DNA of 64,000 nucleotides from NCBI GenBank assembly GCA_013178015.1, contig JABLXR010000004.1, forward strand, positions 1 to 64,000. The letters are read 5' to 3'. Origin of the DNA: Anaerolineae bacterium (lineage in GTDB: Bacteria; Chloroflexota; Anaerolineae; DRVO01). The notes under the pieces are model-generated. The model searched no databases. It was not told where the DNA came from and was given only the letters and a program-made list of their open reading frames with translations. Positions within the stretch are counted from its first letter, which is position 1. Every line of letters starts with the position of its first letter. Shown here one piece after another: positions 1 to 64,000 of this stretch. Both the position numbers and the translations under genes were made by a program.

Positions 1-225
1 AGCTGCCATCTGGCGCGGGCCAGGAACCACCACCGGCCAGCCAGCAGGCAGGGAACAGAGGCGATGCAGCGTCCGATAGCGCCCAGCCTGGCTCCGATAG
101 CCATCTCTGGTGGCCTGCCCCAGGACTCTGAGAAAGCCCTACTCCGCGGCCCATCTACCTTGCCGCCGCGATGCGTGCGTGCCAGAATGAGCCATTCCGC
201 ACCGGCCGCTGGCCTTGGAGGTGTC

Positions 226-1197
226 TTGCTTCCGGTAGATATGCCCCTGTCTGAGTTGCAGCAATACCGTCCCCCGCAGACCAAGGAGCCCGACTTCGAC
301 TCTTTCTGGGAGCATACTCTGGACCAGGCCAGGAGCCAGCCCCTGAGCCCCGAGTTCCGACGGATGGAAGGCTACCCTGTTCCTGAAGTCGAGGTGTTCC
401 GCGCCAGCTTCGATGGCTTTCGTGGTGGTCGCTCTGTGGGTTGGTACCTCCGGCCCGCCGGCGCAGCCAACGAGGGGAAGTTGCCGGCTGTCGTCGCCTA
501 CCACGGCTATAGCGGCAACAAGGGCCAGCCGCACCAGTACCTCCACTATGCCCTGCAGGGCTACGCCGTCCTGGCGCTGGACGTACGCGGCCAGTCGGGC
601 GAAAGCTGCGACGCCAACCAGTACGACAGCGGGCACGTCACCGGCTGGATGACCAAGGGCATCTCGGACCCCGAGGGGTACTACTACCGAGGGGTATACA
701 TGGACTGCGTGCGGGCCGCCGATCTGGTGGCATCGCTGCCGGAGGTGGACCCCAGCCGGATGGGAGCCTGGGGCGTGAGCCAGGGCGGCGGCCTGGCGCT
801 GGCAGCGACGGCGCTCAGCGGCCGGTTCGCTCTGACCATGCCGGACGTGCCCTATCTGTGCCACTACCGCCGCTCCCTGGAGATCGCCCAGCAGGGCCCC
901 TATCTGGAGCTCAGCGCTTACTTCCGTCTTTATCCCGACCGGGAGGAGCAGGCATTTCGGACCCTTTCCTACTTCGACAACCTCAACCTGGCGGATCGCA
1001 TCACCTGTCCGGTGTTGATGTCGGTGGGGCTGGTGGACCTCATCTGCCCGCCCTCATCCATCTACGCCACGTACAACTACGTGGCGGGCGAGAAGCGCAT
1101 GGCAGTGTATCCCTACCACGGGCACGAGGTGCCCCCGCAACACGTCACCGAGCAGATCCGCTGGGCCAACCGGCACCTGCGGGGGCTGGATGTATAA
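226..1197 (+). CDS. Acetyl-xylan esterase / cephalosporin-C deacetylase (AXE1 family)
   Basis: Predicted cytosolic alpha/beta hydrolase that removes acetyl groups from xylo-oligosaccharides (carbohydrate esterase family 7). The protein (323 aa) follows the Thermotoga acetyl-xylan esterase closely as I remember it, including the opening DMPLSELQQYRP, GYSGNKGQPH, nucleophile motif GVSQGGG (Ser about residue 185), acid in GLVDLICPP (Asp about 271) and base in YHGHE (His about 300). I chose the TTG at 226 because GGAGGTG lies 4 nt upstream and this gives the same N-terminus as the family; the frame is open to 64 and an ATG at 241 is the alternative. No signal peptide is visible. The next gene overlaps the stop by one base. 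Substrate specificity inside the family cannot be read from sequence. Confidence 0.9.
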   Translation: MLPVDMPLSELQQYRPPQTKEPDFDSFWEHTLDQARSQPLSPEFRRMEGYPVPEVEVFRASFDGFRGGRSVGWYLRPAGAANEGKLPAVVAYHGYSGNKGQPHQYLHYALQGYAVLALDVRGQSGESCDANQYDSGHVTGWMTKGISDPEGYYYRGVYMDCVRAADLVASLPEVDPSRMGAWGVSQGGGLALAATALSGRFALTMPDVPYLCHYRRSLEIAQQGPYLELSAYFRLYPDREEQAFRTLSYFDNLNLADRITCPVLMSVGLVDLICPPSSIYATYNYVAGEKRMAVYPYHGHEVPPQHVTEQIRWANRHLRGLDV

Positions 1198-1535
1198 TGA
1201 AGGCGCAATGTCGAAGACGACGTGGGGTGAGACATCCAGTACTCCGAGTAGCCGAGTTGGAGCGGGTGGGCGCGTACACGCTTCGTGTCGCCTTTGATGA
1301 TGGTGCCAAGCAGGTGATTGACTTTTCATCAGTCCTTGCAGGGCCCGTGTATGGGCCACTACGAGATGAGCGAGTCTTCGACCAAGTGACCATAGACCCA
1401 GAGGTCCGCACTCTCGTCTGGCCCAATGGCGCCGACTTCGACCCGGCCACACTGCACGACTGGCCCAAGTACGCGGATGAGCTGAAGCGATTGGCCGGAG
1501 TGTGGAAGCAGGCTGAGCCAACCACTTCCTCGTAA
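1197..1535 (+). CDS. DUF2442 domain protein
   Basis: Small soluble protein (112 aa) with the DUF2442 pattern: a short beta-rich N-terminus, VAFDDGAKQVIDFS, a GPVYGPLRD turn and the WPNGADFDPATLHD signature near the end. The function of DUF2442 is not known to me; members often sit beside DUF4160 or other toxin-antitoxin-like genes. Here the start ATG (1197) overlaps the esterase stop in TAATG, so translation may be coupled. A GTG at 1227 would give the usual short family N-terminus and is a real alternative. Its downstream neighbour is a hicBA module, which fits a toxin-antitoxin-like setting, but no DUF4160 partner is present. Confidence 0.7.
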   Translation: MKAQCRRRRGVRHPVLRVAELERVGAYTLRVAFDDGAKQVIDFSSVLAGPVYGPLRDERVFDQVTIDPEVRTLVWPNGADFDPATLHDWPKYADELKRLAGVWKQAEPTTSS

Positions 1536-1576
1536 AGGTGGAGCGCCGTATCAGGTGATGTCCGGGAGGTAGTAGA

Positions 1577-1789
1577 ATGGATAACATGTACACGGCCATA
1601 GTACAGCGCCGCGGCGACTGGTGGATGGGCTGGATCGCTGAGATACCAGGGGTGAACTGCCAGGAGCGGTCTCGTGAGGAGCTGCTCGAGAGCCTCCGGG
1701 TCACGTTGCGAGAGGCGCTGGAACTCAACCGGCAAGATGCCATTGCCTCAGCCGGAGACGACTACCAGGAAGACCGCATCGCGGTATGA
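1577..1789 (+). CDS. hicB: HicB-like antitoxin
   Basis: Short (70 aa) HicB-type partial RNase H-fold antitoxin. It begins YTAIVQRRGDWWMGWIAEIPGV and continues with the E-ELL-SLR-TL-EALELN helix typical of the family. HicB proteins neutralise the HicA mRNA interferase and often repress their own promoter. The ATG at 1577 has GGGAGGT six bases upstream. The stop overlaps the start of hicA in ATGA, as is common for coupled modules. The antitoxin reading frame is intact whereas the toxin is broken, so it may now be a solitary regulator or be drifting. It lacks a long DNA-binding extension, so autoregulation is uncertain. Confidence 0.8.
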   Translation: MDNMYTAIVQRRGDWWMGWIAEIPGVNCQERSREELLESLRVTLREALELNRQDAIASAGDDYQEDRIAV

Positions 1790-1974
1790 AGCGCCGCGAC
1801 CTGCTCAGGCATCTCCGCTCTCACGGTTGCAGCCTGCTTAGGGAAGGTGGGCGCCACTCCTAGTGGCACAACCCAGCACAGCAGAAGCGGTCCGCGGTTC
1901 CCAGACACTCAGAGATAGACGATGTGCTGGCCAAGAAGATCTGCAAGGACCTGGGGATACCATTCGTCCGGTAG
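1786..1974 (+). pseudogene. hicA: hicA toxin interrupted by one in-frame TAG
   Basis: The frame opens with ATG at 1786 and reads MKRRDLLRHLRSHGC, LLREGGRHS, then TAG at 1861-1863. It then continues in the same frame as WHNPAQQKRSAVPRHSEI and DDVLAKKICKDLGIP to a natural TAG at 1972. Joined across the stop, this is a full-length HicA (double-stranded-RNA-binding fold, about 62 codons) with the catalytic-region histidine in GGRHS. HicA relatives usually carry a hydrophobic residue at the interrupted position, so a one-base change such as TTG to TAG would explain the break. No other damage is seen, which suggests recent inactivation, natural suppression or a sequencing error. Confidence 0.8.
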
Positions 1975-2012
1975 CGCGCGTAAGGGACTCTCACCTCAAG
2001 AGGCGGCCTAGC

Positions 2013-3413
2013 ATGCACATCAGCCTGATCTACGCCGGCATCGCTGGCAAAGGGTTCAACAGCATCGGCCAGGGGATGGACTCGGGCTGGATCAGCCACG
2101 GGCTGGCCATCCTGAGTGCCGTCCTCAAGCGCGAGGGCCACGAGGTGGATCTCCTCGACCTACGCGCCCTGCGCGACTGGGATCACTTCCGCGACGAGCT
2201 GTCCTCCCGCCGCCCTGACGTCTGCGGCCTCACCATGATGAGCGTGGACTTCAACCCGGTCATGCGGGCCGTGGACCTCATCAAAGAGACCCTGCCCGAC
2301 TGCACCGTCGTGGTAGGCGGCCCCCATCCCACCCTGGCCACCGACGAGGTGATCCCCAACCCCAAGATAGACCATGTGGTCATCCGCGAGGGTGAGATCA
2401 GCTTCCCTCAGCTGCTGCGCGACCTGGAGGCGGGCCGAAAACGAGAGCGCCTTATCGCGGGCGAGCACCCCGACCTGGATTCCCTCCCCTACGCCGACCA
2501 CGACCTCTTCCTGGACGAGTGGCGCCGCTGGGGCTACGCCATCGAGTCGCCCGAGGCACCCTTCGTGCCTGAGCTCCCCCCGCCTTTCGTGACCATCATC
2601 GCCGGACGGGGCTGCATCTACAGCTGCGCCTTCTGCAAGCCGGGCGAGAGCCTCATCTTCGGTAACCGGGTGCGACGTCGTAGCGTGCCCAACGTGATCG
2701 GCGAGCTGAAGGAGCTGCGGGACCGCTACCGGTTCAACTCCTTCATGTTTCACGACGACTGCCTCACCGAGAACCCCCGCTGGGTGCGGGAGTTTTGTCG
2801 GGCCTACCTTGAGGAGGGCTTCACCCAACCCTTCTTCTGCCAGAGCCGGGCCGATATCATCGTCAAGCACGAGGAGACGGTGGCCCTCATGGCGCAGGCC
2901 GGGCTCAAGGGCTACTTCATCGGTTTCGAGAGCGGCAGCGACCGGGTCCTGGAGTTCATCAACAAGGGCACCACCCGGGCCCAGAACCTGGAGGCGGCGC
3001 GCATCTGCCGCAAGTACGGCATCGCTATCTGGGCCAACTACATGCTGGGGCTGCCTACCGAGACTCCCGACGAGGTCCGGGAGACCATCTCCATGCTCAA
3101 GGAGATAGATCCCGACTACTACAGCCCCGCCTTCTTCACCCCCCACCCGGGCAGCCACCTGTATGACTACTGCGTCGAGAACGACCTCATGCTCATCCGG
3201 GATCACGACGACTATGCCCGCAACCCCACCGGACCCAAGATCAAGACCCAGGACCCCGAGTTCCTGGTCTGGGCTCTAGCGGAATCCCAGCGGCGCACTA
3301 CGGCCAACGCCTTGAAACGTGAGGCGCGCCGATACTGGCATCGGTATGCCCGTCCCGGCAAGGTGGCCCGTAAGGTGCGCCAGTTGCTGCTCCGGCCAGC
3401 GGAGCCGGCCTAG
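2013..3413 (+). CDS. B12-binding radical SAM protein
   Basis: Predicted cobalamin-dependent radical SAM enzyme, 466 aa. Residues about 1-140 form the B12-binding fold (ISHGLAILSAVLKREGHEVD, DVCGLTMMSVDFN, VVVGGPHPTLATDEV). The radical SAM core follows with the [4Fe-4S] motif CIYSCAFC near residue 205, then FHDDCLTEN and YFIGFESGSDRVL, and the LGLPTETPDEV segment common in BchE/HpnJ-type enzymes. Such enzymes methylate or rearrange unactivated carbons in cofactors, lipids or antibiotics; the substrate cannot be told here. The ATG at 2013 gives the canonical start of the B12 domain; the longer open frame upstream overlaps the hicA remnant and is not needed. No pathway partner is adjacent. Confidence 0.85.
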   Translation: MHISLIYAGIAGKGFNSIGQGMDSGWISHGLAILSAVLKREGHEVDLLDLRALRDWDHFRDELSSRRPDVCGLTMMSVDFNPVMRAVDLIKETLPDCTVVVGGPHPTLATDEVIPNPKIDHVVIREGEISFPQLLRDLEAGRKRERLIAGEHPDLDSLPYADHDLFLDEWRRWGYAIESPEAPFVPELPPPFVTIIAGRGCIYSCAFCKPGESLIFGNRVRRRSVPNVIGELKELRDRYRFNSFMFHDDCLTENPRWVREFCRAYLEEGFTQPFFCQSRADIIVKHEETVALMAQAGLKGYFIGFESGSDRVLEFINKGTTRAQNLEAARICRKYGIAIWANYMLGLPTETPDEVRETISMLKEIDPDYYSPAFFTPHPGSHLYDYCVENDLMLIRDHDDYARNPTGPKIKTQDPEFLVWALAESQRRTTANALKREARRYWHRYARPGKVARKVRQLLLRPAEPA

Positions 3414-3830
3414 CCTCGTCTCCGTACATCAGCAGACACTGGCGCTACAGCGCTGCTCCGGTGATCGCTCAGTATCCCCTGGTGGCCCCCTGCCGGAGCC
3501 TGGACACCAGCGATTCTGTCGTATGCATGCGTTCACTCCACTCGCCACGACACACCTCTCGGCGGTGTAGGACGCAGGCTCCAGTCCAGGCCAACGAGTG
3601 GGGGCCGGAAATGGGGGGCTGTCCGCACACGGCAGATGGCTACGGCAGGCTGTGTGTGAGCTGACCCTCCTCGTCCAGGAGCTCTATCTCGGACGTGCCG
3701 TCGGCTTCTGCCATAGGGTGGCGGGGCCGGCCCAGAGCGTCACTCAAGTTGATGCGTGGGGCGCCGCGTTTGGTCCGGCACGGCCGCTCGAGGCAGCGCA
3801 CATGCCGGCCCCCTGGGGGGCCGCCCCGGC
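3414..3830. other. Gene-free stretch between convergent genes
   Basis: About 420 bases between the radical SAM stop and the esterase stop. I find no family-like reading frame, RNA gene, strong promoter or long hairpin; short open frames on both strands have arginine/proline/glycine-rich shadow composition. Confidence 0.5.
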
Positions 3831-4706
3831 TCAGGGCCTCAGGTGAGCGGCCAGGAAGTCCAGGACGGCGTCGAAGGCGCGGAGCGTGTGTGGATCGTCC
3901 CCGTCGCGGTCGAAGCCGTGCCCGCCGCCCTCCAGCGTCACCATCTCCGTCTCCACCCCCTGGCGGGCCAGCTCCTGGTGCATAGCCAACGACTGCCCGT
4001 AGGGAACGTCGGTGTCGGCGTCGCCGTGGAGCAGCAGGGTGGGCGAAGCCCCGGAGGTGACGTTCCTCAAGGGACAGTAGCGACGGAAGAACTCCGCATC
4101 CGCCTTGGGATCGCGGCCGCCTACCTCCTGTGGCCACGCCCCCTGCTGGCGGCAGTACAGATAGAACTCGAACCGCTCTGGGGGACCCTCAGAGATAGGG
4201 GCCGACCCCACCAGCGACCTCGCCTTCTCCTCCGTTACCCGGGGGAAGGTGAGGTAGTGCGGGTCGGGTCGGGTATACCAGTCAGCTACGATGTCGCCGT
4301 AGCCGTAGAACGAGACCACGGCTCGGGGCGCAGGATGGGTGGTAGTGCCCAACAGGAGGGCGAGGTAGCCGCCGGCCGAATGGCCGATCACGGCCAGACG
4401 TTCCGGATCCAGATCCGGCACGCCCTCGCGCGTCCAGGCCCAAGCCGTCAGCACGTCGTCGGCGATCTCCGGCAGCTTGCTCTCCGGTGCCAGCCGGTAG
4501 TCGGGACAGACGACAGCGTAGCCGGCCTCCAGATAGCGGCGCACCTGCCAGGGCCGGACCGTCTTCCGGGAGCCGAAGATGAGGGCGCCGCCATGGAGCC
4601 ACAGCAGAGCCGGGCAGGGGCCGGCCCCAATCGGGCGGAAGACGTCGGCGCGAAGGGGGTGGCCGGACACGGTGCGGTACGTGTAGGTGACGGGCTCGTG
4701 GGGCAT
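3831..4706 (-). CDS. Alpha/beta hydrolase, esterase of the HSL/BD-FAE type
   Basis: Predicted cytosolic carboxylesterase of 291 aa. The oxyanion-hole motif is LWLHGGALIFG, the nucleophile elbow is IGHSAGGYLALLLG, the acid is in LLLHGDADTDVPYG, and the catalytic His is in LEGGGHGFDRD near the C-terminus, so the triad is complete and in the usual order. The N-terminal YRTVSGHPLRADVFRP is typical of esterase/lipase and kynurenine-formamidase-like families. The ATG at 4706 begins the domain directly. It faces away from the DUF4139 gene and stands alone. Natural substrate unknown; small acyl esters or acetylated sugars are likely given the AXE1 enzyme nearby. Confidence 0.85.
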   Translation of the reverse strand: MPHEPVTYTYRTVSGHPLRADVFRPIGAGPCPALLWLHGGALIFGSRKTVRPWQVRRYLEAGYAVVCPDYRLAPESKLPEIADDVLTAWAWTREGVPDLDPERLAVIGHSAGGYLALLLGTTTHPAPRAVVSFYGYGDIVADWYTRPDPHYLTFPRVTEEKARSLVGSAPISEGPPERFEFYLYCRQQGAWPQEVGGRDPKADAEFFRRYCPLRNVTSGASPTLLLHGDADTDVPYGQSLAMHQELARQGVETEMVTLEGGGHGFDRDGDDPHTLRAFDAVLDFLAAHLRP

Positions 4707-4939
4707 TCATCCCTCCGGGCGGTGTGTGCCGGCGCAGTATAGCACCCGGAACCCGGCGCCACACCCGTTGGCGAGCCTTGCGGGCACGTCACTTGCAGCA
4801 AACTGCCTCAGGCCGGCTGGAACCGCACGCTCCTTGCCTGCGTCTACCTCACAGAGGACGCGCCCGGGGCGATGACCGTGGCCATTGAGAAAGCGGTGCC
4901 GACCCTGAGGCGGTCTGGGCTCTTTGAGGAGGCAAGCGC

Positions 4940-6406
4940 ATGCGCAGACGAGCGGTTCTAACCATCTTCCTGGTGCTGGCCGTGGGGCTGTCGGGGGCGG
5001 CCGGCTACCGGTCTCTGCCTCAGGCAGTGGTGGCCCAGGAGCCGGGGGACCAGGCGGCCGGCCCGGAGATCGCCGTCTACAACCAGGGCGTGGCTCTGGT
5101 GAAGGACACCCGGACCCTCGACCTTGAGCAAGGGGTGCAGTCGGTCACCATCACCGACGTGGCGGAGCAGCTCGACCCCACCAGCGTGCACTTCCGCTCC
5201 CTCAGCGACCCCGAGGGAACGGTGGTGCTGGAGCAGAACTTCGAGTACGACCTGGTTGGCCCCGAACGGCTGCTGAGCAAGTACGTAGACCAGCGCATCG
5301 AGGTCATCACCCAGGACGGTACCGTCCACCAGGGCACCCTCCTCAGCGGCGCCGGTGACCTCATCCTGCGCGATGACCAGGACCGCGTGGTGGTGATCCG
5401 ACGGGACAGCGTACGGGACTTCACCTTCCCCGCCCTTCCCGAGGGGCTCATCACCCGTCCCTCGCTGGTGTGGCTGGTGAACTCGGCCCAAGGTGGGACA
5501 CAGGACGTAGAGATAGCTTACCTGACCGGTGGCATCAGCTGGCAGGCCAACTACGTGGTCCTGCTGGCGCAGGATAGCGCCAGCCTCGACCTCGACGGCT
5601 GGGTGACGCTGAACAACAACAGCGGCGCCACCTACACCGATGCCAGGCTCAAGCTGGTGGCGGGAGACATCAACCGCGTCACTCCGGCGGCCATGGACCG
5701 CGGGCTGGTGATGGAGGAGTACGCCCTGGCCGCACCGGCGGCCGCGCCTCAGGTGGAGCAGCGGGGCTTCTTCGAATACCACCTGTACGAGGTGCTGCGC
5801 CCGGTGACCATCCGGGACAGGCAGCAGAAACAGGTGGAGTTCGTCACCGCCACCGGCGTCCCGGCAGAGAAGTTCTTCGTCTACGATGGGGCTCCTGGGT
5901 ACGCCTTCTGGGGCGGCTTAGTGAGTGACCCCAGCTATGGCGCCGATACCGGCGTCAAACAGGTGCGCACCATGCTTGCCTTCCAGACGGGCGAGGAGGG
6001 TGTGGATGCCCAATTGCCCCGAGGAGTGATCCGGGTCTATCAAGAGGACGTAGATGGCAGCCCTCTGCCCCTGGGCGAGGACAGGGTGGACCACACCCCC
6101 AAGGGTGAGGAGGTGCGGCTCTACATCGGTGATGCCTTCGACATCGTGGGCGAGCGGGTGCAAACGGACTTCCAGAAGCTGGGCAGCCGGGCCATGGAAG
6201 AGAGCTACCGGATCACCCTGCGGAACCACAAGGAAGAGGCAGTCGAGGTGCGGGTGGTGGAGCACATGTTCCGCTGGAGCGAGTGGCAGATCGTGCGAGA
6301 GACCGCCGAACACACCAAGCTGGACGCCCAGCAGGTGGAGTGGAGGGTGCAAGTTCCCGCCGACGGCGAATCCGTGATCGAGTATACCGTCCGTTACGAG
6401 TGGTGA
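4940..6406 (+). CDS. DUF4139 domain exported protein
   Basis: Secreted or membrane-tethered beta-sandwich protein of 488 aa. A signal peptide covers about residues 1-32 (RRR followed by a hydrophobic run, then AVVAQ). The DUF4139 pattern follows: IAVYNQGVALVKDTRTLDL, the conserved ITDVAEQLDPTSVHFRSL, a YLTGGISWQANYVVLL segment and WVTLNNNSGATYTDARLKLV. The C-terminal half contains DHTPKGEEVRLYIGDAFDIV and an immunoglobulin-like tail ending in VIEYTVRYEW. Family function is unknown; members look like envelope scaffold proteins. It is monocistronic, with about 280 bases before the next promoter-led operon. Confident in the family, not in the role. Confidence 0.85.
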   Translation: MRRRAVLTIFLVLAVGLSGAAGYRSLPQAVVAQEPGDQAAGPEIAVYNQGVALVKDTRTLDLEQGVQSVTITDVAEQLDPTSVHFRSLSDPEGTVVLEQNFEYDLVGPERLLSKYVDQRIEVITQDGTVHQGTLLSGAGDLILRDDQDRVVVIRRDSVRDFTFPALPEGLITRPSLVWLVNSAQGGTQDVEIAYLTGGISWQANYVVLLAQDSASLDLDGWVTLNNNSGATYTDARLKLVAGDINRVTPAAMDRGLVMEEYALAAPAAAPQVEQRGFFEYHLYEVLRPVTIRDRQQKQVEFVTATGVPAEKFFVYDGAPGYAFWGGLVSDPSYGADTGVKQVRTMLAFQTGEEGVDAQLPRGVIRVYQEDVDGSPLPLGEDRVDHTPKGEEVRLYIGDAFDIVGERVQTDFQKLGSRAMEESYRITLRNHKEEAVEVRVVEHMFRWSEWQIVRETAEHTKLDAQQVEWRVQVPADGESVIEYTVRYEW

Positions 6407-6621
6407 GAGGCCGGTGCGACAGGAGGGGCCGGCTCTCGTCCGGGTCCACTCTCCGGGCGCGACCCGGCCCGCGATGAGCGCCATCGGGTCGGGGGTGGGC
6501 GACAGAGGCGTCACGCCCCCGGCCTCGGCCTGGCCATGAACGCCGCAGGCTGGGTAGTGGGCCTGTTCCGGAAATGATTGAGGCGAATCGAATTCGGTAG
6601 CGAACTGGTACTCCAGAGCGG

Positions 6622-6650
6622 GTGACAAGTCAACATATGTCTGCTAGAAT
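6622..6650 (+). promoter_or_regulatory. Sigma-70-type promoter of the nagA operon
   Basis: GTGACA at 6622-6627 and TAGAAT at 6645-6650 are separated by exactly 17 bases, 39 bases before the ATG at 6689. It is the only good promoter before the four closely packed genes that follow. Confidence 0.6.
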
Positions 6651-6688
6651 GGCGGCGCCAAGGACCTCGCTGTGGGGGGAGGTACACC

Positions 6689-7600
6689 ATGATAGAGGTG
6701 GTGCCGTACGCCGGCCGTCCCACCAACTACCGGGTGACGGACGGACGGCTGGAGGCCATCGTGACGGCCGACGTAGGGCCGCGGGTCCTGCGCCTGGGCC
6801 TGGTGGGCGGTCCTAACGAGTTTGCCGAGCTTCCCGAGGTTTCTCAGCCCACGCCCTACGGCGACTGGCGCCTCTATGGCGGCCACCGCCTGTGGCACTC
6901 GCCTGAAGCCATGCCTCGCTCTTACTACCCCGACAACGACCCCTGCACGGTTGAGGTGGACGACGACTACGTCTCCGTCGCCCAGGCGGTCGAACCCCCC
7001 ACTGGCATCCAGAAGACTATGCGCCTCAGGCCGGGCGAGGGCTTTATCGAGGTGGACCATGTCCTGACGAACGAGGGGCTCTGGCCCATCGAGGCCGCTC
7101 CCTGGGCTCTATCGGTCATGGCGCCCGGCGGCACGGCCCTGCTCCAGCCTGCCTCCCAGCGCGACCCGCAGAACCTGCTGCCCAACAGGAGCCTCATCCT
7201 CTGGCCCTACACCGACCTGACGGACGATCGGCTGGTCTTGGGGCGGGACTTGATCCTTCTGCACCAGCGAGCCGACGCCGCGGGGCCGATCAAGGTGGGG
7301 GTGAACAACGACGGCGGCTGGGCCGCCTACTACAATCAGGGCCGCTTGTTCATCAAGCGATTCGCAGTGGACATCTTTGCCGTCTACCCGGATAATGGCT
7401 GCACCGTGGAGTGCTACACCAACGCTCAGATGCTGGAGCTGGAGAGCTTGGGTTCTCTCGTGTTGCTGGAACCTGGCGAAAGCGCATATCATACCGAGCG
7501 TTGGTACCTGTTCGAAGTGCCGCACCTCCCCCTGGACGATGAGGAGGCGCTGCTCGAGGCGGTCAACGGCCATCTCTCCCGCACCAGCGAGCCAGGATGA
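6689..7600 (+). CDS. DUF4380 / galactose-mutarotase-like protein
   Basis: Soluble protein of 303 aa with an aldose-1-epimerase-like beta-sandwich signature: GRLEAIVTADVGPRVLRLG, GDWRLYGGHRLWHSPE, FIEVDHVLTNEGLWPIE, PWALSVMAPGG and a late FAVDIFAVYPDNGCTVE. DUF4380 proteins are thought to bind carbohydrate and some may act as mutarotases, although catalytic residues are not obvious here. The ATG at 6689 has a strong GGGGAGGT site upstream. It heads an operon with nagA and an HAD phosphatase, only 6 bases before the next gene, which supports a sugar or amino-sugar role (inference). Confidence 0.75.
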   Translation: MIEVVPYAGRPTNYRVTDGRLEAIVTADVGPRVLRLGLVGGPNEFAELPEVSQPTPYGDWRLYGGHRLWHSPEAMPRSYYPDNDPCTVEVDDDYVSVAQAVEPPTGIQKTMRLRPGEGFIEVDHVLTNEGLWPIEAAPWALSVMAPGGTALLQPASQRDPQNLLPNRSLILWPYTDLTDDRLVLGRDLILLHQRADAAGPIKVGVNNDGGWAAYYNQGRLFIKRFAVDIFAVYPDNGCTVECYTNAQMLELESLGSLVLLEPGESAYHTERWYLFEVPHLPLDDEEALLEAVNGHLSRTSEPG

Positions 7601-7606
7601 GGCGCC

Positions 7607-8017
7607 ATGCTCCCAGATAACCTGTTGGCCTTGCGGACGGATACCGTACCGGGCGAGAGACGCAGCAAGCGGCTACGTCACTTCGTGGCAGCGCTGAAGC
7701 GCTACGAACCGCTCCTGGTCCTAAGCCTGGACCCTCTGGGAGAGAAGGGCGGCTCCATGACGCACGATCTGGAGCATGTCCTGGTCGTGGATGATGGCAC
7801 GCTCGACTGGGAGACGGTAGATCGCCTCAGCGATGGCGTGATTCTAGTCATCCTCTACAGCGAGGGGGAGCTCACGGAGGAGCTTGGCATTCCCGGGCAC
7901 CCCCTGTACGATTCCCTCCTCCGTGGCTCAGTCCTCTACGAGCGCAACGAAACCCGCGATCGCCTGTTGCGCGACCTGGTGCACCCAGAGCTGGAGCTGA
8001 GAGAGAGCACGGCATGA
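7607..8017 (+). CDS. Unknown protein, weakly nucleotidyltransferase-like
   Basis: Protein of 136 aa that I do not recognise with confidence. The middle reads LEHVLVVDDGTLDWETVDRL and VILVILYSEGELTEELG, and the end HPLYDSLLRGSVLYER resembles the C-terminus of small minimal nucleotidyltransferase domains. However, the GS...D-x-D catalytic motif of that fold is absent, so it would be inactive. It lies between the DUF4380 gene and nagA: 6 bases after the former, and its stop overlaps the nagA start in ATGA, so it is certainly part of the operon. No signal peptide or membrane segment. Confidence 0.6.
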   Translation: MLPDNLLALRTDTVPGERRSKRLRHFVAALKRYEPLLVLSLDPLGEKGGSMTHDLEHVLVVDDGTLDWETVDRLSDGVILVILYSEGELTEELGIPGHPLYDSLLRGSVLYERNETRDRLLRDLVHPELELRESTA

Positions 8018-9192
8018 TCGCCCTGGTGGGGGGGACCGTCCTCACCCCCAGCCGTCAGATTCCCGACGGCGCCGTGCTAGTGGAAGGGAACAGGATAGTG
8101 GTAGTGGGGCCTCGGCAGTTGGTGGCCATTCCCACCCACGCCGAGGTCATTGACGTTAGTGATAGCTACCTCGCGCCTGGCTTTGTGGATCTGCACTGCC
8201 ACGGCGCCATTGGAGTGGACTTCAACCGCCCCGGCACCACCCCCGACGACCTTCACCGCGTGGCCGCCTTCAAGGCCTCTCACGGAACCACCTCCTTTCT
8301 GGCTGCCATCGCCACTGCCTCCCCTGAGGCAACTGAACGGTCGCTGGACGTGGTGCACCGGTCGGTTGGGGCTCGCGAAGGGGCCGAGGTCCTGGGGGCC
8401 CAGGCGGAGGGGCCCTTTCTCAACCCGGCTGCCGCCGGGGCTCAGGCAGTAGAGTGCATCCGTCCTCCCGACTTGGCGGAGCTGGACCGGTGGCTGGCTG
8501 TGTGCCCCGAGCTGCGCCTGATCTCTGTGGCGCCCGAGATGGAGGGAGGGCTCGAGTTCATCGCCGAGGGGCACCGCCGGGGGATCACTCTGAGCGTGGG
8601 CCATTCCTGCGCCAACTACGACCAGGTGATCGCCGCCGTAGGCGTGGGGCTCACTCACGCTACCCACACCTTCAACGCCATGCAAGGCTTCCACCATCGC
8701 CATCCGGGCACGGCAGGCGCCGTCCTCACCTGCGACGAGATCACGGCTGAGGCGGTCGTAGACAACGTGCACCTGCATCCGGCCGCGGTCAACCTGCTGG
8801 TGCGCTGCAAGGGGCCGAGCAGGCTGGCCCTGATCACCGATGCCATGTCGGCTGCCGGCTTGCCCGAGGGGGAGCACGAGTGGGACGGACGGCGGGTCAC
8901 CGTCGCCGACGGAGCGGTGCGGCTGGACGATGGCACCATCGCTGGGAGCACCCTCACCATGGACCGGGCCCTGCGTAACCTGGTGGCGGCGGCGGAGATT
9001 CCCCTGGCCGACGCGGTGCAGATGGCCACGCTGAACCCCGCGAGGAGCATTGGCGTCCACAACCGCAAGGGCAGCCTGGCCTGCGGCCGGGACGCCGACG
9101 TGGTAGTGCTGGACCGAAACCTGGAGGTAGACATGACTATGGTTAGGGGCGCGATAGTGTTCCGCCGAGAGAAGGACGCCGAGGCTGTATGA
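8014..9192 (+). CDS. nagA: N-acetylglucosamine-6-phosphate deacetylase
   Basis: Cytosolic metal-dependent amidohydrolase of 392 aa that converts N-acetylglucosamine-6-phosphate to glucosamine-6-phosphate plus acetate. Visible motifs in order: metal site HCHGAIGVD near residue 62, Glu in QAEGPFL, the metal His in LSVGHSCANYDQ and THATHTFNAMQGF, and the catalytic Asp in LITDAMSAAGLPEG, followed by AGSTLTMDRALRNLV and NPARSIGVHNRKGSLACG. Length matches the family. The start overlaps the previous stop by 4 bases and its stop overlaps the next start by 4 bases, so the operon is translationally coupled. No nagB is in view. It could feed from peptidoglycan or chitin turnover. Confidence 0.93.
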   Translation: MIALVGGTVLTPSRQIPDGAVLVEGNRIVVVGPRQLVAIPTHAEVIDVSDSYLAPGFVDLHCHGAIGVDFNRPGTTPDDLHRVAAFKASHGTTSFLAAIATASPEATERSLDVVHRSVGAREGAEVLGAQAEGPFLNPAAAGAQAVECIRPPDLAELDRWLAVCPELRLISVAPEMEGGLEFIAEGHRRGITLSVGHSCANYDQVIAAVGVGLTHATHTFNAMQGFHHRHPGTAGAVLTCDEITAEAVVDNVHLHPAAVNLLVRCKGPSRLALITDAMSAAGLPEGEHEWDGRRVTVADGAVRLDDGTIAGSTLTMDRALRNLVAAAEIPLADAVQMATLNPARSIGVHNRKGSLACGRDADVVVLDRNLEVDMTMVRGAIVFRREKDAEAV

Positions 9193-9917
9193 GGGATGGG
9201 CTCCAAAGCGGTGGGGCTGGCCGCACTGGTACCCGCGGCGTCATTCTGTGTGACTTCGACGGAACCATCACCACGGTGGACGTCACCGACACGCTATGCC
9301 GGCAGAGCATCCCGGAGCGCTGGGCCGAGCTGGAGCGACAGTGGCTGAGCGGAGAGATCAGCGCCACGGAGTGCTATGAGCGGGAATACGAGGCCTTGGG
9401 CCTTGGGCAAGAGCAGATTGATGCTTTCCTGGAGACGGTTGCCCTCTCGCCCGGTACACAGCGGCTGATCCGCCTGGCCGACGAGCTGGGCTGGGAGTTC
9501 CACGTGCTCAGCGCCGGCTTCGACTACTACATTGAGCGCATCCTGCACCAGCGGGGGCTCCCCGTCCCCTACACGGCCAACAGCCTCAGCTTCACCCCCG
9601 AGGGCAAGCCTGTCCTGCGGTTCCTGGACGGCACCGACCCCCAGTGCCGCCGCTTCAGGCCACCCTGTGCCGGGTGCAAGCCGGCCACCTGGCGAGAATG
9701 GAAGCAGCGCGGCTATCGCATCGCCTTCGTCGGGGACGGGACCACCGACTTCTGCATGGCCGACGCGTTCAAGCTTGCCCGCGAGCCCGGCGACCTCCTC
9801 TTCGCCAAGAAGCGGCTGCTCCAGTACTGTCACCTGAACGACATCCCGGCCATCCCCTACGAGACCCTGGATGACGTTGCCGAGAGATTGGCACGCAGCC
9901 GACACCGGCGTCCCTAG
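9189..9917 (+). CDS. HAD-family phosphatase, MtnX/phosphoserine-phosphatase-like
   Basis: Haloacid dehalogenase subfamily IB phosphatase of 242 aa. Motif I is CDFDGTITTVDVTDTL, motif II lies in HVLSAGFDYYIE, the lysine is in CAGCKPATW, and motif III/IV is FVGDGTTDFCMAD. The cap region and length match MtnX (2-hydroxy-3-keto-5-methylthiopentenyl-1-phosphate phosphatase) and phosphoserine-phosphatase-like enzymes. No other methionine-salvage gene is nearby; its place at the end of the nagA operon suggests dephosphorylation of a sugar phosphate instead (inference). The start ATG overlaps the nagA stop. An alternative start a few codons downstream near the DFDGT motif is possible. Confidence 0.8.
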   Translation: MRDGLQSGGAGRTGTRGVILCDFDGTITTVDVTDTLCRQSIPERWAELERQWLSGEISATECYEREYEALGLGQEQIDAFLETVALSPGTQRLIRLADELGWEFHVLSAGFDYYIERILHQRGLPVPYTANSLSFTPEGKPVLRFLDGTDPQCRRFRPPCAGCKPATWREWKQRGYRIAFVGDGTTDFCMADAFKLAREPGDLLFAKKRLLQYCHLNDIPAIPYETLDDVAERLARSRHRRP

Positions 9918-10050
9918 CGACGCCGCTGATCCACGCCGTTCTGCGCTGGTCTCTTGATGCCCTCTCTATCGGATCGGCGTGAATCACCGTAGCATCGGCG
10001 GCCCCTGTGTTCTGTCAGGTGACGCCTTTTCGCTATCCTCGCGGCCGCGC

Positions 10051-10056
10051 TATACT
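10051..10056 (+). promoter_or_regulatory. Possible -10 box before the MBL-fold gene
   Basis: TATACT stands 20 bases before a strong AGGAGG ribosome site (10065-10070). No good -35 box is present at 16-18 bases, so this is only half a promoter. Confidence 0.35.
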
Positions 10057-10076
10057 AGGCCCTTAGGAGGCTCGTG

Positions 10077-10718
10077 ATGGACATTACCTGGTACGGGCAG
10101 TCCTGCTTTCGCCTGAGGGACAGGAGCATCAGCGTGGTGACCGACCCGTACGGGAAGGTGTCGGGACTGAAGCTGCCCCGGCTGACGGCCGATATCGTGA
10201 CCGTGAGCCATGGCCACCAGGATCACAGCAACGTGGCAGCCGTCCGCGGTCAGCCGTTCGTGATAGACAGTCCAGGCGAGTATGAGGTCGGTGGGCTATT
10301 CGTCACTGGCATTGGCATGTGGCACGATGCCCAATCGGGCGCGGAGCGGGGCAAAAACACCATCTTCATCTATCACTTTGATGACGCCACTGTCTGCCAT
10401 TTGGGCGATCTGGGCCATGTGCCTACGCAGGCTCAGGTCGAGGAGATGGGCGACGTGGACGTGTTGCTGGTGCCGGTGGGGGGCAAGTTCACCATAGACG
10501 CCCGGCAGGCCGTCGAGGTGATCAGCCTGATTGAGCCGTCGGTGGTGATCCCGATGCACTACGCCTTGCCAGGCATGGAGACTCCCCTGGAGGGTGTGGA
10601 CGCTTTCCTGAAGGAGATGGGGGTGAGAGAGCCCGAGCGGTTGGACTCCTACTCGGTCACCGGCAAGCGTCTGCCCGAGGAGACTCAGGTGATGGTGCTG
10701 GAGAGCCATTCCAGTTAG
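10077..10718 (+). CDS. MBL-fold metal-dependent hydrolase
   Basis: Cytosolic metallo-beta-lactamase-fold protein (213 aa) of the UlaG/YtkL-like group. It opens with ITWYGQSCFRLRD and carries the metal motif VSHGHQDHSN, a second DLGHVPTQAQVEEMGDVDVL segment and the late VVIPMHYALPG His. These are the metal ligands of hydrolases acting on phospho-sugars or cyclic nucleotides; many relatives remain uncharacterised. The ATG at 10077 follows AGGAGG with a 6-base spacer; a GTG one codon earlier is less well spaced. The next small gene begins 25 bases later and likely shares its transcript. Confidence 0.85.
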   Translation: MDITWYGQSCFRLRDRSISVVTDPYGKVSGLKLPRLTADIVTVSHGHQDHSNVAAVRGQPFVIDSPGEYEVGGLFVTGIGMWHDAQSGAERGKNTIFIYHFDDATVCHLGDLGHVPTQAQVEEMGDVDVLLVPVGGKFTIDARQAVEVISLIEPSVVIPMHYALPGMETPLEGVDAFLKEMGVREPERLDSYSVTGKRLPEETQVMVLESHSS

Positions 10719-10743
10719 GTCTGTGTTGCTGGAGGTACATAGG

Positions 10744-11043
10744 GTGCCGAAGCTGCTCATGAGGTGGAACATAAAGCCGGGCAAGGAGACTGACTACTTC
10801 GAGTACGTGCTCAAGGAGTTCGCACCCGGCATCAACCGATTGGGGCTGCGGCTCACAGAGTCGTGGTACACCGTCTACGGTGAAGGGCCACAGATCCTAA
10901 CCGGTGCCGAGGCGGACAGCGAAGACGAGATGGACTCCGCGCTGGACAGTGAGGCCTGGGAAAGGTTGGCAGAGAAGCTCCAGGAGTACGTCACCGACTT
11001 CGGGTACAAGGTGGTCCCCTCTACCGGCCGCTTTCAGCTCTAG
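10744..11043 (+). CDS. Conserved small protein, probably dimeric alpha-beta barrel
   Basis: Protein of 99 aa; residues 3-30 (LLMRWNIKPGKETDYFEYVL) look like the first strand and helix of a dimeric alpha-beta barrel (monooxygenase/NIPSNAP-like) and the rest keeps alternating strands (ESWYTVYGEGPQILTG, YVTDFGYKVVP). I recall similar short proteins in Chloroflexota but no tested function. I set the start at GTG 10744 because GGAGGT sits exactly 7 bases upstream; an earlier GTG at 10723 would place that ribosome site inside the gene. It follows the MBL-fold gene and ends at a long bidirectional hairpin. Confidence 0.65.
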   Translation: MPKLLMRWNIKPGKETDYFEYVLKEFAPGINRLGLRLTESWYTVYGEGPQILTGAEADSEDEMDSALDSEAWERLAEKLQEYVTDFGYKVVPSTGRFQL

Positions 11044-11044
11044 A

Positions 11045-11087
11045 CGACGGAGAGAGCGGGGCCATTCTGGCCCCGCTCTCTCCGTCG
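11045..11087. terminator. Bidirectional hairpin terminator, 19-bp perfect stem
   Basis: A perfect 19-bp inverted repeat (arms 11045-11063 and 11069-11087) with loop ATTCT lies between two convergent genes. There is no T-tract on either side, so it may act as an mRNA end-stabiliser or rho-assisted terminator. Confidence 0.8.
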
Positions 11088-11102
11088 CGAACTCCGGTCG
11101 CT

Positions 11103-11393
11103 TCAGTCGTCCTTGCTGGTGCTGCCATACGACTTGGAACCGGATGACTCGCTAGCGGAAGAGGAGCTTGAGCTACTCGAGCCGTTCGAAGAAGAGGACC
11201 CGCTCGTGGCTGTGCGGGGGCGGTTGTCGGTGACGTAGAACCCGGAGCCTTTGAACACTACGCCCACGGGCTGGTACACGCGGCGAACGTGCCCCTCGCA
11301 TTCAGGGCAGTCGGTGAGTGGCCCCTCAGTGACAGCTTGCTTCCGCTCGAAGGCGACGCCACATGTGTCGCACTTGTAGACATAGACCGGCAT
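11103..11393 (-). CDS. FmdB-family zinc-ribbon protein with Ser-rich tail
   Basis: Small protein (96 aa) with an N-terminal FmdB-type zinc ribbon: MPVYVYKCDTCGVAFE and TDCPECEG supply the two CxxC pairs, followed by VVFKGSGFYVTDNR, a hallmark of the family. The last 35 residues are a disordered tail of Ser runs mixed with Gly, Asn and Lys. FmdB domains are thought to be putative regulators, originally linked to formamidase operons; biochemical function is unclear. The ATG at 11393 starts directly at the family N-terminus; the frame is open further upstream but with no family sequence. It converges on the preceding operon across the hairpin at 11045. Confidence 0.85.
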   Translation of the reverse strand: MPVYVYKCDTCGVAFERKQAVTEGPLTDCPECEGHVRRVYQPVGVVFKGSGFYVTDNRPRTATSGSSSSNGSSSSSSSSASESSGSKSYGSTSKDD

Positions 11394-11592
11394 CTCTACG
11401 AACCTCCGCGACGGTAAGGGCTCACAAGCCCCGATTATATCCCGGTGAGGCTCCGAGATCAATTGCGCCAGGGGATGACTTCATCCTCCGGCCCCTACCG
11501 CACAGGGAGACAAGAGCTGCGTCGCTCTTCCTCGGCAGGAAGGGTAAGCCAGAGGCGCCCCTGGAGATGCCGGCATTTCCTTGGAGGGGACA

Positions 11593-12414
11593 TTGAGGAC
11601 CACTGCATCGCCGCCCGCTGAACGCTCCGCCTTCCTCCATCTCGCTCACCATACCGCCGTTGCCGCCGCTCTAGCCGGCGGGCGGGCCGCCCAATCCGCC
11701 TGCCTCAGCCCTCTGGAAACCACCCACAAGGGTAGGCACGACCTGGTCACCAATGGGGACCTGGCCGCCGAGGGGGCAGTGGTGAGGGTGATCCGGGAAG
11801 CCTTCCCTGGGCATGGTCTTCTATCGGAGGAAGGCCGATCCGAACAGGGCAACGGCTTCCGTTGGGTGGTGGATCCGGTGGACGGGACCACCAACTACTC
11901 CCGCGGCCTGCCCTTCTACGCCGTTTCGGTGGGCCTGATGGAGGGTGACGAGTACCTGGTAGGGGCGGTGTACGACCCGGTTCGCGACGAGATGTTCTCG
12001 GCCTGGCGGGGCGGTGGCGCCTACGTGAACGGTCGGGCCATTCACACCCGTGACACCGCTGCCCTGGATGACTGCGTCTTCAGCCTTGGCCTCTCCTACG
12101 TGCCGGCGGAGCGAACGCAGGTGATGGAGGTAGGCCGGCACATGGCTCCCATCTGCCTTACCCTGCGCGAGCTCGGTTCCGCTGCCCTGGCCTTGGCGTA
12201 CATCGCCGCCGGCCGGCTGGACTGCTACCTGCACGCCCACCTCATGCCCTGGGATGGGGCGGCAGGGAAGGTGATCCTGGAGGAGGCCGGCGGACTGATG
12301 ACCGACCTCGAAGGGAGACCGTGGACCTTCGCCACTGGAGCCACCCTGGCTGCCGGGCCCCGCATCCACCGGCCCCTCCTGGACCTCATCCGCAGCCTCT
12401 ACCGTGAGGGCTGA
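11593..12414 (+). CDS. Inositol monophosphatase family protein
   Basis: Mg2+-dependent, Li+-sensitive type phosphatase of 273 aa. The metal sites are visible: GLLSEEGRSE (Glu), WVVDPVDGTTNYSRGLPF (the DPxDGT motif) and MPWDGAAGKVILEEAGG near the C-terminus. Members act on inositol-1-phosphate, fructose-1,6-bisphosphate, histidinol phosphate or PAP; the exact substrate cannot be fixed. I chose TTG 11593 with GGAGGGG 3 bases upstream; no ATG exists before the conserved helix. Its last codons overlap the start of the following lipoprotein gene by 11 bases, suggesting coupling. Confidence 0.85.
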   Translation: MRTTASPPAERSAFLHLAHHTAVAAALAGGRAAQSACLSPLETTHKGRHDLVTNGDLAAEGAVVRVIREAFPGHGLLSEEGRSEQGNGFRWVVDPVDGTTNYSRGLPFYAVSVGLMEGDEYLVGAVYDPVRDEMFSAWRGGGAYVNGRAIHTRDTAALDDCVFSLGLSYVPAERTQVMEVGRHMAPICLTLRELGSAALALAYIAAGRLDCYLHAHLMPWDGAAGKVILEEAGGLMTDLEGRPWTFATGATLAAGPRIHRPLLDLIRSLYREG

Positions 12415-13660
12415 TCCTGGGCGAAGGCGGGTCCTGCTGGCCCTGGCCTTCCTCCCCCTGGCAGCGTGCTCTCCGCAGCGAGAGACCTGGACACCGGAGC
12501 CGCCCACGCCCCCGCTGGCCGACGGCGGCCGGGTGGTGCTATTCCTGGTGCCGGGCCTGGGGCTGAGCGATCTACTGGTGGCCAGTGGCGAGGGCGCGCT
12601 CCCAAACGTGGCGCTCATGCGGGAGCGAGGGCTCCTGGTGGAGCACCTGGACTCGGCGCCGGGCGTGATCTGCACTCCCGGCGAGGTCGGCCGCGAAATG
12701 CTCGCCTGGGAGTATGAGGCGATAGCCCCTCCGTGCCCAACCTGGGACCTGGGTCTAGAAGGGGTGATGCTCGAGGACTGCCCGCCGGCATCCTCCCTGG
12801 ATGTGGCCGTGACCGCCTGGCTGGATAGGTTACAGGTTACAGGGGACAGGTTACAGGGGATAGGGGATAGGGTACAGGGGATAGGGGATGGGATGCGGAG
12901 CGTCTGTCCCCCCTCTTCCCCAAGCCGTGCAACGGGTGACGCTTTCCCTGTAACCTGTAACCTATCCCCTGTAACCTGCAACCTGTGCCCTGTAGTAGTG
13001 GCGCTGGACGGCCTGCTCGCGTTGCAGACGGGGCATCTCTTGGCCGACCCACGGCAGCCGGGCTACGACGAGGAGGCTGCTCTGCGTTTCGCCGGAGCCT
13101 GGCTGACGGCTCTGAGGGGCCTGGACACGGCTCTGGGGCGCGTTCTCAGTCGGGTGGACCTCAGCCTGTGGACGGTGGCACTGGCCTCCACGTGCGAGGT
13201 GGGGGCGGTTCACGGTGCCCTCGACCCGGCCCAGATCCGAGGATCGCCCCGGGTGCTGGCGGGGGGAGCCATTCTGGAGACTGAAGGGGGAGTGGCCCTA
13301 CCCGAGGGAGAGGCCTGGTCGGGCGTAGAGGCCGGTCGCGGCCCTGAGCCGGGGGGCAGTGCCGAGAGCAGCAGCGCCGGTGTCCGCTTGCTCGCTCCCC
13401 CCGGGTATGCCTTCGTGCCCGGGGATGGCACCCTTCCCCGAGCGGTACCTCGGCCGGGAGGATTCATGCTCGCGGTGGGACCGGGTCTGTCCCAGGGCGT
13501 GCGGCTGGGAGCCATGCTGCCTGCCTCGGTCGGGAAGCTGCTCTGGGGCCTGACCGATGACAGCCACAGAGACAGTGGTGGGCCTGAGGTGAGCCGCCAT
13601 GGAGCGGTCGGCGGCGGATCGATGGATGAGTTCGGGGAAGCATCGGACTATGCTGGTTGA
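12404..13660 (+). CDS. Lipoprotein, alkaline-phosphatase-superfamily-like, with repeat insertion
   Basis: Exported lipoprotein of 418 aa: GTG start at 12404, Arg-rich n-region, hydrophobic core and lipobox LAAC. The first part (RVVLFLVPGLGLSDLLVASG, LPNVALMRERGLLVEHLDSA) and a later LDTALGRVLSRVDLSLWTV are like phosphodiesterase/alkaline-phosphatase superfamily proteins, but the metal-binding residues are not all evident, so enzymatic activity is doubtful. Residues about 141-190 are encoded by a simple-word inverted repeat (12823-12990) and look foreign to the fold. The tail beyond residue 300 is low complexity. It lies between an IMPase gene and a PHP gene, overlapping both slightly. Confidence 0.65.
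   Translation: MRADPGRRRVLLALAFLPLAACSPQRETWTPEPPTPPLADGGRVVLFLVPGLGLSDLLVASGEGALPNVALMRERGLLVEHLDSAPGVICTPGEVGREMLAWEYEAIAPPCPTWDLGLEGVMLEDCPPASSLDVAVTAWLDRLQVTGDRLQGIGDRVQGIGDGMRSVCPPSSPSRATGDAFPVTCNLSPVTCNLCPVVVALDGLLALQTGHLLADPRQPGYDEEAALRFAGAWLTALRGLDTALGRVLSRVDLSLWTVALASTCEVGAVHGALDPAQIRGSPRVLAGGAILETEGGVALPEGEAWSGVEAGRGPEPGGSAESSSAGVRLLAPPGYAFVPGDGTLPRAVPRPGGFMLAVGPGLSQGVRLGAMLPASVGKLLWGLTDDSHRDSGGPEVSRHGAVGGGSMDEFGEASDYAG
12823..12990. repeat. Word-repeat inverted element inside a coding sequence
   Basis: A perfect 22-bp inverted repeat has arms 12823-12844 and 12946-12967. The left side and the first part of the loop are built from the words ttacagg, acagggg and gatagggg, and further copies of the complementary words continue past the right arm to about 12990. 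The element is in frame and stop-free within the host gene. Confidence 0.9.
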
Positions 13661-14417
13661 CATACACGTACACACTACGCGCCATTCCTCCTGTGCTCGC
13701 TCCTCCCCCGACGAGATGATGGAGGCAGCGGAGGCGGCGGGGCTGGACGCTGTAGTCATCACCGAGCACCACTTCGCCTGGGAAGAGGCCGAGTTGGACG
13801 CACTACGTCGGTCTCACCCGGGTCTGCGCATCTTTCGGGGCATGGAGATCACCACCGACGGCGGACGGGCGGACGTCCTGGCCGTCGGCATGGCGGACTG
13901 GCACCTCTTGCAGAAGGGCATGCCTCCCGATGAGGCCATCCGCCGCATCCGCGAGGCCGGGGGCCTCTCCGTGTTGGCCCACCCCTTCCGGTTGGGTGGG
14001 ACGATTCCGGCCCAGTTCTTGCTCGAGCCACCGGACGCCTACGAGGCCATGAGCCTCAACATGCCTGTCTTTGCCCGGAGGCGGGCGGGCGCACTGGACA
14101 CGGCGCTGCCGTCGGCCCGTCCACTGGCGGCCTCCGACGCGCACCACGGCACCGGCCTGGGGTCCTATGCTATACAGCTCGAGGGAGAGGCCGCCAACGA
14201 GGCGGAGCTGGTGGCTGCCGTGGCCTCCGGCGCCTTCCGGGTAGTGACGGACTTCGCCAGGCTACGGGACCGCTCCTCCCACTGGGAGCGGATCCAGAAC
14301 CGGGTGCGGATGCTGGCCCAGGAGGGCGCCTCCCTGCCCGGAATCCGGCACGAGACCGGCTACTCCGTTGCCCTGGTGCGCTATGTTATGGAGGGCGGGG
14401 ACTTGCTAGGGTGGTAG
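13650..14417 (+). CDS. PHP-domain phosphoesterase
   Basis: Metal-dependent phosphoesterase of the polymerase-and-histidinol-phosphatase family, 255 aa. Metal ligands: DIHVHTTRHS at the N-terminus, VVITEHHFAW, GMEITTDGG, LSVLAHPFRLGG and the C-terminal AASDAHHGTGLG. Similar stand-alone PHP proteins hydrolyse AMP, 3',5'-nucleotide phosphates or histidinol phosphate (TrpH-like). The ATG at 13650 is placed three codons before the first metal-ligand motif (DIHVH); the upstream gene overlaps it by 11 bases. An ATG at 13599 is possible but adds only low-complexity residues. Confidence 0.85.
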   Translation: MLVDIHVHTTRHSSCARSSPDEMMEAAEAAGLDAVVITEHHFAWEEAELDALRRSHPGLRIFRGMEITTDGGRADVLAVGMADWHLLQKGMPPDEAIRRIREAGGLSVLAHPFRLGGTIPAQFLLEPPDAYEAMSLNMPVFARRRAGALDTALPSARPLAASDAHHGTGLGSYAIQLEGEAANEAELVAAVASGAFRVVTDFARLRDRSSHWERIQNRVRMLAQEGASLPGIRHETGYSVALVRYVMEGGDLLGW

Positions 14418-14557
14418 GACGCTACCCAGTTGATAGGCGCAAGTAAACCCGGACCTCCACTGGAGGTTTGCGTCCGCTCGCGCTCTATCGCCAGTGTCGA
14501 CGTACCCTGAGGGCTCTTGCCCCGAGCGCCGGTGGCGTCTAGATTGGGCGGGGCGCC

Positions 14558-16951
14558 GTGAGCGCCCCACGGCAGCATAGGAGCGACACGTTGCTGGAAG
14601 GCACGGCCGAGGAGGAGGTACAGCTCGATCGCGCCGAGGTGAGCGCCGATCGTGCGCGGCTCGGCGGAGCCGCTCTGGCGGTGCTGGCGCTGTTGCCTTT
14701 CCTCTTCTACTGGCGTCTGTTCACCCCCAATCCCGTTGACCGGGCCTCCTTCCCGCATGGTGACTTCTCGATCCAGTCCTACGCCTTCGCCCGCTACCAG
14801 GCCCAGAGGCTGCTGGCGGGCGAGTTGCCCCTCTGGTCGCCAGGGGCCTACTCCGGTTTCCCCTTCCTGGCCGACCCCCAGTCCGCCTCCTTCTATCCCC
14901 CCCGGCTGCTCCTGATCCTGCTCGCCGGCCCGTTGGGCTACCCCTATGTGGCCCTGGGGCTGGAGGCGGTCCTGCACTTGTCCCTGGTGGCCGGGTTCAC
15001 CTTCCTGCTTGGCCGGCGGCTGTTCCGGCACGCGGGGATAGCCTTCCTGGTGGCCCTGGCCTTCACCTTCGGAGGCTACCTGATCTCCAGCCCTGGCCGG
15101 CAACTGGCAGCTCTGGAGTCGGCCGCCTGGCTGCCCCTGGCTCTGCTGGCCGCGCACGCAGGGGTCAGCCGGCCCCGAGTCTTGAACCGCTGGACCCTGT
15201 TGTGCGGCACCTCGCTGGCGCTGTCTGCCCTGGCGGGACACCTTCAGACCACGGTGCTGGTGACATACGTGGTGAGCGGCTATGCCCTCTGGCGACGATG
15301 GTCGCGAGCCGGCGCCTCGTTCGTGGGTGTCAGCCTGCTCCTGGCAGGTGGGCTGGCGGCGGCTCAGCTGCTCCCGTCTGCCCAATACCTGCTGCTGTCG
15401 AGCCAGACGCGGTGGGGCTACGACGAGGTGGCAGCCGGGCTGCCGGTCCAGGACACGGTGCAGGTGCTCTTCCCCGGCTCCGTGAGCCTCTACTCGCCTC
15501 TATACGTGGGGATGCTGCCTCTGCTCCTGGCGGGTGCGGCTCTGGTCCTTCGAGGCGGGGTGCGCCCGGTGCGGTTCTGGTTCCTAGTGGCGCTAGTGGC
15601 CCTGCTGCTATCGTTCGGGGATCAGGCCTTCGTGCACAGCCTGTTCTACCTGCTAGTGCCGGGTTGGCGCCTCTTCCAGAGCCAGGAGCCGGTGGCCCTT
15701 ATGGTCTCCCTGCCCGCGTGTCTTTTGGCCGGCTATGGGGCCCTGGCGCTCCTCGGGCGAGGTGGTGCTTCGGCCGAGGAGCGCCGCGGCTACGTCCGGG
15801 CGGCCGCGGGGCTCCTATGGGTGCTGGGAGTGGCGGCGGTGGCGTTCTTCCTGGGCCTGGTTCGGGACGGATGGACCGCCGATAGCGCCTTCTACCGGCT
15901 GCTGGGGGTGGCCATCTTCGCCGCCCTCGTGACGGCTCTGGCCTGGGGCCTTCTCCGCTGGTGGGTCGCCGCCTCTCGGCCGGAGGCGGTGTTCCTCGGC
16001 CTGGCGGCCGCTATCGTCGCCTTCGATCTCTTCACCGTGGGTTGGAGGAACAGCCTCAGCTCTGATCCGCCCCAGGCCCGTCAGCAGGCCCCGGGGGCGG
16101 CGACGGCCATGCGGGCCGATGCGGGCAGGGAGATCTTCCGGGCGTTCAACGAGTTCGCGCTGGATGGGAACTACGGAGTCCAGTTCGGCCTGGAGGACAT
16201 CTGGGGGGCGAGCCCGCTGCGCCTGGCGCGGTATCAGGAGTTAGTGAGTAGCGTCCCTTGGGAGCGTCTGTGGCCGCTGCTGGACGTGCGGTACGTGGCC
16301 ACCTGGCGCCCGGAGTTGCCCCTGGCCTCGCAGATCATCTACCAGGAGCAGGTGGGCGACGAGACCACGTACGTCTACGTGCATCGGCTGCTGGGTGATT
16401 ACCCTCGCGCCTGGTTGGTGGGGCAAGCAGAGATCGTCCCGCCGGAGGCGACCCTGGAGCGATTGACCGAACCGGCGTTCGACCCCTGGCGCACAGCCCT
16501 GCTGGAGGAGGCTCCTCCCTTCTCCCTGTCTCCGGAGGCGGGCGCCGGCCTGGTCCGGTGGCAGGCGCACGAGCCCGAACGTCTGGTGCTGTTCGTGCGA
16601 GCAACCGGCAACTCGCTGCTGGTTCTCTCCGAGGTCCACTACCCCGGATGGCGGGCCTGGGTAGACGGCCAGCCTACTCAGCTGCTGGTGGCAGATCACG
16701 CCCTGCGGGCCGTGCCCGTGCCGGAGGGCGAGCACCGGGTGGAGCTGCGCTTCGTGCCTAGCCTCTGGATGCTGGGCCTGGGGGTGTCGCTGGTGTCGTT
16801 GGCAGTGCTGGCCGTCGGGCTGGCGGTTCTGCGGGAGCAGAACCCTACCACCGCTGAAGCCTCGGCATCGTCCCCTCAGGATCAGCGTGGATCCGCGCCC
16901 CTCACAGCGCGCTCAGGTCTTATTCCCGCAACCGGGGCCCGCGTGCTATAA
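14558..16951 (+). CDS. YfhO-family multi-pass membrane protein
   Basis: Large integral membrane protein of 797 aa with about 12 hydrophobic segments, starting at about residue 38 (the LAVLALLPFLFYW run). The motif GDFSIQSYAFARYQAQRL followed by LPLWSPGAYSGFPFLADPQS is characteristic of YfhO-like GT-C-fold proteins, some of which glycosylate lipoteichoic acid or other envelope polymers using lipid-linked sugars. The C-terminal soluble part contains VHYPGWRAWVDGQPTQL and RAVPVPEGEHRVELRF, also a family hallmark. GTG start at 14558; other GTG/TTG starts exist. Its end overlaps the -10 box of the metG promoter. Donor and acceptor unknown. Confidence 0.85.
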   Translation: MSAPRQHRSDTLLEGTAEEEVQLDRAEVSADRARLGGAALAVLALLPFLFYWRLFTPNPVDRASFPHGDFSIQSYAFARYQAQRLLAGELPLWSPGAYSGFPFLADPQSASFYPPRLLLILLAGPLGYPYVALGLEAVLHLSLVAGFTFLLGRRLFRHAGIAFLVALAFTFGGYLISSPGRQLAALESAAWLPLALLAAHAGVSRPRVLNRWTLLCGTSLALSALAGHLQTTVLVTYVVSGYALWRRWSRAGASFVGVSLLLAGGLAAAQLLPSAQYLLLSSQTRWGYDEVAAGLPVQDTVQVLFPGSVSLYSPLYVGMLPLLLAGAALVLRGGVRPVRFWFLVALVALLLSFGDQAFVHSLFYLLVPGWRLFQSQEPVALMVSLPACLLAGYGALALLGRGGASAEERRGYVRAAAGLLWVLGVAAVAFFLGLVRDGWTADSAFYRLLGVAIFAALVTALAWGLLRWWVAASRPEAVFLGLAAAIVAFDLFTVGWRNSLSSDPPQARQQAPGAATAMRADAGREIFRAFNEFALDGNYGVQFGLEDIWGASPLRLARYQELVSSVPWERLWPLLDVRYVATWRPELPLASQIIYQEQVGDETTYVYVHRLLGDYPRAWLVGQAEIVPPEATLERLTEPAFDPWRTALLEEAPPFSLSPEAGAGLVRWQAHEPERLVLFVRATGNSLLVLSEVHYPGWRAWVDGQPTQLLVADHALRAVPVPEGEHRVELRFVPSLWMLGLGVSLVSLAVLAVGLAVLREQNPTTAEASASSPQDQRGSAPLTARSGLIPATGARVL

Positions 16952-16952
16952 T
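16947..16952 (+). promoter_or_regulatory. Consensus -10 box of metG
   Basis: A perfect TATAAT overlaps the YfhO stop codon. Only a weak TTCCCG is found 18 bases upstream as -35. Start of transcription is expected near 16959, giving a leader of about 180 bases. Confidence 0.55.
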
Positions 16953-16958
16953 TGCACC

Positions 16959-17136
16959 ATGGCCTCTCAGCGGAGACTGACGGTATCGGGAGGTTGCCTC
17001 CCGCTTTCAGCGGCGCCGCGGCGGCTTCTGCCCGCCGCTAAGGGCCATATGGGGGCTTGCCCCCGTCTACTTACCTGACTCCAGGCTGAGTACTGTTCGG
17101 TCGTCCTTAGGCGCTTGCTGGAAGGGAGTTTCCGAG
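16959..17136 (+). ncRNA. Structured metG leader, possible regulatory RNA
   Basis: The transcript leader before metG holds three clean hairpins in a row: 16987-17003 (7 bp, loop TTG, extended by CTGA/TCAG), 17018-17038 (7 bp) and 17051-17064 (5 G:C pairs). A possible closing helix is CTCAGC near 16966 with GCTGAG at 17085. No T-box, SAM riboswitch or other known motif is recognised. It could be an attenuator or new element; the call is structural only. Confidence 0.4.
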
Positions 17137-18894
17137 ATGAATGAGAGGATTCTGGTCTGCGTCGCCTGGCCCTATGCCAACGGCCATCTTCACCTGGGGC
17201 ATGTAGCAGGTTCCCTCCTGCCGCCCGACATCTTCGCCCGCTACCACCGCCTCCGCGGAAACGAAGTACTCATGGTGTCTGGCAGCGACACCCACGGCAC
17301 CCCCATAACCGTGCAGGCGGAGAAGGAGGGCGTCTCCCCTCGCGAGATAGTGGACCGCTACCACCCCAGCCATCTTCACGCCCTCATGGGCCTCGGGATA
17401 ACCTTCGATCTCTACACCGAGACCGACACCGAGAATCACTGGCGGGTGACCCAAGACATGTTCCTGCGCCTGCTCGAGCGTGGCTATCTCTACCGGGACA
17501 CTATGGTCAGTCTATACTGCGCCAGGTGTGACCGGTTCCTAGCCGATCGCTACGTAGAGGGGACCTGTCCTTACTGCCACTTCGAGGAGGCCCGCGGCGA
17601 TCAGTGTGACGAGTGCGGCCGTACCCTGGATGCCACCGAGCTTCTGGCCCCTCGCTGCAAGGCCTGCGGCGGGACCCCCATTCCTCGAGAAACGGATCAC
17701 TTCTTTCTCGATCTGGCCAAGCTCAACGGACCGCTGTTGGAGTGGATCAACCAGGACAAAGAGCATTGGCGACGTAACGTCATCAACCTCACCCGCACCA
17801 TGCTGGAGAGCGGGGAGCTTCGGGGTCGCCCCATCACCCGCGACATCGCCTGGGGCGTCCCGGTGCCGTTGGAGGGGTACGAGGACAAGCGCATCTACGT
17901 GTGGTTCGACGCCGTCATCGGCTACCTCTCCGCTACGGTAGAGTGGGCAAACCTGGTGGACAAGCCCGAGGCCTGGCATGAGTGGTGGCAGGACCAGTCC
18001 GTCCGTCACTACTACTTCATGGGCAAGGATAACATCGTCTTCCACACCATCATTTGGCCCGGTATGCTCTACGGCTACGGTGGGCTCAACTTGCCGTACG
18101 ATGTGCCCGCCAATGAGTTCCTGCGGGTGCAGGGGCGCCAGCTCTCCAAGAGCCGCAACTGGATGATAGATCTACCCGATTTCCTGGAGCGCTACGATGC
18201 CGACTCGCTACGCTACGTGCTGTCCGTCAATATGCCCGAGCGCAGCGACAGCGACTTCACCTGGGAGGAGTTCGTCCGGCGTAACAACGACGAGTTGGTC
18301 GCCACCTACGGCAACCTGGCCAACCGGGTGCTGGCCTTTGCCGTCCGTAACTTCGACGGCCGAGTGCCGGAGCCGGGCGAGCTGACCGCGGAGGACCGGG
18401 CACTCATGGCGCGGGCCCAGGCTGCCTTCCGTGTGGTAGGCGAGGAGATCGAGGCCTGTCACTTCCGTGCCGGCATCGCCGAGGCCATGGAGGTGGCGCG
18501 GGAAGCGAACCGCTACCTGGACGCCAAGGCTCCCTGGTTTCAGATCCGGGAGGACAGGGAGGCGGCGGCCACCTCGATCTACGTGATGATCCAAGTGATC
18601 AACAACCTGAAGACGCTGTTGTACCCCTACCTGCCCTTCTCCTCCCAGGCCCTGCATGAGATGCTGGGGCTCGAGGGCAACCTTCTCGGAAGGCAGTACA
18701 TCGAGGAGTTGCAGGAGGAAGTGCGCACCCACTCGGCCTTGCGTTACGAACCGCCGGCAGCGCAAGACGATGGCTGGAAGCCAGTGGGAGTGCCCGTCGG
18801 GCAGAAGCTAGGCCAGATCCGCCCGCTCTTCCGCAAGCTGGACGAATCGGTGGCTCAGGAAGAGGTGGAGCGGATGCTGGCCCGCTCCGGATAG
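17137..18894 (+). CDS. metG: Methionyl-tRNA synthetase
   Basis: Class I aminoacyl-tRNA synthetase (585 aa) that charges tRNA-Met. The HIGH-type motif is in [13 protein letters not shown], the zinc knuckle has the four-pair pattern CARCDRF, CPYCH, CDECGR and CKACGG, and the second signature is QLSKSRNWM (KMSKS type). The anticodon-binding alpha-helical domain follows, and the protein ends after the [13 protein letters not shown] segment without the C-terminal tRNA-binding EMAP domain found in long MetRS. ATG 17137 follows a GGAAGGGAG site. It is single, behind its own promoter and structured leader. Confidence 0.97.
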
Positions 18895-18925
18895 ACAGCT
18901 CTCACACCCTCGTCGTCATCTCACC

Positions 18926-18945
18926 GGGGGGCCGTCAGGCCCCCC
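18926..18945. terminator. Hairpin after metG
   Basis: Eight-base stem (GGGGGGCC with GGCCCCCC, loop GTCA) 30 bases after metG. No T-tract follows. It could also serve the convergent membrane-protein gene. Confidence 0.6.
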
Positions 18946-19146
18946 CTGCCACTGATGCAGGCGGCCTCACGTCCCAGCCACTCGCCGCCCGATCTTGAGG
19001 GGGTACTGCGCCGCCAGGCAGCCACCACCCCTGACCTCTTTCCCCTATGCATCCGATCGTCCCGGTGCTACCATGGCTACAGCGGAGGGCTTGGCACCGG
19101 GAGGTCCATGGCCCGGATGATGCCCCGGCCAAGGAGCAGAGGAACC

Positions 19147-19806
19147 TCACTGTGGCGGCTCGTTCTTCTTCTGGTTGCTACGGCCTCTGGCCAGGTCGGC
19201 CCGGCGGCGGTCGACGTACTCCAGGGAGCTGATCATGGCGTGGTTGCCGATCAGGGCGGAGAGAGGGATATACACCAGTAGAAGCAGGGGCGGGATGCCG
19301 ACGCTCGCCACCAGGAGGACCAAGCTGAGGATGGCCACCACCAGGGTGAACAGCGGCCGGCTGGCCGCCAGCAAGGCGGCGTTGCGATAGATGAGCTTGA
19401 CGCTCTTGTCCTCCTGTTCCAGCGCCAGAGGGAACACGTAGATAAGCACCCCCGCCCAAACCAATAGGATGTAGATCCAAACGATAGTGAGGTACGCGAG
19501 CAGGTTGGGCATCTGAGAGTAGAACCAGATGTTGAACAACAACAGCACGGTGACCACCACGTTGATGCCGCCCAGGACCCAGGACTTACCGAAATACTGC
19601 CGGAAGCCTTGCCAGAAGTACTCGAACTCCACCCGCCGACCGTGAGCCTTCTGGTGAGTGAGATAATACGCCCCCATGGAGGCAGGAAAGAGAGTCACCA
19701 CGGCGATGGCCAGAAGGCCCCAGACGAGGTTGACTCCCACCATCAGAAACATCTCGTCCCACCAATCGCGAAACGAGCGACCGACGACCCTGAGCGCGTC
19801 CGCCAT
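19147..19806 (-). CDS. DUF624/YesL-like membrane protein
   Basis: Integral membrane protein of 219 aa with about five hydrophobic segments. It opens MADALRVVGRSFRDWWDEM and has the FEYFWQGFRQYFGKSW loop, as in DUF624/YesL-like proteins of sugar-transport loci, though no transporter is adjacent. The tail is charged (DRRRADLARGRSNQKKNE). I chose the ATG at 19806; the open frame further upstream has no membrane character. It is divergent from the histidine kinase gene, with 189 bases between starts that could hold both promoters. Function unknown. Confidence 0.65.
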   Translation of the reverse strand: MADALRVVGRSFRDWWDEMFLMVGVNLVWGLLAIAVVTLFPASMGAYYLTHQKAHGRRVEFEYFWQGFRQYFGKSWVLGGINVVVTVLLLFNIWFYSQMPNLLAYLTIVWIYILLVWAGVLIYVFPLALEQEDKSVKLIYRNAALLAASRPLFTLVVAILSLVLLVASVGIPPLLLLVYIPLSALIGNHAMISSLEYVDRRRADLARGRSNQKKNEPPQ

Positions 19807-19995
19807 GAGCTCTCCGGCAGTGCAGGCTGCCGCGATTCTAGCACGCACCCTGGGGCGTAACAAACGCCCCCATCTCACTTATGTGGACTGGCGGCAGTGG
19901 CGCGGCTCCGCTAGACTGATCAGTGCCATGGCGGAGGCTGCTTGACGTTAGGCCCCTTTCGCTGTGAAGAGAGGGAAGAGCGCGGGGAGGCGAGT

Positions 19996-21213
19996 TTGGC
20001 CCAAGAGGAGGCGCGGATCGAGGAGATAGAGACTCTCCGCGCACGTCTGGCGTTGGCTCAAGCTAGAATTGAGGCGCTGGAGACACTACGGGCCGTGGCC
20101 CAACGGGTCACGTCCGAGTTGCAGCTCGAGGCGCTGCTTTCTGAGGTGCTCTCGGCAGCAGTGGCTGTGGTGGGAGCAGCGGCGGGCTCGCTCCTTCTTC
20201 TCGACCACGAGAGCGGGGAGCTGGAGTTCGCCGTGGTAATTGGAGGAGCCGGCGCCAGCCTGCTGGGCCAGCGCATGCCCGCCACCGCCGGCGTGGCTGG
20301 GTGGGTGGTTACTCATGGCGAGCCCCTGGTGGTGAATGACCCCGCTGCCGACCCCCGTTTCTACCCCGAGGTGAGCACACAGCTGGGCTTCCCCACCCTC
20401 TCCCTCGCCTGTGTGCCCATGGCCGCCAAAGGGAAGATGGTGGGAGCGCTCGAGGTCCTCAACAAAGAGAATGGCCGTGCCTTCGGCGATGACGACGTCT
20501 CGCTGCTCCTGGCGGTGGCCAGCCAGGCCGCCATATCCATCGAGAACGCTCGCCTATACTCGGAACTGGCCGAGGAGCGGGACCGTATTCTGGCGGTGGA
20601 GCAGGAGGTGCGCAACCAGTTGGCACGAGACCTGCACGACGGCCCGGCTCAGCTGCTTGCCTCCCTCATCATGAGGCTACGCCTCGGCCTGCGACTGCTG
20701 GACCAGGGCCGGGCCGAGGCTCGGGGAGAGCTCTCCGCCCTGGAGCCGTTGATGGAGCGCACCCTGCGCGAAGTGCGGACCATGCTCTTCGACCTGCGCC
20801 CGGTGATTCTGGAGGCGCGGGGGTTGGTGGCAGCCATAGAGGAATACGCCCGCCGACAGCGAGAGGAGGGCTTCGACGTCCGTCTCAGCGTGAAGGGCGA
20901 GAGCCGCCGGCTGCGGCAGAACTCGGAGAGAGCCATCTTCGCCATCGTGCAGGAAGCCATCGGAAACTCGCGCAAGCACAGCGGTGCCGAGGGAGCCGTG
21001 ATCCGGCTTAGCTTCGAGGAGGGCTGGCTGGGCGTCGAGGTGCACGACGACGGCGTCGGCTTCGACGTTAAGGCGGTGGAGGCGAGCTACGCCACCCGCG
21101 GCAGCCTGGGCCTGCTCAACATGAGGGAGCGCGCCGAGGCCATCGGCGGCCAGCTTACCCTCAGTTCCAAGCCCGGCCAGGGTACCAGCATCCACCTCAG
21201 CGTCCCCGTCTGA
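19996..21213 (+). CDS. GAF-domain sensor histidine kinase (NarL type)
   Basis: Cytosolic sensor kinase of 405 aa. A short N-terminal coiled coil (ETLRARLALAQARIEALETL) is followed by a GAF domain at about 30-180 (SLLLLDHESGELEF, GVAGWVVTHGEPLVVND). A HisKA_3 dimerisation domain has the phospho-acceptor His in NQLARDLHDGPAQLLAS, and an HATPase_c domain has NSRKHSGAEGAV, VHDDGVGFD and RGSLGLLNMRERAEAIGG. I chose TTG 19996 behind GGGGAGG (5-base spacer); the open frame upstream adds no conserved residues. No response regulator is in the window, so it is an orphan kinase. The ligand of the GAF domain is unknown. Confidence 0.9.
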   Translation: MAQEEARIEEIETLRARLALAQARIEALETLRAVAQRVTSELQLEALLSEVLSAAVAVVGAAAGSLLLLDHESGELEFAVVIGGAGASLLGQRMPATAGVAGWVVTHGEPLVVNDPAADPRFYPEVSTQLGFPTLSLACVPMAAKGKMVGALEVLNKENGRAFGDDDVSLLLAVASQAAISIENARLYSELAEERDRILAVEQEVRNQLARDLHDGPAQLLASLIMRLRLGLRLLDQGRAEARGELSALEPLMERTLREVRTMLFDLRPVILEARGLVAAIEEYARRQREEGFDVRLSVKGESRRLRQNSERAIFAIVQEAIGNSRKHSGAEGAVIRLSFEEGWLGVEVHDDGVGFDVKAVEASYATRGSLGLLNMRERAEAIGGQLTLSSKPGQGTSIHLSVPV

Positions 21214-21222
21214 GGGCAGGCT

Positions 21223-22854
21223 TCAGCTCCGCTCGCGAACTAAGATGGCTCGGGCCCGATCGGCGACTAGGCGGGCTTCGGGCACCCTCAGCGCCAGGGC
21301 CGCGGCACCGTACGCCACTGCTCCGCTTACCATCCCGACGATACCCAAGACCGACGGAGACAGGCGAACCAGGCTTCCCAGGGCTAGCAGTCCCGCGGCC
21401 ATAATCAGTCCGGCAGCCACCATCCTCAGGGTGGGCTCGGCCAGGGCTGTAGGAGCAGCGTCCGGTATGCGCCGGCTGAGGATCGCCCACAGGACCACCA
21501 CTTCCCCAGAGACGGCGAGGGTGTTGGCCAGAGCCAGTCCTCTCTCCCGCAGCGGGCCCATCAGCAGCAGGCTCAGGAGCACGTTGAGCGCCATGGCCGC
21601 CACGCCGACGCCGACCGGGGTACGGGTGTCGTGGGTGGCGTAGAAGGCCCGAGTGATGACCTCCAGGACACTGTGGGCCCAGAGCCCCAGGGCGTAGAAG
21701 GCCAGGACGGCTGCTACCGCCGCTGTGGATTGAGCGCCGAAGGCGCCCCGGCCCAGGACGAGGCTCACGATAGGTTCCCCGATTAGGATCAGCCCCAAGC
21801 CGGCTGGCACAGAAAGGAAGAGCACCCAGCGGGTGGCGCGCAGGAAGAGATCGCCGAGGTCGCTCCATCTGCCCCGAGCAGCCAGGGCCGAGAAGGTGGG
21901 GAAGACGGCAGTAGCGACGCCCTGGGCAAACACGCCCTGGGGCAGGAGCATCAGGATCCAGGCGTAGTTCAGGGTGGCCAGGCTACCCGGGGCCAGCGTG
22001 GAGGCCAGGATGGTGTTTACCAGGAAGTTGACCTGGATGGCCGCCAGCCCCACGCTCCGGGGCAGCATGAGGCGCACCACCTCCCGCAGGTGCGGGGAGG
22101 CCAGCCCCAGCGGCCCGTGCTCGATAGGGCCTGGCCGCAGGTGCTCGGGGAGCAGGAGCAGCACCTGGGGCAATTGAATGATGTAGTGACAGACTGCGCC
22201 GACGGCGACCCCAAAGGCCAGCCCATACACCCCCAGTTCGGGCGTTAGCAGGACGGCACCCAGAATGATGGCCAGGTTGTAAGCTGAAGGAGCCAACGCC
22301 GGCGCCAAGAAGCGGCCGTACGAGTTCAGTATCCCCATGAAGACGCCGCTCACGGAGAAGACCACCGGGGCCGTGAGCATGATGCGCATGAGCTGGGCCG
22401 TGAGCGCCTGGCGTTCGGGGTCGAATCCTACTGCGACCACGTGTCGCGTTAGGGGACCGGCCAGGGCCATACATATCAGAGACACCAACCCCAGGCCGAG
22501 AACGAGAATGTTGATGATGCTAGAAGCCAGCCGCCAGCCCGCCTGTTCCTCGTTATTCGCCAGCAAGCCAGCGAAAGTGGGGATGAAGGCCGAGGCCAGC
22601 GCTCCGCCGGCCATGAGCTGGAAGATGATGTCGGGGAGGCGAAAAGCGGCCAGGTAGGCGTCCAGCTCGCCGCTGGTGCCGAAGCGGCTGGAAATGACCA
22701 TCTCTCGGGCCAGGCCCAGGGCCCGACTGAGGACAAAGGCGCCCATGACTGTGCCGGCGGCGCGGCCCACGCCGGAGCCTGCGTCCGGCGCCGGCGCAGA
22801 CGCAACAGGGCCGGCTCCTGGTGGCCGGCCCCAAGCGTGCTGCTGATCGGTCAT
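21223..22854 (-). CDS. murJ: Lipid II flippase MurJ / MviN family
   Basis: MOP-superfamily flippase of 543 aa with about 14 transmembrane segments. Family features: SRALGLAREMVISSRFGTSG, AYLAAFRLPDIIFQLMAGGA (the Arg and RLPD region typical of MurJ), FIPTFAGLL, GILNSYGRFLAPALAPSAYN and LPQGVFAQGVATAVFPTFSA. MurJ moves lipid II across the inner membrane for peptidoglycan synthesis; paralogues move polysaccharide intermediates. Here it is the last gene of an operon with a Wzz-like protein and an ABC-2 export permease, so a role in polysaccharide export is also possible. Start ATG 22854, with the N-terminal 30 residues Ala/Pro/Gly-rich. Confidence 0.9.
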   Translation of the reverse strand: MTDQQHAWGRPPGAGPVASAPAPDAGSGVGRAAGTVMGAFVLSRALGLAREMVISSRFGTSGELDAYLAAFRLPDIIFQLMAGGALASAFIPTFAGLLANNEEQAGWRLASSIINILVLGLGLVSLICMALAGPLTRHVVAVGFDPERQALTAQLMRIMLTAPVVFSVSGVFMGILNSYGRFLAPALAPSAYNLAIILGAVLLTPELGVYGLAFGVAVGAVCHYIIQLPQVLLLLPEHLRPGPIEHGPLGLASPHLREVVRLMLPRSVGLAAIQVNFLVNTILASTLAPGSLATLNYAWILMLLPQGVFAQGVATAVFPTFSALAARGRWSDLGDLFLRATRWVLFLSVPAGLGLILIGEPIVSLVLGRGAFGAQSTAAVAAVLAFYALGLWAHSVLEVITRAFYATHDTRTPVGVGVAAMALNVLLSLLLMGPLRERGLALANTLAVSGEVVVLWAILSRRIPDAAPTALAEPTLRMVAAGLIMAAGLLALGSLVRLSPSVLGIVGMVSGAVAYGAAALALRVPEARLVADRARAILVRERS

Positions 22855-22876
22855 GGGGGAGGAACTGGCCGTGGTC

Positions 22877-24184
22877 CTAGCTCTTCCCGGGGGCGGTGGC
22901 GAAGAAGTTGACCACGAACGCCCCGAAGACTCCCAGCATCAGTCCCAATGAGCCGGCCACGCCGAGCATCATCATCTTGCGAGGGGAGGAGGGCTGCAGA
23001 GGAGGTACGGCCCGGGCTGCCACCTGCACCTCGCGTCCGTTGGTCTGCTCGGAGAGGCGTGCCTCCTCCAGCTTGAGGGCGATGGACCGGTAGAGCTCGC
23101 GGGCGATCTCGCGCTCCTCGGACAGCCGCTGTTCCTCGCTGCGCACCAGCTCGAGCTGCCGCTGCAGGGAGAGCAGCTCCGGCTCTACGGAGGCGATTTT
23201 GGCATCCAGCTCCACACGCTTGGCCTCCAAGACGGTAACCAGGTTGTCCAGGAAGGTGATCTGCTCCCCAGCGGTCGTCCCGGCAGCAGTGTCGGTGGCC
23301 TGGATCTGTAATTGAAGGGATGGCCCGCCCGAGCTGCTCAAGGAGTTGATGTCGAGCAGCAGGGCCGACAGCTCGTCCGAAAAGCGAGAGGGCGTGTCGG
23401 CCCGCTGCATAGCCAGGCGACTCCGGAGCGAGCCGGCGTCCTGGATGACCCGCTCCAAGGCACGCTTCGTCCCGAAGTACGAGCTCAGGGCCGACTTACG
23501 GTCCGCGATCTGGGCTTCGAGGACGGAGCCGGGGTTGCGGGACTGGAACTCTATGACCGCGTCCTCGGCCGCCTGGCGTCGCTCGGCGGCGTCCGCTAGC
23601 CTCTCCTCGAAGGCAGCGATCTCGTGCGCGGTCTGGCCGTACACCTCCTGGATTCTGTCGGCCAGCTGCTCGGCCCAGATGTTGGCGATGTACGCCGCCA
23701 GTTCCGGATCTGGGGCAGCGACCGTGAGCTCGATTAGGCTCGCGTCCTGGCCGCTTCGGGCTGAGACCATGTCCTTCAGGTGCCTCACGCTCCGCGACCC
23801 CTCCGGCAGGCGATCGGCTACCAACGGAAGCAACTGCTGCAACAGATCGCTGCTCGTCGCCAGGGTGGGGTAGGCCTTGAGGGGCAGCTGTTGCTGATCG
23901 TAGGGAATAGTCTCGAAGCTAGTGGTGAACTGGGCGACGTAGCGCGGCCGGATGATGGCCACCAGGGCCGTGGCCTCGTAACTGGGCTCCATAAACACGA
24001 ACCCCAGGGCAGCAGCCACCAGCACGGCCAGGAGGGGCAGCCCGATCACCAGCCAGCGGTATCGCACCAGCACGTTCACGTAGTCGTGCAGGTCTATCTC
24101 ATCCTCGTAGTAGTAGTAGGGAGGCGGGTAGTACTCCGGCGGGGCCGGTTGAAGCTGCCGTTGCTTGTCTCTCTCGCTGTCCAA
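22877..24184 (-). CDS. Wzz-like polysaccharide chain-length regulator
   Basis: Inner-membrane protein of 435 aa of the polysaccharide co-polymerase class. A Pro/Tyr-rich start (YYPPPYYYYEDEIDLHDYV) leads to the first membrane helix after DLHDYVNVLVRYRWLVIGLP. A long periplasmic coiled-coil region follows (ADAAERRQAAEDAV, VELDAKIASVEPELLSLQRQ), and a second helix with the proline-rich SSPRKMMMLGVAGSLGLMLG near the C-terminus closes it. There is no tyrosine-kinase domain. Its start lies 3 bases after the permease stop, so the two are co-transcribed. It controls length of an O-antigen or exopolysaccharide (inference from family and context). Confidence 0.85.
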   Translation of the reverse strand: MDSERDKQRQLQPAPPEYYPPPYYYYEDEIDLHDYVNVLVRYRWLVIGLPLLAVLVAAALGFVFMEPSYEATALVAIIRPRYVAQFTTSFETIPYDQQQLPLKAYPTLATSSDLLQQLLPLVADRLPEGSRSVRHLKDMVSARSGQDASLIELTVAAPDPELAAYIANIWAEQLADRIQEVYGQTAHEIAAFEERLADAAERRQAAEDAVIEFQSRNPGSVLEAQIADRKSALSSYFGTKRALERVIQDAGSLRSRLAMQRADTPSRFSDELSALLLDINSLSSSGGPSLQLQIQATDTAAGTTAGEQITFLDNLVTVLEAKRVELDAKIASVEPELLSLQRQLELVRSEEQRLSEEREIARELYRSIALKLEEARLSEQTNGREVQVAARAVPPLQPSSPRKMMMLGVAGSLGLMLGVFGAFVVNFFATAPGKS

Positions 24185-24187
24185 GTT

Positions 24188-25009
24188 CTACAACTCCTCG
24201 CCGAATCGCGGACTCAGCCGTACGAACACCCAGTACCCCAGGGCGAGCACGGCCAGACAGGTGACGAGAGTGCGGAAGAAGAAGTCTAGCCCCACAGGGC
24301 TGCCGGAGTATAGGATATCGCGATAGGCAGCCGCCAATGAGGCCATGGGGTTGAGCCGGTTCAACCACACGTAGGCGTTGAGTTCGGCGCCCAGCACCCG
24401 CACCCAGGTGTCACGGATCAGGTCTATGGGCCAGAAGATGGGAGTGAGGAAGAACCAGGCCAGGGTGAGGACCTCCAGTATCATCTGGGTGTCCCGATAG
24501 AAGACGTTGACGGCCGAAAGCAGGAGAGCCAGACCGGTGACGAAGGCCACCTGCGCCAGCAACACCCAGGGCAGGTAGAGCACTATCCAGCGGGTGAAGG
24601 GCAGGCCCAGGACCAGCATGAGCAAGAAGAGGGGGATGAGAGCCAGGAGGAAGTTCACCAGATGGGCCAGCACGGCCGCGATGGGCAGCACCTCGCGGGG
24701 GAAGTACACCTTGCGTACCAGGGGGGTGTTGTTCAGCACACTTGCCGTGCCCGTGGTCAGCCCTCCGACGAGGAAGTTCCAGGGCAGCAAGGCACTGAGC
24801 AGGTAGACGGGATAGTAGGCCTTGGAGTAGTCCGTGAGGAGGACGGTGAAGACGATCCCGAACACGATCATCATGCCCAGAGGATTGAGCAGAGACCACA
24901 TGAAGCCGAGCACGGAGTTCTTGTAGCGCGCCTTCAGATCTCGAAGCACCAACTGGCGCACCAGTTCACGATAGTGGTACAGCTCGACCAAGCGTTGGGG
25001 AATGCTCAC
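24188..25009 (-). CDS. ABC-2 type polysaccharide export permease
   Basis: Six-helix inner-membrane permease of 273 aa. It shows RELVRQLVLRDLKARYKNSVLG and FMWSLLNPLGMMIVFGIVF (a hallmark of Wzm/TagG/KpsM), NTPLVRKVYFPREVLPIA and WFFLTPIFWPIDLI. Such permeases, with an ATPase (Wzt/TagH/KpsT), export O-antigen, teichoic acid or capsule. I chose GTG 25009 (V-S-I-P-Q) because the open frame upstream reads through a simple-sequence repeat. No ATPase subunit is found in the window, which is odd for this family. It is followed directly by the Wzz-like gene and murJ. Confidence 0.88.
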   Translation of the reverse strand: MSIPQRLVELYHYRELVRQLVLRDLKARYKNSVLGFMWSLLNPLGMMIVFGIVFTVLLTDYSKAYYPVYLLSALLPWNFLVGGLTTGTASVLNNTPLVRKVYFPREVLPIAAVLAHLVNFLLALIPLFLLMLVLGLPFTRWIVLYLPWVLLAQVAFVTGLALLLSAVNVFYRDTQMILEVLTLAWFFLTPIFWPIDLIRDTWVRVLGAELNAYVWLNRLNPMASLAAAYRDILYSGSPVGLDFFFRTLVTCLAVLALGYWVFVRLSPRFGEEL

Positions 25010-25040
25010 GGCCGCTAGGATAACGCAGCCAGGCCGCGGC

Positions 25041-25284
25041 GACAAAGACACGGAGAGGGGGTGACACGGAGACGCGGAGACGGGGTGACGGGAAGACACG
25101 GAGACGAGCTGGCTGGGGGCACTCTCCCAGTCTCCGCGTCTCCCCGTCTCCCCCTCTCCCCGTCTCCGCGTCTCCCCGTCTCCCTGTCTCCGCGTCTCCG
25201 CGTCTCCCTATCCCCCCTCTCCCTGTCTCCGCGTCTCCCCGTCTCCCCCTCTCCCCGTCTCCGTGTCTCCGCGTCCCCGCGTCT
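25041..25284. repeat. GTCTCCGCG-word satellite with inverted arm
   Basis: About 245 bases built almost wholly of the words gtctccgcg, gtctcccc and their complements. A left arm in purine-rich orientation (25041-25106) faces a longer right arm (25130-25284). The longest perfect pairing found is 18 bp (25068-25085 with 25158-25175). It ends exactly at the stop codon of the primase-polymerase gene. Confidence 0.9.
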
Positions 25285-26076
25285 CTACCTCAGCAGCGCC
25301 AGGAGACTGCTCACGGAGTTCCGGGGCACTTCGGTAGGGCCGGAGCGCTCCAGGGCTTTCTCGGGGGTGGCGTCCTGCGCCTGGAAGCCTTCCAGTTCGT
25401 CCCGCTGCAGCGGTAGCGACACCAGCCCACTCTCCGGGTGCACCGACCAGGGCGACCGGAGCGAGCCGTTGTGATGCACGATGTTCTCGTCCAGCAGCAA
25501 AGACCGTGCGTGCTCCGGGTCGGCCGAGTTGGTGAGGGTGATGGGGTCATCGGGGGACAAGTAGCGGTAGAACTCGCCGCGCCACTGCCCCGCCTGCAGT
25601 CGCTCCTCCAACCGGTCGCGCAGGAAGACGATCACCCGACGCTCGAAGGGCCAGGGCTCGCCCCCTCCCGCCTCCCGTGCCTGCTCCTGATCGAAGGCCC
25701 AGTAGAAGTGGAAGCCGCGACGGCCGGAGAACTTGAGGGAGTACTCTACCCCGAGTTCGTCGAGCAGCGACGCCAACTCGGCGGCGGCGGCGCCCGCCAG
25801 GGCGAGGGGGACCTCCACGTCCCGGCGATCGATGTCCAGGATGAAGTAGAGGAAGCCGTCTTCTAGGTGAGGATGGAAGGAGTAGCAGTGCTGTCGGGCC
25901 CAGTACATGACATCGCTGTGAGTCTCGACAGCAATGAAGTCGCCTCCCTTCTGCCGACGGCGGAAGATGACCCGCTTCTCGAACTTGAGCTCCATTCCCA
26001 CCGGCCTGCCCTGCAAGAAGGGCAGTACGCTGTCGGCCTTGGCCTCCCAGTATTCCATGAGCCATTGGATGGGCAC
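25285..26076 (-). CDS. Stand-alone archaeo-eukaryotic primase-polymerase domain protein
   Basis: Protein of 263 aa (GTG start) with the primase/LigD-polymerase fold. Motif I is YFILDIDRRDVEVPL (the D-x-D pair), motif II is SLKFSGRRGFHFYWAF, and the third conserved block is RSPWSVHPESGLVSLPL, reminiscent of archaeal PriS and LigD-type polymerases. It has neither a ligase nor a nuclease domain. Possible roles are repair synthesis at breaks or priming/lesion bypass; this cannot be decided. It sits in a minus-strand run next to an APH-like kinase and an exopolysaccharide operon, with no Ku or ligase gene in view. Confidence 0.75.
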   Translation of the reverse strand: MPIQWLMEYWEAKADSVLPFLQGRPVGMELKFEKRVIFRRRQKGGDFIAVETHSDVMYWARQHCYSFHPHLEDGFLYFILDIDRRDVEVPLALAGAAAAELASLLDELGVEYSLKFSGRRGFHFYWAFDQEQAREAGGGEPWPFERRVIVFLRDRLEERLQAGQWRGEFYRYLSPDDPITLTNSADPEHARSLLLDENIVHHNGSLRSPWSVHPESGLVSLPLQRDELEGFQAQDATPEKALERSGPTEVPRNSVSSLLALLR

Positions 26077-26147
26077 TGTTGCCTCCTAGACAGAGCCGCC
26101 CGGGCCGCCCGTTGCCTGCCACCGCCCCGTCGCCGCGCCGAGGCAGG

Positions 26148-27215
26148 TCACCGCGCCTGCCCCGGGCGGACGCAGTGGTCCGCCCCTACGTCCAGCCACT
26201 GTGCCGCCAGCCGCCGATAGTGGCGGTACTTGCGCAGCCGATCCCGCTCCCAGTTGGCAGGCAGCTCCACCAGCCGAGGGTCCAGGCCCCGAGGCACCTC
26301 GTACAGGTAACGGGCCAGCCGTGCCACCCAGAAGCAAAGCAGGATGCCGTAGTAAGCCCAGATGCGGACCAGCTTATCGCCATCGCCGGCCAGCTCGCAG
26401 TATGTGTGGGCGACCCACTGCCAGCGCTGGCACGGCACGCCCAGGTAAGCTGGGTGGGTGATCAGGTCAGCGATCTCGAAGGCGGGGTCACCCCAGCCGC
26501 TGTTCTCCCAGTCCACCGAGCACCATCCGCCTGGCCGCCGGATGAAGTTGGTGATGTTGGCATCCGCTCGGCAGAGCCGCGGCTCCGGGGTCGGCCACCG
26601 AGGAAGGTCTCGAGCTTCTAGGCGGTCCAAAATGCCGCTCAGGAGCGCGGGCCGATCGGCCTCGGGTATCCGCTCGGCCTGCTCCCGCACCAGGCGCACG
26701 GCTGCCTCGGCGCTGGGGGCGGTCACGTGGGCCGGACGAATCTCCACGTCCGTGTCCGCGGGCGAGAGGCTATGCACGGCCGCCAGGTGCTTCAGGAGCA
26801 GAGTCCACTCCCCATCGTCGGCCGGCGGCTCCTTGCTCACCTCCCCTTCCAGCCAGGTCTGCACCACCACAGGCAGCGAGTAGGAGGATCGGTCCAGCAG
26901 GAGCGGAACAGGGGCAACTCGCAGTCCGGACCGGTGCAGGGCCAGCAGAGCGGTGTACTCCCGCCCCGCCCGATCCCTGGGGTCAGCCAGGGTGAACTTC
27001 ACCGCCAGGTCGCCCAGGGGCCCAGTGGCCCGATAGAGCAGGTTGTTGGCCCCGCCCGTTATGCGGGCGATTTCCCAGCCCGGCGCCGACTCCCCGCGCG
27101 ATAGCCTCTCCAGCAGAGGGTGAAGCAGCCTGGCGCGCTCGGGCTCGGATAGGGCTTCCAGGCCCACGGTGCTCTCACTAGGCGCCCGCTGCCTTCGCTG
27201 GCCAGGGAAGGGCAT
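26148..27215 (-). CDS. APH/choline-kinase-like phosphotransferase
   Basis: Protein of 355 aa with the aminoglycoside-phosphotransferase fold: ITGGANNLLYRATGPLGDLAV (nucleotide loop), VVVQTWLEGEV, then the catalytic region LCRADANITNFIRRPGG and metal Asp block VDWENSGWGDPAFEIADL. The usual HxDxxxxN motif reads RADANITN, so Asp and Asn are present but the leading His is Arg. It may be a sugar, amino-alcohol or drug kinase; resistance is not implied. ATG 27215 overlaps the glycosyltransferase stop by one base (TGATG), indicating coupled translation. Confidence 0.8.
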   Translation of the reverse strand: MPFPGQRRQRAPSESTVGLEALSEPERARLLHPLLERLSRGESAPGWEIARITGGANNLLYRATGPLGDLAVKFTLADPRDRAGREYTALLALHRSGLRVAPVPLLLDRSSYSLPVVVQTWLEGEVSKEPPADDGEWTLLLKHLAAVHSLSPADTDVEIRPAHVTAPSAEAAVRLVREQAERIPEADRPALLSGILDRLEARDLPRWPTPEPRLCRADANITNFIRRPGGWCSVDWENSGWGDPAFEIADLITHPAYLGVPCQRWQWVAHTYCELAGDGDKLVRIWAYYGILLCFWVARLARYLYEVPRGLDPRLVELPANWERDRLRKYRHYRRLAAQWLDVGADHCVRPGQAR

Positions 27216-28456
27216 CAGCCCTGCTCGACCTGGGGGCGGCTGCGCCGAAGCCGCCTGCCCCTTCCCTGCGGACTGAGCACCCGCTCGTAGACGGCCTCGA
27301 TGGCAGCCGCTCCCTCCTCCCAGGTGAAGCGCTCCAGGGCGCGTTGGCGCAGCGCTTGCCCGAGGGATCGAGCTCCTTCCAGGTCCCCCAAAACACGTAT
27401 GAGAGTGGAGGAAAGGGCGGCCTCGTCCACGGCGTCGGGGTAGATGCCCAGCTCCCCCAGGTACTCCCGGTTCACCGGGCCGTCGAAGGCGACGACAGGC
27501 AGGGCCATGGCCATGTAGTTGAGCAGTTTGCCCGCTCCCTCAGTGGCCGACACTTTGGGCGCCACCGCCAGGTCCCCCAGGGCCAGGTGGTGAGGGGCTC
27601 GGTCGTAGGGCAGTTGCCCGGTGAACACCACCCGCCCGGCCAGGCCCAGGCTGTGGGCGTAGGCCCGGTACTCGTTGACCCCGGGGTAGCCCATGATGAG
27701 GAAATGGGCTCGGGGCACCTCGGCTACCACGCGAGTGGCGGCGCGGAGCAACAGGCTGGTGCCCTGATGTTCGGCCAGGAGCCCTAGGTACACCACCAGC
27801 AGCGAGTCGCCAGGGATGCTCAGGCTCTCCCGCAGTGATCGGCGTTCCTCGGGGGTGAGCACGTCAGGGTGGAAGGTGCGGGAGTTCACCCGATCCTGAA
27901 CCACGGTGATGTGGCCGGGGTCGCAGGCGAAATCCTCCACCAGCAGGCGAGCAGCGTTGTGGGTGCTGGTCACCAGGGCCTGGGGCAGGTGGTCTATCAG
28001 ACGCTCCAGGCGTACCATGGGGCGGTACCAGGGACCCCTGGGGTTCAGGAAGTGGTGATCCACCATCTCGCTGGAGGCGCTGCCCTGGAAGTCGAACACC
28101 ACCGGGATGTGGAGCAGGCGACCGATCACGGAGCCGATGAGGGCCCCCTCGTGCATGTGAGCATGAATGACGTCGGGACGGTGTCGAAGCGCCCGCTCCA
28201 GGACGGTCAGGACGAGCAGGGCGTCGTAGGCGAACTTGTGTCGGGAAGAGCCCACCTCGTAGTGCTGGCGCCAGGGTAGGGGGAGGGTGCGATAGACGGG
28301 GAAGCCTCCCGGATCTCTGCCTTTGCGGTAGGTGCAGACGGAGACTTCGTGGCCGCGCACCCCCAGCGCCCTGGCCTCCTCCAGAATGCGCACGTGGCAG
28401 CCGGTATCGGAGAAGAAGGAAGTGGGCGCGATCATGAGGATTCTCAGGCCGGGCAT
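27215..28456 (-). CDS. GT4-family glycosyltransferase
   Basis: Retaining GT-B glycosyltransferase of 413 aa. The N-terminal domain has LRILMIAPTSFFSDTGCHVR and DVIHAHMHEGALIGSVIGRL. The C-terminal donor domain has LLVVYLGLLAEHQGTSLLL, VVFTGQLPYDRAPHHLALGD and the E-x7-E-type region VSATEGAGKLLNYMAMALPV. It likely acts in glycan or glycolipid synthesis in the cytosol. ATG 28456 begins right at the Rossmann strand. A word-repeat hairpin (28471-28571) separates it from the deaminase gene. It is followed by the APH-like kinase with a one-base overlap. Confidence 0.9.
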   Translation of the reverse strand: MPGLRILMIAPTSFFSDTGCHVRILEEARALGVRGHEVSVCTYRKGRDPGGFPVYRTLPLPWRQHYEVGSSRHKFAYDALLVLTVLERALRHRPDVIHAHMHEGALIGSVIGRLLHIPVVFDFQGSASSEMVDHHFLNPRGPWYRPMVRLERLIDHLPQALVTSTHNAARLLVEDFACDPGHITVVQDRVNSRTFHPDVLTPEERRSLRESLSIPGDSLLVVYLGLLAEHQGTSLLLRAATRVVAEVPRAHFLIMGYPGVNEYRAYAHSLGLAGRVVFTGQLPYDRAPHHLALGDLAVAPKVSATEGAGKLLNYMAMALPVVAFDGPVNREYLGELGIYPDAVDEAALSSTLIRVLGDLEGARSLGQALRQRALERFTWEEGAAAIEAVYERVLSPQGRGRRLRRSRPQVEQG

Positions 28457-28470
28457 GTCAACTGCTCCAG

Positions 28471-28571
28471 CGAGTGACTGGTGATACGTGATACGTGACC
28501 CGTGACTCATGATAGGTGAACCTTGTCATACCCCCACTCATCACGAGTCACGTATCACTCGTCACTCGTCA
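28471..28571. repeat. gtgatacgt/gtgactcgt word-repeat hairpin
   Basis: Direct word copies on the left (gtgatacgt twice, gtgacccgtgactc) face complementary words on the right. A 12-bp perfect pairing joins 28488-28499 and 28547-28558. The element lies between the glycosyltransferase start and the deaminase stop codon. Confidence 0.85.
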
Positions 28572-28970
28572 CTACTCGTTCCAGTAGAAGGGCAGCAAGT
28601 CCCTCAGCTTGACGGTCTGCTTCTCGGAGAGGATGACGTCAGCTTCGATGTTGCTGCGGTCTATCTGCATCATGAACTCGCGGCACCGCCCGCAAGGAGG
28701 CAGTATCTCGCTGTCGCCCACGGCCACCACGGCCGCTATCCGCGTCTCCCGGTGCTTGAGCATCTCGGCGATGGCGGAGTGCTCGGCGCAGAAGCCGATG
28801 CCACAGGCGACATCAATGCATATGCCGGTATAGACGTTGCCATCGGCGGTGAGGATGGCGGCGCCCACCCCTCCGGCGCTGAAGCCGTCGCCGGGCGACA
28901 GCTCGAAGCTCCCTTGTACGCTCCTGGCGGCGGCGATCAGCCGCCGGACGACGTCACCAGTCTGCACCAC
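28572..28970 (-). CDS. Cytidine-deaminase-family protein
   Basis: Zinc-dependent deaminase of 132 aa. The zinc and catalytic residues are in GFCAEHSAIAEML (Cys, Ala, Glu) and PPCGRCREFM (PCxxC). The surrounding GFSAGGVGAAILTADGNVYTG matches cytidine and blasticidin-S deaminases. It could salvage cytidine/deoxycytidine or act on a nucleoside antibiotic. Start is GTG, with GGAGGC 4 bases upstream of the first of two successive GTGs. The gene is 14 bases after the P-loop kinase stop, so it shares its transcript. Confidence 0.85.
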   Translation of the reverse strand: MVQTGDVVRRLIAAARSVQGSFELSPGDGFSAGGVGAAILTADGNVYTGICIDVACGIGFCAEHSAIAEMLKHRETRIAAVVAVGDSEILPPCGRCREFMMQIDRSNIEADVILSEKQTVKLRDLLPFYWNE

Positions 28971-28984
28971 TCTTGCCTCCCAAG

Positions 28985-29713
28985 TCAGGCTCGCCTGAGC
29001 CGAGCCGATGTCGCCGCACTAGGGCCACCGGTCACCGGCGTCGGTCCCCCGATGTGCGGCCTGAAGTGTAGGGCCACCGTCTCCTCCACCGTCTCCAAGG
29101 ACGTGTCTATGCAGGCGAGCAGACTAAGGTCCTTTAGGGCCCTCTGCTGTGCGTACCACCTGTCCACGAAGTCTGTCCCGGCCGTCCAGCACGGCCGCTC
29201 AATGTCCCTTGTGATGCAGGTCTCTCGGCTGGGCAAGAGCACCCGGACGAGAGGGCGGATGCCATACTCCGCTAGCCTGCCTACGTAGGCCTGCACCTCG
29301 TCTGAGCCCAAGACATATCCCACGACGACGTCGTAGCCCAGCCCTAGCACGACCATCATCGTCCTCATGGTCTCCTTGTGGTACAGGCACTCGTCGGCCT
29401 TCAGCGCGGGATCCTGCCGTGCTCTGTAGTTCAGCCTCTTGCTGATGGCGTCTCCATCTATGAAGACGTAGCCGTAGTGGCGCTCAATGTACTGCCCCAC
29501 GGCCGACTTCCCCGCCCCCACCGGACCACTGATGAGGATCACCCTGCGTGCAGGGTCTATGCCTCCGGAGACAGCACCGACCGGAATCAGTGTTCCGCAG
29601 TGCGAACAGGTGGGCTCTATGATCCTGGAGCCGTTGGCCATTGCCGGGACGTCGGCTGCCACCAGGCTATGGTGTCTGCCAAGATCCGAGCCGCAGTCAG
29701 CGCAGGCGCTCAC
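28985..29713 (-). CDS. Zinc-ribbon P-loop nucleotide kinase-like protein
   Basis: Protein of 242 aa. Two CxxC pairs (SACADCGSD and PTCSHCGT) form a zinc ribbon in the first 50 residues. They are followed by a P-loop kinase domain: Walker A GPVGAGKSAVGQYIE, then VFIDGDAISKRLNY and VVVGYVLGSDEV. The kinase part looks like small-molecule or nucleotide kinases of the AAA/shikimate-kinase-like class; the substrate is unknown. I chose GTG 29713 because GGAGGGA lies exactly 8 bases upstream and the ATG-led longer frame has no conserved sequence. It lies between the deaminase and a GNAT gene in one transcription unit. Confidence 0.7.
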   Translation of the reverse strand: MSACADCGSDLGRHHSLVAADVPAMANGSRIIEPTCSHCGTLIPVGAVSGGIDPARRVILISGPVGAGKSAVGQYIERHYGYVFIDGDAISKRLNYRARQDPALKADECLYHKETMRTMMVVLGLGYDVVVGYVLGSDEVQAYVGRLAEYGIRPLVRVLLPSRETCITRDIERPCWTAGTDFVDRWYAQQRALKDLSLLACIDTSLETVEETVALHFRPHIGGPTPVTGGPSAATSARLRRA

Positions 29714-29783
29714 GAGGTCGTTCCCTCCATGATGCAGCGAATCATGGCGCCGCCGCCGGGCGGCTGACCGGGATGTGGTGTCA

Positions 29784-30410
29784 CTAGCGGGAGCCACACG
29801 ACGCCGTGCCCTGGGGCGACGACACTCGGCTCTTGTTGAACTCGGCCCTGGTCAGGGCGAAGTGATACTGGAGCTTGCCTTTCTGTGGCTGGGGCAGCTC
29901 CTCCGTCTTCACCAGGCGAAAGCCGTTCTTCAGCCAGACCCGCTGGCTCCTCACGTTGTAGTCTTCCGCGAAGCAGTGGAGGACGTCCACGTTCTCTACC
30001 GTGAAGGCGAACTCAACCAGCATGCCGACGAAGGCCGTGCCGATGCCCCGTCCCCAGCATTCCTTCTCCCCTATCGCCATATCTATGCGTCGCACATCCA
30101 GCCCCGGATACATGGACGAGACCTTCTCCAGGTTCATCCGCTGGAGCCAGCACTCGCCGACCGGTGCGCCATCGACCTCCACCAGAAAGCAGTGCCCCTG
30201 CCGAGACACGCCGCCGTAGATCTCATGAACGGTATCCTGGTCATAGGAGCGCTCGATGTCCTCGCCTCCTTCCGTCCAGTAGAGCACCTCCGGGTCAGCG
30301 TTCCACTTGTAGAGAAGCGGCAGGTAGGCGTCGCACAAGGGACGCAGGATGATGCGGTATCTGTCGGTCTCACCGTACAGGGTGATGTCGTGGGTGGTGA
30401 TGATGGGCAA
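29784..30410 (-). CDS. GNAT acetyltransferase, AAC(6')-like
   Basis: Acetyl-CoA-dependent N-acetyltransferase of 208 aa. The acetyl-CoA loop is CWGRGIGTAFVGMLVEFAF (RxxGxG/A type). DPEVLYWTEGGE near residue 38 and HCFAEDYNVRSQRVWLKNGF near the end follow the AAC(6')-Ib pattern. It may modify an aminoglycoside, a peptide or siderophore; resistance is not shown. Start is TTG 30410 with GGAGG just upstream. It begins 12 bases after the RlmD-type gene, so it is the second gene of that run. Confidence 0.8.
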   Translation of the reverse strand: MPIITTHDITLYGETDRYRIILRPLCDAYLPLLYKWNADPEVLYWTEGGEDIERSYDQDTVHEIYGGVSRQGHCFLVEVDGAPVGECWLQRMNLEKVSSMYPGLDVRRIDMAIGEKECWGRGIGTAFVGMLVEFAFTVENVDVLHCFAEDYNVRSQRVWLKNGFRLVKTEELPQPQKGKLQYHFALTRAEFNKSRVSSPQGTASCGSR

Positions 30411-30422
30411 GCGCGCCTCCTC

Positions 30423-31688
30423 TCAGCCCGCCACCTCGCCAAACAGTGCCACCGTCTCCACGTGGGCCGTCTGGGGGAACATGTCAACCGCCAGCATGCT
30501 CTCGACCTGGTAGCCAGCCTGGGCCAGGTAGACTATGTCCCGCGCCAGGGTAGCCGGATCACACGACACGTATACCAGTCGCTCGGGCCCCAGCGCCGCG
30601 ATGGCACTCACCAGCTCCGCTCCCAGGCCGCTGCGCGGCGGGTCCACCACCACCACCTCAAAACGCCCCTCTAGGCTGGGCAGCACCTCGGCGGCTTCGC
30701 CCTCATGGACGACGAAGTTGGGGACGTCCTCGCCGTTGGCCTGGGCGTCCGCCGCGGCCCAGGGGGAGAACTCCACGCCCACTACCTCACCGGCGTAGGC
30801 GGCCAGGCTGAGGGCGAACGTACCCACGCCACAGAACAGGTCCAGGACGCGCTCGCCGCCGGTCAGGCGGCAGAACTCCCGGACCACCTCCAACAGGTTC
30901 TCCGCCTGAGCGGTGAACACCTGAAAGAACGAGGGGGCAAAGATGCGGAAGATGCGGCCGGCCAGCCGTTCGTGGAAGTAGGGCTCCCCCACTAGCGTGA
31001 TGAGGTCTCCGTTTCCGGTCAGATGAGCGAAGGAGACGGCCAGGTCCAGGGATATCTCCGGCCCCTCGTCGCGTTCGGTCTCCAACAGGACCAGTTGTTC
31101 GCCGGTGTTCACGCCCGCCCGCAGGACCAGTCGGGTCAGTTCGCCCCATTCTAGTTCGATCGAGGCGTGCAACTGGTCCACCAGGTCATGGGCGATGAGG
31201 CACTGGGCGATAGGCATGACGGTGCGGCCGTCGTTGGTATAGAAGCCCAGCCCGACGGCGCCGCTGGGCTCCTCGGGAGCCCGGGTGACGGGATGCAGCT
31301 GGATGTTGTTGCGGTAGGCCCAGGGGTCGTCGGCGGGCACGATCCCGTCCAGGGGCGGGTCGCTCACCCGGCCCAGCCGCCGCATCTGGTCGGCGACGAG
31401 GTCCAGCCGGAGCTCGAGCTGGCGGCGGTAGCCGACGTGCTGCCACTGGCAGCCGCCGCAGGTGCCGAAGTAAGGACAGGGCGGCTCCACCCGATCGGGA
31501 GAGGGCTGCAGCACCTCCAGCAGCTGGGCGCGAGCATAGCGGCGCCGCTCCTCGACGATGCGGGCGCGTACCGTCTCGCCGGGGATGGCGTAGGGCACGA
31601 AGACCACTTTGCCCTCCCACCGCCCGATGGCCTCGCCCCCGTGGGCGATGTGGTCGAGCTCCAGGGTCACTTCGGAGCTAGCAGACAT
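30423..31688 (-). CDS. rlmD: RlmD/TrmA-type RNA m5U methyltransferase
   Basis: SAM-dependent RNA methyltransferase of 421 aa that makes 5-methyluridine, most likely in 23S rRNA. The N-terminal TRAM domain (AHGGEAIGRWEGKVVFV) leads to an iron-sulfur Cys cluster (PCPYFGTCGGCQWQHV). The catalytic domain has the SAM motif LDLFCGVGTFALSLA, the VVVDPPRSGLGAE block and the catalytic Cys in LVYVSCDPATLARD. The ATG at 31688 lies just behind a GAGGTGG site. It is the first gene of a four-gene minus-strand run. Confidence 0.9.
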   Translation of the reverse strand: MSASSEVTLELDHIAHGGEAIGRWEGKVVFVPYAIPGETVRARIVEERRRYARAQLLEVLQPSPDRVEPPCPYFGTCGGCQWQHVGYRRQLELRLDLVADQMRRLGRVSDPPLDGIVPADDPWAYRNNIQLHPVTRAPEEPSGAVGLGFYTNDGRTVMPIAQCLIAHDLVDQLHASIELEWGELTRLVLRAGVNTGEQLVLLETERDEGPEISLDLAVSFAHLTGNGDLITLVGEPYFHERLAGRIFRIFAPSFFQVFTAQAENLLEVVREFCRLTGGERVLDLFCGVGTFALSLAAYAGEVVGVEFSPWAAADAQANGEDVPNFVVHEGEAAEVLPSLEGRFEVVVVDPPRSGLGAELVSAIAALGPERLVYVSCDPATLARDIVYLAQAGYQVESMLAVDMFPQTAHVETVALFGEVAG

Positions 31689-31881
31689 AACCACCTCAGA
31701 GGCCGGATTCTAGTGGCGGCAGGGGCGGAAGTCCAACCGAGGGGTGTGAGCAGGGAGGATGATGGGACGCGGATCTCCGGTGATGGAGAGGGCGCGGGTT
31801 GTGCTTCCCAGTTCTCGGCTTCTGGCCACAGGGCTACGGGTAGCCACTGCACCGCTGAGGCGACCCCTCGCCCGGCCAGAA

Positions 31882-32409
31882 TCAGGCGCCCTGCGCCGGC
31901 TCTCCCCCATCCACGTGGTACACGTGGTCGCAGCAGTCGTCGCCTTCCATGAGGGTCTTAGTGCGAGCGAAGCCGATGGCGGGGTTGAAGGCCGCCGCAG
32001 CCGGTCCGTCGCCCTCGCAGATCCAGATGCCGATGTCGGCCGCCTCCAGCTCGCGGAAGATCTCTGCCCACAGGCACCGGGTGAAGCGGTAGGCCTGGCG
32101 CCTCTCGGTGTCTTCCAGCTTCTCCCATTCGTGGGAGCCGCGGCAGCCGGCCTCCAAGGCATAGCAGAAGGCCCGCAGGCTGTTATCGAGTACCTCGGCA
32201 CCTCTCTTCCGGTTCGCTTCCACCGATCGCTCCAAGTGGCGACGACGGATGGCCTCGCGGGCTTCGGGCCCGTACTCCTCTTCGGCCGCGCGCACTGCCT
32301 CCACGTAGAGGCCGATGGCTCCGGCCATCTTGCGCTTGAGGATCTCGCAGAAGCGCTCCTCCGTCTCCACTTCCAGCCTCTGCTCCACGGCATCCTGTAG
32401 CGAACCCAT
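31882..32409 (-). CDS. L-2-amino-thiazoline-4-carboxylate hydrolase-like protein
   Basis: Soluble protein of 175 aa resembling the ATC-hydrolase family: YRFTRCLWAEIFRELEAADI, WICEGDGPAAAAFNPAIGFA, and the closing TLMEGDDCCDHVYHV. The conserved DDCCDH ending and the single-domain length fit. In Pseudomonas ATC hydrolase acts in L-cysteine synthesis from D,L-ATC, but most members are of unknown function. ATG 32409 follows a GAGG-rich site. It is divergent from the lipoprotein at 32677 and stands about 190 bases from rlmD. Confidence 0.75.
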   Translation of the reverse strand: MGSLQDAVEQRLEVETEERFCEILKRKMAGAIGLYVEAVRAAEEEYGPEAREAIRRRHLERSVEANRKRGAEVLDNSLRAFCYALEAGCRGSHEWEKLEDTERRQAYRFTRCLWAEIFRELEAADIGIWICEGDGPAAAAFNPAIGFARTKTLMEGDDCCDHVYHVDGGEPAQGA

Positions 32410-32676
32410 TCCGCCCTCCTCCCCTCCGGCAAGCTGGCCACAGAACGACAGACGTCGTCGTGAGATCGTCCCGGGGGCTGACTTGGCGCCACAGCCCGGG
32501 GCTTGCTCCTGCACCCTGGCGGCGCCATGCCCCGCGTGCCATTCTGGCCTCGGCGCGAGGGGTCGGTCAACTGGCAGCACCGGAGGTGGGGCCTGGTAGA
32601 GCGGTTCCGATTGCCGGAACCGAGTGGGAGTGCCACAATGGCTGCGTGCCCACGCCCCACCTCCGGGAGGTCGGCT

Positions 32677-33249
32677 ATGAGACACATCCTTCTCGTTCTG
32701 GCCGCTCTGGCTGCCCTGTCCGTCGCCTGCGCGGCACCCACTACCCCCACGGTGCCGGCCACGCCCACGCCTGAGCCGCCGGACGACGGCGCTACCCGCG
32801 TCTTGGAGCACGAGGAGTTCTCCTTCGAGTACCCCGCCTCCTGGACCAACCGGGCCGACCGCTACCCGGGGTTCGTGCAGCCCAACCCGGAGTTCGGCAC
32901 CGAGGAGCCGGCCTTGGTGTCGGGGTCCGGCCTGGGGTTCTTCGTCGGGCTCCGCTCCCTTCCGGAAGGTACGGATCTAGCGACCCTATTCGCTGACACT
33001 TACGATCGGTTGGTCGCCCGGGAGCTGATCCTCAAGGTGGTCGCGCAGGGGGAAACCACCCTGGACGGCCGGGCCGCCCTGGAGATCACCTACGAGCGCT
33101 TCTGGGGCGAGCCCCTGGTCCGACAGCGGGATCTATGGGTGGAGAAGGATGGCCGGGTATATATTGTCTCCTGTCGCGCCCACCCGGGAAGGTTCGAGGA
33201 GGGCTCGGAGTCGTTCGAGCGGCTCCTGTCGAGCTTCCACCTGCGCTAG
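32677..33249 (+). CDS. Secreted lipoprotein, PsbP/MOG1-like fold possible
   Basis: Predicted lipoprotein of 190 aa: signal MRHILLVLAALAALSVAC with lipobox LSVAC, followed by a Pro/Thr linker common in Chloroflexota. The mature part (FSFEYPASWTNRADRYP, LPEGTDLATLFADTYDRL, LDGRAALEITYERFW, YIVSCRAHPGRFEEGSESFE) resembles PsbP/DUF1795-type domains, whose role is unknown. ATG 32677 follows GGGAGGT with a short spacer. It converges on the ECF sigma operon. Confidence 0.75.
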   Translation: MRHILLVLAALAALSVACAAPTTPTVPATPTPEPPDDGATRVLEHEEFSFEYPASWTNRADRYPGFVQPNPEFGTEEPALVSGSGLGFFVGLRSLPEGTDLATLFADTYDRLVARELILKVVAQGETTLDGRAALEITYERFWGEPLVRQRDLWVEKDGRVYIVSCRAHPGRFEEGSESFERLLSSFHLR

Positions 33250-33262
33250 AGGGGTCACGGCC

Positions 33263-33559
33263 TCAGGCCTGCTGCCAGATTGGTTTGAGGAACTCGCGGA
33301 CGTCCGCGGTCGTGCGTAGCGCGGCGGTGGCGTCGCCCAGGACCCGCCTCCACCACTGTTGGGTGAGCGGCTCGTAGGCGGGATCGTAGGCGAGGACCGT
33401 TCGGCGTATCTGCTCCAGGGTCGCCCGGGGCAGTTGCTTGCCTTCCGCCCACCGACGCAGCATCGCCTCCAGGAACTCGTCCACCTCGGGGGACAACTCG
33501 AACGCGCTCGCGTCGCCTTCCACTTTAGCTCCCTTCATGCGTTCGTCGCCTGGCCTCAT
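33263..33559 (-). CDS. Unknown small protein encoded with an ECF sigma factor
   Basis: Soluble protein of 98 aa with no signal peptide or membrane segment. It reads as predicted helical: PEVDEFLEAMLRRWAEG, TLEQIRRTVLAYDPAYEPL, REFLKPIWQ. I do not recognise a family. The start ATG overlaps the sigma-factor stop (ATGA), a coupling typical of sigma and its partner. It could be an unusual cytosolic anti-sigma factor or a sigma-dependent target; only position supports this. Confidence 0.6.
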   Translation of the reverse strand: MRPGDERMKGAKVEGDASAFELSPEVDEFLEAMLRRWAEGKQLPRATLEQIRRTVLAYDPAYEPLTQQWWRRVLGDATAALRTTADVREFLKPIWQQA

Positions 33560-34134
33560 GGGGTGGCCCCTTCTGAACCGGCACCCGGGCACTCCGGCTG
33601 CAATCGTACGTCCTGGGCCAGCAGGGCCCTCGCCTTGGCCAACTGGTAACGCACCGTGCCTGCCGGACGCCCCAGAGCCTCGCCGATCTCGGCGCTGCTC
33701 ATCTCGCCCAGGTACCGCAGGCAAATGATCAGCCTGAGCTCTTCCGGCAACCGCGCGATAGCTCCGTCGAGGGCGGCCGCCTGCTCTCCCGACTCTGTCG
33801 CGGCCACTGGATCGTGCCGCCCGTCAGCGCTTGGCATCACTTCCGGAAGCGGGTCCCCGAACGGCGCTCTCACGGCCTGCCTGCGGTGGAAGTCGTGGGC
33901 CAAGTTGCGGGCGACGGCCAGCAGCCAGTATCTGCGCCTATCCTGAGGAACGTTCCTCACGTCATCGAGGTGCCGCCACGCCCTGAGGAAGGTATCCTGA
34001 AGCAGGTCGGCAGCCGCGTCCGAGTCGCCGCATCGGCCCAGCAGGTAGGCGTACACTGGCCGGTTGTGCCGGCGGTAGAGCTCGTCGAAGAGCGAGACCG
34101 CATCCCGCTCTTCGACGGCGTGGTCGTGTCCCAT
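33556..34134 (-). CDS. ECF-type RNA polymerase sigma factor
   Basis: Sigma-70-family factor of 192 aa. Region 2 is visible in FDELYRRHNRPVYAYLLG and DAAADLLQDTFLRAWRHL, and region 4 in PEELRLIICLRYLGEMSSA and GEALGRPAGTVRYQLAKARA, separated by a linker without region 3. Such factors redirect polymerase to a small regulon and are usually held by a cognate anti-sigma. No membrane anti-sigma is nearby; the two flanking genes are an unknown small protein and a repeat-rich protein. The gene starts 3 bases after the upstream stop, so the three are an operon. Confidence 0.88.
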   Translation of the reverse strand: MGHDHAVEERDAVSLFDELYRRHNRPVYAYLLGRCGDSDAAADLLQDTFLRAWRHLDDVRNVPQDRRRYWLLAVARNLAHDFHRRQAVRAPFGDPLPEVMPSADGRHDPVAATESGEQAAALDGAIARLPEELRLIICLRYLGEMSSAEIGEALGRPAGTVRYQLAKARALLAQDVRLQPECPGAGSEGATP

Positions 34135-34137
34135 CGG

Positions 34138-34809
34138 CTAGACGGCCTCGATTGCCCCTTGCTTCTCCACGGCCAGGACCTGCAGTAGGGGCACCAGCTC
34201 CTCCGGGGCCCTGATCTTGCCCAGGAGCACGATCTCGGGCACCTTGGCTCGCAGGAGATCGGCGGGAGTCCCCGCCTCGATGGTGAGCAGGCCCATCACT
34301 ATCAGGGGCGTGGGCCGAGGCAGCAGCTCCAGGAAGGCCCGGCCGATCTGCTCCTTGCCCATGATGAAGCGGGCCCCCTCGACCTCGGGGTAGTAGACTG
34401 CCTGCCCGGTGAGCTTAGTGATCTTGGGAGACAGCGCCGCCTCACTGCCGCGGGGGGCCAGTAGCTGCCCGATCACGTGCAGCTCCCGGTACCCCACCGA
34501 CTCCACCCGGTCCACGATGATCGCCTGGCCCACCAGGACCAGGATGGTGTCCTCGGGCCCGTCGGCCAGCGCCTGACCGGTCAGCCGCGTCTGTCCCATC
34601 TGCAGGCTGACCTTGGTGCCCCGAGGTATGGGGATGACGCTGCCCACGTCGTGCATCTCGATGCGGGTGAGGGCGGGGGCCAGATCCTCGGGGATGACGA
34701 TGGCGCCCACGTCGTGAATCGAGGTGATGCCACTCAGGTCCTCGGGGGTCTTGGCGGACGACAGGTCCAGCAGCCCCATGTCTCGGATGGTGCCTCGGTG
34801 CTCCGACAT
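34138..34809 (-). CDS. Beta-solenoid-like repeat protein of the ECF operon
   Basis: Soluble protein of 223 aa with no signal peptide, made of about eight rough repeats of 20-25 residues. The clearest are ITSIHDVGAIVIPEDLAPAL, RIEMHDVGSVIPIPRGT, LVLVGQAIIVDRV, LHVIGQLLAPRGSEAAL and PEIVLLGKIRAPEELVPLL. The hydrophobic-G-hydrophobic-P beat suggests a beta solenoid like bactofilins or LiaF-type cell-wall-stress proteins, but I cannot name the family. It heads the operon with the ECF sigma factor. Start ATG 34809, immediately downstream of a GGAGGA site. Confidence 0.6.
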   Translation of the reverse strand: MSEHRGTIRDMGLLDLSSAKTPEDLSGITSIHDVGAIVIPEDLAPALTRIEMHDVGSVIPIPRGTKVSLQMGQTRLTGQALADGPEDTILVLVGQAIIVDRVESVGYRELHVIGQLLAPRGSEAALSPKITKLTGQAVYYPEVEGARFIMGKEQIGRAFLELLPRPTPLIVMGLLTIEAGTPADLLRAKVPEIVLLGKIRAPEELVPLLQVLAVEKQGAIEAV

Positions 34810-34882
34810 CGGTTCCTCCTTTGCCGCGGCCCTGGTGAGGGGCCGAGTTGGGTCGCTCTGACCCAACAGACGTACGCCCGGG

Positions 34883-35176
34883 CTAGAGTGTTGGCTCCAG
34901 CGCGGCCCGGAGGTCCGCCGCCTCCTGATTCTGGCGCCGGCCCTCGAGGTTGGCAATGCCCGGTGTCAGCCGGCCCGCGATCCCCAGGACAGACATGCCC
35001 AGGCCGCCGGCGACCCACCACAGCCGCAGGCCGAAGATGTCACTAAGCGGCCCAGCGACCGCCAGCCCCAGGGGCATGGCCGCCCAGGCCAGGCCCCTGC
35101 CCACAGACAGAACCCGTCCCTGCATCTCGGCGGGCACCATGGCCTGCACCAACGCCACCATCGGACCATTGATCAG
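34883..35176 (-). pseudogene. C-terminal remnant of an MFS transporter
   Basis: Reads as the last two or three helices of an MFS_3-type exporter: NGPMVALVQAMVPAEMQGRV, then FGLRLWWVAGGLGMSVLGIA. Only about 95 residues of an expected 400 remain, without a credible start. Upstream sequence (35177-35388) has no family match. It is a decayed fragment. Confidence 0.7.
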
Positions 35177-35388
35177 AGAGTCGAGGGGGCGAGCAAACCT
35201 GGTGGCACGGAGCCTGCAAGACGACATAACTCCAGAGGAAGCGCGAAGAGGCGACATCGGTCGGCATGTCGAGGAGGCGGTCTGGGCGAGGCTGCGGCGA
35301 GACTCACCTTGAGGGGTGCGCGCCCCAGGCGTGCATCGCCCGGGGCTCACCTGCCTGGCTGAGACGATGCCGCAGTACGAATGGGCGC

Positions 35389-35417
35389 TTGCGACACGCT
35401 CCGGCCTGTGCTAGGCT
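35389..35417 (+). promoter_or_regulatory. Promoter of the LysM/M23 gene
   Basis: TTGCGA (35389-35394) and TAGGCT (35412-35417) are separated by 17 bases. The ATG of the peptidase lies 63 bases further on. Confidence 0.5.
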
Positions 35418-35479
35418 TCGCCCTGCCCTTAACAAGCCTTAACTAAGACCCTGGCAACGTCGCCAGACGACAGGAGACA

Positions 35480-36613
35480 ATGGAGACCACACCTACCATT
35501 GAGCCACCTGAGTCCGTCGTAGCCCAAAGGTGTCTTGAGTTCTGGCACCACATCCGCAGCCCGAAGCCGTCCCTACGCCTGCCAGTGTCCCTACCCGACT
35601 CCTTCTGGCGCAGCTATGGGACTCACATCGCAGTCGGGCTAGTGGTCATTCTGACGATAGTCTGTCCCCAGCTATCCAACCCGGTGACGGGGCTGTCTCT
35701 CCCTCGAAGCCTGCCGGGCTTCAGCAGCCGCGAGTACCTGGAGGACGTGCGGCTGCTAGATCGAGGCGGGCGCCCGGCGCCGGCGGTGATGCCCGACCTG
35801 GTCCTCCAACGGGCCGGTGTGGTCCATACCATCAAGGGCAGCTACCCCGAGTGGGAGTCGCGGGTATATCGGGTGGAGAATGGTGATACCCTCTCTGGCA
35901 TCGCGGCCCGCTTTGGCCTGAGCATGAAGACGGTGTTGTGGGCTAATGAAGCCCTGGTCAAAGCTCCCGACTCCCTATCCATCGGCCAGGAGTTGGTGAT
36001 CTTGCCGGTGGACGGGGCCTACCACACCGTCGCCCAGGGCGAGACGCTCCAGGCCATCGCCGACAGATACAAGGTGGACCCTGAGGTCATCTTGAGCTAC
36101 GGCGGGAACGAGATCGAGGATCCGGCCCATCTCGTGGCGGGGACTAAGCTGATCGTTCCTGGGGCCGAACTGCCTGAGCCCCCGCCGCGAGTGGTGGCGG
36201 TGCCCGCTCAGGAGCGCACCTACACCGCCCGGGTGGCCAATCCTCAGGAGGGCAGCGGCAGCTTCATCTGGCCAGTTAGCGGCTACATCAGCCAGGGCGT
36301 GCACTCCGGTCACGTGGCGGTGGACATCGCCGGGAACCGAGGCTCTCCGGTGGTGGCAGCGGACAGCGGAACGGTGACCTTGGTCTCCTGGATGAGGACG
36401 AGCTACGGCTATCACGTGATCGTGGACCATGGCAACGGGCTGGAGACTCTCTACGCCCACCTGGATAGCATCAGCGTGGAAGTGGGGCAGAACGTCGCCA
36501 AAGGCGAGGCCATCGGCACCCGTGGCAGCACCGGCCGGTCCACCGGGCCTCATCTGCACTTCGAGGTGCGCGAGAACGGGGTCAAGCGCAATCCGTTCAG
36601 CTACCTACCGTGA
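35480..36613 (+). CDS. LysM-domain M23 endopeptidase, membrane-anchored
   Basis: Envelope protein of 377 aa. A cytosolic start is followed by one membrane helix near residues 48-68 (THIAVGLVVILTIVCPQL). Two LysM repeats follow (YRVENGDTLSGIAARFGLSM, YHTVAQGETLQAIADRYKVD). A C-terminal M23 (LytM) domain has zinc ligands in GHVAVDIAG, GNGLETLYAHLD and GPHLHFEVR, so the active site is complete. It cuts peptidoglycan cross-links or activates amidases during growth or division. ATG 35480 lies behind AGGAGACA. A word-repeat hairpin begins a few bases after the stop. Confidence 0.92.
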   Translation: METTPTIEPPESVVAQRCLEFWHHIRSPKPSLRLPVSLPDSFWRSYGTHIAVGLVVILTIVCPQLSNPVTGLSLPRSLPGFSSREYLEDVRLLDRGGRPAPAVMPDLVLQRAGVVHTIKGSYPEWESRVYRVENGDTLSGIAARFGLSMKTVLWANEALVKAPDSLSIGQELVILPVDGAYHTVAQGETLQAIADRYKVDPEVILSYGGNEIEDPAHLVAGTKLIVPGAELPEPPPRVVAVPAQERTYTARVANPQEGSGSFIWPVSGYISQGVHSGHVAVDIAGNRGSPVVAADSGTVTLVSWMRTSYGYHVIVDHGNGLETLYAHLDSISVEVGQNVAKGEAIGTRGSTGRSTGPHLHFEVRENGVKRNPFSYLP

Positions 36614-36620
36614 GTAAAGG

Positions 36621-36686
36621 CGCGTGACTCGTGATGAGTGACGGGCACGCGTACCCGGTCAATGGTCACGCATCACGAGTCATTCT
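36621..36686. repeat. gtgactcgtgat word-repeat hairpin
   Basis: A 12-bp perfect inverted pairing (36625-36636 with 36671-36682) sits 3' of the LysM/M23 gene. It uses the same words as the element at 28471-28571. Confidence 0.85.
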
Positions 36687-36712
36687 GCCTTTCCCAACCC
36701 GCTATCGCCCAC

Positions 36713-36718
36713 TACAAT
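36713..36718 (+). promoter_or_regulatory. -10 box next to the start codon
   Basis: TACAAT ends 7 bases before the GTG at 36726, so the transcript would begin at or next to the first codon (leaderless). No ribosome site precedes the GTG, which agrees. Confidence 0.5.
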
Positions 36719-36725
36719 ACGCGGT

Positions 36726-37991
36726 GTGAAGCGCCCTCGCACCCCAGCAGGGCCGGCCCCTAGGCGGTCGGCCAACGGCGACTACCATCTCTACCGCCCG
36801 CTCGTGTTCCGCACTCCGGTAGGCGGGGTCCGCCTCTATACTAAGCCGGGCATCTTCTCCTGGGATCGTCCCGACGGTGCCGCCAATCTGGCCCTACGGG
36901 CAATCGAGAACGACGGCCTCCCCCGCGGCACCCGACTGCTGGACCTGGGGTGCGGGAACGGCATCATCGGGTTCGGTTGCCTCCAGCTGCAGCCCGGCAT
37001 CGAGCTGCACCTGGCCGACTCCAGCTATGCTGCCTGTACCGCCGTCTCCCTCAGCCTGGAGCGCCTCGGCTATGGGGGCCGCATCTGGTTCAGCGATGTG
37101 GCACGGGACTTGCCCCAGGAACAGACCTTCGACGTGGTAGTGGCCAACCTCCCTCGGGGAAGGGCGCTGGGAGAGCAGTTCATCCGAGAGGCGTGGCACA
37201 GGCTGGAGCCGGGAGGGCGGTTCTACCTGGCCGGCTCCAAAGGCACCGGCATACTCACCCGCATCGCCACTCTGGAGGAGTGGTTCGGCAATGCCCAGAT
37301 GGTCGGGGTGACCGCCAACTACCGGGTGGCCCGGGCCCTCAAGCCTCCCGGGGGCTTCCCTCCCCCTCCCGGCGATTACCACCAGTGGCGGGTGGCGACC
37401 ATGCAGGCCCGCGGCCGGCGGTGGGAGTACGTGACCAAGCCGGGGGTCTTCTCCTGGCGCCGTCTCGACGCGGGGACGAGGCGTCTGCTGGCCCACGTGC
37501 AGGTCCGTGACGGGGAGAGGGTGCTGGATCTGGGCTGCGGCGCCGGGCAGGTCGGCCTGGTGGCCCACGGCCTGGCCGATGGGGTGGAGGTAGTGATGGT
37601 GGACGACTCGCTGCCCGCGGTGCGGGCTGCTGAGCGCACTGCCCGCCACAACCATCTAGAACGAGCCCGGGTGATGCCCAGCGACGCCGGATCGGCGGTG
37701 ATCGGCGAGCGTTTCGACGTGGTGGCTACCAACCCACCTTTCCACCTGGGGCCGGCGGTGGAGTACGATGTGGCGGAGCAGTTCATCCAGGACGCCCGTG
37801 ACGTGCTGGGCCCCAAAGGCCGGCTGTACCTGGTGAGCAACGCCTTCCTGCCCCACGACAAGACGATGGAGGCCATGTTCCGTCGGGTGGAGGTGGTACA
37901 CCAGGACAGCTTCTTCAAGGTGGTACTGGGAGCAAGGCCGGTGGGTCGGGTCAAGAATCGCCAGAAGCCACCCCTGGTGGCGGAGCCTTGA
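36726..37991 (+). CDS. Duplicated RsmC/RlmG-type methyltransferase
   Basis: Protein of 421 aa with two fused class I methyltransferase domains. The first has PGIFSWDRPDGAANL and LLDLGCGNGIIGFGCLQL, with VVANLP in place of NPPF. The second has PGVFSWRRLDAGTRRLL, VLDLGCGAGQVGLVAHG and the catalytic VVATNPPFHLGPAVEYDV. This two-copy layout, one inactive and one active, is that of RsmC/RlmG, which make N2-methylguanosine in rRNA. GTG start at 36726 close behind a -10 box and with no ribosome site, hence a leaderless mRNA is likely. The repeat hairpin at 36621 is its 5' neighbour. Confidence 0.85.
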   Translation: MKRPRTPAGPAPRRSANGDYHLYRPLVFRTPVGGVRLYTKPGIFSWDRPDGAANLALRAIENDGLPRGTRLLDLGCGNGIIGFGCLQLQPGIELHLADSSYAACTAVSLSLERLGYGGRIWFSDVARDLPQEQTFDVVVANLPRGRALGEQFIREAWHRLEPGGRFYLAGSKGTGILTRIATLEEWFGNAQMVGVTANYRVARALKPPGGFPPPPGDYHQWRVATMQARGRRWEYVTKPGVFSWRRLDAGTRRLLAHVQVRDGERVLDLGCGAGQVGLVAHGLADGVEVVMVDDSLPAVRAAERTARHNHLERARVMPSDAGSAVIGERFDVVATNPPFHLGPAVEYDVAEQFIQDARDVLGPKGRLYLVSNAFLPHDKTMEAMFRRVEVVHQDSFFKVVLGARPVGRVKNRQKPPLVAEP

Positions 37992-38157
37992 GCTGGCAAT
38001 GAAGGGGCTGAGGCGAGGAGTAGGGGTAATCACGAGCTCGGCTGGGTTGGCTGACTGAAGTCAGAGCAGAGAGGGCCGAGGAGTGCGCCGCATCGCCACG
38101 CACGGGCGCGGGTTTTCACAGGTGTTAGCCGAATTCAGTGCACCACGGAGGAGAGCT

Positions 38158-39411
38158 TTGGACAACCCCGACGCCCGACGTGTAGCCATAGTTGGCATGG
38201 GCGCTGTCACCCCCTTGGGGAACGATCTGCCCTCGTCCTGGGCCGGGATTCTGGCCGGCCGCTCCGGGGTGGGGCTCATCACTCAGTTCGACCCCAGCGA
38301 CCTCCGCACCCGCATTGCGGCAGAGGTCAAGGAGTTCGATCCTACTCGCTATCTGGAGGTGAAGGAGGCGCGGCGGATGGACCGATTCGTCCACTTTGCC
38401 GTCGCCTGTACCCAGGAAGCCCTAGCTGACTCCGGGCTGGATCTGGCGCAGGAGGATCCCCGGCGCGTGGGCGTGTTGCTGGGCTCGGCCGTGGGCGGAA
38501 TCCACGTGCTCCTGGACCAAGTCGAGGTCATGCGGGAGCGGGGTGCCCGCCGGGTTAGCCCCTTCGCCATTACCGGCCTGATGCTGAACGCCGCCGCCGG
38601 TCAGATCAGCATCATGCTTGGGGTCCGAGGCCCCAGCATTGCCCTGGCCACAGCCTGCGCCACCGGAGGCCATTGCCTGGGAGAGGCGGCCGAGATCATC
38701 CGCCGTGGAGACGCCGACATCATGGTCGCCGGAGGCTCGGAGGCCGGCGTGGTGCCCATCGCGCTGGCCGCCTTCGACAGCATGCATGCCCTCTGCAGCC
38801 GTAACGATGAGCCAGAGAAGGCCAGCCGTCCCTTCGATGCGGACCGCGACGGTTTCGTGGTGGGCGAGGGGGCAGGGGTGATGATCCTGGAGCGGATGGA
38901 TCGGGCCCGGGCGCGCGGGGCTCGCATCTACGCCGAGCTACTGGGCTACGGCGCCACTGACGACGCCTACCACATCGCTCAACCGTCTGAGGGAGGAGAA
39001 GGAGCGATGGAGGCGATGGAGGCAGCCCTCCGCGCCGGCAACCTCCGGCCGGAGGATGTGGATTACATCAACGCCCACGGTACCAGCACCCGACTCAACG
39101 ACGCCATCGAAACCCGCGCCATCAAGGGGGTCTTCGGCGAGCACAGCCGCAAGTTGGCCGTCAGTTCCACCAAGAGCATGATCGGCCACCTGTTGGGGGC
39201 AGCGGGAGCGGTGGAGGCCATCGTCTGCGCTCTAGCCATCCGGGATCAGGTGTTGCCGCCCACCATCAACTACGACACTCCCGATCCAGAGTGTGACCTG
39301 GACTACGTGCCTAACGTGGCCCGGCCGGCCGAGGTGAACGTGTGCCTGTCCAACTCCTTTGGGCTGGGGGGCCACAACGGGACGGTGGCTCTGCGTAGAG
39401 TGGAGCAGTAG
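38158..39411 (+). CDS. fabF: 3-oxoacyl-ACP synthase II
   Basis: Condensing enzyme of fatty acid elongation, 417 aa. Features: [20 protein letters not shown], nucleophile Cys in [16 protein letters not shown], His in [12 protein letters not shown], Lys and second His in [17 protein letters not shown], and the final [16 protein letters not shown] chose TTG 38158 behind GGAGGAG; the longer frame (from 38083) has no family residues. It stands alone with no other fab genes, so it may be a second copy or a specialised synthase. Its stop codon lies inside a word-repeat hairpin shared with the convergent AAC(3) gene. Confidence 0.93.
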
Positions 39412-39515
39412 AACGCTGATGACGCTGATACTGCGCTGATCCCTGCTGATTCCTCCTCATCATCTCTCTCTGATCAGAGCGAATCAGCGTGCCATCAGCG
39501 CCGATCTGCGTTCTA
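39409..39515. repeat. Stop-to-stop cgctgat word-repeat hairpin
   Basis: The first arm (39409-39420) starts on the fabF TAG and the second (39504-39515) ends on the TAG (read as cta) of the convergent gene; the 12-bp arms pair with one mismatch. Between them are further cgctgat words and their complements. Confidence 0.85.
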
Positions 39516-40274
39516 CTGTGGGGCCAGCAGGTACTCGGGGTCCTGCCGCAGGCGGTCGAGGACGTACTCCACCATGGGCCGGGCCTTCAGCACCCGGACG
39601 GTGCAGTTGGCGATGCGGCCCATCTTCTGGATGCCCTTGGCCAGGAAGTAGGGCTCGGGCCGGGGGAAGTTGCGCCGAGGGCCATAACGGTGTAGCCACA
39701 GTCGCACCGATCGTTCCCGTCCCTCGTAGTCCACGATGATAGCCGTGACCGGCTCCTGCTGCATGTGATAGGTCACTCCCGCCACCTCCTCGGCATGGTG
39801 GAAGGTGGTGTTGCATTGCAGCCCCACTCCCAGGAAGACCACATAGCCGCTGTCGGAGCGGACCAGCCGGCCGAAGGGCGTGTCGGGGCCGCAGGGGGTG
39901 GGTGAAAGCTCGTGTCCTTCCAGTAGCTCCGCCGTACCTGGCCCGATGGCGGCCACGCTATGGGTAGGGTGGAGGCTGCGGCGGGCTTCCGGGTGCTGGC
40001 GCGCCACCTCGGGGATGCGTCCGGTCCAGCAGGGAGTCTGCCGGACGTCGAAGTAGGGAGGGTTGTCGGGTCCTAGTTCGGCCGAGCCGGTGAGGGTGGG
40101 GAAGACCACCGTGCCCTCGGGGCCCACCGCTTGCAGCAAGCCCTGTATGACGGAGTGGGGGCCACCTACGACGTGACCGAAGCTGCTGAGAGAGGAATGC
40201 ACCAGCACCGTAGCACCGGGGGGCACCCCAATGGCGCGTACGCCGGCGGCGATGTCCTCTCGGGTGACGTCCAT
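39513..40274 (-). CDS. AAC(3)-family aminoglycoside-type N-acetyltransferase
   Basis: Acetyl-CoA-dependent enzyme (253 aa) of the AAC(3)/YokD family: PPGATVLVHSSLSSFG, VVFPTLTGSAE, RIPEVARQHPEARRSLHPTH (the RSxHP signature, with Leu), GLQCNTTFHHAEEVAG. The His of FHHAEE and the conserved Asp/Glu residues are present. Most chromosomal relatives are not proven resistance genes. ATG 40274 follows a CCGGAGGAT site. It is convergent with fabF and divergent from rnc, with a half-element of cgctgat words upstream. Confidence 0.88.
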   Translation of the reverse strand: MDVTREDIAAGVRAIGVPPGATVLVHSSLSSFGHVVGGPHSVIQGLLQAVGPEGTVVFPTLTGSAELGPDNPPYFDVRQTPCWTGRIPEVARQHPEARRSLHPTHSVAAIGPGTAELLEGHELSPTPCGPDTPFGRLVRSDSGYVVFLGVGLQCNTTFHHAEEVAGVTYHMQQEPVTAIIVDYEGRERSVRLWLHRYGPRRNFPRPEPYFLAKGIQKMGRIANCTVRVLKARPMVEYVLDRLRQDPEYLLAPQ

Positions 40275-40354
40275 TGGCCTATCCTCCGGATCTGGCGGCG
40301 CAGGTGACCGGGGTGGAACGCTCGTGAGATGCTGACCCTTCGGGGTCATTCCTT

Positions 40355-40405
40355 TCTCATCAGCCTGAATCAGCGTAGTATCAGCGCAATCAGCGTTCCA
40401 TTGCC
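40355..40405. repeat. Half-element of cgctgat words
   Basis: Words atcagcctgaatcagcg, tatcagcgc and aatcagcg lie upstream of the AAC(3) gene and before rnc. The second arm is missing or very diverged. Confidence 0.7.
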
Positions 40406-40473
40406 AGCTCTAGCCGATCCAGCCATAGTCCTGCGCGTGGGCTGATTATAGGTGATGGTATTGGAGGGGCAAC

Positions 40474-41160
40474 GTGGATAAGGGTGCTCTGGAGCTGGAG
40501 GAGCGCCTGGGTTATACCTTCGCAGATGCGACTTTGCTGCGGACGGCGCTGACCCACAGCTCCTACCTGAACGAGACCGCCGACCTCCTGGAGCACAACC
40601 AGCGGTTGGAGTACCTGGGAGATGCCATCGTGGATTTCCTGGTGGCCGAGGTGCTCTACTACCGTTTCCCGGACGCCCGGGAAGGTGAGATGACTCGCTG
40701 GCGGGCGCAGCTGGTCAGCACCGAAGGGCTGGCCGGCCTGGCGGCCCAGCTTGGCCTGGGCGAGCATCTGCTGCTCGGCCGCGGCGAGGAGGCCACCGGC
40801 GGGCGTCGTAAGCCAGCCAACCTGGCGGCGGCGCTGGAGGCGCTGGTGGCAGCGCTGTACCTCGACTCGGACTGGGAAACGGTCAAGAGGGTCATGCTGC
40901 CTCACTTCCGCCCTTACATCGAACAGGCCACCGCCATGCGAGGCCCATGGGACGCCCGCAGCCGTCTCCAGGAAGAGGTGCAGGCCCGCCTGGGAGTGAC
41001 CCCGCGTTATGTGGAGGTGGGCGGCCGCGGCCCTGACCACCGGCCGGTGTTCACCGTGGAGGTCTGGGTGGGGGACGAGGTCTGGGGCCGGGGCGAGGGC
41101 CCCAGCAAACGCGCCGCCGCTCAGGCTGCCGCCGAGCGCGCCTTACAACGGTTGGACTGA
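40474..41160 (+). CDS. rnc: Ribonuclease III
   Basis: Double-strand-specific endoribonuclease of 228 aa that processes rRNA precursors and some mRNAs. The signature HNQRLEYLGDAIVDFLVAEV carries the catalytic Glu and Asp residues, and the second catalytic pair is in ALEALVAALYLDSDW. The dsRNA-binding domain is at the end (SRLQEEVQARLGVTPRYVEV, SKRAAAQAAAERAL). GTG start with GGAGG upstream. Next to smc, as in many bacteria. Confidence 0.95.
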   Translation: MDKGALELEERLGYTFADATLLRTALTHSSYLNETADLLEHNQRLEYLGDAIVDFLVAEVLYYRFPDAREGEMTRWRAQLVSTEGLAGLAAQLGLGEHLLLGRGEEATGGRRKPANLAAALEALVAALYLDSDWETVKRVMLPHFRPYIEQATAMRGPWDARSRLQEEVQARLGVTPRYVEVGGRGPDHRPVFTVEVWVGDEVWGRGEGPSKRAAAQAAAERALQRLD

Positions 41161-41184
41161 CCGAGGAGGGCGGACCAGAAACCC

Positions 41185-44100
41185 ATGCGCCTCAGCCGAC
41201 TCATTGTACAGGGCTACAAATCCTTCGCCACCCGGACTGAGTTCTCCTTTCCCGGAGACATAACCGCCATAGTCGGCCCCAACGGCAGCGGCAAGAGCAA
41301 CATTGCCGATGCCCTGCGCTGGGTGCTGGGGGAGCAGTCCTACAGCCAACTTCGCAGCCGCCGCACCAGCGACCTCATCTTCGCCGGCTCCGATGGCCGC
41401 AGTCGCCTAGGCATGGCCGAGGCCACCATGGTGCTGGACAACAGCGACGGGTCGCTGCCTCTGGACTTCCAGGAGGTGTCCATCTCTCGCCGTGCCTACC
41501 GCTCGGGAGAGAACGAATACTACCTGAACGGCGTCCGCACCCGGTTGAAGGACCTGACTGAGCTTCTGGCCCAGGGAGGGCTGGACCGGCTCACCTTCTC
41601 CGTCATCGGGCAAGGAATGGTGGATGCGGCGCTCAGCCTCAGCCCTGCGGAGCGGCGGCGTCTCTTCGAAGAGGCGGCCGGCATCACCGCCTACCAGAGC
41701 AAGCGCGAGACGGCGCTACGCCAGCTGGACGAGGTGGCAGCCAACGTCCTGCGGGTGCGCGACCTGATGGGGGAGCTGGAGCCTCAACTGCGGCGGCTGG
41801 CGACCCAGGCCGAGCAGACGAACCGCTGGAGGGAGGTGCAGGCCGAGCTGGCCCAGCTGCAGACCGTCTACTTCGGGCAACGGCTCCATGCCGCCGCCGA
41901 ACAGGCTCAAGCGGCGCGCGAGCGCGCCCTCTACCTCCGGCAGCGCTTGGAGCTTCAGTCGGCCGAACTGGCCCAGCTGCAGCACACGATCGAGGTCCTT
42001 GCTCGCGAGGAGCGGGAGCTCTCCACCCGATTGGCGTCGCAACAGCTGAAAGCGGAGCAACTCAATGCCAACCTGACGGCGAGCGACCGGGAGGCAGCAG
42101 TATTGGCCGAGCGAGAGCGAGCGCTCAAGGAACGGTTGGCAGAGATGGGGCGGGACCGGCGACTGCTGCTGCAGGAGATGCGGTCGGCCGGAGAGGAAGA
42201 GAGGTCTCTGACCCTGGAAGCCGAACGTCTTCATCAGGACGCCGAAGCTTTGAGGGAGTCGGTGGATCGCCTGAAGGCAGCTCAGGCGGCGGAGCGGGAG
42301 CGTCGCCGGGCGCTGCAAGGTCGCCTCGAGCAGGTACGCCGACAGCTTTCCGATGCCTTGTCTCAGCGCACCGAAGCGGGTTCGGACGAGGCGGCAGCCG
42401 CCCGTAGAAGCCAAGAGTTGACCCGCCTGATGGAAGAGACGAGCGTCGCGGTGGATCAGGACGCGGAGGTTCGAGCCGCCTGGGCCGAGGAGGTGAACCG
42501 GCTGGAAGGGGCGGCCAAGCGCGCCGGCCAAGCCCTGGCTCAGGCGCGGCGAGAGCTGGATGATCGGCGGCAGGACCTCAGGCGGGTTCAGCAGCAGCTG
42601 GCCCAGACGCAGCGGCAGGCGAGCGCGCTGGAGGAAGAGGAGCAGGCGCTCCGGGCCCGGCTGTCGCTCCTCACTCGAATGCAGCGGGAGTCGTATTACC
42701 CGGGAGTGCGGGAGGTGCTGGAGCTGGCCCGTCGGACGGAGGATTCGGGCATCGTGGGCGTCGTGGCGTCGCTGATCCGGGTGCCAACCGGGCTGGAGGT
42801 GGCCATCGAGGCGGCTCTGGGAGCGCGCCTGCAGCAGGTGGTGGTGCGCCGCTGGAGCGACGCGGAGAGGGCCATCGAGCACCTAAAGCGCAAACACGGC
42901 GGGCGAGTCACCTTCCTGCCTCTGGAGACGATCCAGCCGCCGGCCGCGGTGCAGCCGACGCAGTTCCCGGGGCTGGTGGGGGTAGCCTCCAACCTGGTGG
43001 AGGTGGAGCCAGGCCTGGAGCGGGTGGGGCAGTACCTGCTCAACCGGATCCTGGTGGTGGAGGACCTGACGGCAGCTCGGCTGGCGCTGGAGCGGGTGAG
43101 GGGAACTGAATCGCGCTCAGCCCCACCTCGCTCCTACACCATCGCTACCCTGGCAGGCGAAGTGGCCCAGTCCTCGGGGAGCGTCACCGGAGGCGGAGAG
43201 CGCCGGAGCCGGAGCGCGCTTTTGGAGCAGGAGAGGGAGCGCCGGCGACTGCCGGCCGAGATCCGCCGCCGGCAGTCGGAGCGAGAGGGGGTGGCGGCGC
43301 AGGCCCTGGAGCTGCGAAGGGCCCTGGAAGAGGCTGAGGCGGGCCTTAGTGCGGCTGAGGAACGCGTCCAACAGGCGAGGGCCGCGGCGGAGCAGGCTCA
43401 GGGAGATGAGAGCAGAGCTCAGTTGGAGCTGCGTCGGGTCGAGGAGCGCCTCCAGTGGCAGGGCGAGCGCCTGGCAGAGCTCAAGCGCGAGCAGACCGTG
43501 CTGGCCCGGCGCCGGGAGATCGCGGCCGAGCGGGTGACCGCGGCAGAAGCGGAAGCCCAGAGGTGGCAGGAAGTGGCGCGACAACTGGAGGCGGAGCTGG
43601 CTGCCGGTGGCTACGGTGGCGTCTCGGCCGGCGAGACCACCGGAGCGGAGGGCGAGGCTGGGCTCGAGGTGGAGCGTGTCCGCCTGGCCGCGCTCCAGGA
43701 AAGGGTGGGTCAGATTCGCTCCGCCCTTGAGGGGGCCGAGCGCCAGCGGGCCCGGCTGAGTGCCCGACTGGAAGAGCGGAACAAGCACCTGAGAGGGCTA
43801 CGCGAGGAGCTGGCCGCAGTGCGGTCGTCCCGGGCGGCAATGTTGGAGGCGCGCACCCGATACGCTCAGGGCCTGCAGGATCTGGAGCAAGCTATCCGCC
43901 CCGAGCGGGAGAGGCTAGCCTGCCTTCAGCGCCAGCGCGAGGACCTCGAAGGAGAGGAGAGGATCCGCCGGCAGCAGCATTTGGAGTTCGGCCAGCTGTG
44001 CGGAGAGGCCGAGATCTCGGCCAGACGGGCTCAGGACGTCCTGACCTCGTTGCGGGAGGCAGCGCGATTGGAGCTAGAGGAGGAAAGCCTCCGAACGCTC

Positions 44101-44814
44101 ACGGAGTCGCCCGCCGGCGGGGGTTCCGACAACGGCCTCTCTCTGGAGGAGATGGAGGCCCGGGTGGAGGCCCTCAGGCGACGTCGTCGAGCCATGGGGA
44201 ACGTCAATCCCAATGCCCCTCAGGAGCACGCCGAGTTGCAGGAGCGCTACCAGTTCCTCGCCTCGCAAGCGGCCGATCTGGAGCAGGCAGCCTCATCGCT
44301 GCGCCAGGTGATCCAAGAGCTGGAGCAGACCATGCAGCGGCGGTTCAGGCTCACCTTCGAACAGGTCGCCGCTCGTTTCGAGGCTTTTTTCCGTGAGCTC
44401 TTCGGCGGCGGCAGCGCTCGCCTGTCTCTGAGCGACCCGGAGGACCTCTCTGGCGCCGGGGTGGACATCACCGTACGCCCGCCCGGGAAGCGAAGCCAGG
44501 ACCTGGCACTCCTGTCCGGCGGCGAGCGGGCCCTGACTTCGGTGGCTCTGCTCTTCGCTTTGCTGGAGGCCAGCGGCACCCCGTTCTGCGTCATGGATGA
44601 AGTGGATGCCATGCTGGACGAGGCGAACGTGAGTCGCTTCCGGCGACTGCTTCAGCGCTTGGCCACCGACACTCAGTTCATAGTGATCTCACACAACCGG
44701 CACACAATCGAGGCCGCCGATGCCATCTACGGTGTCACTATGGGCGAAGATGGCACTTCCCATACGCTATCCCTTATGCTAAATGAAGCGAGCCAAGTCA
44801 GGACCGCGGGTTAG
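41185..44814 (+). CDS. smc: Chromosome partition protein SMC
   Basis: Condensin-like ATPase of 1209 aa. Head half: Walker [21 protein letters not shown] near residue 32. Long coiled coils of Glu/Arg/Ala-rich sequence flank a hinge domain at about 500-660 ([36 protein letters not shown]). The C-terminal half has [20 protein letters not shown] (signature motif) and Walker [17 protein letters not shown]. It compacts and segregates the chromosome with ScpA/ScpB, which are not here. It follows rnc by 24 bases. Confidence 0.96.
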
Positions 44815-44832
44815 CGTAGGAGAGGTGCCCAG

Positions 44833-45417
44833 GTGAACTGGAGATTTCTGTTAGCGGTCTCAGGCCTGTTGCTGGCCCTAAGTGGCTGTAGCGTGAACCG
44901 CGGCGGCGACGGGCAGGCTGCTTTGGACGGGGGCTGGACTGTCAGTAGCAGCGCGGACGGCTCTTTGGAACTGGCTCATCCCAGCAACTGGCGCGTGGTG
45001 GAACGGGGTGAGCGGGGGCTCGGCCTGCAGTGGGAGCAAGGGTATCGGTTGGAGATTCATCTGGTGGTCGCCTCCAGGCCCGCCGGTCAGTCCCAGGCCG
45101 AGGTGCTAGACGGCATGCTGGCGGCAGCGGAGGAGCAGTACCGAGAGGCGGGGGGCCAGATAGAGCCAGCGGGCCGGCGGGTTTGGCTGGGGCAGAGCTT
45201 CATCTGGCACGAGGTGCATTACGTCGCCCGCGCCAGCGATGCCTGCCAGGAGTGCCCCAGAGGCTACGTCGTGGAGCTGCTGGCCTTCCCCAACGAGGCC
45301 GAGAGCCTCCACGCCCGGTTCGTCTGTCCGACCTTCGATGCCCCTGCGGAAGAGGTGGAGCAGCTGCTGCTGGACGTCATCAACACGGTGGCTCTAGAGT
45401 CCCCAAGCGGCATCTGA
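44833..45417 (+). CDS. Lipoprotein of unknown function
   Basis: Predicted lipoprotein of 194 aa: signal NWRFLLAVSGLLLALSGC with lipobox LSGC. The mature domain has beta-sheet-like segments (SLELAHPSNWRVVERGERGL, WLGQSFIWHEVHYVARASD) and a Cys pair in DACQECPRG; similar to the lipoprotein at 32677 in general architecture (PsbP/DUF1795-like) but with no clear match. GTG start 44833 follows smc by 18 bases and could be co-transcribed with it. A word-repeat hairpin follows the stop. Confidence 0.65.
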   Translation: MNWRFLLAVSGLLLALSGCSVNRGGDGQAALDGGWTVSSSADGSLELAHPSNWRVVERGERGLGLQWEQGYRLEIHLVVASRPAGQSQAEVLDGMLAAAEEQYREAGGQIEPAGRRVWLGQSFIWHEVHYVARASDACQECPRGYVVELLAFPNEAESLHARFVCPTFDAPAEEVEQLLLDVINTVALESPSGI

Positions 45418-45423
45418 ATCGGA

Positions 45424-45523
45424 CGCGGATGACGCTGACGGGACGCCGATCTACGCTGATCAGGAATGGGAAGAACCAAGAGAAGATCAGCGCTGAATCA
45501 GCGTAGTATCAGCGTCATCCGCG
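45424..45523. repeat. cgctgat word-repeat hairpin
   Basis: A perfect 15-bp stem joins 45424-45438 with 45509-45523. Between them are additional cgctgat and atcagcg words. It sits between the lipoprotein stop and the apt promoter. Confidence 0.88.
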
Positions 45524-45538
45524 TTCCCTTCCCTACCG

Positions 45539-45568
45539 TTGCAGGGACGGGACTGGCTCTGCTACAAT
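45539..45568 (+). promoter_or_regulatory. Promoter of apt
   Basis: TTGCAG (45539-45544) and TACAAT (45563-45568) separated by 18 bases, 33 bases before the apt ATG. Confidence 0.6.
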
Positions 45569-45601
45569 CGCGCCGAGACCCTCACCCGCCCTGGAGAAGC
45601 C

Positions 45602-46123
45602 ATGGAGTTCGTCCCTCTCATCCGCAGTATTCCCGACTTCCCCATTCCTGGGATCCTCTTTCGCGACATCACCACTCTCATCAAGAACGGCAAGGCGTTT
45701 CGGGAGGCGGTGGACGCCTTGGCGGAGCTCTTCGCCGATCGTCAGGTGGACAAGGTGGCCGGAATCGAGGCCCGGGGATGGATTTTCGGCGCCCCGCTAG
45801 CCTATAACTTGGGCGCCGGTTTCATCACCATCCGCAAGCCGGACAAGCTCCCCGCAGACAAGGTTCGCTGTGAGTACGCCCTCGAGTACGGCACTAATGT
45901 CCTCGAGATGCACCGCGACGCCATCGAGCCCGGTGATAGGGTGCTACTAGTGGACGATCTGCTGGCCACTGGGGGCACCGCTCGCGGGTCCATAAGCATG
46001 ATCGAGGAGCTGGGCGGAGAGGTGGTCGGGGTGGCCTTCCTCATCGAGTTGAAGGGGCTGAGAGGCAGAGATCAGCTCCAGGGGTACGATGTGCGCTCGG
46101 TGATAGCCTTCGAGGGAGCTTAG
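45602..46123 (+). CDS. apt: Adenine phosphoribosyltransferase
   Basis: Purine-salvage enzyme of 173 aa joining adenine to PRPP. The PRPP loop is RVLLVDDLLATGGTARGSI, with the family features IPDFPIPGILFRDIT, GIEARGWIFGAPLAYNLG and RKPDKLPADKVRCEYALEYG. ATG 45602 at the canonical N-terminus, with a clear promoter just upstream. A 14-bp terminator hairpin follows the stop. Confidence 0.95.
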   Translation: MEFVPLIRSIPDFPIPGILFRDITTLIKNGKAFREAVDALAELFADRQVDKVAGIEARGWIFGAPLAYNLGAGFITIRKPDKLPADKVRCEYALEYGTNVLEMHRDAIEPGDRVLLVDDLLATGGTARGSISMIEELGGEVVGVAFLIELKGLRGRDQLQGYDVRSVIAFEGA

Positions 46124-46141
46124 GGGGCCGACGTTAACCCT

Positions 46142-46175
46142 GTCTGCCGGCCCGGCGTACACCGGGCCGGCAGAC
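46142..46175 (+). terminator. apt terminator hairpin
   Basis: Perfect 14-bp stem (46142-46155 with 46162-46175), loop CGTACA, 18 bases after the apt stop. No T-tract. Confidence 0.75.
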
Positions 46176-46180
46176 GTGAC

Positions 46181-46340
46181 AAGGGGCGCCCTGCTGCTAG
46201 CTCTTTGCCACCGCCAGCTAACAGGAGGGTTGTGCTGGCGACCGACTCTCAGGTTTGGCTAACTACCCGACTAACGCCCACACTAGCGCTGACATCTGGA
46301 TGCGGCGGTCTGCATTGCGGCGGGCGCCCCTTGTTAGCTG
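46181..46340. repeat. Alternative-pairing inverted repeats in the apt-PRT gap
   Basis: A 10-bp inverted pair (46181-46190 with 46323-46332) and a 9-bp pair (46215-46223 with 46332-46340, cagctaaca / tgttagctg) share the right-hand region and cannot form together. Several CTAAC words lie inside. No gene or promoter is seen in 46176-46475. Confidence 0.5.
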
Positions 46341-46475
46341 TATCGAAACCCAGCCAACCGCCACGCCGGCAGTCTACCACGCCTTCTCCGTCTCTCTCAT
46401 AAAGCGTGGATGAAGATCGTGCCTGAGTTTCGTTAAAGACCAGGGCCCGGTTCCTTTCGGGGGCGGGGGACAGGA

Positions 46476-47153
46476 TCAGCTGCGACCAGCGTCCGCGCCC
46501 CGCTTCTGCTGCTCCGACCGCCAGCGGTCCAAGATGGCCAGCACTTCCTCGTCGCCCACGTCGTACCAGTGGCGGTATACCTGGGCCACGGCCCGGAAGC
46601 CAGGCGGGGTGAGGACCACCACCACCTCGTCCGCTAGGGCGTCCATCTCCCGCACTACATCCTCCCCCGCCACCGGCACTGCCACCACGATGCGGGCGGC
46701 TCCTCGCCTTCGGCAGAGCATGATGGCGGCCCGCATGGTGGCTCCGGTGGCCAGCCCATCGTCCACCAGGATGACCACTCTGCCCTCGAGCGGGGGGAGA
46801 GGACGGCCTCCCCTCAGCACGTTCACCCGGCGGGCGGATTCCTGACGCTGCTCGGCCACGATCCGGCTCACCAGGGCCGGGGGAAACCACCGGGCGGCAT
46901 AGTCGGCGATGTAGGTGCTACCGTCCTCGGCGACAGCGCCGAACCCGGCTTCCGGGTTGCCCGGGAAGGGCAGCTTGCGGGCCACCAGTATGTCCAGCTC
47001 GGCGCGAAGGCGAACGGCCACCTGGTAGCCCACCTCCACCCCGCCGCGGGGAATAGCCAGGACTACGGCGTTCGCGTCCCGGTAGTGCTCGAGGAGGGAG
47101 GCCAGGCGCCGGCCGGCATCCTGCCGGTCTTCAAACATCCTGATATCGGACAT
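46476..47153 (-). CDS. Phosphoribosyltransferase-family protein
   Basis: Protein of 225 aa with a PRTase fold: VVLAIPRGGVEVGYQVAVRL, PRPP loop VVILVDDGLATGATMRAAIM, and the late YRHWYDVGDEEVLAILD. This subgroup (often annotated as phosphoribosyltransferase in stress or competence-like loci) has no known substrate. The ATG at 47153 is followed by SDIRMFEDRQDAGRRLASLL, the usual start of the group. It is convergent with apt; no other purine gene is beside it. Confidence 0.85.
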   Translation of the reverse strand: MSDIRMFEDRQDAGRRLASLLEHYRDANAVVLAIPRGGVEVGYQVAVRLRAELDILVARKLPFPGNPEAGFGAVAEDGSTYIADYAARWFPPALVSRIVAEQRQESARRVNVLRGGRPLPPLEGRVVILVDDGLATGATMRAAIMLCRRRGAARIVVAVPVAGEDVVREMDALADEVVVVLTPPGFRAVAQVYRHWYDVGDEEVLAILDRWRSEQQKRGADAGRS

Positions 47154-47331
47154 CAAGTATCCTTCTGGGGCGGACGGCGTCTTCGCCGTCGGGCGATCGG
47201 GGCACCAACGGGAGCAACCGAGGGCCAACGAAAACCAAACGCTAACCTATCGGCATCATCTCAGAGGAGAGACGGTGAGTCAAGCAGAAACAGGGGTCCA
47301 GGCTTGTCGCCGCCTGACCGGTGGTACCTGG

Positions 47332-47870
47332 CCGCCGCCGCGCCTGGAAGCGCGGACTCCTCAGGGCAAAGCGCCACACCCCTCGAGGAGTGCGCGCGCC
47401 CACGCGCGAAAGGGCTCCGCAAACAGACTTCCCCGTCCGGGCGCCGCCGCGCCTGGAAGCGCGGACTCCTCAGGGCAAAGCGCCACACCCCTCGAGGAGT
47501 GCGCGCGCCCACGCGCGAAAGGGCTCCGCAAACAGACTTCCCCGTCCGGCCGCCGCCGCGCCTGGGGGCGCGGACTCCTCAGGGCAAAGCGCCACACCCC
47601 TCGAGGAGTTCGCGCGCCCACGCGCGAAAGCGCTCCGCAAACAGACTTCCCCGTCCGGCCGCCGCCGCGCCTGGGGGCGCGGACTCCTCAGGACGAAGCG
47701 CCACACCCCTCGAGGAGTTCGCGCGCCCACGCGCGAAAGGGCTCCGCAGACAGACTTCCCCGTCCGGCCGCCGCCGCGCCTGGGGCCGCGGACTCCTCAG
47801 GACGAACGCCACACCCCTCGAGGAGTGCGCGCGCCCACGCGCGAAAGGGCTCCAGGAGCAAACCTCCCCG
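47332..47870. repeat. Five-copy 109-bp tandem array
   Basis: The landmark ctcgaggag recurs at 47382, 47491, 47600, 47709 and 47817, that is every 109 bases (last step 108 through one deletion). Copies differ at only a few positions, for example tgcgcgc versus ttcgcgc after the landmark and caaag/gaag in the middle. Each unit holds the self-complementary gcgcgc-ccca-cgcgcg core. Because 109 is not a multiple of three and stops are rare, all forward frames stay open; these ORFs are artefacts. The flanks are unrelated genes. Confidence 0.95.
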
Positions 47871-47979
47871 TCGGAGTGCCGACACGGCCTCTAGGGGCTC
47901 ACGGGCGTCGCCGGTCCAGGTGGGAACGAAGCCGACAGTCCCTGCGTCTTCTAGGTAGACTGCTGCCAGGAGGACTCCC

Positions 47980-50574
47980 ATGCGAGGGGGGCTACGATTC
48001 GCGCTAGTGCTGATCGCCGTGTGGTTGGCCCTGTTCGCCTCGAGCGGAACCGCTTCCGCTGACGGGTGGATCATCCCCCGGCCACCAGTGCCGCCCTGTC
48101 CCAATTGCCCACCCGTCCCCCCACGCGACGTGCCGTACCTGACGGTGAAGTATCACCGGGTCACGGTCACCATCGAGGATCAGGTGGCAGTCACCCGGGT
48201 GGACCAGGTGTTCGTGAACCGGTCCGAGTGGTCCCTCGAAGGCACTTACGTCTTTCCCCTGCCCGAGGAGGCGTCCATCAGCCGATTCGCCATGTGGGTG
48301 GATGGCGAACCGCTCCAGGGCGAGCTGTACGCCCGAGAGGAGGCCCGGCGCATCTACGAGGAGATCGTCCGGCAGCGGCTCGACCCTGCCCTACTGGAAT
48401 ACGTGGGCCGCGACCTGTTCCAGGCCAGCATCTTCCCCATCGAGCCAGGCGGCGAGCGGCGCATCGAGATCGAATACGTCCAGGCCCTCCCTGCCGACAA
48501 CGGCCTAGTGCGTTACGTCTACCCTCTCTCCACCGAACGCTTCTCCCCCGAGCCCCTAGGCGACGTCTCTATCAGTGTGGACATCGAGAGCGACGTCCCC
48601 ATCCGCAGCCTCTACTCGCCCAGCCATCCCGTAGCCATCGACCGGCAGGGGCAGAAGCGGGCCCGTGTAGGTTGGGAGGCGCGCGACCTCACTCCGCACA
48701 CTGACTTCGCCCTCTACTACACCGTGTCCCCGGAGAGCCCGGGGGTGAACCTGCTCAGCTATCGGGGCGAGGACAGGGAGGGCTACTTCGCCCTGCTGAT
48801 CACCCCGGCGCTCTCGACCGACGAGGATGAGGTGGTGGAGAAAGACGTGGTGCTGGTGCTGGACGTGTCTGGCAGCATGGAGGGTGAGAAGCTGGAGCAG
48901 GCCAAAGAGGCCCTCACCTACGTCCTGCGCCACCTCAACGACGGCGACCGGTACAACGTGATCGCCTTCTCCACCGAGGTCACTTCGCTGGCCCGGACCA
49001 TGCAGCCGGCGGGCAACCTGAGGGAGGCAGAGCGGTTCGTGGCTGGGCTGCAGGCCCGGGGCAACACCGACATCAACGGGGCCCTGCTGGAGGCCATGGC
49101 CCTCGCCGACCCCGAGCGCCCCACTATCGTCATCTTCCTCACCGACGGCCTCCCTACGGCGGGGGTCACCGACGCCGGCCTCATCTTGAACAACGTGCGG
49201 CAGGCGGCCCCATCCTCGGTGCGGCTGTTCTGCTTCGGCGTGGGGGACGACGTGGACACCTCGCTCCTGGATACGTTGGGAAGGGAGTTACGCGGGGTGA
49301 GCGCCTACGTCCGCCCGGGTCAGAGCGTGGACGAAGAGGTGGGTTCCTTCTACGCTAAGATCGCCACGCCCGTCCTGGCGGACGTGGACCTGGAGGTGCG
49401 AGGGGTGCGGGTGGAGGACATATATCCCCACCCGCTGCCGGACTTGTTTGCCGGCACCCAGTTGCTAGTGGTGGGGCGGTACGAGGGCAGCGGGCCGGCC
49501 CGAGTCACCCTGTCGGGGGAGGTGAACGGCCGGCCGCAGTCCTTCCAGTACGAGGTCGCCTTCGCCCGCGGCGGTGGGGACGACTTCCTGCCCAGTCTCT
49601 GGGCCACCCGCAAGGTCGGACACCTGCTCAACCGCATCCGGCTCTACGGCGAGAGCAAGGAACTGGTAGACCAGGTGGTGGAACTGAGCATCCGCTACGG
49701 CATCATCACCCCCTACACCAGCTTCCTGGTGCAGGAACCGGAGGAGGCCCTGAGTCGGGCAGGCCGGGAGTCCATCGCTCGGCGCGAATTGGAGGCGCTG
49801 GCGAGCGAGCCCTCCGCTCCCGTCTACGGCGCCACCGCCGTGACCAAAGCCCAGACACAGCACGCCCTGGAGGATGCGCAGAGCCCCCTCAGCCCGGCCC
49901 TCGCCGATGAGGGCGGGCCCTCTCGGGTGGCGGTCGTGGGCGACAGGGCCTTCGTATGGCGCGACGGCACCTGGCTGGACACTCTCTTCGACGTGGAGGA
50001 GATGCAGGCCATTCCGGTTACCGTGGGCTCTGATGCGTTCTTCCAGTTGCTTCGGGAGCATCCCGACGCTGGCCGTTACTTCGCCCTGGGAGAGCGGGTG
50101 ATAGTGGTCCTGGGCGGCCGGGCTTACCAGAGCATCCCCGGCGTCCCCGACGAAGGGATCTCTGCCACCGCCACCGGTACCGAGCAGATCCGGGTGGAGC
50201 TGGAAGCCCAGCCGACCGCAGGCCCTGCGCCCCTGGCGGTGCAGTTCCTGGGGCGCCTGGTGGGAGGGCCCGACGACAACCGAGAGTTCTACTGCCCCAG
50301 CCTCGCCTGGGACTTTGGCGACGGCACCAGTCAGTTCATCCAACCCGAGTGCCCTGAGCCTCCCGAGGGCAAGTGGCCGGTGCAGCGCGAGTTCCGCACC
50401 GAGCATGAGTATAGCCAGCCGGGCACATACCGAGCTCGCGTAGCCATCGAGGGTGTCTGGTCCCCCGAGACCACCATTGAGCTGAGCACAGGTTCCGGGC
50501 ATAATGGGGCTACGAGCTTGCTGGAGTACCTGCGCGGGCTCATCGCCCGCCTGATCGGCCCATCGCCCGAGTAG
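47980..50574 (+). CDS. VIT/VWA/PKD-domain exported protein
   Basis: Secreted or cell-surface protein of 864 aa. Signal peptide at about 1-27 (LRFALVLIAVWLALFASSG). A VIT domain at about 45-175 (YLTVKYHRVTVTIEDQVAVT, FPLPEEASISRFAMWVDGEP) is followed by a von Willebrand A domain with intact MIDAS motif VLVLDVSGSMEGEKLEQAKE, and IVIFLTDGLPTAGVTDAG, at about 285-460. A C-terminal PKD-like domain has LAWDFGDGTSQF and EYSQPGTYRARVAIEG. It resembles inter-alpha-trypsin-inhibitor heavy-chain proteins; metal-dependent adhesion is the likely role. The start ATG lies 110 bases after the 109-bp array. Confidence 0.9.
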   Translation: MRGGLRFALVLIAVWLALFASSGTASADGWIIPRPPVPPCPNCPPVPPRDVPYLTVKYHRVTVTIEDQVAVTRVDQVFVNRSEWSLEGTYVFPLPEEASISRFAMWVDGEPLQGELYAREEARRIYEEIVRQRLDPALLEYVGRDLFQASIFPIEPGGERRIEIEYVQALPADNGLVRYVYPLSTERFSPEPLGDVSISVDIESDVPIRSLYSPSHPVAIDRQGQKRARVGWEARDLTPHTDFALYYTVSPESPGVNLLSYRGEDREGYFALLITPALSTDEDEVVEKDVVLVLDVSGSMEGEKLEQAKEALTYVLRHLNDGDRYNVIAFSTEVTSLARTMQPAGNLREAERFVAGLQARGNTDINGALLEAMALADPERPTIVIFLTDGLPTAGVTDAGLILNNVRQAAPSSVRLFCFGVGDDVDTSLLDTLGRELRGVSAYVRPGQSVDEEVGSFYAKIATPVLADVDLEVRGVRVEDIYPHPLPDLFAGTQLLVVGRYEGSGPARVTLSGEVNGRPQSFQYEVAFARGGGDDFLPSLWATRKVGHLLNRIRLYGESKELVDQVVELSIRYGIITPYTSFLVQEPEEALSRAGRESIARRELEALASEPSAPVYGATAVTKAQTQHALEDAQSPLSPALADEGGPSRVAVVGDRAFVWRDGTWLDTLFDVEEMQAIPVTVGSDAFFQLLREHPDAGRYFALGERVIVVLGGRAYQSIPGVPDEGISATATGTEQIRVELEAQPTAGPAPLAVQFLGRLVGGPDDNREFYCPSLAWDFGDGTSQFIQPECPEPPEGKWPVQREFRTEHEYSQPGTYRARVAIEGVWSPETTIELSTGSGHNGATSLLEYLRGLIARLIGPSPE

Positions 50575-50616
50575 CGAGGCCGGCCAGGCCCGAGCTAGCC
50601 AGAAGGAGACTGCCCC

Positions 50617-52233
50617 ATGGCCGGTATGGTAGTGGCACCGCAGCCGCTCGCTGTTGAGGAGGGAGTCAAGGTCCTCAGGCAGGGAGGCAATGCCGTAGAC
50701 GCTGCCGTTGCCTGTGCCCTGGTCCAGGGAGTGGTAGACCCCCACATGTCCAGCGTGGGGGGCTACGCTCTGGCCACCGTTTCCTTGGCCCGGGCCCCCG
50801 GGATAGAGGCAGTGAGGGCGGTCGATGCTCCTGCCCTGGCCGGCTCCGGCGTCACGCCGGAGATGTGGCAGGACATCGTCATCCGACCCAATCCGCGTGG
50901 CTGGGGATACTTCCTACAAGGCAAAGTCAACGAGATGGGCTACCAGTCCATCTGCACCCCCGGCATCGTGAAAGGCCTGAGCTGGATGTTGCAGCATTGG
51001 GGCTCCTGGAGCTGGGAGCAGGTGACGGAGCCGGCAGCGCGCGTGGCCGAGGAAGGCTTCCTGGTGGACGACTACCTGGCTGGTCAGTGGCGCACGCGCG
51101 CCGCCTACCCTGAAGAGAGCACCCTGCTGGACTACCTAAAGTCGAACCCCGAGGCTAGCCGCATCTATCTGCGCGAGGACGGGAGCCCGCACGAGCCGGG
51201 CGACCGGCTCCGCAATCCCGACTACGCCCGCACTCTTCGCGGGCTGAGTGAGGCCGGACCGGATGACTTCTACCGGGGCGCGCTGGCGCGGCGCATCTCC
51301 CACGACCTTCAAGACCACGGTAGCTTCGTCAGCGCCCAGGACCTGGCTAGCTACCGTACCATCCCTGCCGAGCCGGTGATCGGCAGCTACCGGGGCTACC
51401 AGGTGGCGACTTCGCCCGCTCCCCATGGTGGCCTTACCCTCTTGGCCATCCTCCACATCTTGGAGGGCTACGACCTCTCTTCGCTGGGGCACAACTCGGC
51501 GGAGTACATCTACCTGGTGTCCAAGGCCATGAAAGCGGCCTTCGCCGACCGCAACCCCAACTTGGGAGACCCTCGGTTCGCCGATCGGCCGTTCGACTGG
51601 ATGATCTCCGAGGATCGCGCCCAGTACTGGCGGAAGCGCATAGATGCCGGCGTCCCCATCCAGGTGTCGTTCACGCCTTCCGAGCCTCCCGACACCACCC
51701 ACGTGAGCGTGGTGGATGACCAGGGCAACTGCGTGGCCCTCACCCATTCCCTGGGCATGTCATCAGGTGTGATCACTCCTGGTCTAGGGTTCATGTACAA
51801 CAACTCGATGGTCAACTTTCACCCGCTGCCGGGGCACCCCAACTCCATCGCCCCCGGGAAGGCACGCACTACCGGCATGAGCCCCACCATCCTCTATCGG
51901 GACGGCCAGCCGGTGATGGTGTTGGGGGCGCCCGGCGCCACGCGCATCATCACCTCCCTGGCACAGGTCATCGTGAATGTGCTGGACTTCGGCATGACTC
52001 TAACGGAGGCGATCCTCGCTCCCCGGTTCGACTGCCAGGGCGGGCCCATTGTTTGCCAGGGGCGCATTCCGGAGTACGTGTGCGCTGAGGTCCGCCGCCG
52101 CCATCCTGTCGAGCGGCTGCCCCGCAGCCACGGCGGCATGGGCCTGGTGCACGCCCTTTGGCGGGATCCGCGGACGGGCGAATGGACGGGCGCGGCCGAC
52201 GCCGGGGCGGGGGGCATGGCGCTGCGGGCTTAG
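50617..52233 (+). CDS. ggt: Gamma-glutamyltransferase-family protein
   Basis: Ntn-hydrolase of 538 aa. Features: LRQGGNAVDAAVACALVQGV, DPHMSSVGGYALAT, SYRGYQVATSPAPHGGLTLL, the self-cleavage and nucleophile Thr in SEPPDTTHVSVVDDQGNCVA, LGFMYNNSMVNFHP and the final SHGGMGLVHALWRDP. It transfers or hydrolyses gamma-glutamyl groups, for example from glutathione. There is no signal peptide, unlike most GGT proteins. A second, broken copy lies 3 kb away on the other strand. ATG 50617 follows an AGAAGGAGA site. Confidence 0.9.
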   Translation: MAGMVVAPQPLAVEEGVKVLRQGGNAVDAAVACALVQGVVDPHMSSVGGYALATVSLARAPGIEAVRAVDAPALAGSGVTPEMWQDIVIRPNPRGWGYFLQGKVNEMGYQSICTPGIVKGLSWMLQHWGSWSWEQVTEPAARVAEEGFLVDDYLAGQWRTRAAYPEESTLLDYLKSNPEASRIYLREDGSPHEPGDRLRNPDYARTLRGLSEAGPDDFYRGALARRISHDLQDHGSFVSAQDLASYRTIPAEPVIGSYRGYQVATSPAPHGGLTLLAILHILEGYDLSSLGHNSAEYIYLVSKAMKAAFADRNPNLGDPRFADRPFDWMISEDRAQYWRKRIDAGVPIQVSFTPSEPPDTTHVSVVDDQGNCVALTHSLGMSSGVITPGLGFMYNNSMVNFHPLPGHPNSIAPGKARTTGMSPTILYRDGQPVMVLGAPGATRIITSLAQVIVNVLDFGMTLTEAILAPRFDCQGGPIVCQGRIPEYVCAEVRRRHPVERLPRSHGGMGLVHALWRDPRTGEWTGAADAGAGGMALRA

Positions 52234-52274
52234 GGGAATCGGGGCCCGGGCGGGGTGCGGCCAGGCAGAGAAAC

Positions 52275-52302
52275 GCGGGAGAGGTCAGGTAACCTCTCCC
52301 GC
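52275..52302 (+). terminator. ggt terminator hairpin
   Basis: Perfect 11-bp stem (52275-52285 with 52292-52302), loop CAGGTA, 40 bases after the stop. Confidence 0.7.
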
Positions 52303-52975
52303 CTGCGCTCACCCGTCGTCTAACGCGATCGGGTGGGTCGAGCTGCGGGGCTACTCGGCAACATAGATGACTAACGCTGCTCTAACGATCCAGCCTAACA
52401 ATCAGGGTCGAGGCCCCGCCGGTCCAACTGCTGATCGCGATACCTAACGCCTATGCCAACTCTCTGCTGCGGTGGACACGCCCACCTTGCTGATTGAGCG
52501 CTGGGCATCACTGCTTTCCACCTGGGCCCATACTAGGCGGACGTACTCAAACCGGCATAAAGGGGAGCTTAAGAAGGAGTTAAAGCTGGGGAGGCCGCCC
52601 CACGCCGGGCAGGCCTCGCGCTGGCAGCAGGAGGGAGCACCCTAGAGAGCAGGGGCAGCCTGAGCCTCAGAGCCCCCTGCCGCCGAAAGCCAGCGGCTGC
52701 GGGGCCGCACCATCCAAGAGTCGAGCTGGTGCGCCTTGGCGTGCACGGCAGCGAGGGCGCTGATGACCGTCATGCGGGACACGGCGGCCGTCAGGCGGCG
52801 GGGCACGGATCACCGTCGCGCACGCGGGCGGCAGAGTGATTGCGCCTGAGGGAGACGGCCTCTCCCCCAAGAGGAACCGGGCTGCCCCACCCTCTCCGGG
52901 CGCCGAGCCGCTGCAGCCATCCGGAACCTGCTCCTGGCGAGAGGGCGGTGGCTGCGCGTTTGACGCCGCTTGCGA
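52303..52975. other. Gene-poor stretch with RYYYAAC-like words
   Basis: About 670 bases without a credible gene. It has several TAACG-type words (52320, 52370, 52383, 52395, 52443) and a weak large inverted pairing around gcgatc (52326) and gatcgc (52433). No recombinase, promoter or RNA gene is recognised. Confidence 0.4.
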
Positions 52976-54154
52976 TCAGACTGGCTGGGGCTCGCTGGCT
53001 GCCTCCACCTGGCCACTGCTTGTCACCTGATCGGCTCCGGTCCAGCGTCGTACCGCCGGGATCAGCAGGTAGGACACCAAAACTCGCATGGCGGCTACCA
53101 AGGGAATGGCCACGAACACTCCCAGCAGCCCGGCCACCGAGGCGCCAGCGAAGATGGCGACGATGGTGAGAACGGGGGAGAGGTGCGTCTGTCCACGCAT
53201 GACCATGGGCACCAGCAGCTGCCCTTCCACCTGCTGCAGCACTAGGACGAATGCCAGGGTGATCAGGGCCCGAGTGGGAGAGACTGTCCAGGCTGTGGCC
53301 ACCATGAAGGCGCCGGCGATGATGGGACCGATGTTGGGTATGACTTCCATGAGGGCGGCCAGCACTCCCAGGGCCAGAGCGTAGGGCACCCCGATAATGA
53401 GGAGGCCAAGGTAGCTGAGGAGGCCGACGATGAGGGCATCCAGTATGCTGCCACGGACGTAGCCCCCTATGGCGCGGCCCACGTCAGCCGTCAGCCGCTC
53501 GGCCCAATCCCTCCGGCGTTCCGGCAGAAGGTGGGAGACGAACCGATGCATCTTGGGCATGTCTATCAGCCAGTAGATGGAGACGAACAGGACCAGGCCG
53601 ACGTCCAGTAGTAGTGTGGCCACGCCCGCGGGTACGGCCAGCAGGCCGGCACCTAGCCCGGCGACCCGGCCCAGCAGGTCCTGAAGCAGCGCCGAATCCA
53701 CTTCGATTACGTCCGGGATGTTGGGCACCCCCCGATCGGTGAGCCAGTCGTCCAGAGCCTCGATAGCCTGCGGAGCGCGGTCGAGCAGGGCGGAGACTTG
53801 AGCCACCAAGGCCGGCAGCACCAGCCAGCCTGCGATGACGAACCCGAACAGGATGACCAGATAGACGAGCACTATCGCCAGCGGCCGTGGCAGCCAGCGC
53901 CCCACTGTCGCCACCACCGGTGCCAGGCCCTGGGCCAGCACCACTCCCAGGAGAAGCAGCGCCAGGGCATGGCCAAACATGCCGATAAACTCGAGCGTCC
54001 CTAGCCCCAGGACGATGCCCAGCGCCAGTAGACCGGCACTCCGCCACCAGCCGGTGGCGGAAGGACGCAGCACCAGGGTCTCAGAAGCGCTCGCCAAAGC
54101 CTCGCGGCCCGTTTCGGGGGAAGAGCGTCTGGGCTGATCCATCGTCTCGCTCAT
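52976..54154 (-). CDS. AI-2E-family (PerM-type) permease
   Basis: Membrane protein of 392 aa with about eight helices, of the AI-2 exporter/PerM superfamily. Typical segments: LALLLLGVVLAQGLAPVVAT, RDWAERLTADVGRAIGGYVR, GSILDALIVGLLSYLGLLI, LEVIPNIGPIIAGA as LMEVIPNIGPIIAG, and the late LSPVLTIVAIFAGASVAGLL. Some members export autoinducer or Na+/H+; substrate unknown. ATG 54154 has GGAGGT 8 bases upstream; a GTG three codons earlier is covered by the ribosome site. Its C-terminus is short and charged. Confidence 0.88.
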   Translation of the reverse strand: MSETMDQPRRSSPETGREALASASETLVLRPSATGWWRSAGLLALGIVLGLGTLEFIGMFGHALALLLLGVVLAQGLAPVVATVGRWLPRPLAIVLVYLVILFGFVIAGWLVLPALVAQVSALLDRAPQAIEALDDWLTDRGVPNIPDVIEVDSALLQDLLGRVAGLGAGLLAVPAGVATLLLDVGLVLFVSIYWLIDMPKMHRFVSHLLPERRRDWAERLTADVGRAIGGYVRGSILDALIVGLLSYLGLLIIGVPYALALGVLAALMEVIPNIGPIIAGAFMVATAWTVSPTRALITLAFVLVLQQVEGQLLVPMVMRGQTHLSPVLTIVAIFAGASVAGLLGVFVAIPLVAAMRVLVSYLLIPAVRRWTGADQVTSSGQVEAASEPQPV

Positions 54155-54203
54155 GTCTGGCACCTCCTTGGTGTGGGCTTGAGCCTGCCCGGCCTGGGTT
54201 GGC

Positions 54204-54416
54204 TCATCGGCCCGACCGCGCGTCTCGATCGACTCCGTCCTGCCTTTGCCTGTCCTCTGCGTCGGCCACCCAGCGGGTGGACAGGGTCATCGCCAGGGAT
54301 ACCGCCACCAGCCCGGCCTGGCACACCCAGGTCGTGCCCTGCAGCCCGGTCACCAACAGGATCGGCCCCGCCAGGATGAGCCCGGTCGCAATGAGGTAGA
54401 GAGTGGTCTGACTCAT
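54204..54416 (-). CDS. Small two-helix membrane protein
   Basis: Predicted protein of 70 aa with two hydrophobic segments, YLIATGLILAGPILLVTGL and TWVCQAGLVAVSLAMTL, then a charged tail. No family recognised. ATG 54416; it is about 50 bases upstream of the PerM-type gene on the same strand and could share its transcript. Confidence 0.55.
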   Translation of the reverse strand: MSQTTLYLIATGLILAGPILLVTGLQGTTWVCQAGLVAVSLAMTLSTRWVADAEDRQRQDGVDRDARSGR

Positions 54417-54423
54417 AGCGCCG

Positions 54424-55340
54424 TCATCCGATCAGGTGCAGGAGCAGGGTGGCGCTGGCGACCGGAGCCGTCACGCCCAAGCTCCAGGGGAGGATGCGCC
54501 GCCGGAAGTGGCCCACCTGTTCGGGCCGGCCCACGACAGTGGCTCCCACAAGGGCATCGCCGGGGGCGACGGCGTTCCCCGTGGCGCCACCGACCGTCCG
54601 TGCCCCTAGAGTGATGGCCTCCCGTATGCCCAGCGCCGCCGCGGCACTTCTCTGGCGCGAGCTGACCAGGATGTTGGACGACAGGTTGGTGGAGGTCATG
54701 AAGGACCCTAGGCTGCCTTCCAGGGGCACCAGGAAGGCGTACCCAAGGGCGGAGGCAAGCGACATCCGCTCCTGGACCGCCCGCCCCTGCTCTCTCGCTC
54801 GCCCTCGCCCGTGATCTCGCTCGCCTTCACCGGCGAGGGCCACTCGTACCAACGCGAGCCACCCAGCCAGACGGTTACGGCCACAGTGATGGCTCCGGGC
54901 AGGGAGTTGGCCGGGGTGGGCAGGACGGCCACCAGGGCCAGCTGGCCGGCCCCGCGCATGAGAGATGCCAGCAGCACCGCCGGAACGGCCTCCCGTATTC
55001 CTTCCCCGCGTCCGTAGAGCCAGGAGATGGCCAATCCGTGGCCGTCCACAGCATGACGGCGGCAATGAGAGCGGTCGTACTGGGATCGGCCGGCTCGGCC
55101 ACCAGGAGTGACCCATCCCGGGCCACCGCAAGGGCCCCAAAGACATTGGCCCAACAACGGCCGATGAGGGGGATGGTGAACGCCCAGATGGGCTGCACTC
55201 CCACGCCCACCAGCAACGGAACCGTCACCGCTATCGGAGCTCCGAAGCCAGTGATGCCCCGGAAGAAACTGGCGCCCACCCAGCCGAAAGCCAGTACGCG
55301 GAGAAGGTTGTTGGAGGTGTGGGCCTCTATGCCGATGTGC
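54424..55340 (-). pseudogene. Decayed L-lactate permease
   Basis: Three minus-strand frames read consecutive pieces of an LctP-type permease: FGWVGASFFRGITGFGAPIA with VTVPLLVGVGVQPIWAFTIP (55.1-55.3 kb); GLAISWLYGRGEGIREAVPA with VLLASLMRGAGQLALVAVL (about 54.85-55.04 kb); and LASALGYAFLVPLEGSLGSF with REAITLGARTVGGATGNAVA and GDALVGATVVGRPEQVGHF (54.42-54.8 kb). Frame changes occur near 55035 and 54790. The N-terminal part is missing, so this is a degraded gene. Confidence 0.8.
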
Positions 55341-55420
55341 AGACGCTCGAAGGCTCCCGCTTCGCGCGAAACCGGGGATGATGAAGACTGCGTCCCACAT
55401 GCCCTTCACCGTCTGCAGGC

Positions 55421-55970
55421 CTACCAGGTCCACCGAGGCGCCGAAGAGGCAGAAGGCAGCAAGGTGCCGGCGGGCCGGGCGACGTAGCCGCGGTACTTGG
55501 GTGAAGCAGAAGCCCCGTCGGTGCTGTAGGCGATGGCAGGCGGGAAGAGCCCAGGCCAGTCCGGCTTTCCGTAGCGTTCGTGCCGCCTGGCCCAGGGCAT
55601 CCGTAACACCCGGAACAATGTCAGCGGCCAGCAGGCCTCGAGGTCGTACCTCCTCCCGCCGGTGGCACGGTAGGCATCTGCGGCGGCCTTCTCGCCCGAG
55701 CGACTGGAGCCGCTGAGGGCCATCACCTGAGCTGATCCGGGGTCCCACACCTGGGCGAAGAGGTCGCCACCGAGGCCCGCCATGTGGTTGCATGCCAGGG
55801 AAAGGACGGCGCTGATGGTGATGCAGGCATCCACCGCCGAACCGCCTCGCCCCACGGTGCGCACACTGGCAGCGCTGGGCAGGTAGTGAGAGGATGCCAC
55901 CATCCCCTGAGGGCCCAGGACTTCCGGCCGTCCGGTGGAAATGGGGATAGCTGCGTGCCGATTCCGTCAT
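55421..55970 (-). pseudogene. ggt: Decayed gamma-glutamyltransferase N-terminal half
   Basis: ATG at 55970 is followed, after a frame change near 55930, by STGRPEVLGPQGMVASSHYL and RGGSAVDACITISAVLSLAC, then NHMAGLGGDLFAQVWDPGS. A further change of frame (VPGVTDALGQAARTLRKAG) precedes PDWPGLFPPAIAYSTDGASA. The nucleophile half is absent; the remnant runs into the lactate permease remnant. It is distinct from the intact ggt at 50617. Confidence 0.8.
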
Positions 55971-56383
55971 TCTCACTTCCCTTCAGACTACTGGTCGCCA
56001 CCTGGTTCGGTACGCACGGAAGGGGCCACTTGGGCCCGGCTGCTCGAGGCGTATGGTAGCGGAGACAACGGGATGGGAACCCGGGTGGGGCTGCCTGGCC
56101 TGGGAACGCGCGAGGCCTCAAGAGGAACAGCCGACTGGGAGGATGCCAGCCAAGACGGCCGACCGGAAGTGTGGGACTGTCCTCCGGGCCCGGCGTAGCC
56201 TTTGACAAAGAGCGCCAACACCGTCACGCTAACACTCGACATAAGCCAGCAACACCAGCACACTGGTGTATAGCACCCCGAGTGTGAGGCGTCAAGGCGA
56301 TCCGCGCCTGCGAAGGGAGACAAGTCTGGCACACGATCGGCGCCGTAGAGGGCGCTAGACACTGATTTCAGGAGTTGGATGTT
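55971..56383. other. Intergenic stretch upstream of a lipoprotein gene
   Basis: About 410 bases; no gene is recognised. A small nested hairpin (CACCAG / CTGGTG around 56260, with ACACTCG and CGAGTGT as an outer pair) lies before the lipoprotein. Confidence 0.4.
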
Positions 56384-56992
56384 ATGTCGAACCGCAGAGA
56401 CCGGCAGGACAGGATCAGGCAATGCCCGACGCTAGTCCTGGCCCTTGCGCTGCTAATCGCCGCCGCCGGCTGTCAGCGCGCGCCCGCCACTGCTCCGCCG
56501 AGTCCTACGGACACGCCGGCCCCCACTGCGACAGCCACCGGCACGCCTTTGCCCACCCCCACTCCCACCGCCACGCCCACACCGGCCCCATCGGAGGCGC
56601 AGCGATATGCGGAAGAGATGGAGGCCATCGCCGTGCGGTGGGAGGAGTGGCGGACGTCGGCTCAGGTCCTGATCGCCGAGGTGAAGCAGGACTTCTTCGC
56701 CATCTGCGTCACACGGTCGGGAGACATTGACCGGCACATACTTGCCGGCCGGGAGCTGCTCCAGGAGGCAGAGGCAGTCGAACCACCCGAGGACGTTGCC
56801 GAGCCGCACGACCGCCTGGTCGCGGAAGGGCGGGCCGGACTGTCTGCCCTGGAGGAGGGTAAGGGGGCCCTATGCCGGCGCCTGGACACCGGCCTGGCGC
56901 TTCAGCGGGTGGAGGAGGCGAACCAGCACTTGGAAGCAGCGTACGCCACGGCTCAGGAGCTGTTCGACTGGGTGGAAGCCCAGCAAGGCTGA
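56384..56992 (+). CDS. Lipoprotein with PT-rich linker and helical domain
   Basis: Predicted lipoprotein of 202 aa: signal with TLVLALALLIAAAGC (lipobox AAGC), then a Pro/Thr-rich linker of about 45 residues (PTPTPTATPTP pattern), then a soluble alpha-helical domain (AEEMEAIAVRWEEWRTSAQV, LAGRELLQEAEAVEPPEDVA, VEEANQHLEAAYATAQELFD). It keeps two Cys (AICVTRSG, ALCRRLD). Function unknown; such proteins occur in Chloroflexota envelopes. ATG 56384 with AGGAG 9 bases upstream. Confidence 0.7.
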   Translation: MSNRRDRQDRIRQCPTLVLALALLIAAAGCQRAPATAPPSPTDTPAPTATATGTPLPTPTPTATPTPAPSEAQRYAEEMEAIAVRWEEWRTSAQVLIAEVKQDFFAICVTRSGDIDRHILAGRELLQEAEAVEPPEDVAEPHDRLVAEGRAGLSALEEGKGALCRRLDTGLALQRVEEANQHLEAAYATAQELFDWVEAQQG

Positions 56993-57052
56993 GGGAGCCG
57001 GCCAGTAGCCTGGGGCGCGCTGGCGCCTGCCATGAAGTTTGCGAGCACAGTA

Positions 57053-57076
57053 GAGGGGGAGCGCAGGCTCCCCCTC
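57053..57076. terminator. Bidirectional hairpin
   Basis: Perfect 10-bp stem (57053-57062 with 57067-57076), loop GCAG, between a plus-strand lipoprotein and a minus-strand ABC gene. Confidence 0.7.
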
Positions 57077-57115
57077 CCGATGCCGCCGGTCTAGCCCTCG
57101 GGGCGGAATGCCGGT

Positions 57116-59098
57116 CTAGCTCCTGAAGAAGAACTGGGACACGTGGACCGTGGTGGCGTCGTAGGGAACCTCCGGCACGTTGCGGAAGTTGTTCTTCACC
57201 ACCGTGAAGGAACCTACTGGCGCGTCGGCCAGGATGCCGATCATCCAGAGGTTGTCGGCGTGCAGTTGCAGGCCCTGCTTCGATAGCTCGATGCGTCGCT
57301 CTATTGATGGCTCTGCCAGGATGTGCTCGTAGAGCCCCTGCAACTGCTTGACCTCCTCCGGCGGCTCTTCGCCCTCCTTGCCGTCTGTCTGGTACCACAG
57401 GCCCCACTGGGGTGCCCAGTGCTGCCCACTCTCGGCGATGCAGAAGGTCTCTCGCACGATGGGTGGGTTCCCGTGAAAGCCGAAGTTGACCCCGTAGGAG
57501 GCGATGTCGAAGTCCAGCCCGTGGACCTGAGTCACCCAGAGCTGGACTTCGGTCGGCTTGGGCAGCACCTCCACCCCGATGGCCTTCCAGTACTCCTTGA
57601 CCATCTCCTGAATGGCTACGTTCTCTCCCCAGGGAGTGAAGGTCAGGTTGACCAGCGTCAGACGCTTGCCGTCCGGGCGCAGCCGGAAGCCCTCGGCGTC
57701 CCGCTCTGTCAGCCCTAGTCCGTCCAGCAACTCGTTGGCCCGATCCGGGTCATATTCGGCGTACTTCTGCATGTGCTCTTCTTCGAACCAGGGGCTGCCC
57801 GGGGCCACGCTGGCCTGCCCGGGGGTGCCTTGGCCCTTGTAGAGCAAGTCGTTGATCTCGGCCCGGTCTATGGCCAGCGAAAGAGCTACTCGGAAGTCGC
57901 GCTGCAGGAAGAGCTCTTTCAGGATGGGATCCTTGTGGCTGTAATTGAACATTATGGTGCCGATGTTCGTCTGGGGGCTCAGGTTGCTGACCACCCGATA
58001 GTCGCCCTTCTCCCGGTTCTCCATCACCACCGGGTAGTTGGCCAGGCCCGCGACGCGGCGGGCCTGGTAGTCGGCGTCGCCCGCGATCGCCTTCAGCAGC
58101 AGGGCCTCCGAATCCGGCACCAGCGTACGACTTACTCCACTGATGTAGGGAAGCTGGTTGCCCTCGGGATCCACCTTCCAGTAGTAGGGGTTGCGGCTAT
58201 AGGTCTGCACCGGAGACTCGACGCTGTTCTCCACCACCCAGGGCATGACGGTTGGTGTGCCGGGGTTGTTGAAGGAGGCAATCTTGGCCCCGAACAGATC
58301 GGTCCAGGTGTCGAAGCCCTCCTCGGCCATGGCAGCTTGCAGCTCTTCCTCGCTGGCGTAGGCTTTGTGGAACCTCTTCAGGTAGTGGGCCGGCTGGTAC
58401 TGCTGCGTCCACCAGGCAGGGAAAGTGAAGAACTCCTCGAAGGCGCCGTAGGGCTGGGTGAAGCTGATCCTGATGGTGTAGTCGTCCACCTTCTCCATAG
58501 CCCCCAGCTCGCCGCCACGCTTCATCTGCGTCGGTTTGGTGGGGGTGAGCTCATCGTTGAGCACGATGTCTTCGTACCAGAACATGAAGTCGTCGGCCGT
58601 GAAGGGGGCGCCATCGCTCCACTTCATCCCCTCTCGCAAGTGGAGGGTTACAGATGTGGCATCCTCGGAAAACTCCCAGCCCCGGACCAAGTTAGGCACT
58701 AGGGCGGTGAAGTCCAGAGTGTACTTGGCGATGGGTTCGTGCATCAGGTACATGTTCTGGGCGTTATCTGCGGGGCCAATATGCAGTTGTCGCCAGGTGC
58801 CGCCGTACTGCCCGATCTCCTCGATGGGCTGCACCACCATCGGGTCCCGGGGGAGTCGCTCGTCCACCGGGGGGAGCTCTCCTCGCGCCACCCGGTCAGC
58901 CATCTCCGGTGCTTCCTTGTACTTGCTGGGCACTTCCTCAACCGGTGCCGTCGTCGGGGTGAGCTCCACCACAACGGGCGCTGCCGTGGGTTCTTCCGGC
59001 GGCGCTGTGGGAGCGGGGGCCGGAGCGCATCCGGCTACAGCTGCCGAAGCTGCCAGGCCTGTCACTCGCAGGAAACCCCTTCGTGTCAGACGGGCCAT
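57116..59098 (-). CDS. ABC transporter substrate-binding lipoprotein (family 5)
   Basis: Exported solute-binding protein of 660 aa. The N-terminus has a twin-arginine-like RRGFLRVTGLAASAAVAGC with lipobox VAGC, then a Pro/Ala linker. The domain has TLHLREGMKWSDGAPFTADD and FRVALSLAIDRAEINDLLYK, the marks of the SBP_bac_5 family (oligopeptide, nickel or oligosaccharide binding). A consensus promoter lies upstream. The cognate permeases and ATPases are not in the window, so the ligand is unknown. The ATG is at 59098 with GGAGG upstream. Confidence 0.9.
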   Translation of the reverse strand: MARLTRRGFLRVTGLAASAAVAGCAPAPAPTAPPEEPTAAPVVVELTPTTAPVEEVPSKYKEAPEMADRVARGELPPVDERLPRDPMVVQPIEEIGQYGGTWRQLHIGPADNAQNMYLMHEPIAKYTLDFTALVPNLVRGWEFSEDATSVTLHLREGMKWSDGAPFTADDFMFWYEDIVLNDELTPTKPTQMKRGGELGAMEKVDDYTIRISFTQPYGAFEEFFTFPAWWTQQYQPAHYLKRFHKAYASEEELQAAMAEEGFDTWTDLFGAKIASFNNPGTPTVMPWVVENSVESPVQTYSRNPYYWKVDPEGNQLPYISGVSRTLVPDSEALLLKAIAGDADYQARRVAGLANYPVVMENREKGDYRVVSNLSPQTNIGTIMFNYSHKDPILKELFLQRDFRVALSLAIDRAEINDLLYKGQGTPGQASVAPGSPWFEEEHMQKYAEYDPDRANELLDGLGLTERDAEGFRLRPDGKRLTLVNLTFTPWGENVAIQEMVKEYWKAIGVEVLPKPTEVQLWVTQVHGLDFDIASYGVNFGFHGNPPIVRETFCIAESGQHWAPQWGLWYQTDGKEGEEPPEEVKQLQGLYEHILAEPSIERRIELSKQGLQLHADNLWMIGILADAPVGSFTVVKNNFRNVPEVPYDATTVHVSQFFFRS

Positions 59099-59175
59099 AG
59101 TACACCTCCTCGTGCCAGGAACTGCGTGAGACAGCGACACGGCTATGAGATGCGGGCTAGGCCAGCGGCACGCCA

Positions 59176-59204
59176 AGCATAGTAGCTGCGTTCAGCGTTG
59201 TCAA
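59176..59204 (-). promoter_or_regulatory. Consensus sigma-70 promoter of the substrate-binding protein
   Basis: On the minus strand TTGACA (59204-59199) and TATGCT (59181-59176) are 17 bases apart, giving a leader of about 70 bases to the ATG at 59098. Confidence 0.75.
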
Positions 59205-59388
59205 TGGCTCATAGCGGCTAACCTAACGAGTCGGCACAGCTAAGCAACGCAAGGATGCACTGCCCGGTGGCTTCGGCAGGCGAAGATCGTTCCTGCAGAG
59301 GGTCTGCGTACATCCCATAGGCGCCGCAGCCCTGCCGCAGGTGTCACTGTGAAAGCGGAGAGAGGGTGAAGCAACCGGGGGCAGGAGG

Positions 59389-59994
59389 CTACCCCTCGGC
59401 CTCGAGCTCCCGCTCCAGCGATGAGAGCCGCGCCGTCTTGGCCCCCCGGTTGAGCATCTCCTGCACGGCGCGCTTGACGTCGCCCGGTTGGGCCTCTACC
59501 CCGCTGATGGCATCAAGCAGGAGATAGGTCTCGTACCCGTTCTCGAGCGCGTCCAGCACCGTTTCTTTGACGCAATAGTCGGTAGCTAGCCCCCCAACGA
59601 GCACGCGCTTGATGCCAGCCTGCTTGAGCATGTCATCCAGCCCCGTGTTGTCGAAAGCCGAGTAGTCCTCGTCGTCGGGATCGTAGCCCTTGGAGACGAT
59701 CTGCGCCCCCTCGGGGAGCCGCAGTTTGGGGTGCAATCCCGCCCCTTCGGTGCCCTGCACGCAGTGAGGCGGCCAGGGACCACCGCGAGACTGGAAGGAC
59801 ATGTGGTCCTTGGGGTGCCAATCGCGGCTGGCGAAGACCTTGCCCCCAGCCTGGACCACCAGTTCCGCGTAGCGGTTGAGCGGTTCCACCACCTCGTGGC
59901 CGCCGGGAGTGGGCAGGGCCCCACCGGGGACGAAGCAGTTCTGCACATCCACAATGATGAGGGCAGTCTCCTCGCCCAGCAGTCGGTCTTCCAT
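59389..59994 (-). CDS. pncA: Nicotinamidase
   Basis: Isochorismatase-fold amidase of 201 aa that converts nicotinamide to nicotinate in NAD salvage. Catalytic triad: Asp in ALIIVDVQNCFVPGG, Lys in ADRIVSKGYDPDDEDYS-like block (IVSKGYDPDDED), and Cys in VGGLATDYCVKETVLDAL. Metal ligands Asp and His are in FASRDWHPKDHMSF. The ATG at 59994 is behind a purine-rich site. It is followed by no other NAD gene here. Confidence 0.92.
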   Translation of the reverse strand: MEDRLLGEETALIIVDVQNCFVPGGALPTPGGHEVVEPLNRYAELVVQAGGKVFASRDWHPKDHMSFQSRGGPWPPHCVQGTEGAGLHPKLRLPEGAQIVSKGYDPDDEDYSAFDNTGLDDMLKQAGIKRVLVGGLATDYCVKETVLDALENGYETYLLLDAISGVEAQPGDVKRAVQEMLNRGAKTARLSSLERELEAEG

Positions 59995-60253
59995 CGCACT
60001 TACCTCCAGCTAACTCCTGCAAACACGGGATGTGTACCGCCTGGTACCCTGATTCGGTTCCCAACATATCACGGGCCCCCCGTCAGGGCAACGGGACTGG
60101 CTCGATCGCTGCAGCCGAGCCGCAGCGGCGACGATCTGAACCCGTCGGGCCTCCTGCGACGTGCAGAGGCGTCGCGGAGAGCTTCAGCGTCGGGCCCCGT
60201 CCACCGCCCCGCGACAAGCCTGTGATAGCCCAGGGACGCGACTCGCCCTACCC

Positions 60254-61978
60254 CTAGTGTTCAGTGGATGACGATGCGATGGTCTTGCTCTCGGGCTCAT
60301 CCCCCTCGAGGGCGATTCCCCGCTCCTTCAGGCAGCGCGTGAGCTGTTCCAGACCGATGCCGTACCGCCTGGCTACCTCTGCAGCGTAGCTGCGGCCCAG
60401 AGGCGGCCCCGGAGCCACTTTGTAGGTGCGGCCCATATCATCGGCGCTGGTACGCTCCTCGGGAGGGAGTAGCCCGGCCACCAGGCTCACGGTAGGGGGC
60501 TCGTGAGGAGCGGTATCGTTGATCTGGTCCAGCTGGGCAGCCAGCGAGTGCAAGTGAGTGGCGTAAACGACCCGGGCTCCCAGCAGTCGCAGGGCGCGCA
60601 ACAGGTCCTGTGCCAGGTAGAGGGCCTCCGAAGGCCCCGTGCTGGAGAGCGACTCGTTCAGGAGCACCAGGCTGTAGGGAGTAGCCCCGGCGAACAGGGC
60701 CGCCAGACGCTGCGCCTCTTCCCCCAGCCGACCGGCCTCGCGGTCGGGTCGCTCGGTGCGAGGGAAGTGAGTGTAGATCCCGTCGGCCGGGCTGAGCTCA
60801 GCAAAGGTACCAGGGGCGAACAGACCGGCTTGGGCCAGCAGGTGCGCCTGACCGATGGCCTGAATGAAGGTGGTCTTGCCGCCCAGATTGGGCCCCGTCA
60901 GCACGGCCGACCGCCCTCGCGGTCCTAAGTCCAGGTCAGAGGGCACTGGCTGCTCGGGCCGCCCCGGCTCCGGGGGCCGCTCCTGTAGCCGGAGGGCCAG
61001 GCTGACGTTGTAGAGGCCCTCGACGTGGCTGGCTCGCTGCTCCAGGGTGGCGATGACCGGACGGCACACCGGCAAGCCCTGGGAGCGCAACCGCTCGGCC
61101 AGGGCATGGGCGCCCAGGTAGAACTGCACTTCGGACGCCAGATCGGCGAGCAAGGCGGTCTGCACCCGGAGATAGCGGTCCAGGGCCCGGGCCACCGGCC
61201 GACTGACCTGGCGCAGCACCTCGGCTAGGTCCCGGAAGAGGGGCTGAAGGAAGGGGCTGGGGCTATGGTCCGCCACCTTGTGCAGGGGGGCCAGGCATTC
61301 GCCCGCCGAGTCGGCGCCATCTCCCAGTAGCCTCGCCAGCAGGCCTTTGGGGCTGGTGAAAGGGCGGGGGTTGACGGCGAGCAAGGCGGCTCCTACGGGG
61401 CGTCCCTCGGCATCCAGATTGACTCCGATGGTGATGCTGGCGACCTGCTGCAGCGCCTCCCGCAGCCCGGGAAGCTCCGCCTCCAGTTGGCCGAACTGCT
61501 CCGACTGCCGAATCCGTTCCAGCTCCTGGCGCAGCGATCGCAGAGCGGTGGAACGCAAGGGCCGAGGGGCGAGGCCGTCGGAAAGCTGCACTACGGCCTG
61601 ATGGTAGAGCTCCAGCTCGCGCAGCCGCTGCAGGACCTGAAGCAACTCGTTCCCGGAGGTCGAGGCCCCGCGGAGGCGCACGTCGTCTAGCTCCTGCAGC
61701 AGGGGGACGATGTCCCTCAGCACGCGGCGCAGGGCGGCGTCTTCGGAGAAGTCGGCGAACACCTCCTGACGGTAGCGAATGACCTCGAGGTCGTGGCACA
61801 GGGCGACCAGGATGGCGCGCACGTGCCTCACCTGGCGGCGGTCCGCCGCCAGCGCCTGGGCCAGAGAGTCCACGTCCAAGTCCTCGGCCCACTCGGCATC
61901 TCGCGGGGAAGGCCGCCCTGTGGGCTCTCGGCCCGGAGGCCAGAGCAGGCTAATCCGGCGTATCATCTGTGCCAACAT
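60254..61978 (-). CDS. MutS-related ATPase (core and ATPase domain only)
   Basis: Protein of 574 aa with a MutS-like ATPase domain: Walker A LTGPNLGGKTTFIQAIG, then the Walker B region YSLVLLNESLSSTGPSEA, and VVYATHLHSLAAQL (His loop). Helical lever/core segments precede. It lacks the N-terminal mismatch-recognition domain and the usual LLDE Walker B aspartate is Asn (LLNE). The substitution may be a feature of its subfamily; its role in mismatch repair is doubtful. ATG 61978; short shadow frames elsewhere are ignored. Confidence 0.85.
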   Translation of the reverse strand: MLAQMIRRISLLWPPGREPTGRPSPRDAEWAEDLDVDSLAQALAADRRQVRHVRAILVALCHDLEVIRYRQEVFADFSEDAALRRVLRDIVPLLQELDDVRLRGASTSGNELLQVLQRLRELELYHQAVVQLSDGLAPRPLRSTALRSLRQELERIRQSEQFGQLEAELPGLREALQQVASITIGVNLDAEGRPVGAALLAVNPRPFTSPKGLLARLLGDGADSAGECLAPLHKVADHSPSPFLQPLFRDLAEVLRQVSRPVARALDRYLRVQTALLADLASEVQFYLGAHALAERLRSQGLPVCRPVIATLEQRASHVEGLYNVSLALRLQERPPEPGRPEQPVPSDLDLGPRGRSAVLTGPNLGGKTTFIQAIGQAHLLAQAGLFAPGTFAELSPADGIYTHFPRTERPDREAGRLGEEAQRLAALFAGATPYSLVLLNESLSSTGPSEALYLAQDLLRALRLLGARVVYATHLHSLAAQLDQINDTAPHEPPTVSLVAGLLPPEERTSADDMGRTYKVAPGPPLGRSYAAEVARRYGIGLEQLTRCLKERGIALEGDEPESKTIASSSTEH

Positions 61979-62127
61979 CGCCTTGTTACAGCCTTCCTGA
62001 ATGGAAACCTAGCACAGGGAGCGCGGGGCATCAAGAAGGGCGGCACTGCCGGTCTGGGTGGACCGCTTCAGCAGTCTGCTATGGTATGCGGGAGGGTCAA
62101 GCCCGGGCATGGACCGGAGGATGCATT

Positions 62128-62715
62128 CTACCACCCCTCGGGCTGGGCCAGGCGCAGGCCGGCCTGGCGCATCTCCTCCAGCACCTCCGGGCGCTCGCGC
62201 ACGGCTCCCTTCTCGTCTATGCCGTTGTAGGTGAGCAGGCGAGGGCTCTCGATTCCCACGCTGTCCAGCCAGTACCGGGCGGCACAGCGCAACCCGTCGA
62301 AGATGCGCTGCCCTCTCGTGGCCCCCACTGCGGCTACCAGTCCCTCCCGGGGGTACTCTAGAGGCGGCACTTCCTCGTGGCGGTGGTACTTACGCACCCA
62401 CAGGGTCTGAGTGCGTTCGATGATAGCCTGGGTGATGGAAGGCACCTGGCAGAAGAAGATCGGGGTGACCAGGCAGATGCGGTGGCAGTGCAAGAACAAG
62501 TCGTAGAGGCGCTGCATATCGTCCCGCTGGATGCACTGGCCGGTGCGCGAGCAATGATAGCAGGCCAGGCAGTGGCTCACATTGACGTCCCGGGCGTAGA
62601 CCACCTCCACCTCGGCCCCACCGTGGCGCAGTCCGCTAACCAGGTATTCGGCCATGATGTCGGAGTTGCCTCCCTTGCGGGGGCTACCGGCTATGACGAC
62701 GGCCCTGACTGCCAT
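62128..62715 (-). CDS. NADPH-dependent FMN reductase-like flavoprotein
   Basis: Flavodoxin-fold protein of 195 aa with the FMN loop VIAGSPRKGGNSDIMAEYL and a Cys-rich region SHCLACYHCSRTGQCIQRDD, like iron-sulfur-associated multimeric flavodoxin-like oxidoreductases, then VTPIFFCQVPSITQAIIER. It probably reduces quinones or metal-bound partners with FMN. ATG 62715; the open frame further upstream runs through repeats and is not protein-coding. Confidence 0.85.
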   Translation of the reverse strand: MAVRAVVIAGSPRKGGNSDIMAEYLVSGLRHGGAEVEVVYARDVNVSHCLACYHCSRTGQCIQRDDMQRLYDLFLHCHRICLVTPIFFCQVPSITQAIIERTQTLWVRKYHRHEEVPPLEYPREGLVAAVGATRGQRIFDGLRCAARYWLDSVGIESPRLLTYNGIDEKGAVRERPEVLEEMRQAGLRLAQPEGW

Positions 62716-62792
62716 GCCTCGCCTCTCATCCTGCGATCTGGCCTCAGGATAGCAGGGGCAGGCGGGGAACGCTATCGCCACCAATCCGTGCC

Positions 62793-62835
62793 AGGGCCCT
62801 GTCGCGCGTGGGCGCGCGAACTCCTCGGGGGTTAC
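62793..62835. repeat. Inverted single copy of the 109-bp array core
   Basis: The reverse complement carries the gaggagttcgcgcgcccac core and its continuation cgcgcga of the array at 47332, an identity of about 26 bases, then diverges. Confidence 0.75.
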
Positions 62836-62879
62836 CGAATGCGGGACAGCAGGGCCGGTAGGACGGAGGAATCCCCGAT

Positions 62880-63055
62880 GTTCGAGGGGGGAGACCCCTC
62901 GCCAACGCTCGGGGTGACAAAGAAGAGGACTCGGGGTGGCCGCGAGGAGCACTGGGGCGACAGATGGGAGTGGGGACCGCGGGTCTTGCCGGTGCTCGAG
63001 ATGCTCAAAGCGAGAGAGAGGAGCACCGGGGGGCGACAGACCGGAGGCTGGCGAT
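62880..63055. repeat. HPERSEG-type dispersed repeat region
   Basis: Read on the minus strand this stretch translates to VTPSVGEGSPPSNIGDSSVL in one frame and CHPERWRGVSPLEHRGF in another, the artefact sequence of a palindromic repeat (TGTCACCCCGAGCG type) I remember from many bacterial genomes. No gene is present in 62716-63392. Confidence 0.5.
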
Positions 63056-63116
63056 GACGGGCTCAGGGCACTTCCGGTGCCACGGCCCAAGCCACAGGAG
63101 GCGCCCTGAGCCCGTC
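63056..63116. repeat. 14-bp inverted repeat
   Basis: Perfect arms 63056-63069 and 63103-63116 (gacgggctcagggc and its complement), loop of 33 bases. It lies between the flavoprotein gene and a small gene. Confidence 0.7.
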
Positions 63117-63392
63117 GCTCAGGGGCGCCCCGGCCACCGGGGTGCTGCCTCGTCGCCGGCATCGCCGAGGAGGCCGGCTCCTCTCGCGTCGCACCTTCCA
63201 GCTACCTGCCCATTGAGCATAACCATAGCCCCTCCCCCCTCCGGCGCACAGTCTCAAGCTCGTCCGCCCGACCCTGACCCGTTACGGGCCGGCTTGACTG
63301 AGGGACGGACGCGGTTAGCATGCTGGTATACCATTCCTTGGAAGCGCCGGTGGCGCCGCTTCAGGCGCAACGCCGATCGGCCGGGAGGGACC

Positions 63393-63575
63393 ATGCCGAG
63401 AGACCCTGACCTCAAGCTGTCTCCCGAGGAGGAGGCCATGGTGCGCCGGGTGCTGGCCCTTGCCGGCCTGCCGGTCGGAGTCAGGCTCACCCAGGAGGAT
63501 CTGGCTCAGTTCCTGGTGATCATGGAGTCGGAGGGTCTACCCTGGGACGGGCCGGACGCAGTGGGGAAGGAGTAG
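63393..63575 (+). CDS. Small unknown protein
   Basis: Protein of 60 aa: MPRDPDLKLSPEEEAMVRRV then LALAGLPVGVRLTQEDLAQF, a helix-rich sequence. The ATG lies 2 bases after GGGAGGGA. No family recognised; the codon pattern and ribosome site favour a real gene. Confidence 0.5.
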   Translation: MPRDPDLKLSPEEEAMVRRVLALAGLPVGVRLTQEDLAQFLVIMESEGLPWDGPDAVGKE

Positions 63576-63596
63576 CAGCCCGCGGACCCAGTGCCA

Positions 63597-63830
63597 TGAT
63601 CCGGCTGCATCGGGTACGGAAGATTACCCCGGTCGGGCGGATGAGGCCCTGGAGAGGGTCGGCCTGGCGGGCCAGACAGGGAACGGGCGCCTGGACGACC
63701 TGGGCAAGGAGCTGTCCACCCCAAGCAGCGTGAGTACAGCAGGTTAGCTCACAAGCAGCTGCTCCAGGAAGACTGGAATCCTCTGGCCCCCCTGCTCACC
63801 TCCCCCATTGCCTGCCGGGTCATGCGTTTC
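63597..63830 (+). pseudogene. Possible decayed ABC transporter ATPase
   Basis: Short pieces in different frames look like an ABC ATPase: MIRLHRVRKIT at 63597, then ADEALERVGLAGQTG and RLDDLGKEL, then KQREYSRLAHKQLLQEDWNP resembling the helix after the signature motif. The Walker A part is missing. Very weak evidence. Confidence 0.3.
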
Positions 63831-63924
63831 CGCCATGCCGCTGCCACTGCGGCTGCTTCTCCTGCGTACCCCCCTGGCTTGCGCATCCTGTCGCAGCGGC
63901 CGGCCTAGATGAACCTGTGGCTGT

Positions 63925-64000
63925 CTAGTGCAGCGCCCACAGGCTGACCGACATCAGAATCATGCCCGCCAGCACCCCTGCGATCGGCAGGTGGTCCTCG
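63925..64000 (-). CDS. C-terminal end of a membrane protein, cut by the window edge
   Basis: Partial minus-strand frame, last 24 codons: it reads EDHLPIAGVLAGMILMSVSL then WALH and a TAG stop at 63925. A single hydrophobic helix, so probably the end of a membrane protein; the family cannot be told. Confidence 0.35.
   Translation of the reverse strand, partial: EDHLPIAGVLAGMILMSVSLWALH

Follow-up and report, generated by a model that had tools for sequence, protein, structure and literature searches.

The 23S rRNA IVS of Coxiella burnetii has an S23p/IVP ORF and complementary ends and has been termed selfish (PMC4990558). Tandem heptamers (GACAGAT) lie ahead of this ORF in a number that varies between strains, an RNase III site falls at the first repeat, and a solved IVP relative, XCC0516 (2gsc), is a pentamer of four-helix bundles (PMC4990558). 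In-frame insertion of palindromic DNA is known from the RPEs (Rickettsia palindromic elements), which are short (about 150 bp) and sit in unrelated protein genes; the review that covers them names no gene-bearing partner (PMC10969869). Dispersed arrays with a period of 7 nt, mostly intergenic, have been described in Xanthomonas (GGGAATC) and Nostoc (GGGGA[T/C]T), and Xanthomonas genomes hold 70-75 convergent (inverted) pairs of such arrays each; the same study saw no general connection of the arrays with mobile elements, and it drew no link to IVP (PMC4692102). For the TAACTGA arrays of Beggiatoaceae mobility has been considered (PMC4679880). There is no agreed answer to the question of where dispersed bacterial heptamer arrays come from.

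The IVP family (PF05635) is itself without an established function. A large survey lists it with CRISPR-linked proteins (PMC10910872), a search for DGR-based immunity turned it up more often than any other family (PMC10053308), and Avd of diversity-generating retroelements resembles it in sequence and structure (PMC10053308). In the open-licence literature we found no paper that links word arrays, IVP and gene-less copies, and an earlier description is possible. Here we describe a hairpin segment at positions 12823-12994 of a 64,000-nt stretch of DNA (the whole of which we call the window). The segment is very probably a MITE-like, gene-less, non-autonomous copy of an IVP-coding, word-armed mobile element, retained in its host gene since it is translatable.

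A word-armed hairpin within a protein-coding gene

Two arrays of tandem heptamers in inverted orientation enclose a unique middle, and the whole lies inside a longer ORF (Table 1). The preliminary description had claimed a perfect 22-bp inverted repeat, arms built of tandem words, host coding sequence on both sides and a passage free of stop codons, and we recovered each of these features. The 22 bp at the outer end of the left arm pair without mismatch with 12946-12967 in the right arm, and the word arrays extend into longer, imperfect pairings (39 nt at 87% and 49 nt at 82% complementarity). The host ORF stays open through the element, and the coding signal on either side of it is in one and the same frame. 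The extent given earlier, 12823-12990, was correct at its start and short at its end, since the element reaches about 12994. The statement that its length preserves the frame can apply only to the net insertion, with borders known approximately; the element as delimited here is 172 nt long, which is not a multiple of three. Folded as RNA, the segment reaches -106.5 kcal/mol, compared with -74.6 +/- 4.5 in dinucleotide shuffles (z = -7.2). The word and hairpin structure is far beyond chance.

Table 1. Positions of the segment, its host ORF and two related elements in the window.
Feature	Positions	Strand	Remarks
Host ORF, putative lipoprotein	12404..13660	+	418 aa; function name read from the sequence
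Left arm	12823..12892		tandem heptamers GG[TT/GG/GA]A[C/T]A
Perfect 22-bp inverted repeat, left half	12823..12844		partner 12946-12967
Unique middle (loop)	12893..12945		gene-free, ~54 nt
Right arm	12946..12994		same words as left arm in reverse-complement orientation
Gene-less element(s), sister word family	25033..25297		octamer CCNNGTCT; IVP-bearing relative L087 (contig C57)
Gene-less element, another sister family	28473..28573		TGATACG words; IVP-bearing relative L089 (C4:68993)

Translated, the insert contributes roughly 57 residues (QVTGDRLQ... / ...PVTCNLSPVTCNL) to a protein that begins with a putative lipoprotein-type signal. No Pfam family matched the host ORF, and no Rfam family matched the window at the gathering score. 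The host ORF lies downstream of a gene that reads as inositol-monophosphatase-like. Among same-family genomes only G002 gave a match; its homologue stands in the same gene order, again downstream of an inositol-monophosphatase-like gene, and has no such segment. At 34% identity the two proteins align on both sides of the element, and the element region is largely unmatched. A second homologue, in G030, is farther than that of G002 and seems longer in the element's region, so the alignment with homologues that had been proposed as a check came out in favor of an insertion in the first case and may speak against it in the second. The absence of the insert from the G002 protein is good but not final evidence, because it concerns a single distant homologue. 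For the host gene, the comparison of occupied and empty forms is this one protein alignment, and such a comparison is clear only for the plasmid relatives described below.

The host ORF is one of three genes in which copies of the family lie in frame and free of stops; the others encode a GNAT acetyltransferase (L050) and a helicase of the UvrD type (L055), the latter identified with Pfam. All three copies translate into QVTG-type and PVTCNLSP-type peptides. When aligned to the solved acetyltransferase 4bmh, residues 5-65 of the GNAT protein match residues 59-119 and residues 108-229 match 119-241, a clean break with 42 residues inserted at a single point (4bmh residue 119). The helicase has about 98 residues where UvrD has about 10, and the element accounts for about 56 of them. 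Over all two-armed copies, 22 of 180 frames are stop-free; thus, the in-gene copies are probably survivors that happened to be translatable.

Gene-less copies and IVP-bearing relatives in the same genome

A genome-wide search for the same words had been suggested in the preliminary description. With the segment DNA as query, its own genome (4.57 Mb, 97 contigs) returned 99 matches; our genome-wide counts all derive from hits of such searches. Upon inspection of about 40 of these places, most proved to have G-rich words on the left, C-rich words on the right and a middle between the two arms, and some had a single clear arm; middles and word orders mostly differ from copy to copy. Word use follows a lexicon, in which six words (GGTTACA, GGGGATA, GGTTATA, GGGAATA, GGGGACA and GGGAACA) account for 308 of 399 words. 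Word positions 3-4 are TT, GG or GA in 353 of the 399, and 11 have TG or GT, the one-step intermediates. In two copies beside duplicated gene ends the middle is common and whole words have been swapped (TTA for GGA). Given this whole-word exchange and the rarity of intermediates, the words seem to change as units. Complementarity between arms is 23.0 within one element and 21.1 between different elements (p = 0.016). Because an element's own arms are only slightly more complementary than foreign ones, any selection on the hairpin as such may be weak. Templating of one arm by the other, which the same difference favors weakly, was set aside.

Codon usage places most copies at gene ends, and genes that read into a copy commonly stop within its first few words, often on a TAG that a word supplies. 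The earlier proposal that an intergenic-type hairpin had moved into a gene is supported by this placement of the roughly 40 other family sites, mostly at gene ends or between genes, and is further backed by the nearest syntenic homologue, which is without the segment, and by the two other proteins with the same type of peptide insert.

Searching the same genome for PF05635 (the 23S-IVP/S23 four-helix-bundle protein) gave five genes, and PF13366 (GxxExxY/PDDEXK_3) gave two. All seven (5/5 and 2/2) are flanked by inverted word arms of different lexicons, the five IVP genes having five different ones. The IVP gene L085 (C4:75667-75981) is bracketed by the very heptamers of the 12823-12994 segment, so the S23p/IVP ORF that is absent from the segment is present in a same-word relative. 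Two other IVP lexicons (octamer GGAGACGC and heptamer TGATACG) have dozens of genome matches each, including the two additional elements of Table 1. Each of the three word families is thus represented by a single copy with IVP and by many gene-less ones. The GxxExxY genes L090 (C30:120671), L091 (C5:69183) and L176-L204 are bracketed by inverted word arrays. GxxExxY loci may be a sister kind of element, with periods near 8-10 and a protein of predicted nuclease fold.

The window itself contains no IVP or GxxExxY gene that we could find. It does contain other repeats: at 47330-47874, a tandem array of about five 109-nt units with a GC-rich palindromic motif (CCCTCGAGGAGTTCGCGCGCCCACGCGCGAAAGGGC) forms a different repeat family, with an inverted copy at 62796-62831, 15 kb away. 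Words of the ATCAGCGT/CATCCGCGTTC type, direct and inverted, at 39411-39440, 40365-40405 and 45416-45533 look like a further word family.

Word-armed IVP loci in other genomes and on plasmids

PF05635 occurs in 92 of 301 genomes of the phylum. Among the 59 IVP loci with full flanks, 43 have flanks that are inverted-complementary above the control 95% level, compared with 2 of 59 control regions taken 1 kb away. Strong tandem arrays are present at 42 IVP loci and in 5 controls, with a period of 7 in 31 and of 14 in 7. A second set of 22 other loci gave inverted flanks at 16, against 1 of 17 controls. At about one in four IVP loci, inverted arms are not clear. In 64 of 79 cases the gene upstream of IVP is read in the same direction as IVP itself. 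GxxExxY loci display the same type of inverted flanks (21 of 29), with a weaker tandem signal and periods mostly of 8-10. A single-protein IVP scan yielded 14 named loci, and the same arm design appears at named IVP loci from Bradyrhizobium, Planctomycetota, Acidobacteria, Bacteroidales, Omnitrophica and Nomurabacteria, the Bacteroidales locus having a word array on one side only. In three Bradyrhizobium species (L122, L125 and L127) an IVP element sits between nuoC and nuoD; its gene is diverging and its arms keep the same words.

The words of IVP arrays follow a rule, YAGNNRN, that carries 3.33 bits of information, compared with a null maximum of 2.48; most published heptamers fit this logo no better than chance, and TAACTGA fits it well. 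Word similarity between loci rises with the identity of their IVP proteins (Mantel r = 0.26; 0 of 2000 permutations as high), from a mean of about 0.37 below 40% identity to 0.63 at 50-70%. This tracking of gene by arm fits shared descent and is by itself no proof of recognition. At an IVP locus (L251) of G008, a class relative from another family, the arms use the own words of our segment. The class relatives with segment-word matches (G008, G020, G031, G033, G049 and G052) all have IVP, a weak test of co-occurrence because IVP is found in 41 of 60 class relatives anyway.

Cyanobacterial plasmids carry IVP genes at several kinds of junction, among them cas6-cas4, cmr2 (cas10)-cmr3 and junctions between genes of a conjugative plasmid. 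Three plasmid junctions were found in both occupied and empty forms among related plasmids. At site 1, the empty junction reads AAAAAGTAA-TTAACAAATAAAT-ATG in two plasmids, with flanks about 98% identical and one letter different in the second. Two other plasmids carry an IVP element there, and their left arms differ by exactly 14 nt, that is two heptamers (the word copy numbers of L225 and L229 are 14 nt apart). In Brasilonema the same site holds a gene-less hairpin with related words and an unrelated GC-rich middle, which is the plasmid counterpart of the 12823-12994 segment, and in Nostoc C052 it holds a left arm and a truncated IVP gene. One operon has a second, different IVP element in the next junction, and at L234 (Nostoc N6 pNPM1, 803-1367) the IVP gene seems to be interrupted by a word array of the same lexicon, a nested insertion. 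At sites 1-3 the empty junctions are wholly free of words, which come in together with the gene. Target-site duplications are inconsistent, 4-5 bp GTAA(T) at one site and TAATTAA at another. From the comparison of occupied and empty forms, past movement is well supported.

The IVP elements L221 (Anabaena sp. 90 pANA02) and L224 (Picosynechococcus PCC 7003) occupy the cas6-cas4 and cmr2-cmr3 junctions. Insertions at such positions could make PF05635 score as CRISPR-linked, as in the survey mentioned above (PMC10910872).

Origin of the segment and comparison with known systems

We propose that the full-length element consists of two inverted arrays of short tandem words around one small gene, IVP/S23 (PF05635). 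In this reading such elements land at gene junctions in operons, often right after a stop codon, where they are tolerated; rarely, one lands inside a gene, here in frame where the heptamer arms have no stop codon. IVP may bind or act on the word arms, as DNA or as an RNA hairpin, copying and movement may proceed through host replication or repair, and gene-less copies may be mobilised in trans. For the element itself, we observed that words and gene occur together at junctions that are wordless in relatives, and that gene-less copies outnumber gene-bearing ones. Host replication or repair is proposed because no reverse transcriptase was found, the search having covered PF00078 (RVT_1) in a genome that is about 95% complete. 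We also found no transposase or other catalytic protein for the elements. We regard this specific route, binding of IVP to the word arms with copying through host replication or repair, as doubtful. In the sister elements, the membership of GxxExxY in a predicted nuclease superfamily is a hint of cutting.

The word arms might instead be pre-existing intergenic regulatory repeats (RNA-protein binding, G-quadruplex or terminator-like) at which the IVP gene tends to insert. Heptamer arrays have been proposed to be regulatory or G4-forming (PMC4679880, PMC4692102), and most copies here do lie between genes. However, the empty plasmid junctions are wordless and gain words and gene together, three copies sit inside proteins, and the arms follow IVP relatedness at close range, all of which render this origin very improbable. 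Slippage is a second candidate, in which a minisatellite would have grown from a seed in the gene, and independently elsewhere, with no mobile element involved. The tandem heptamers and the shift of copy number by whole words between L225 and L229 agree with such growth, but slippage would neither yield two inverted arms around a unique middle nor spread one six-word lexicon to about 40 places, and it leaves the IVP genes between arms and the empty sites unexplained; we consider it very improbable. A REP/BIME-type palindrome mobilised by a RAYT (Y1) transposase is also very improbable: REPs are likewise dispersed hairpins and the genome has one Y1_Tnp gene, but that gene lies among different, non-heptamer palindromes, and the arms of our elements vary in their word arrays, lack a fixed foot sequence and have IVP as their associated gene. 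Finally, although repeats are prone to mis-assembly and the genome is a draft in 97 contigs, an assembly or sequencing artefact that joined a repeat into the gene is hardly credible, given the frame kept on both sides, the unique middle and the same in-frame event in two more genes on other contigs.

The Y1_Tnp gene, the only one in the genome (L175, C21:22580-22912), sits amid several near-identical GC-rich palindromes (CCGGCGAAGGCCGGCTTCGCAA), and together they are likely a REP/RAYT system separate from the heptamers.

Reading the segment as a gene-less copy of an IVP element invites a broader and more tentative generalization, which we judge slightly less likely to be true than false. It would define a broad class of bacterial mobile elements, known until now only piecemeal, whose ends are evolving arrays of short words rather than fixed sequences and whose only gene is IVP (a four-helix bundle with no known catalytic activity) or, in sister elements, the PD-(D/E)XK-like GxxExxY; cyanobacterial, xanthomonad and other heptamer arrays would be their debris, and IVP genes linked to CRISPR and other systems would in part be operon insertions. 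The reading may explain both the scattered repeats and the puzzling IVP protein, and should IVP belong to a mobile element that lodges in operon junctions, the CRISPR-type associations of PF05635 need re-reading. The plasmid systems offer a setting in which movement can be studied.

Compared with the 23S rRNA IVSs, the elements share the IVP family and complementary ends able to form a long stem, which the segment has. By contrast, IVSs lie in rRNA helices, whereas the elements described here lie in operons and protein genes throughout the genome, their arms are long arrays of one lexicon, and gene-less copies are common. We therefore rejected the segment as a 23S rRNA IVS: it is in a protein ORF, not in rRNA, and has no S23p ORF (an ORF that is frequent, not universal, in IVSs). 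Rather, the segment has two features of the proposed IVP word-armed group, inverted word arrays of one lexicon and a same-word IVP copy (L085) in the genome. The diversity-generating retroelements differ in their reverse transcriptase; no PF00078 match was found in this genome. MITEs (PMC10969869) are similarly gene-less, multi-copy and bounded by inverted repeats, and mobilisation in trans by a fuller relative would be a further likeness; the elements here differ in having no transposase (the partner carries IVP), no fixed terminal inverted repeat and no consistent target duplication. With the published heptamer arrays they share dispersed arrays of period 7, and of the published words only TAACTGA fits the IVP word logo well. 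For in-frame insertion the RPEs are the closest system, since they too are palindromic and inserted in frame. RPEs are sequence families with a conserved peptide, whereas we find a word array and an IVP-carrying partner. The segment is thus possibly new as IVS/MITE-like selfish DNA, perhaps as part of a larger class, and would provide a non-rickettsial case of palindromic selfish DNA that adds peptide segments to proteins.
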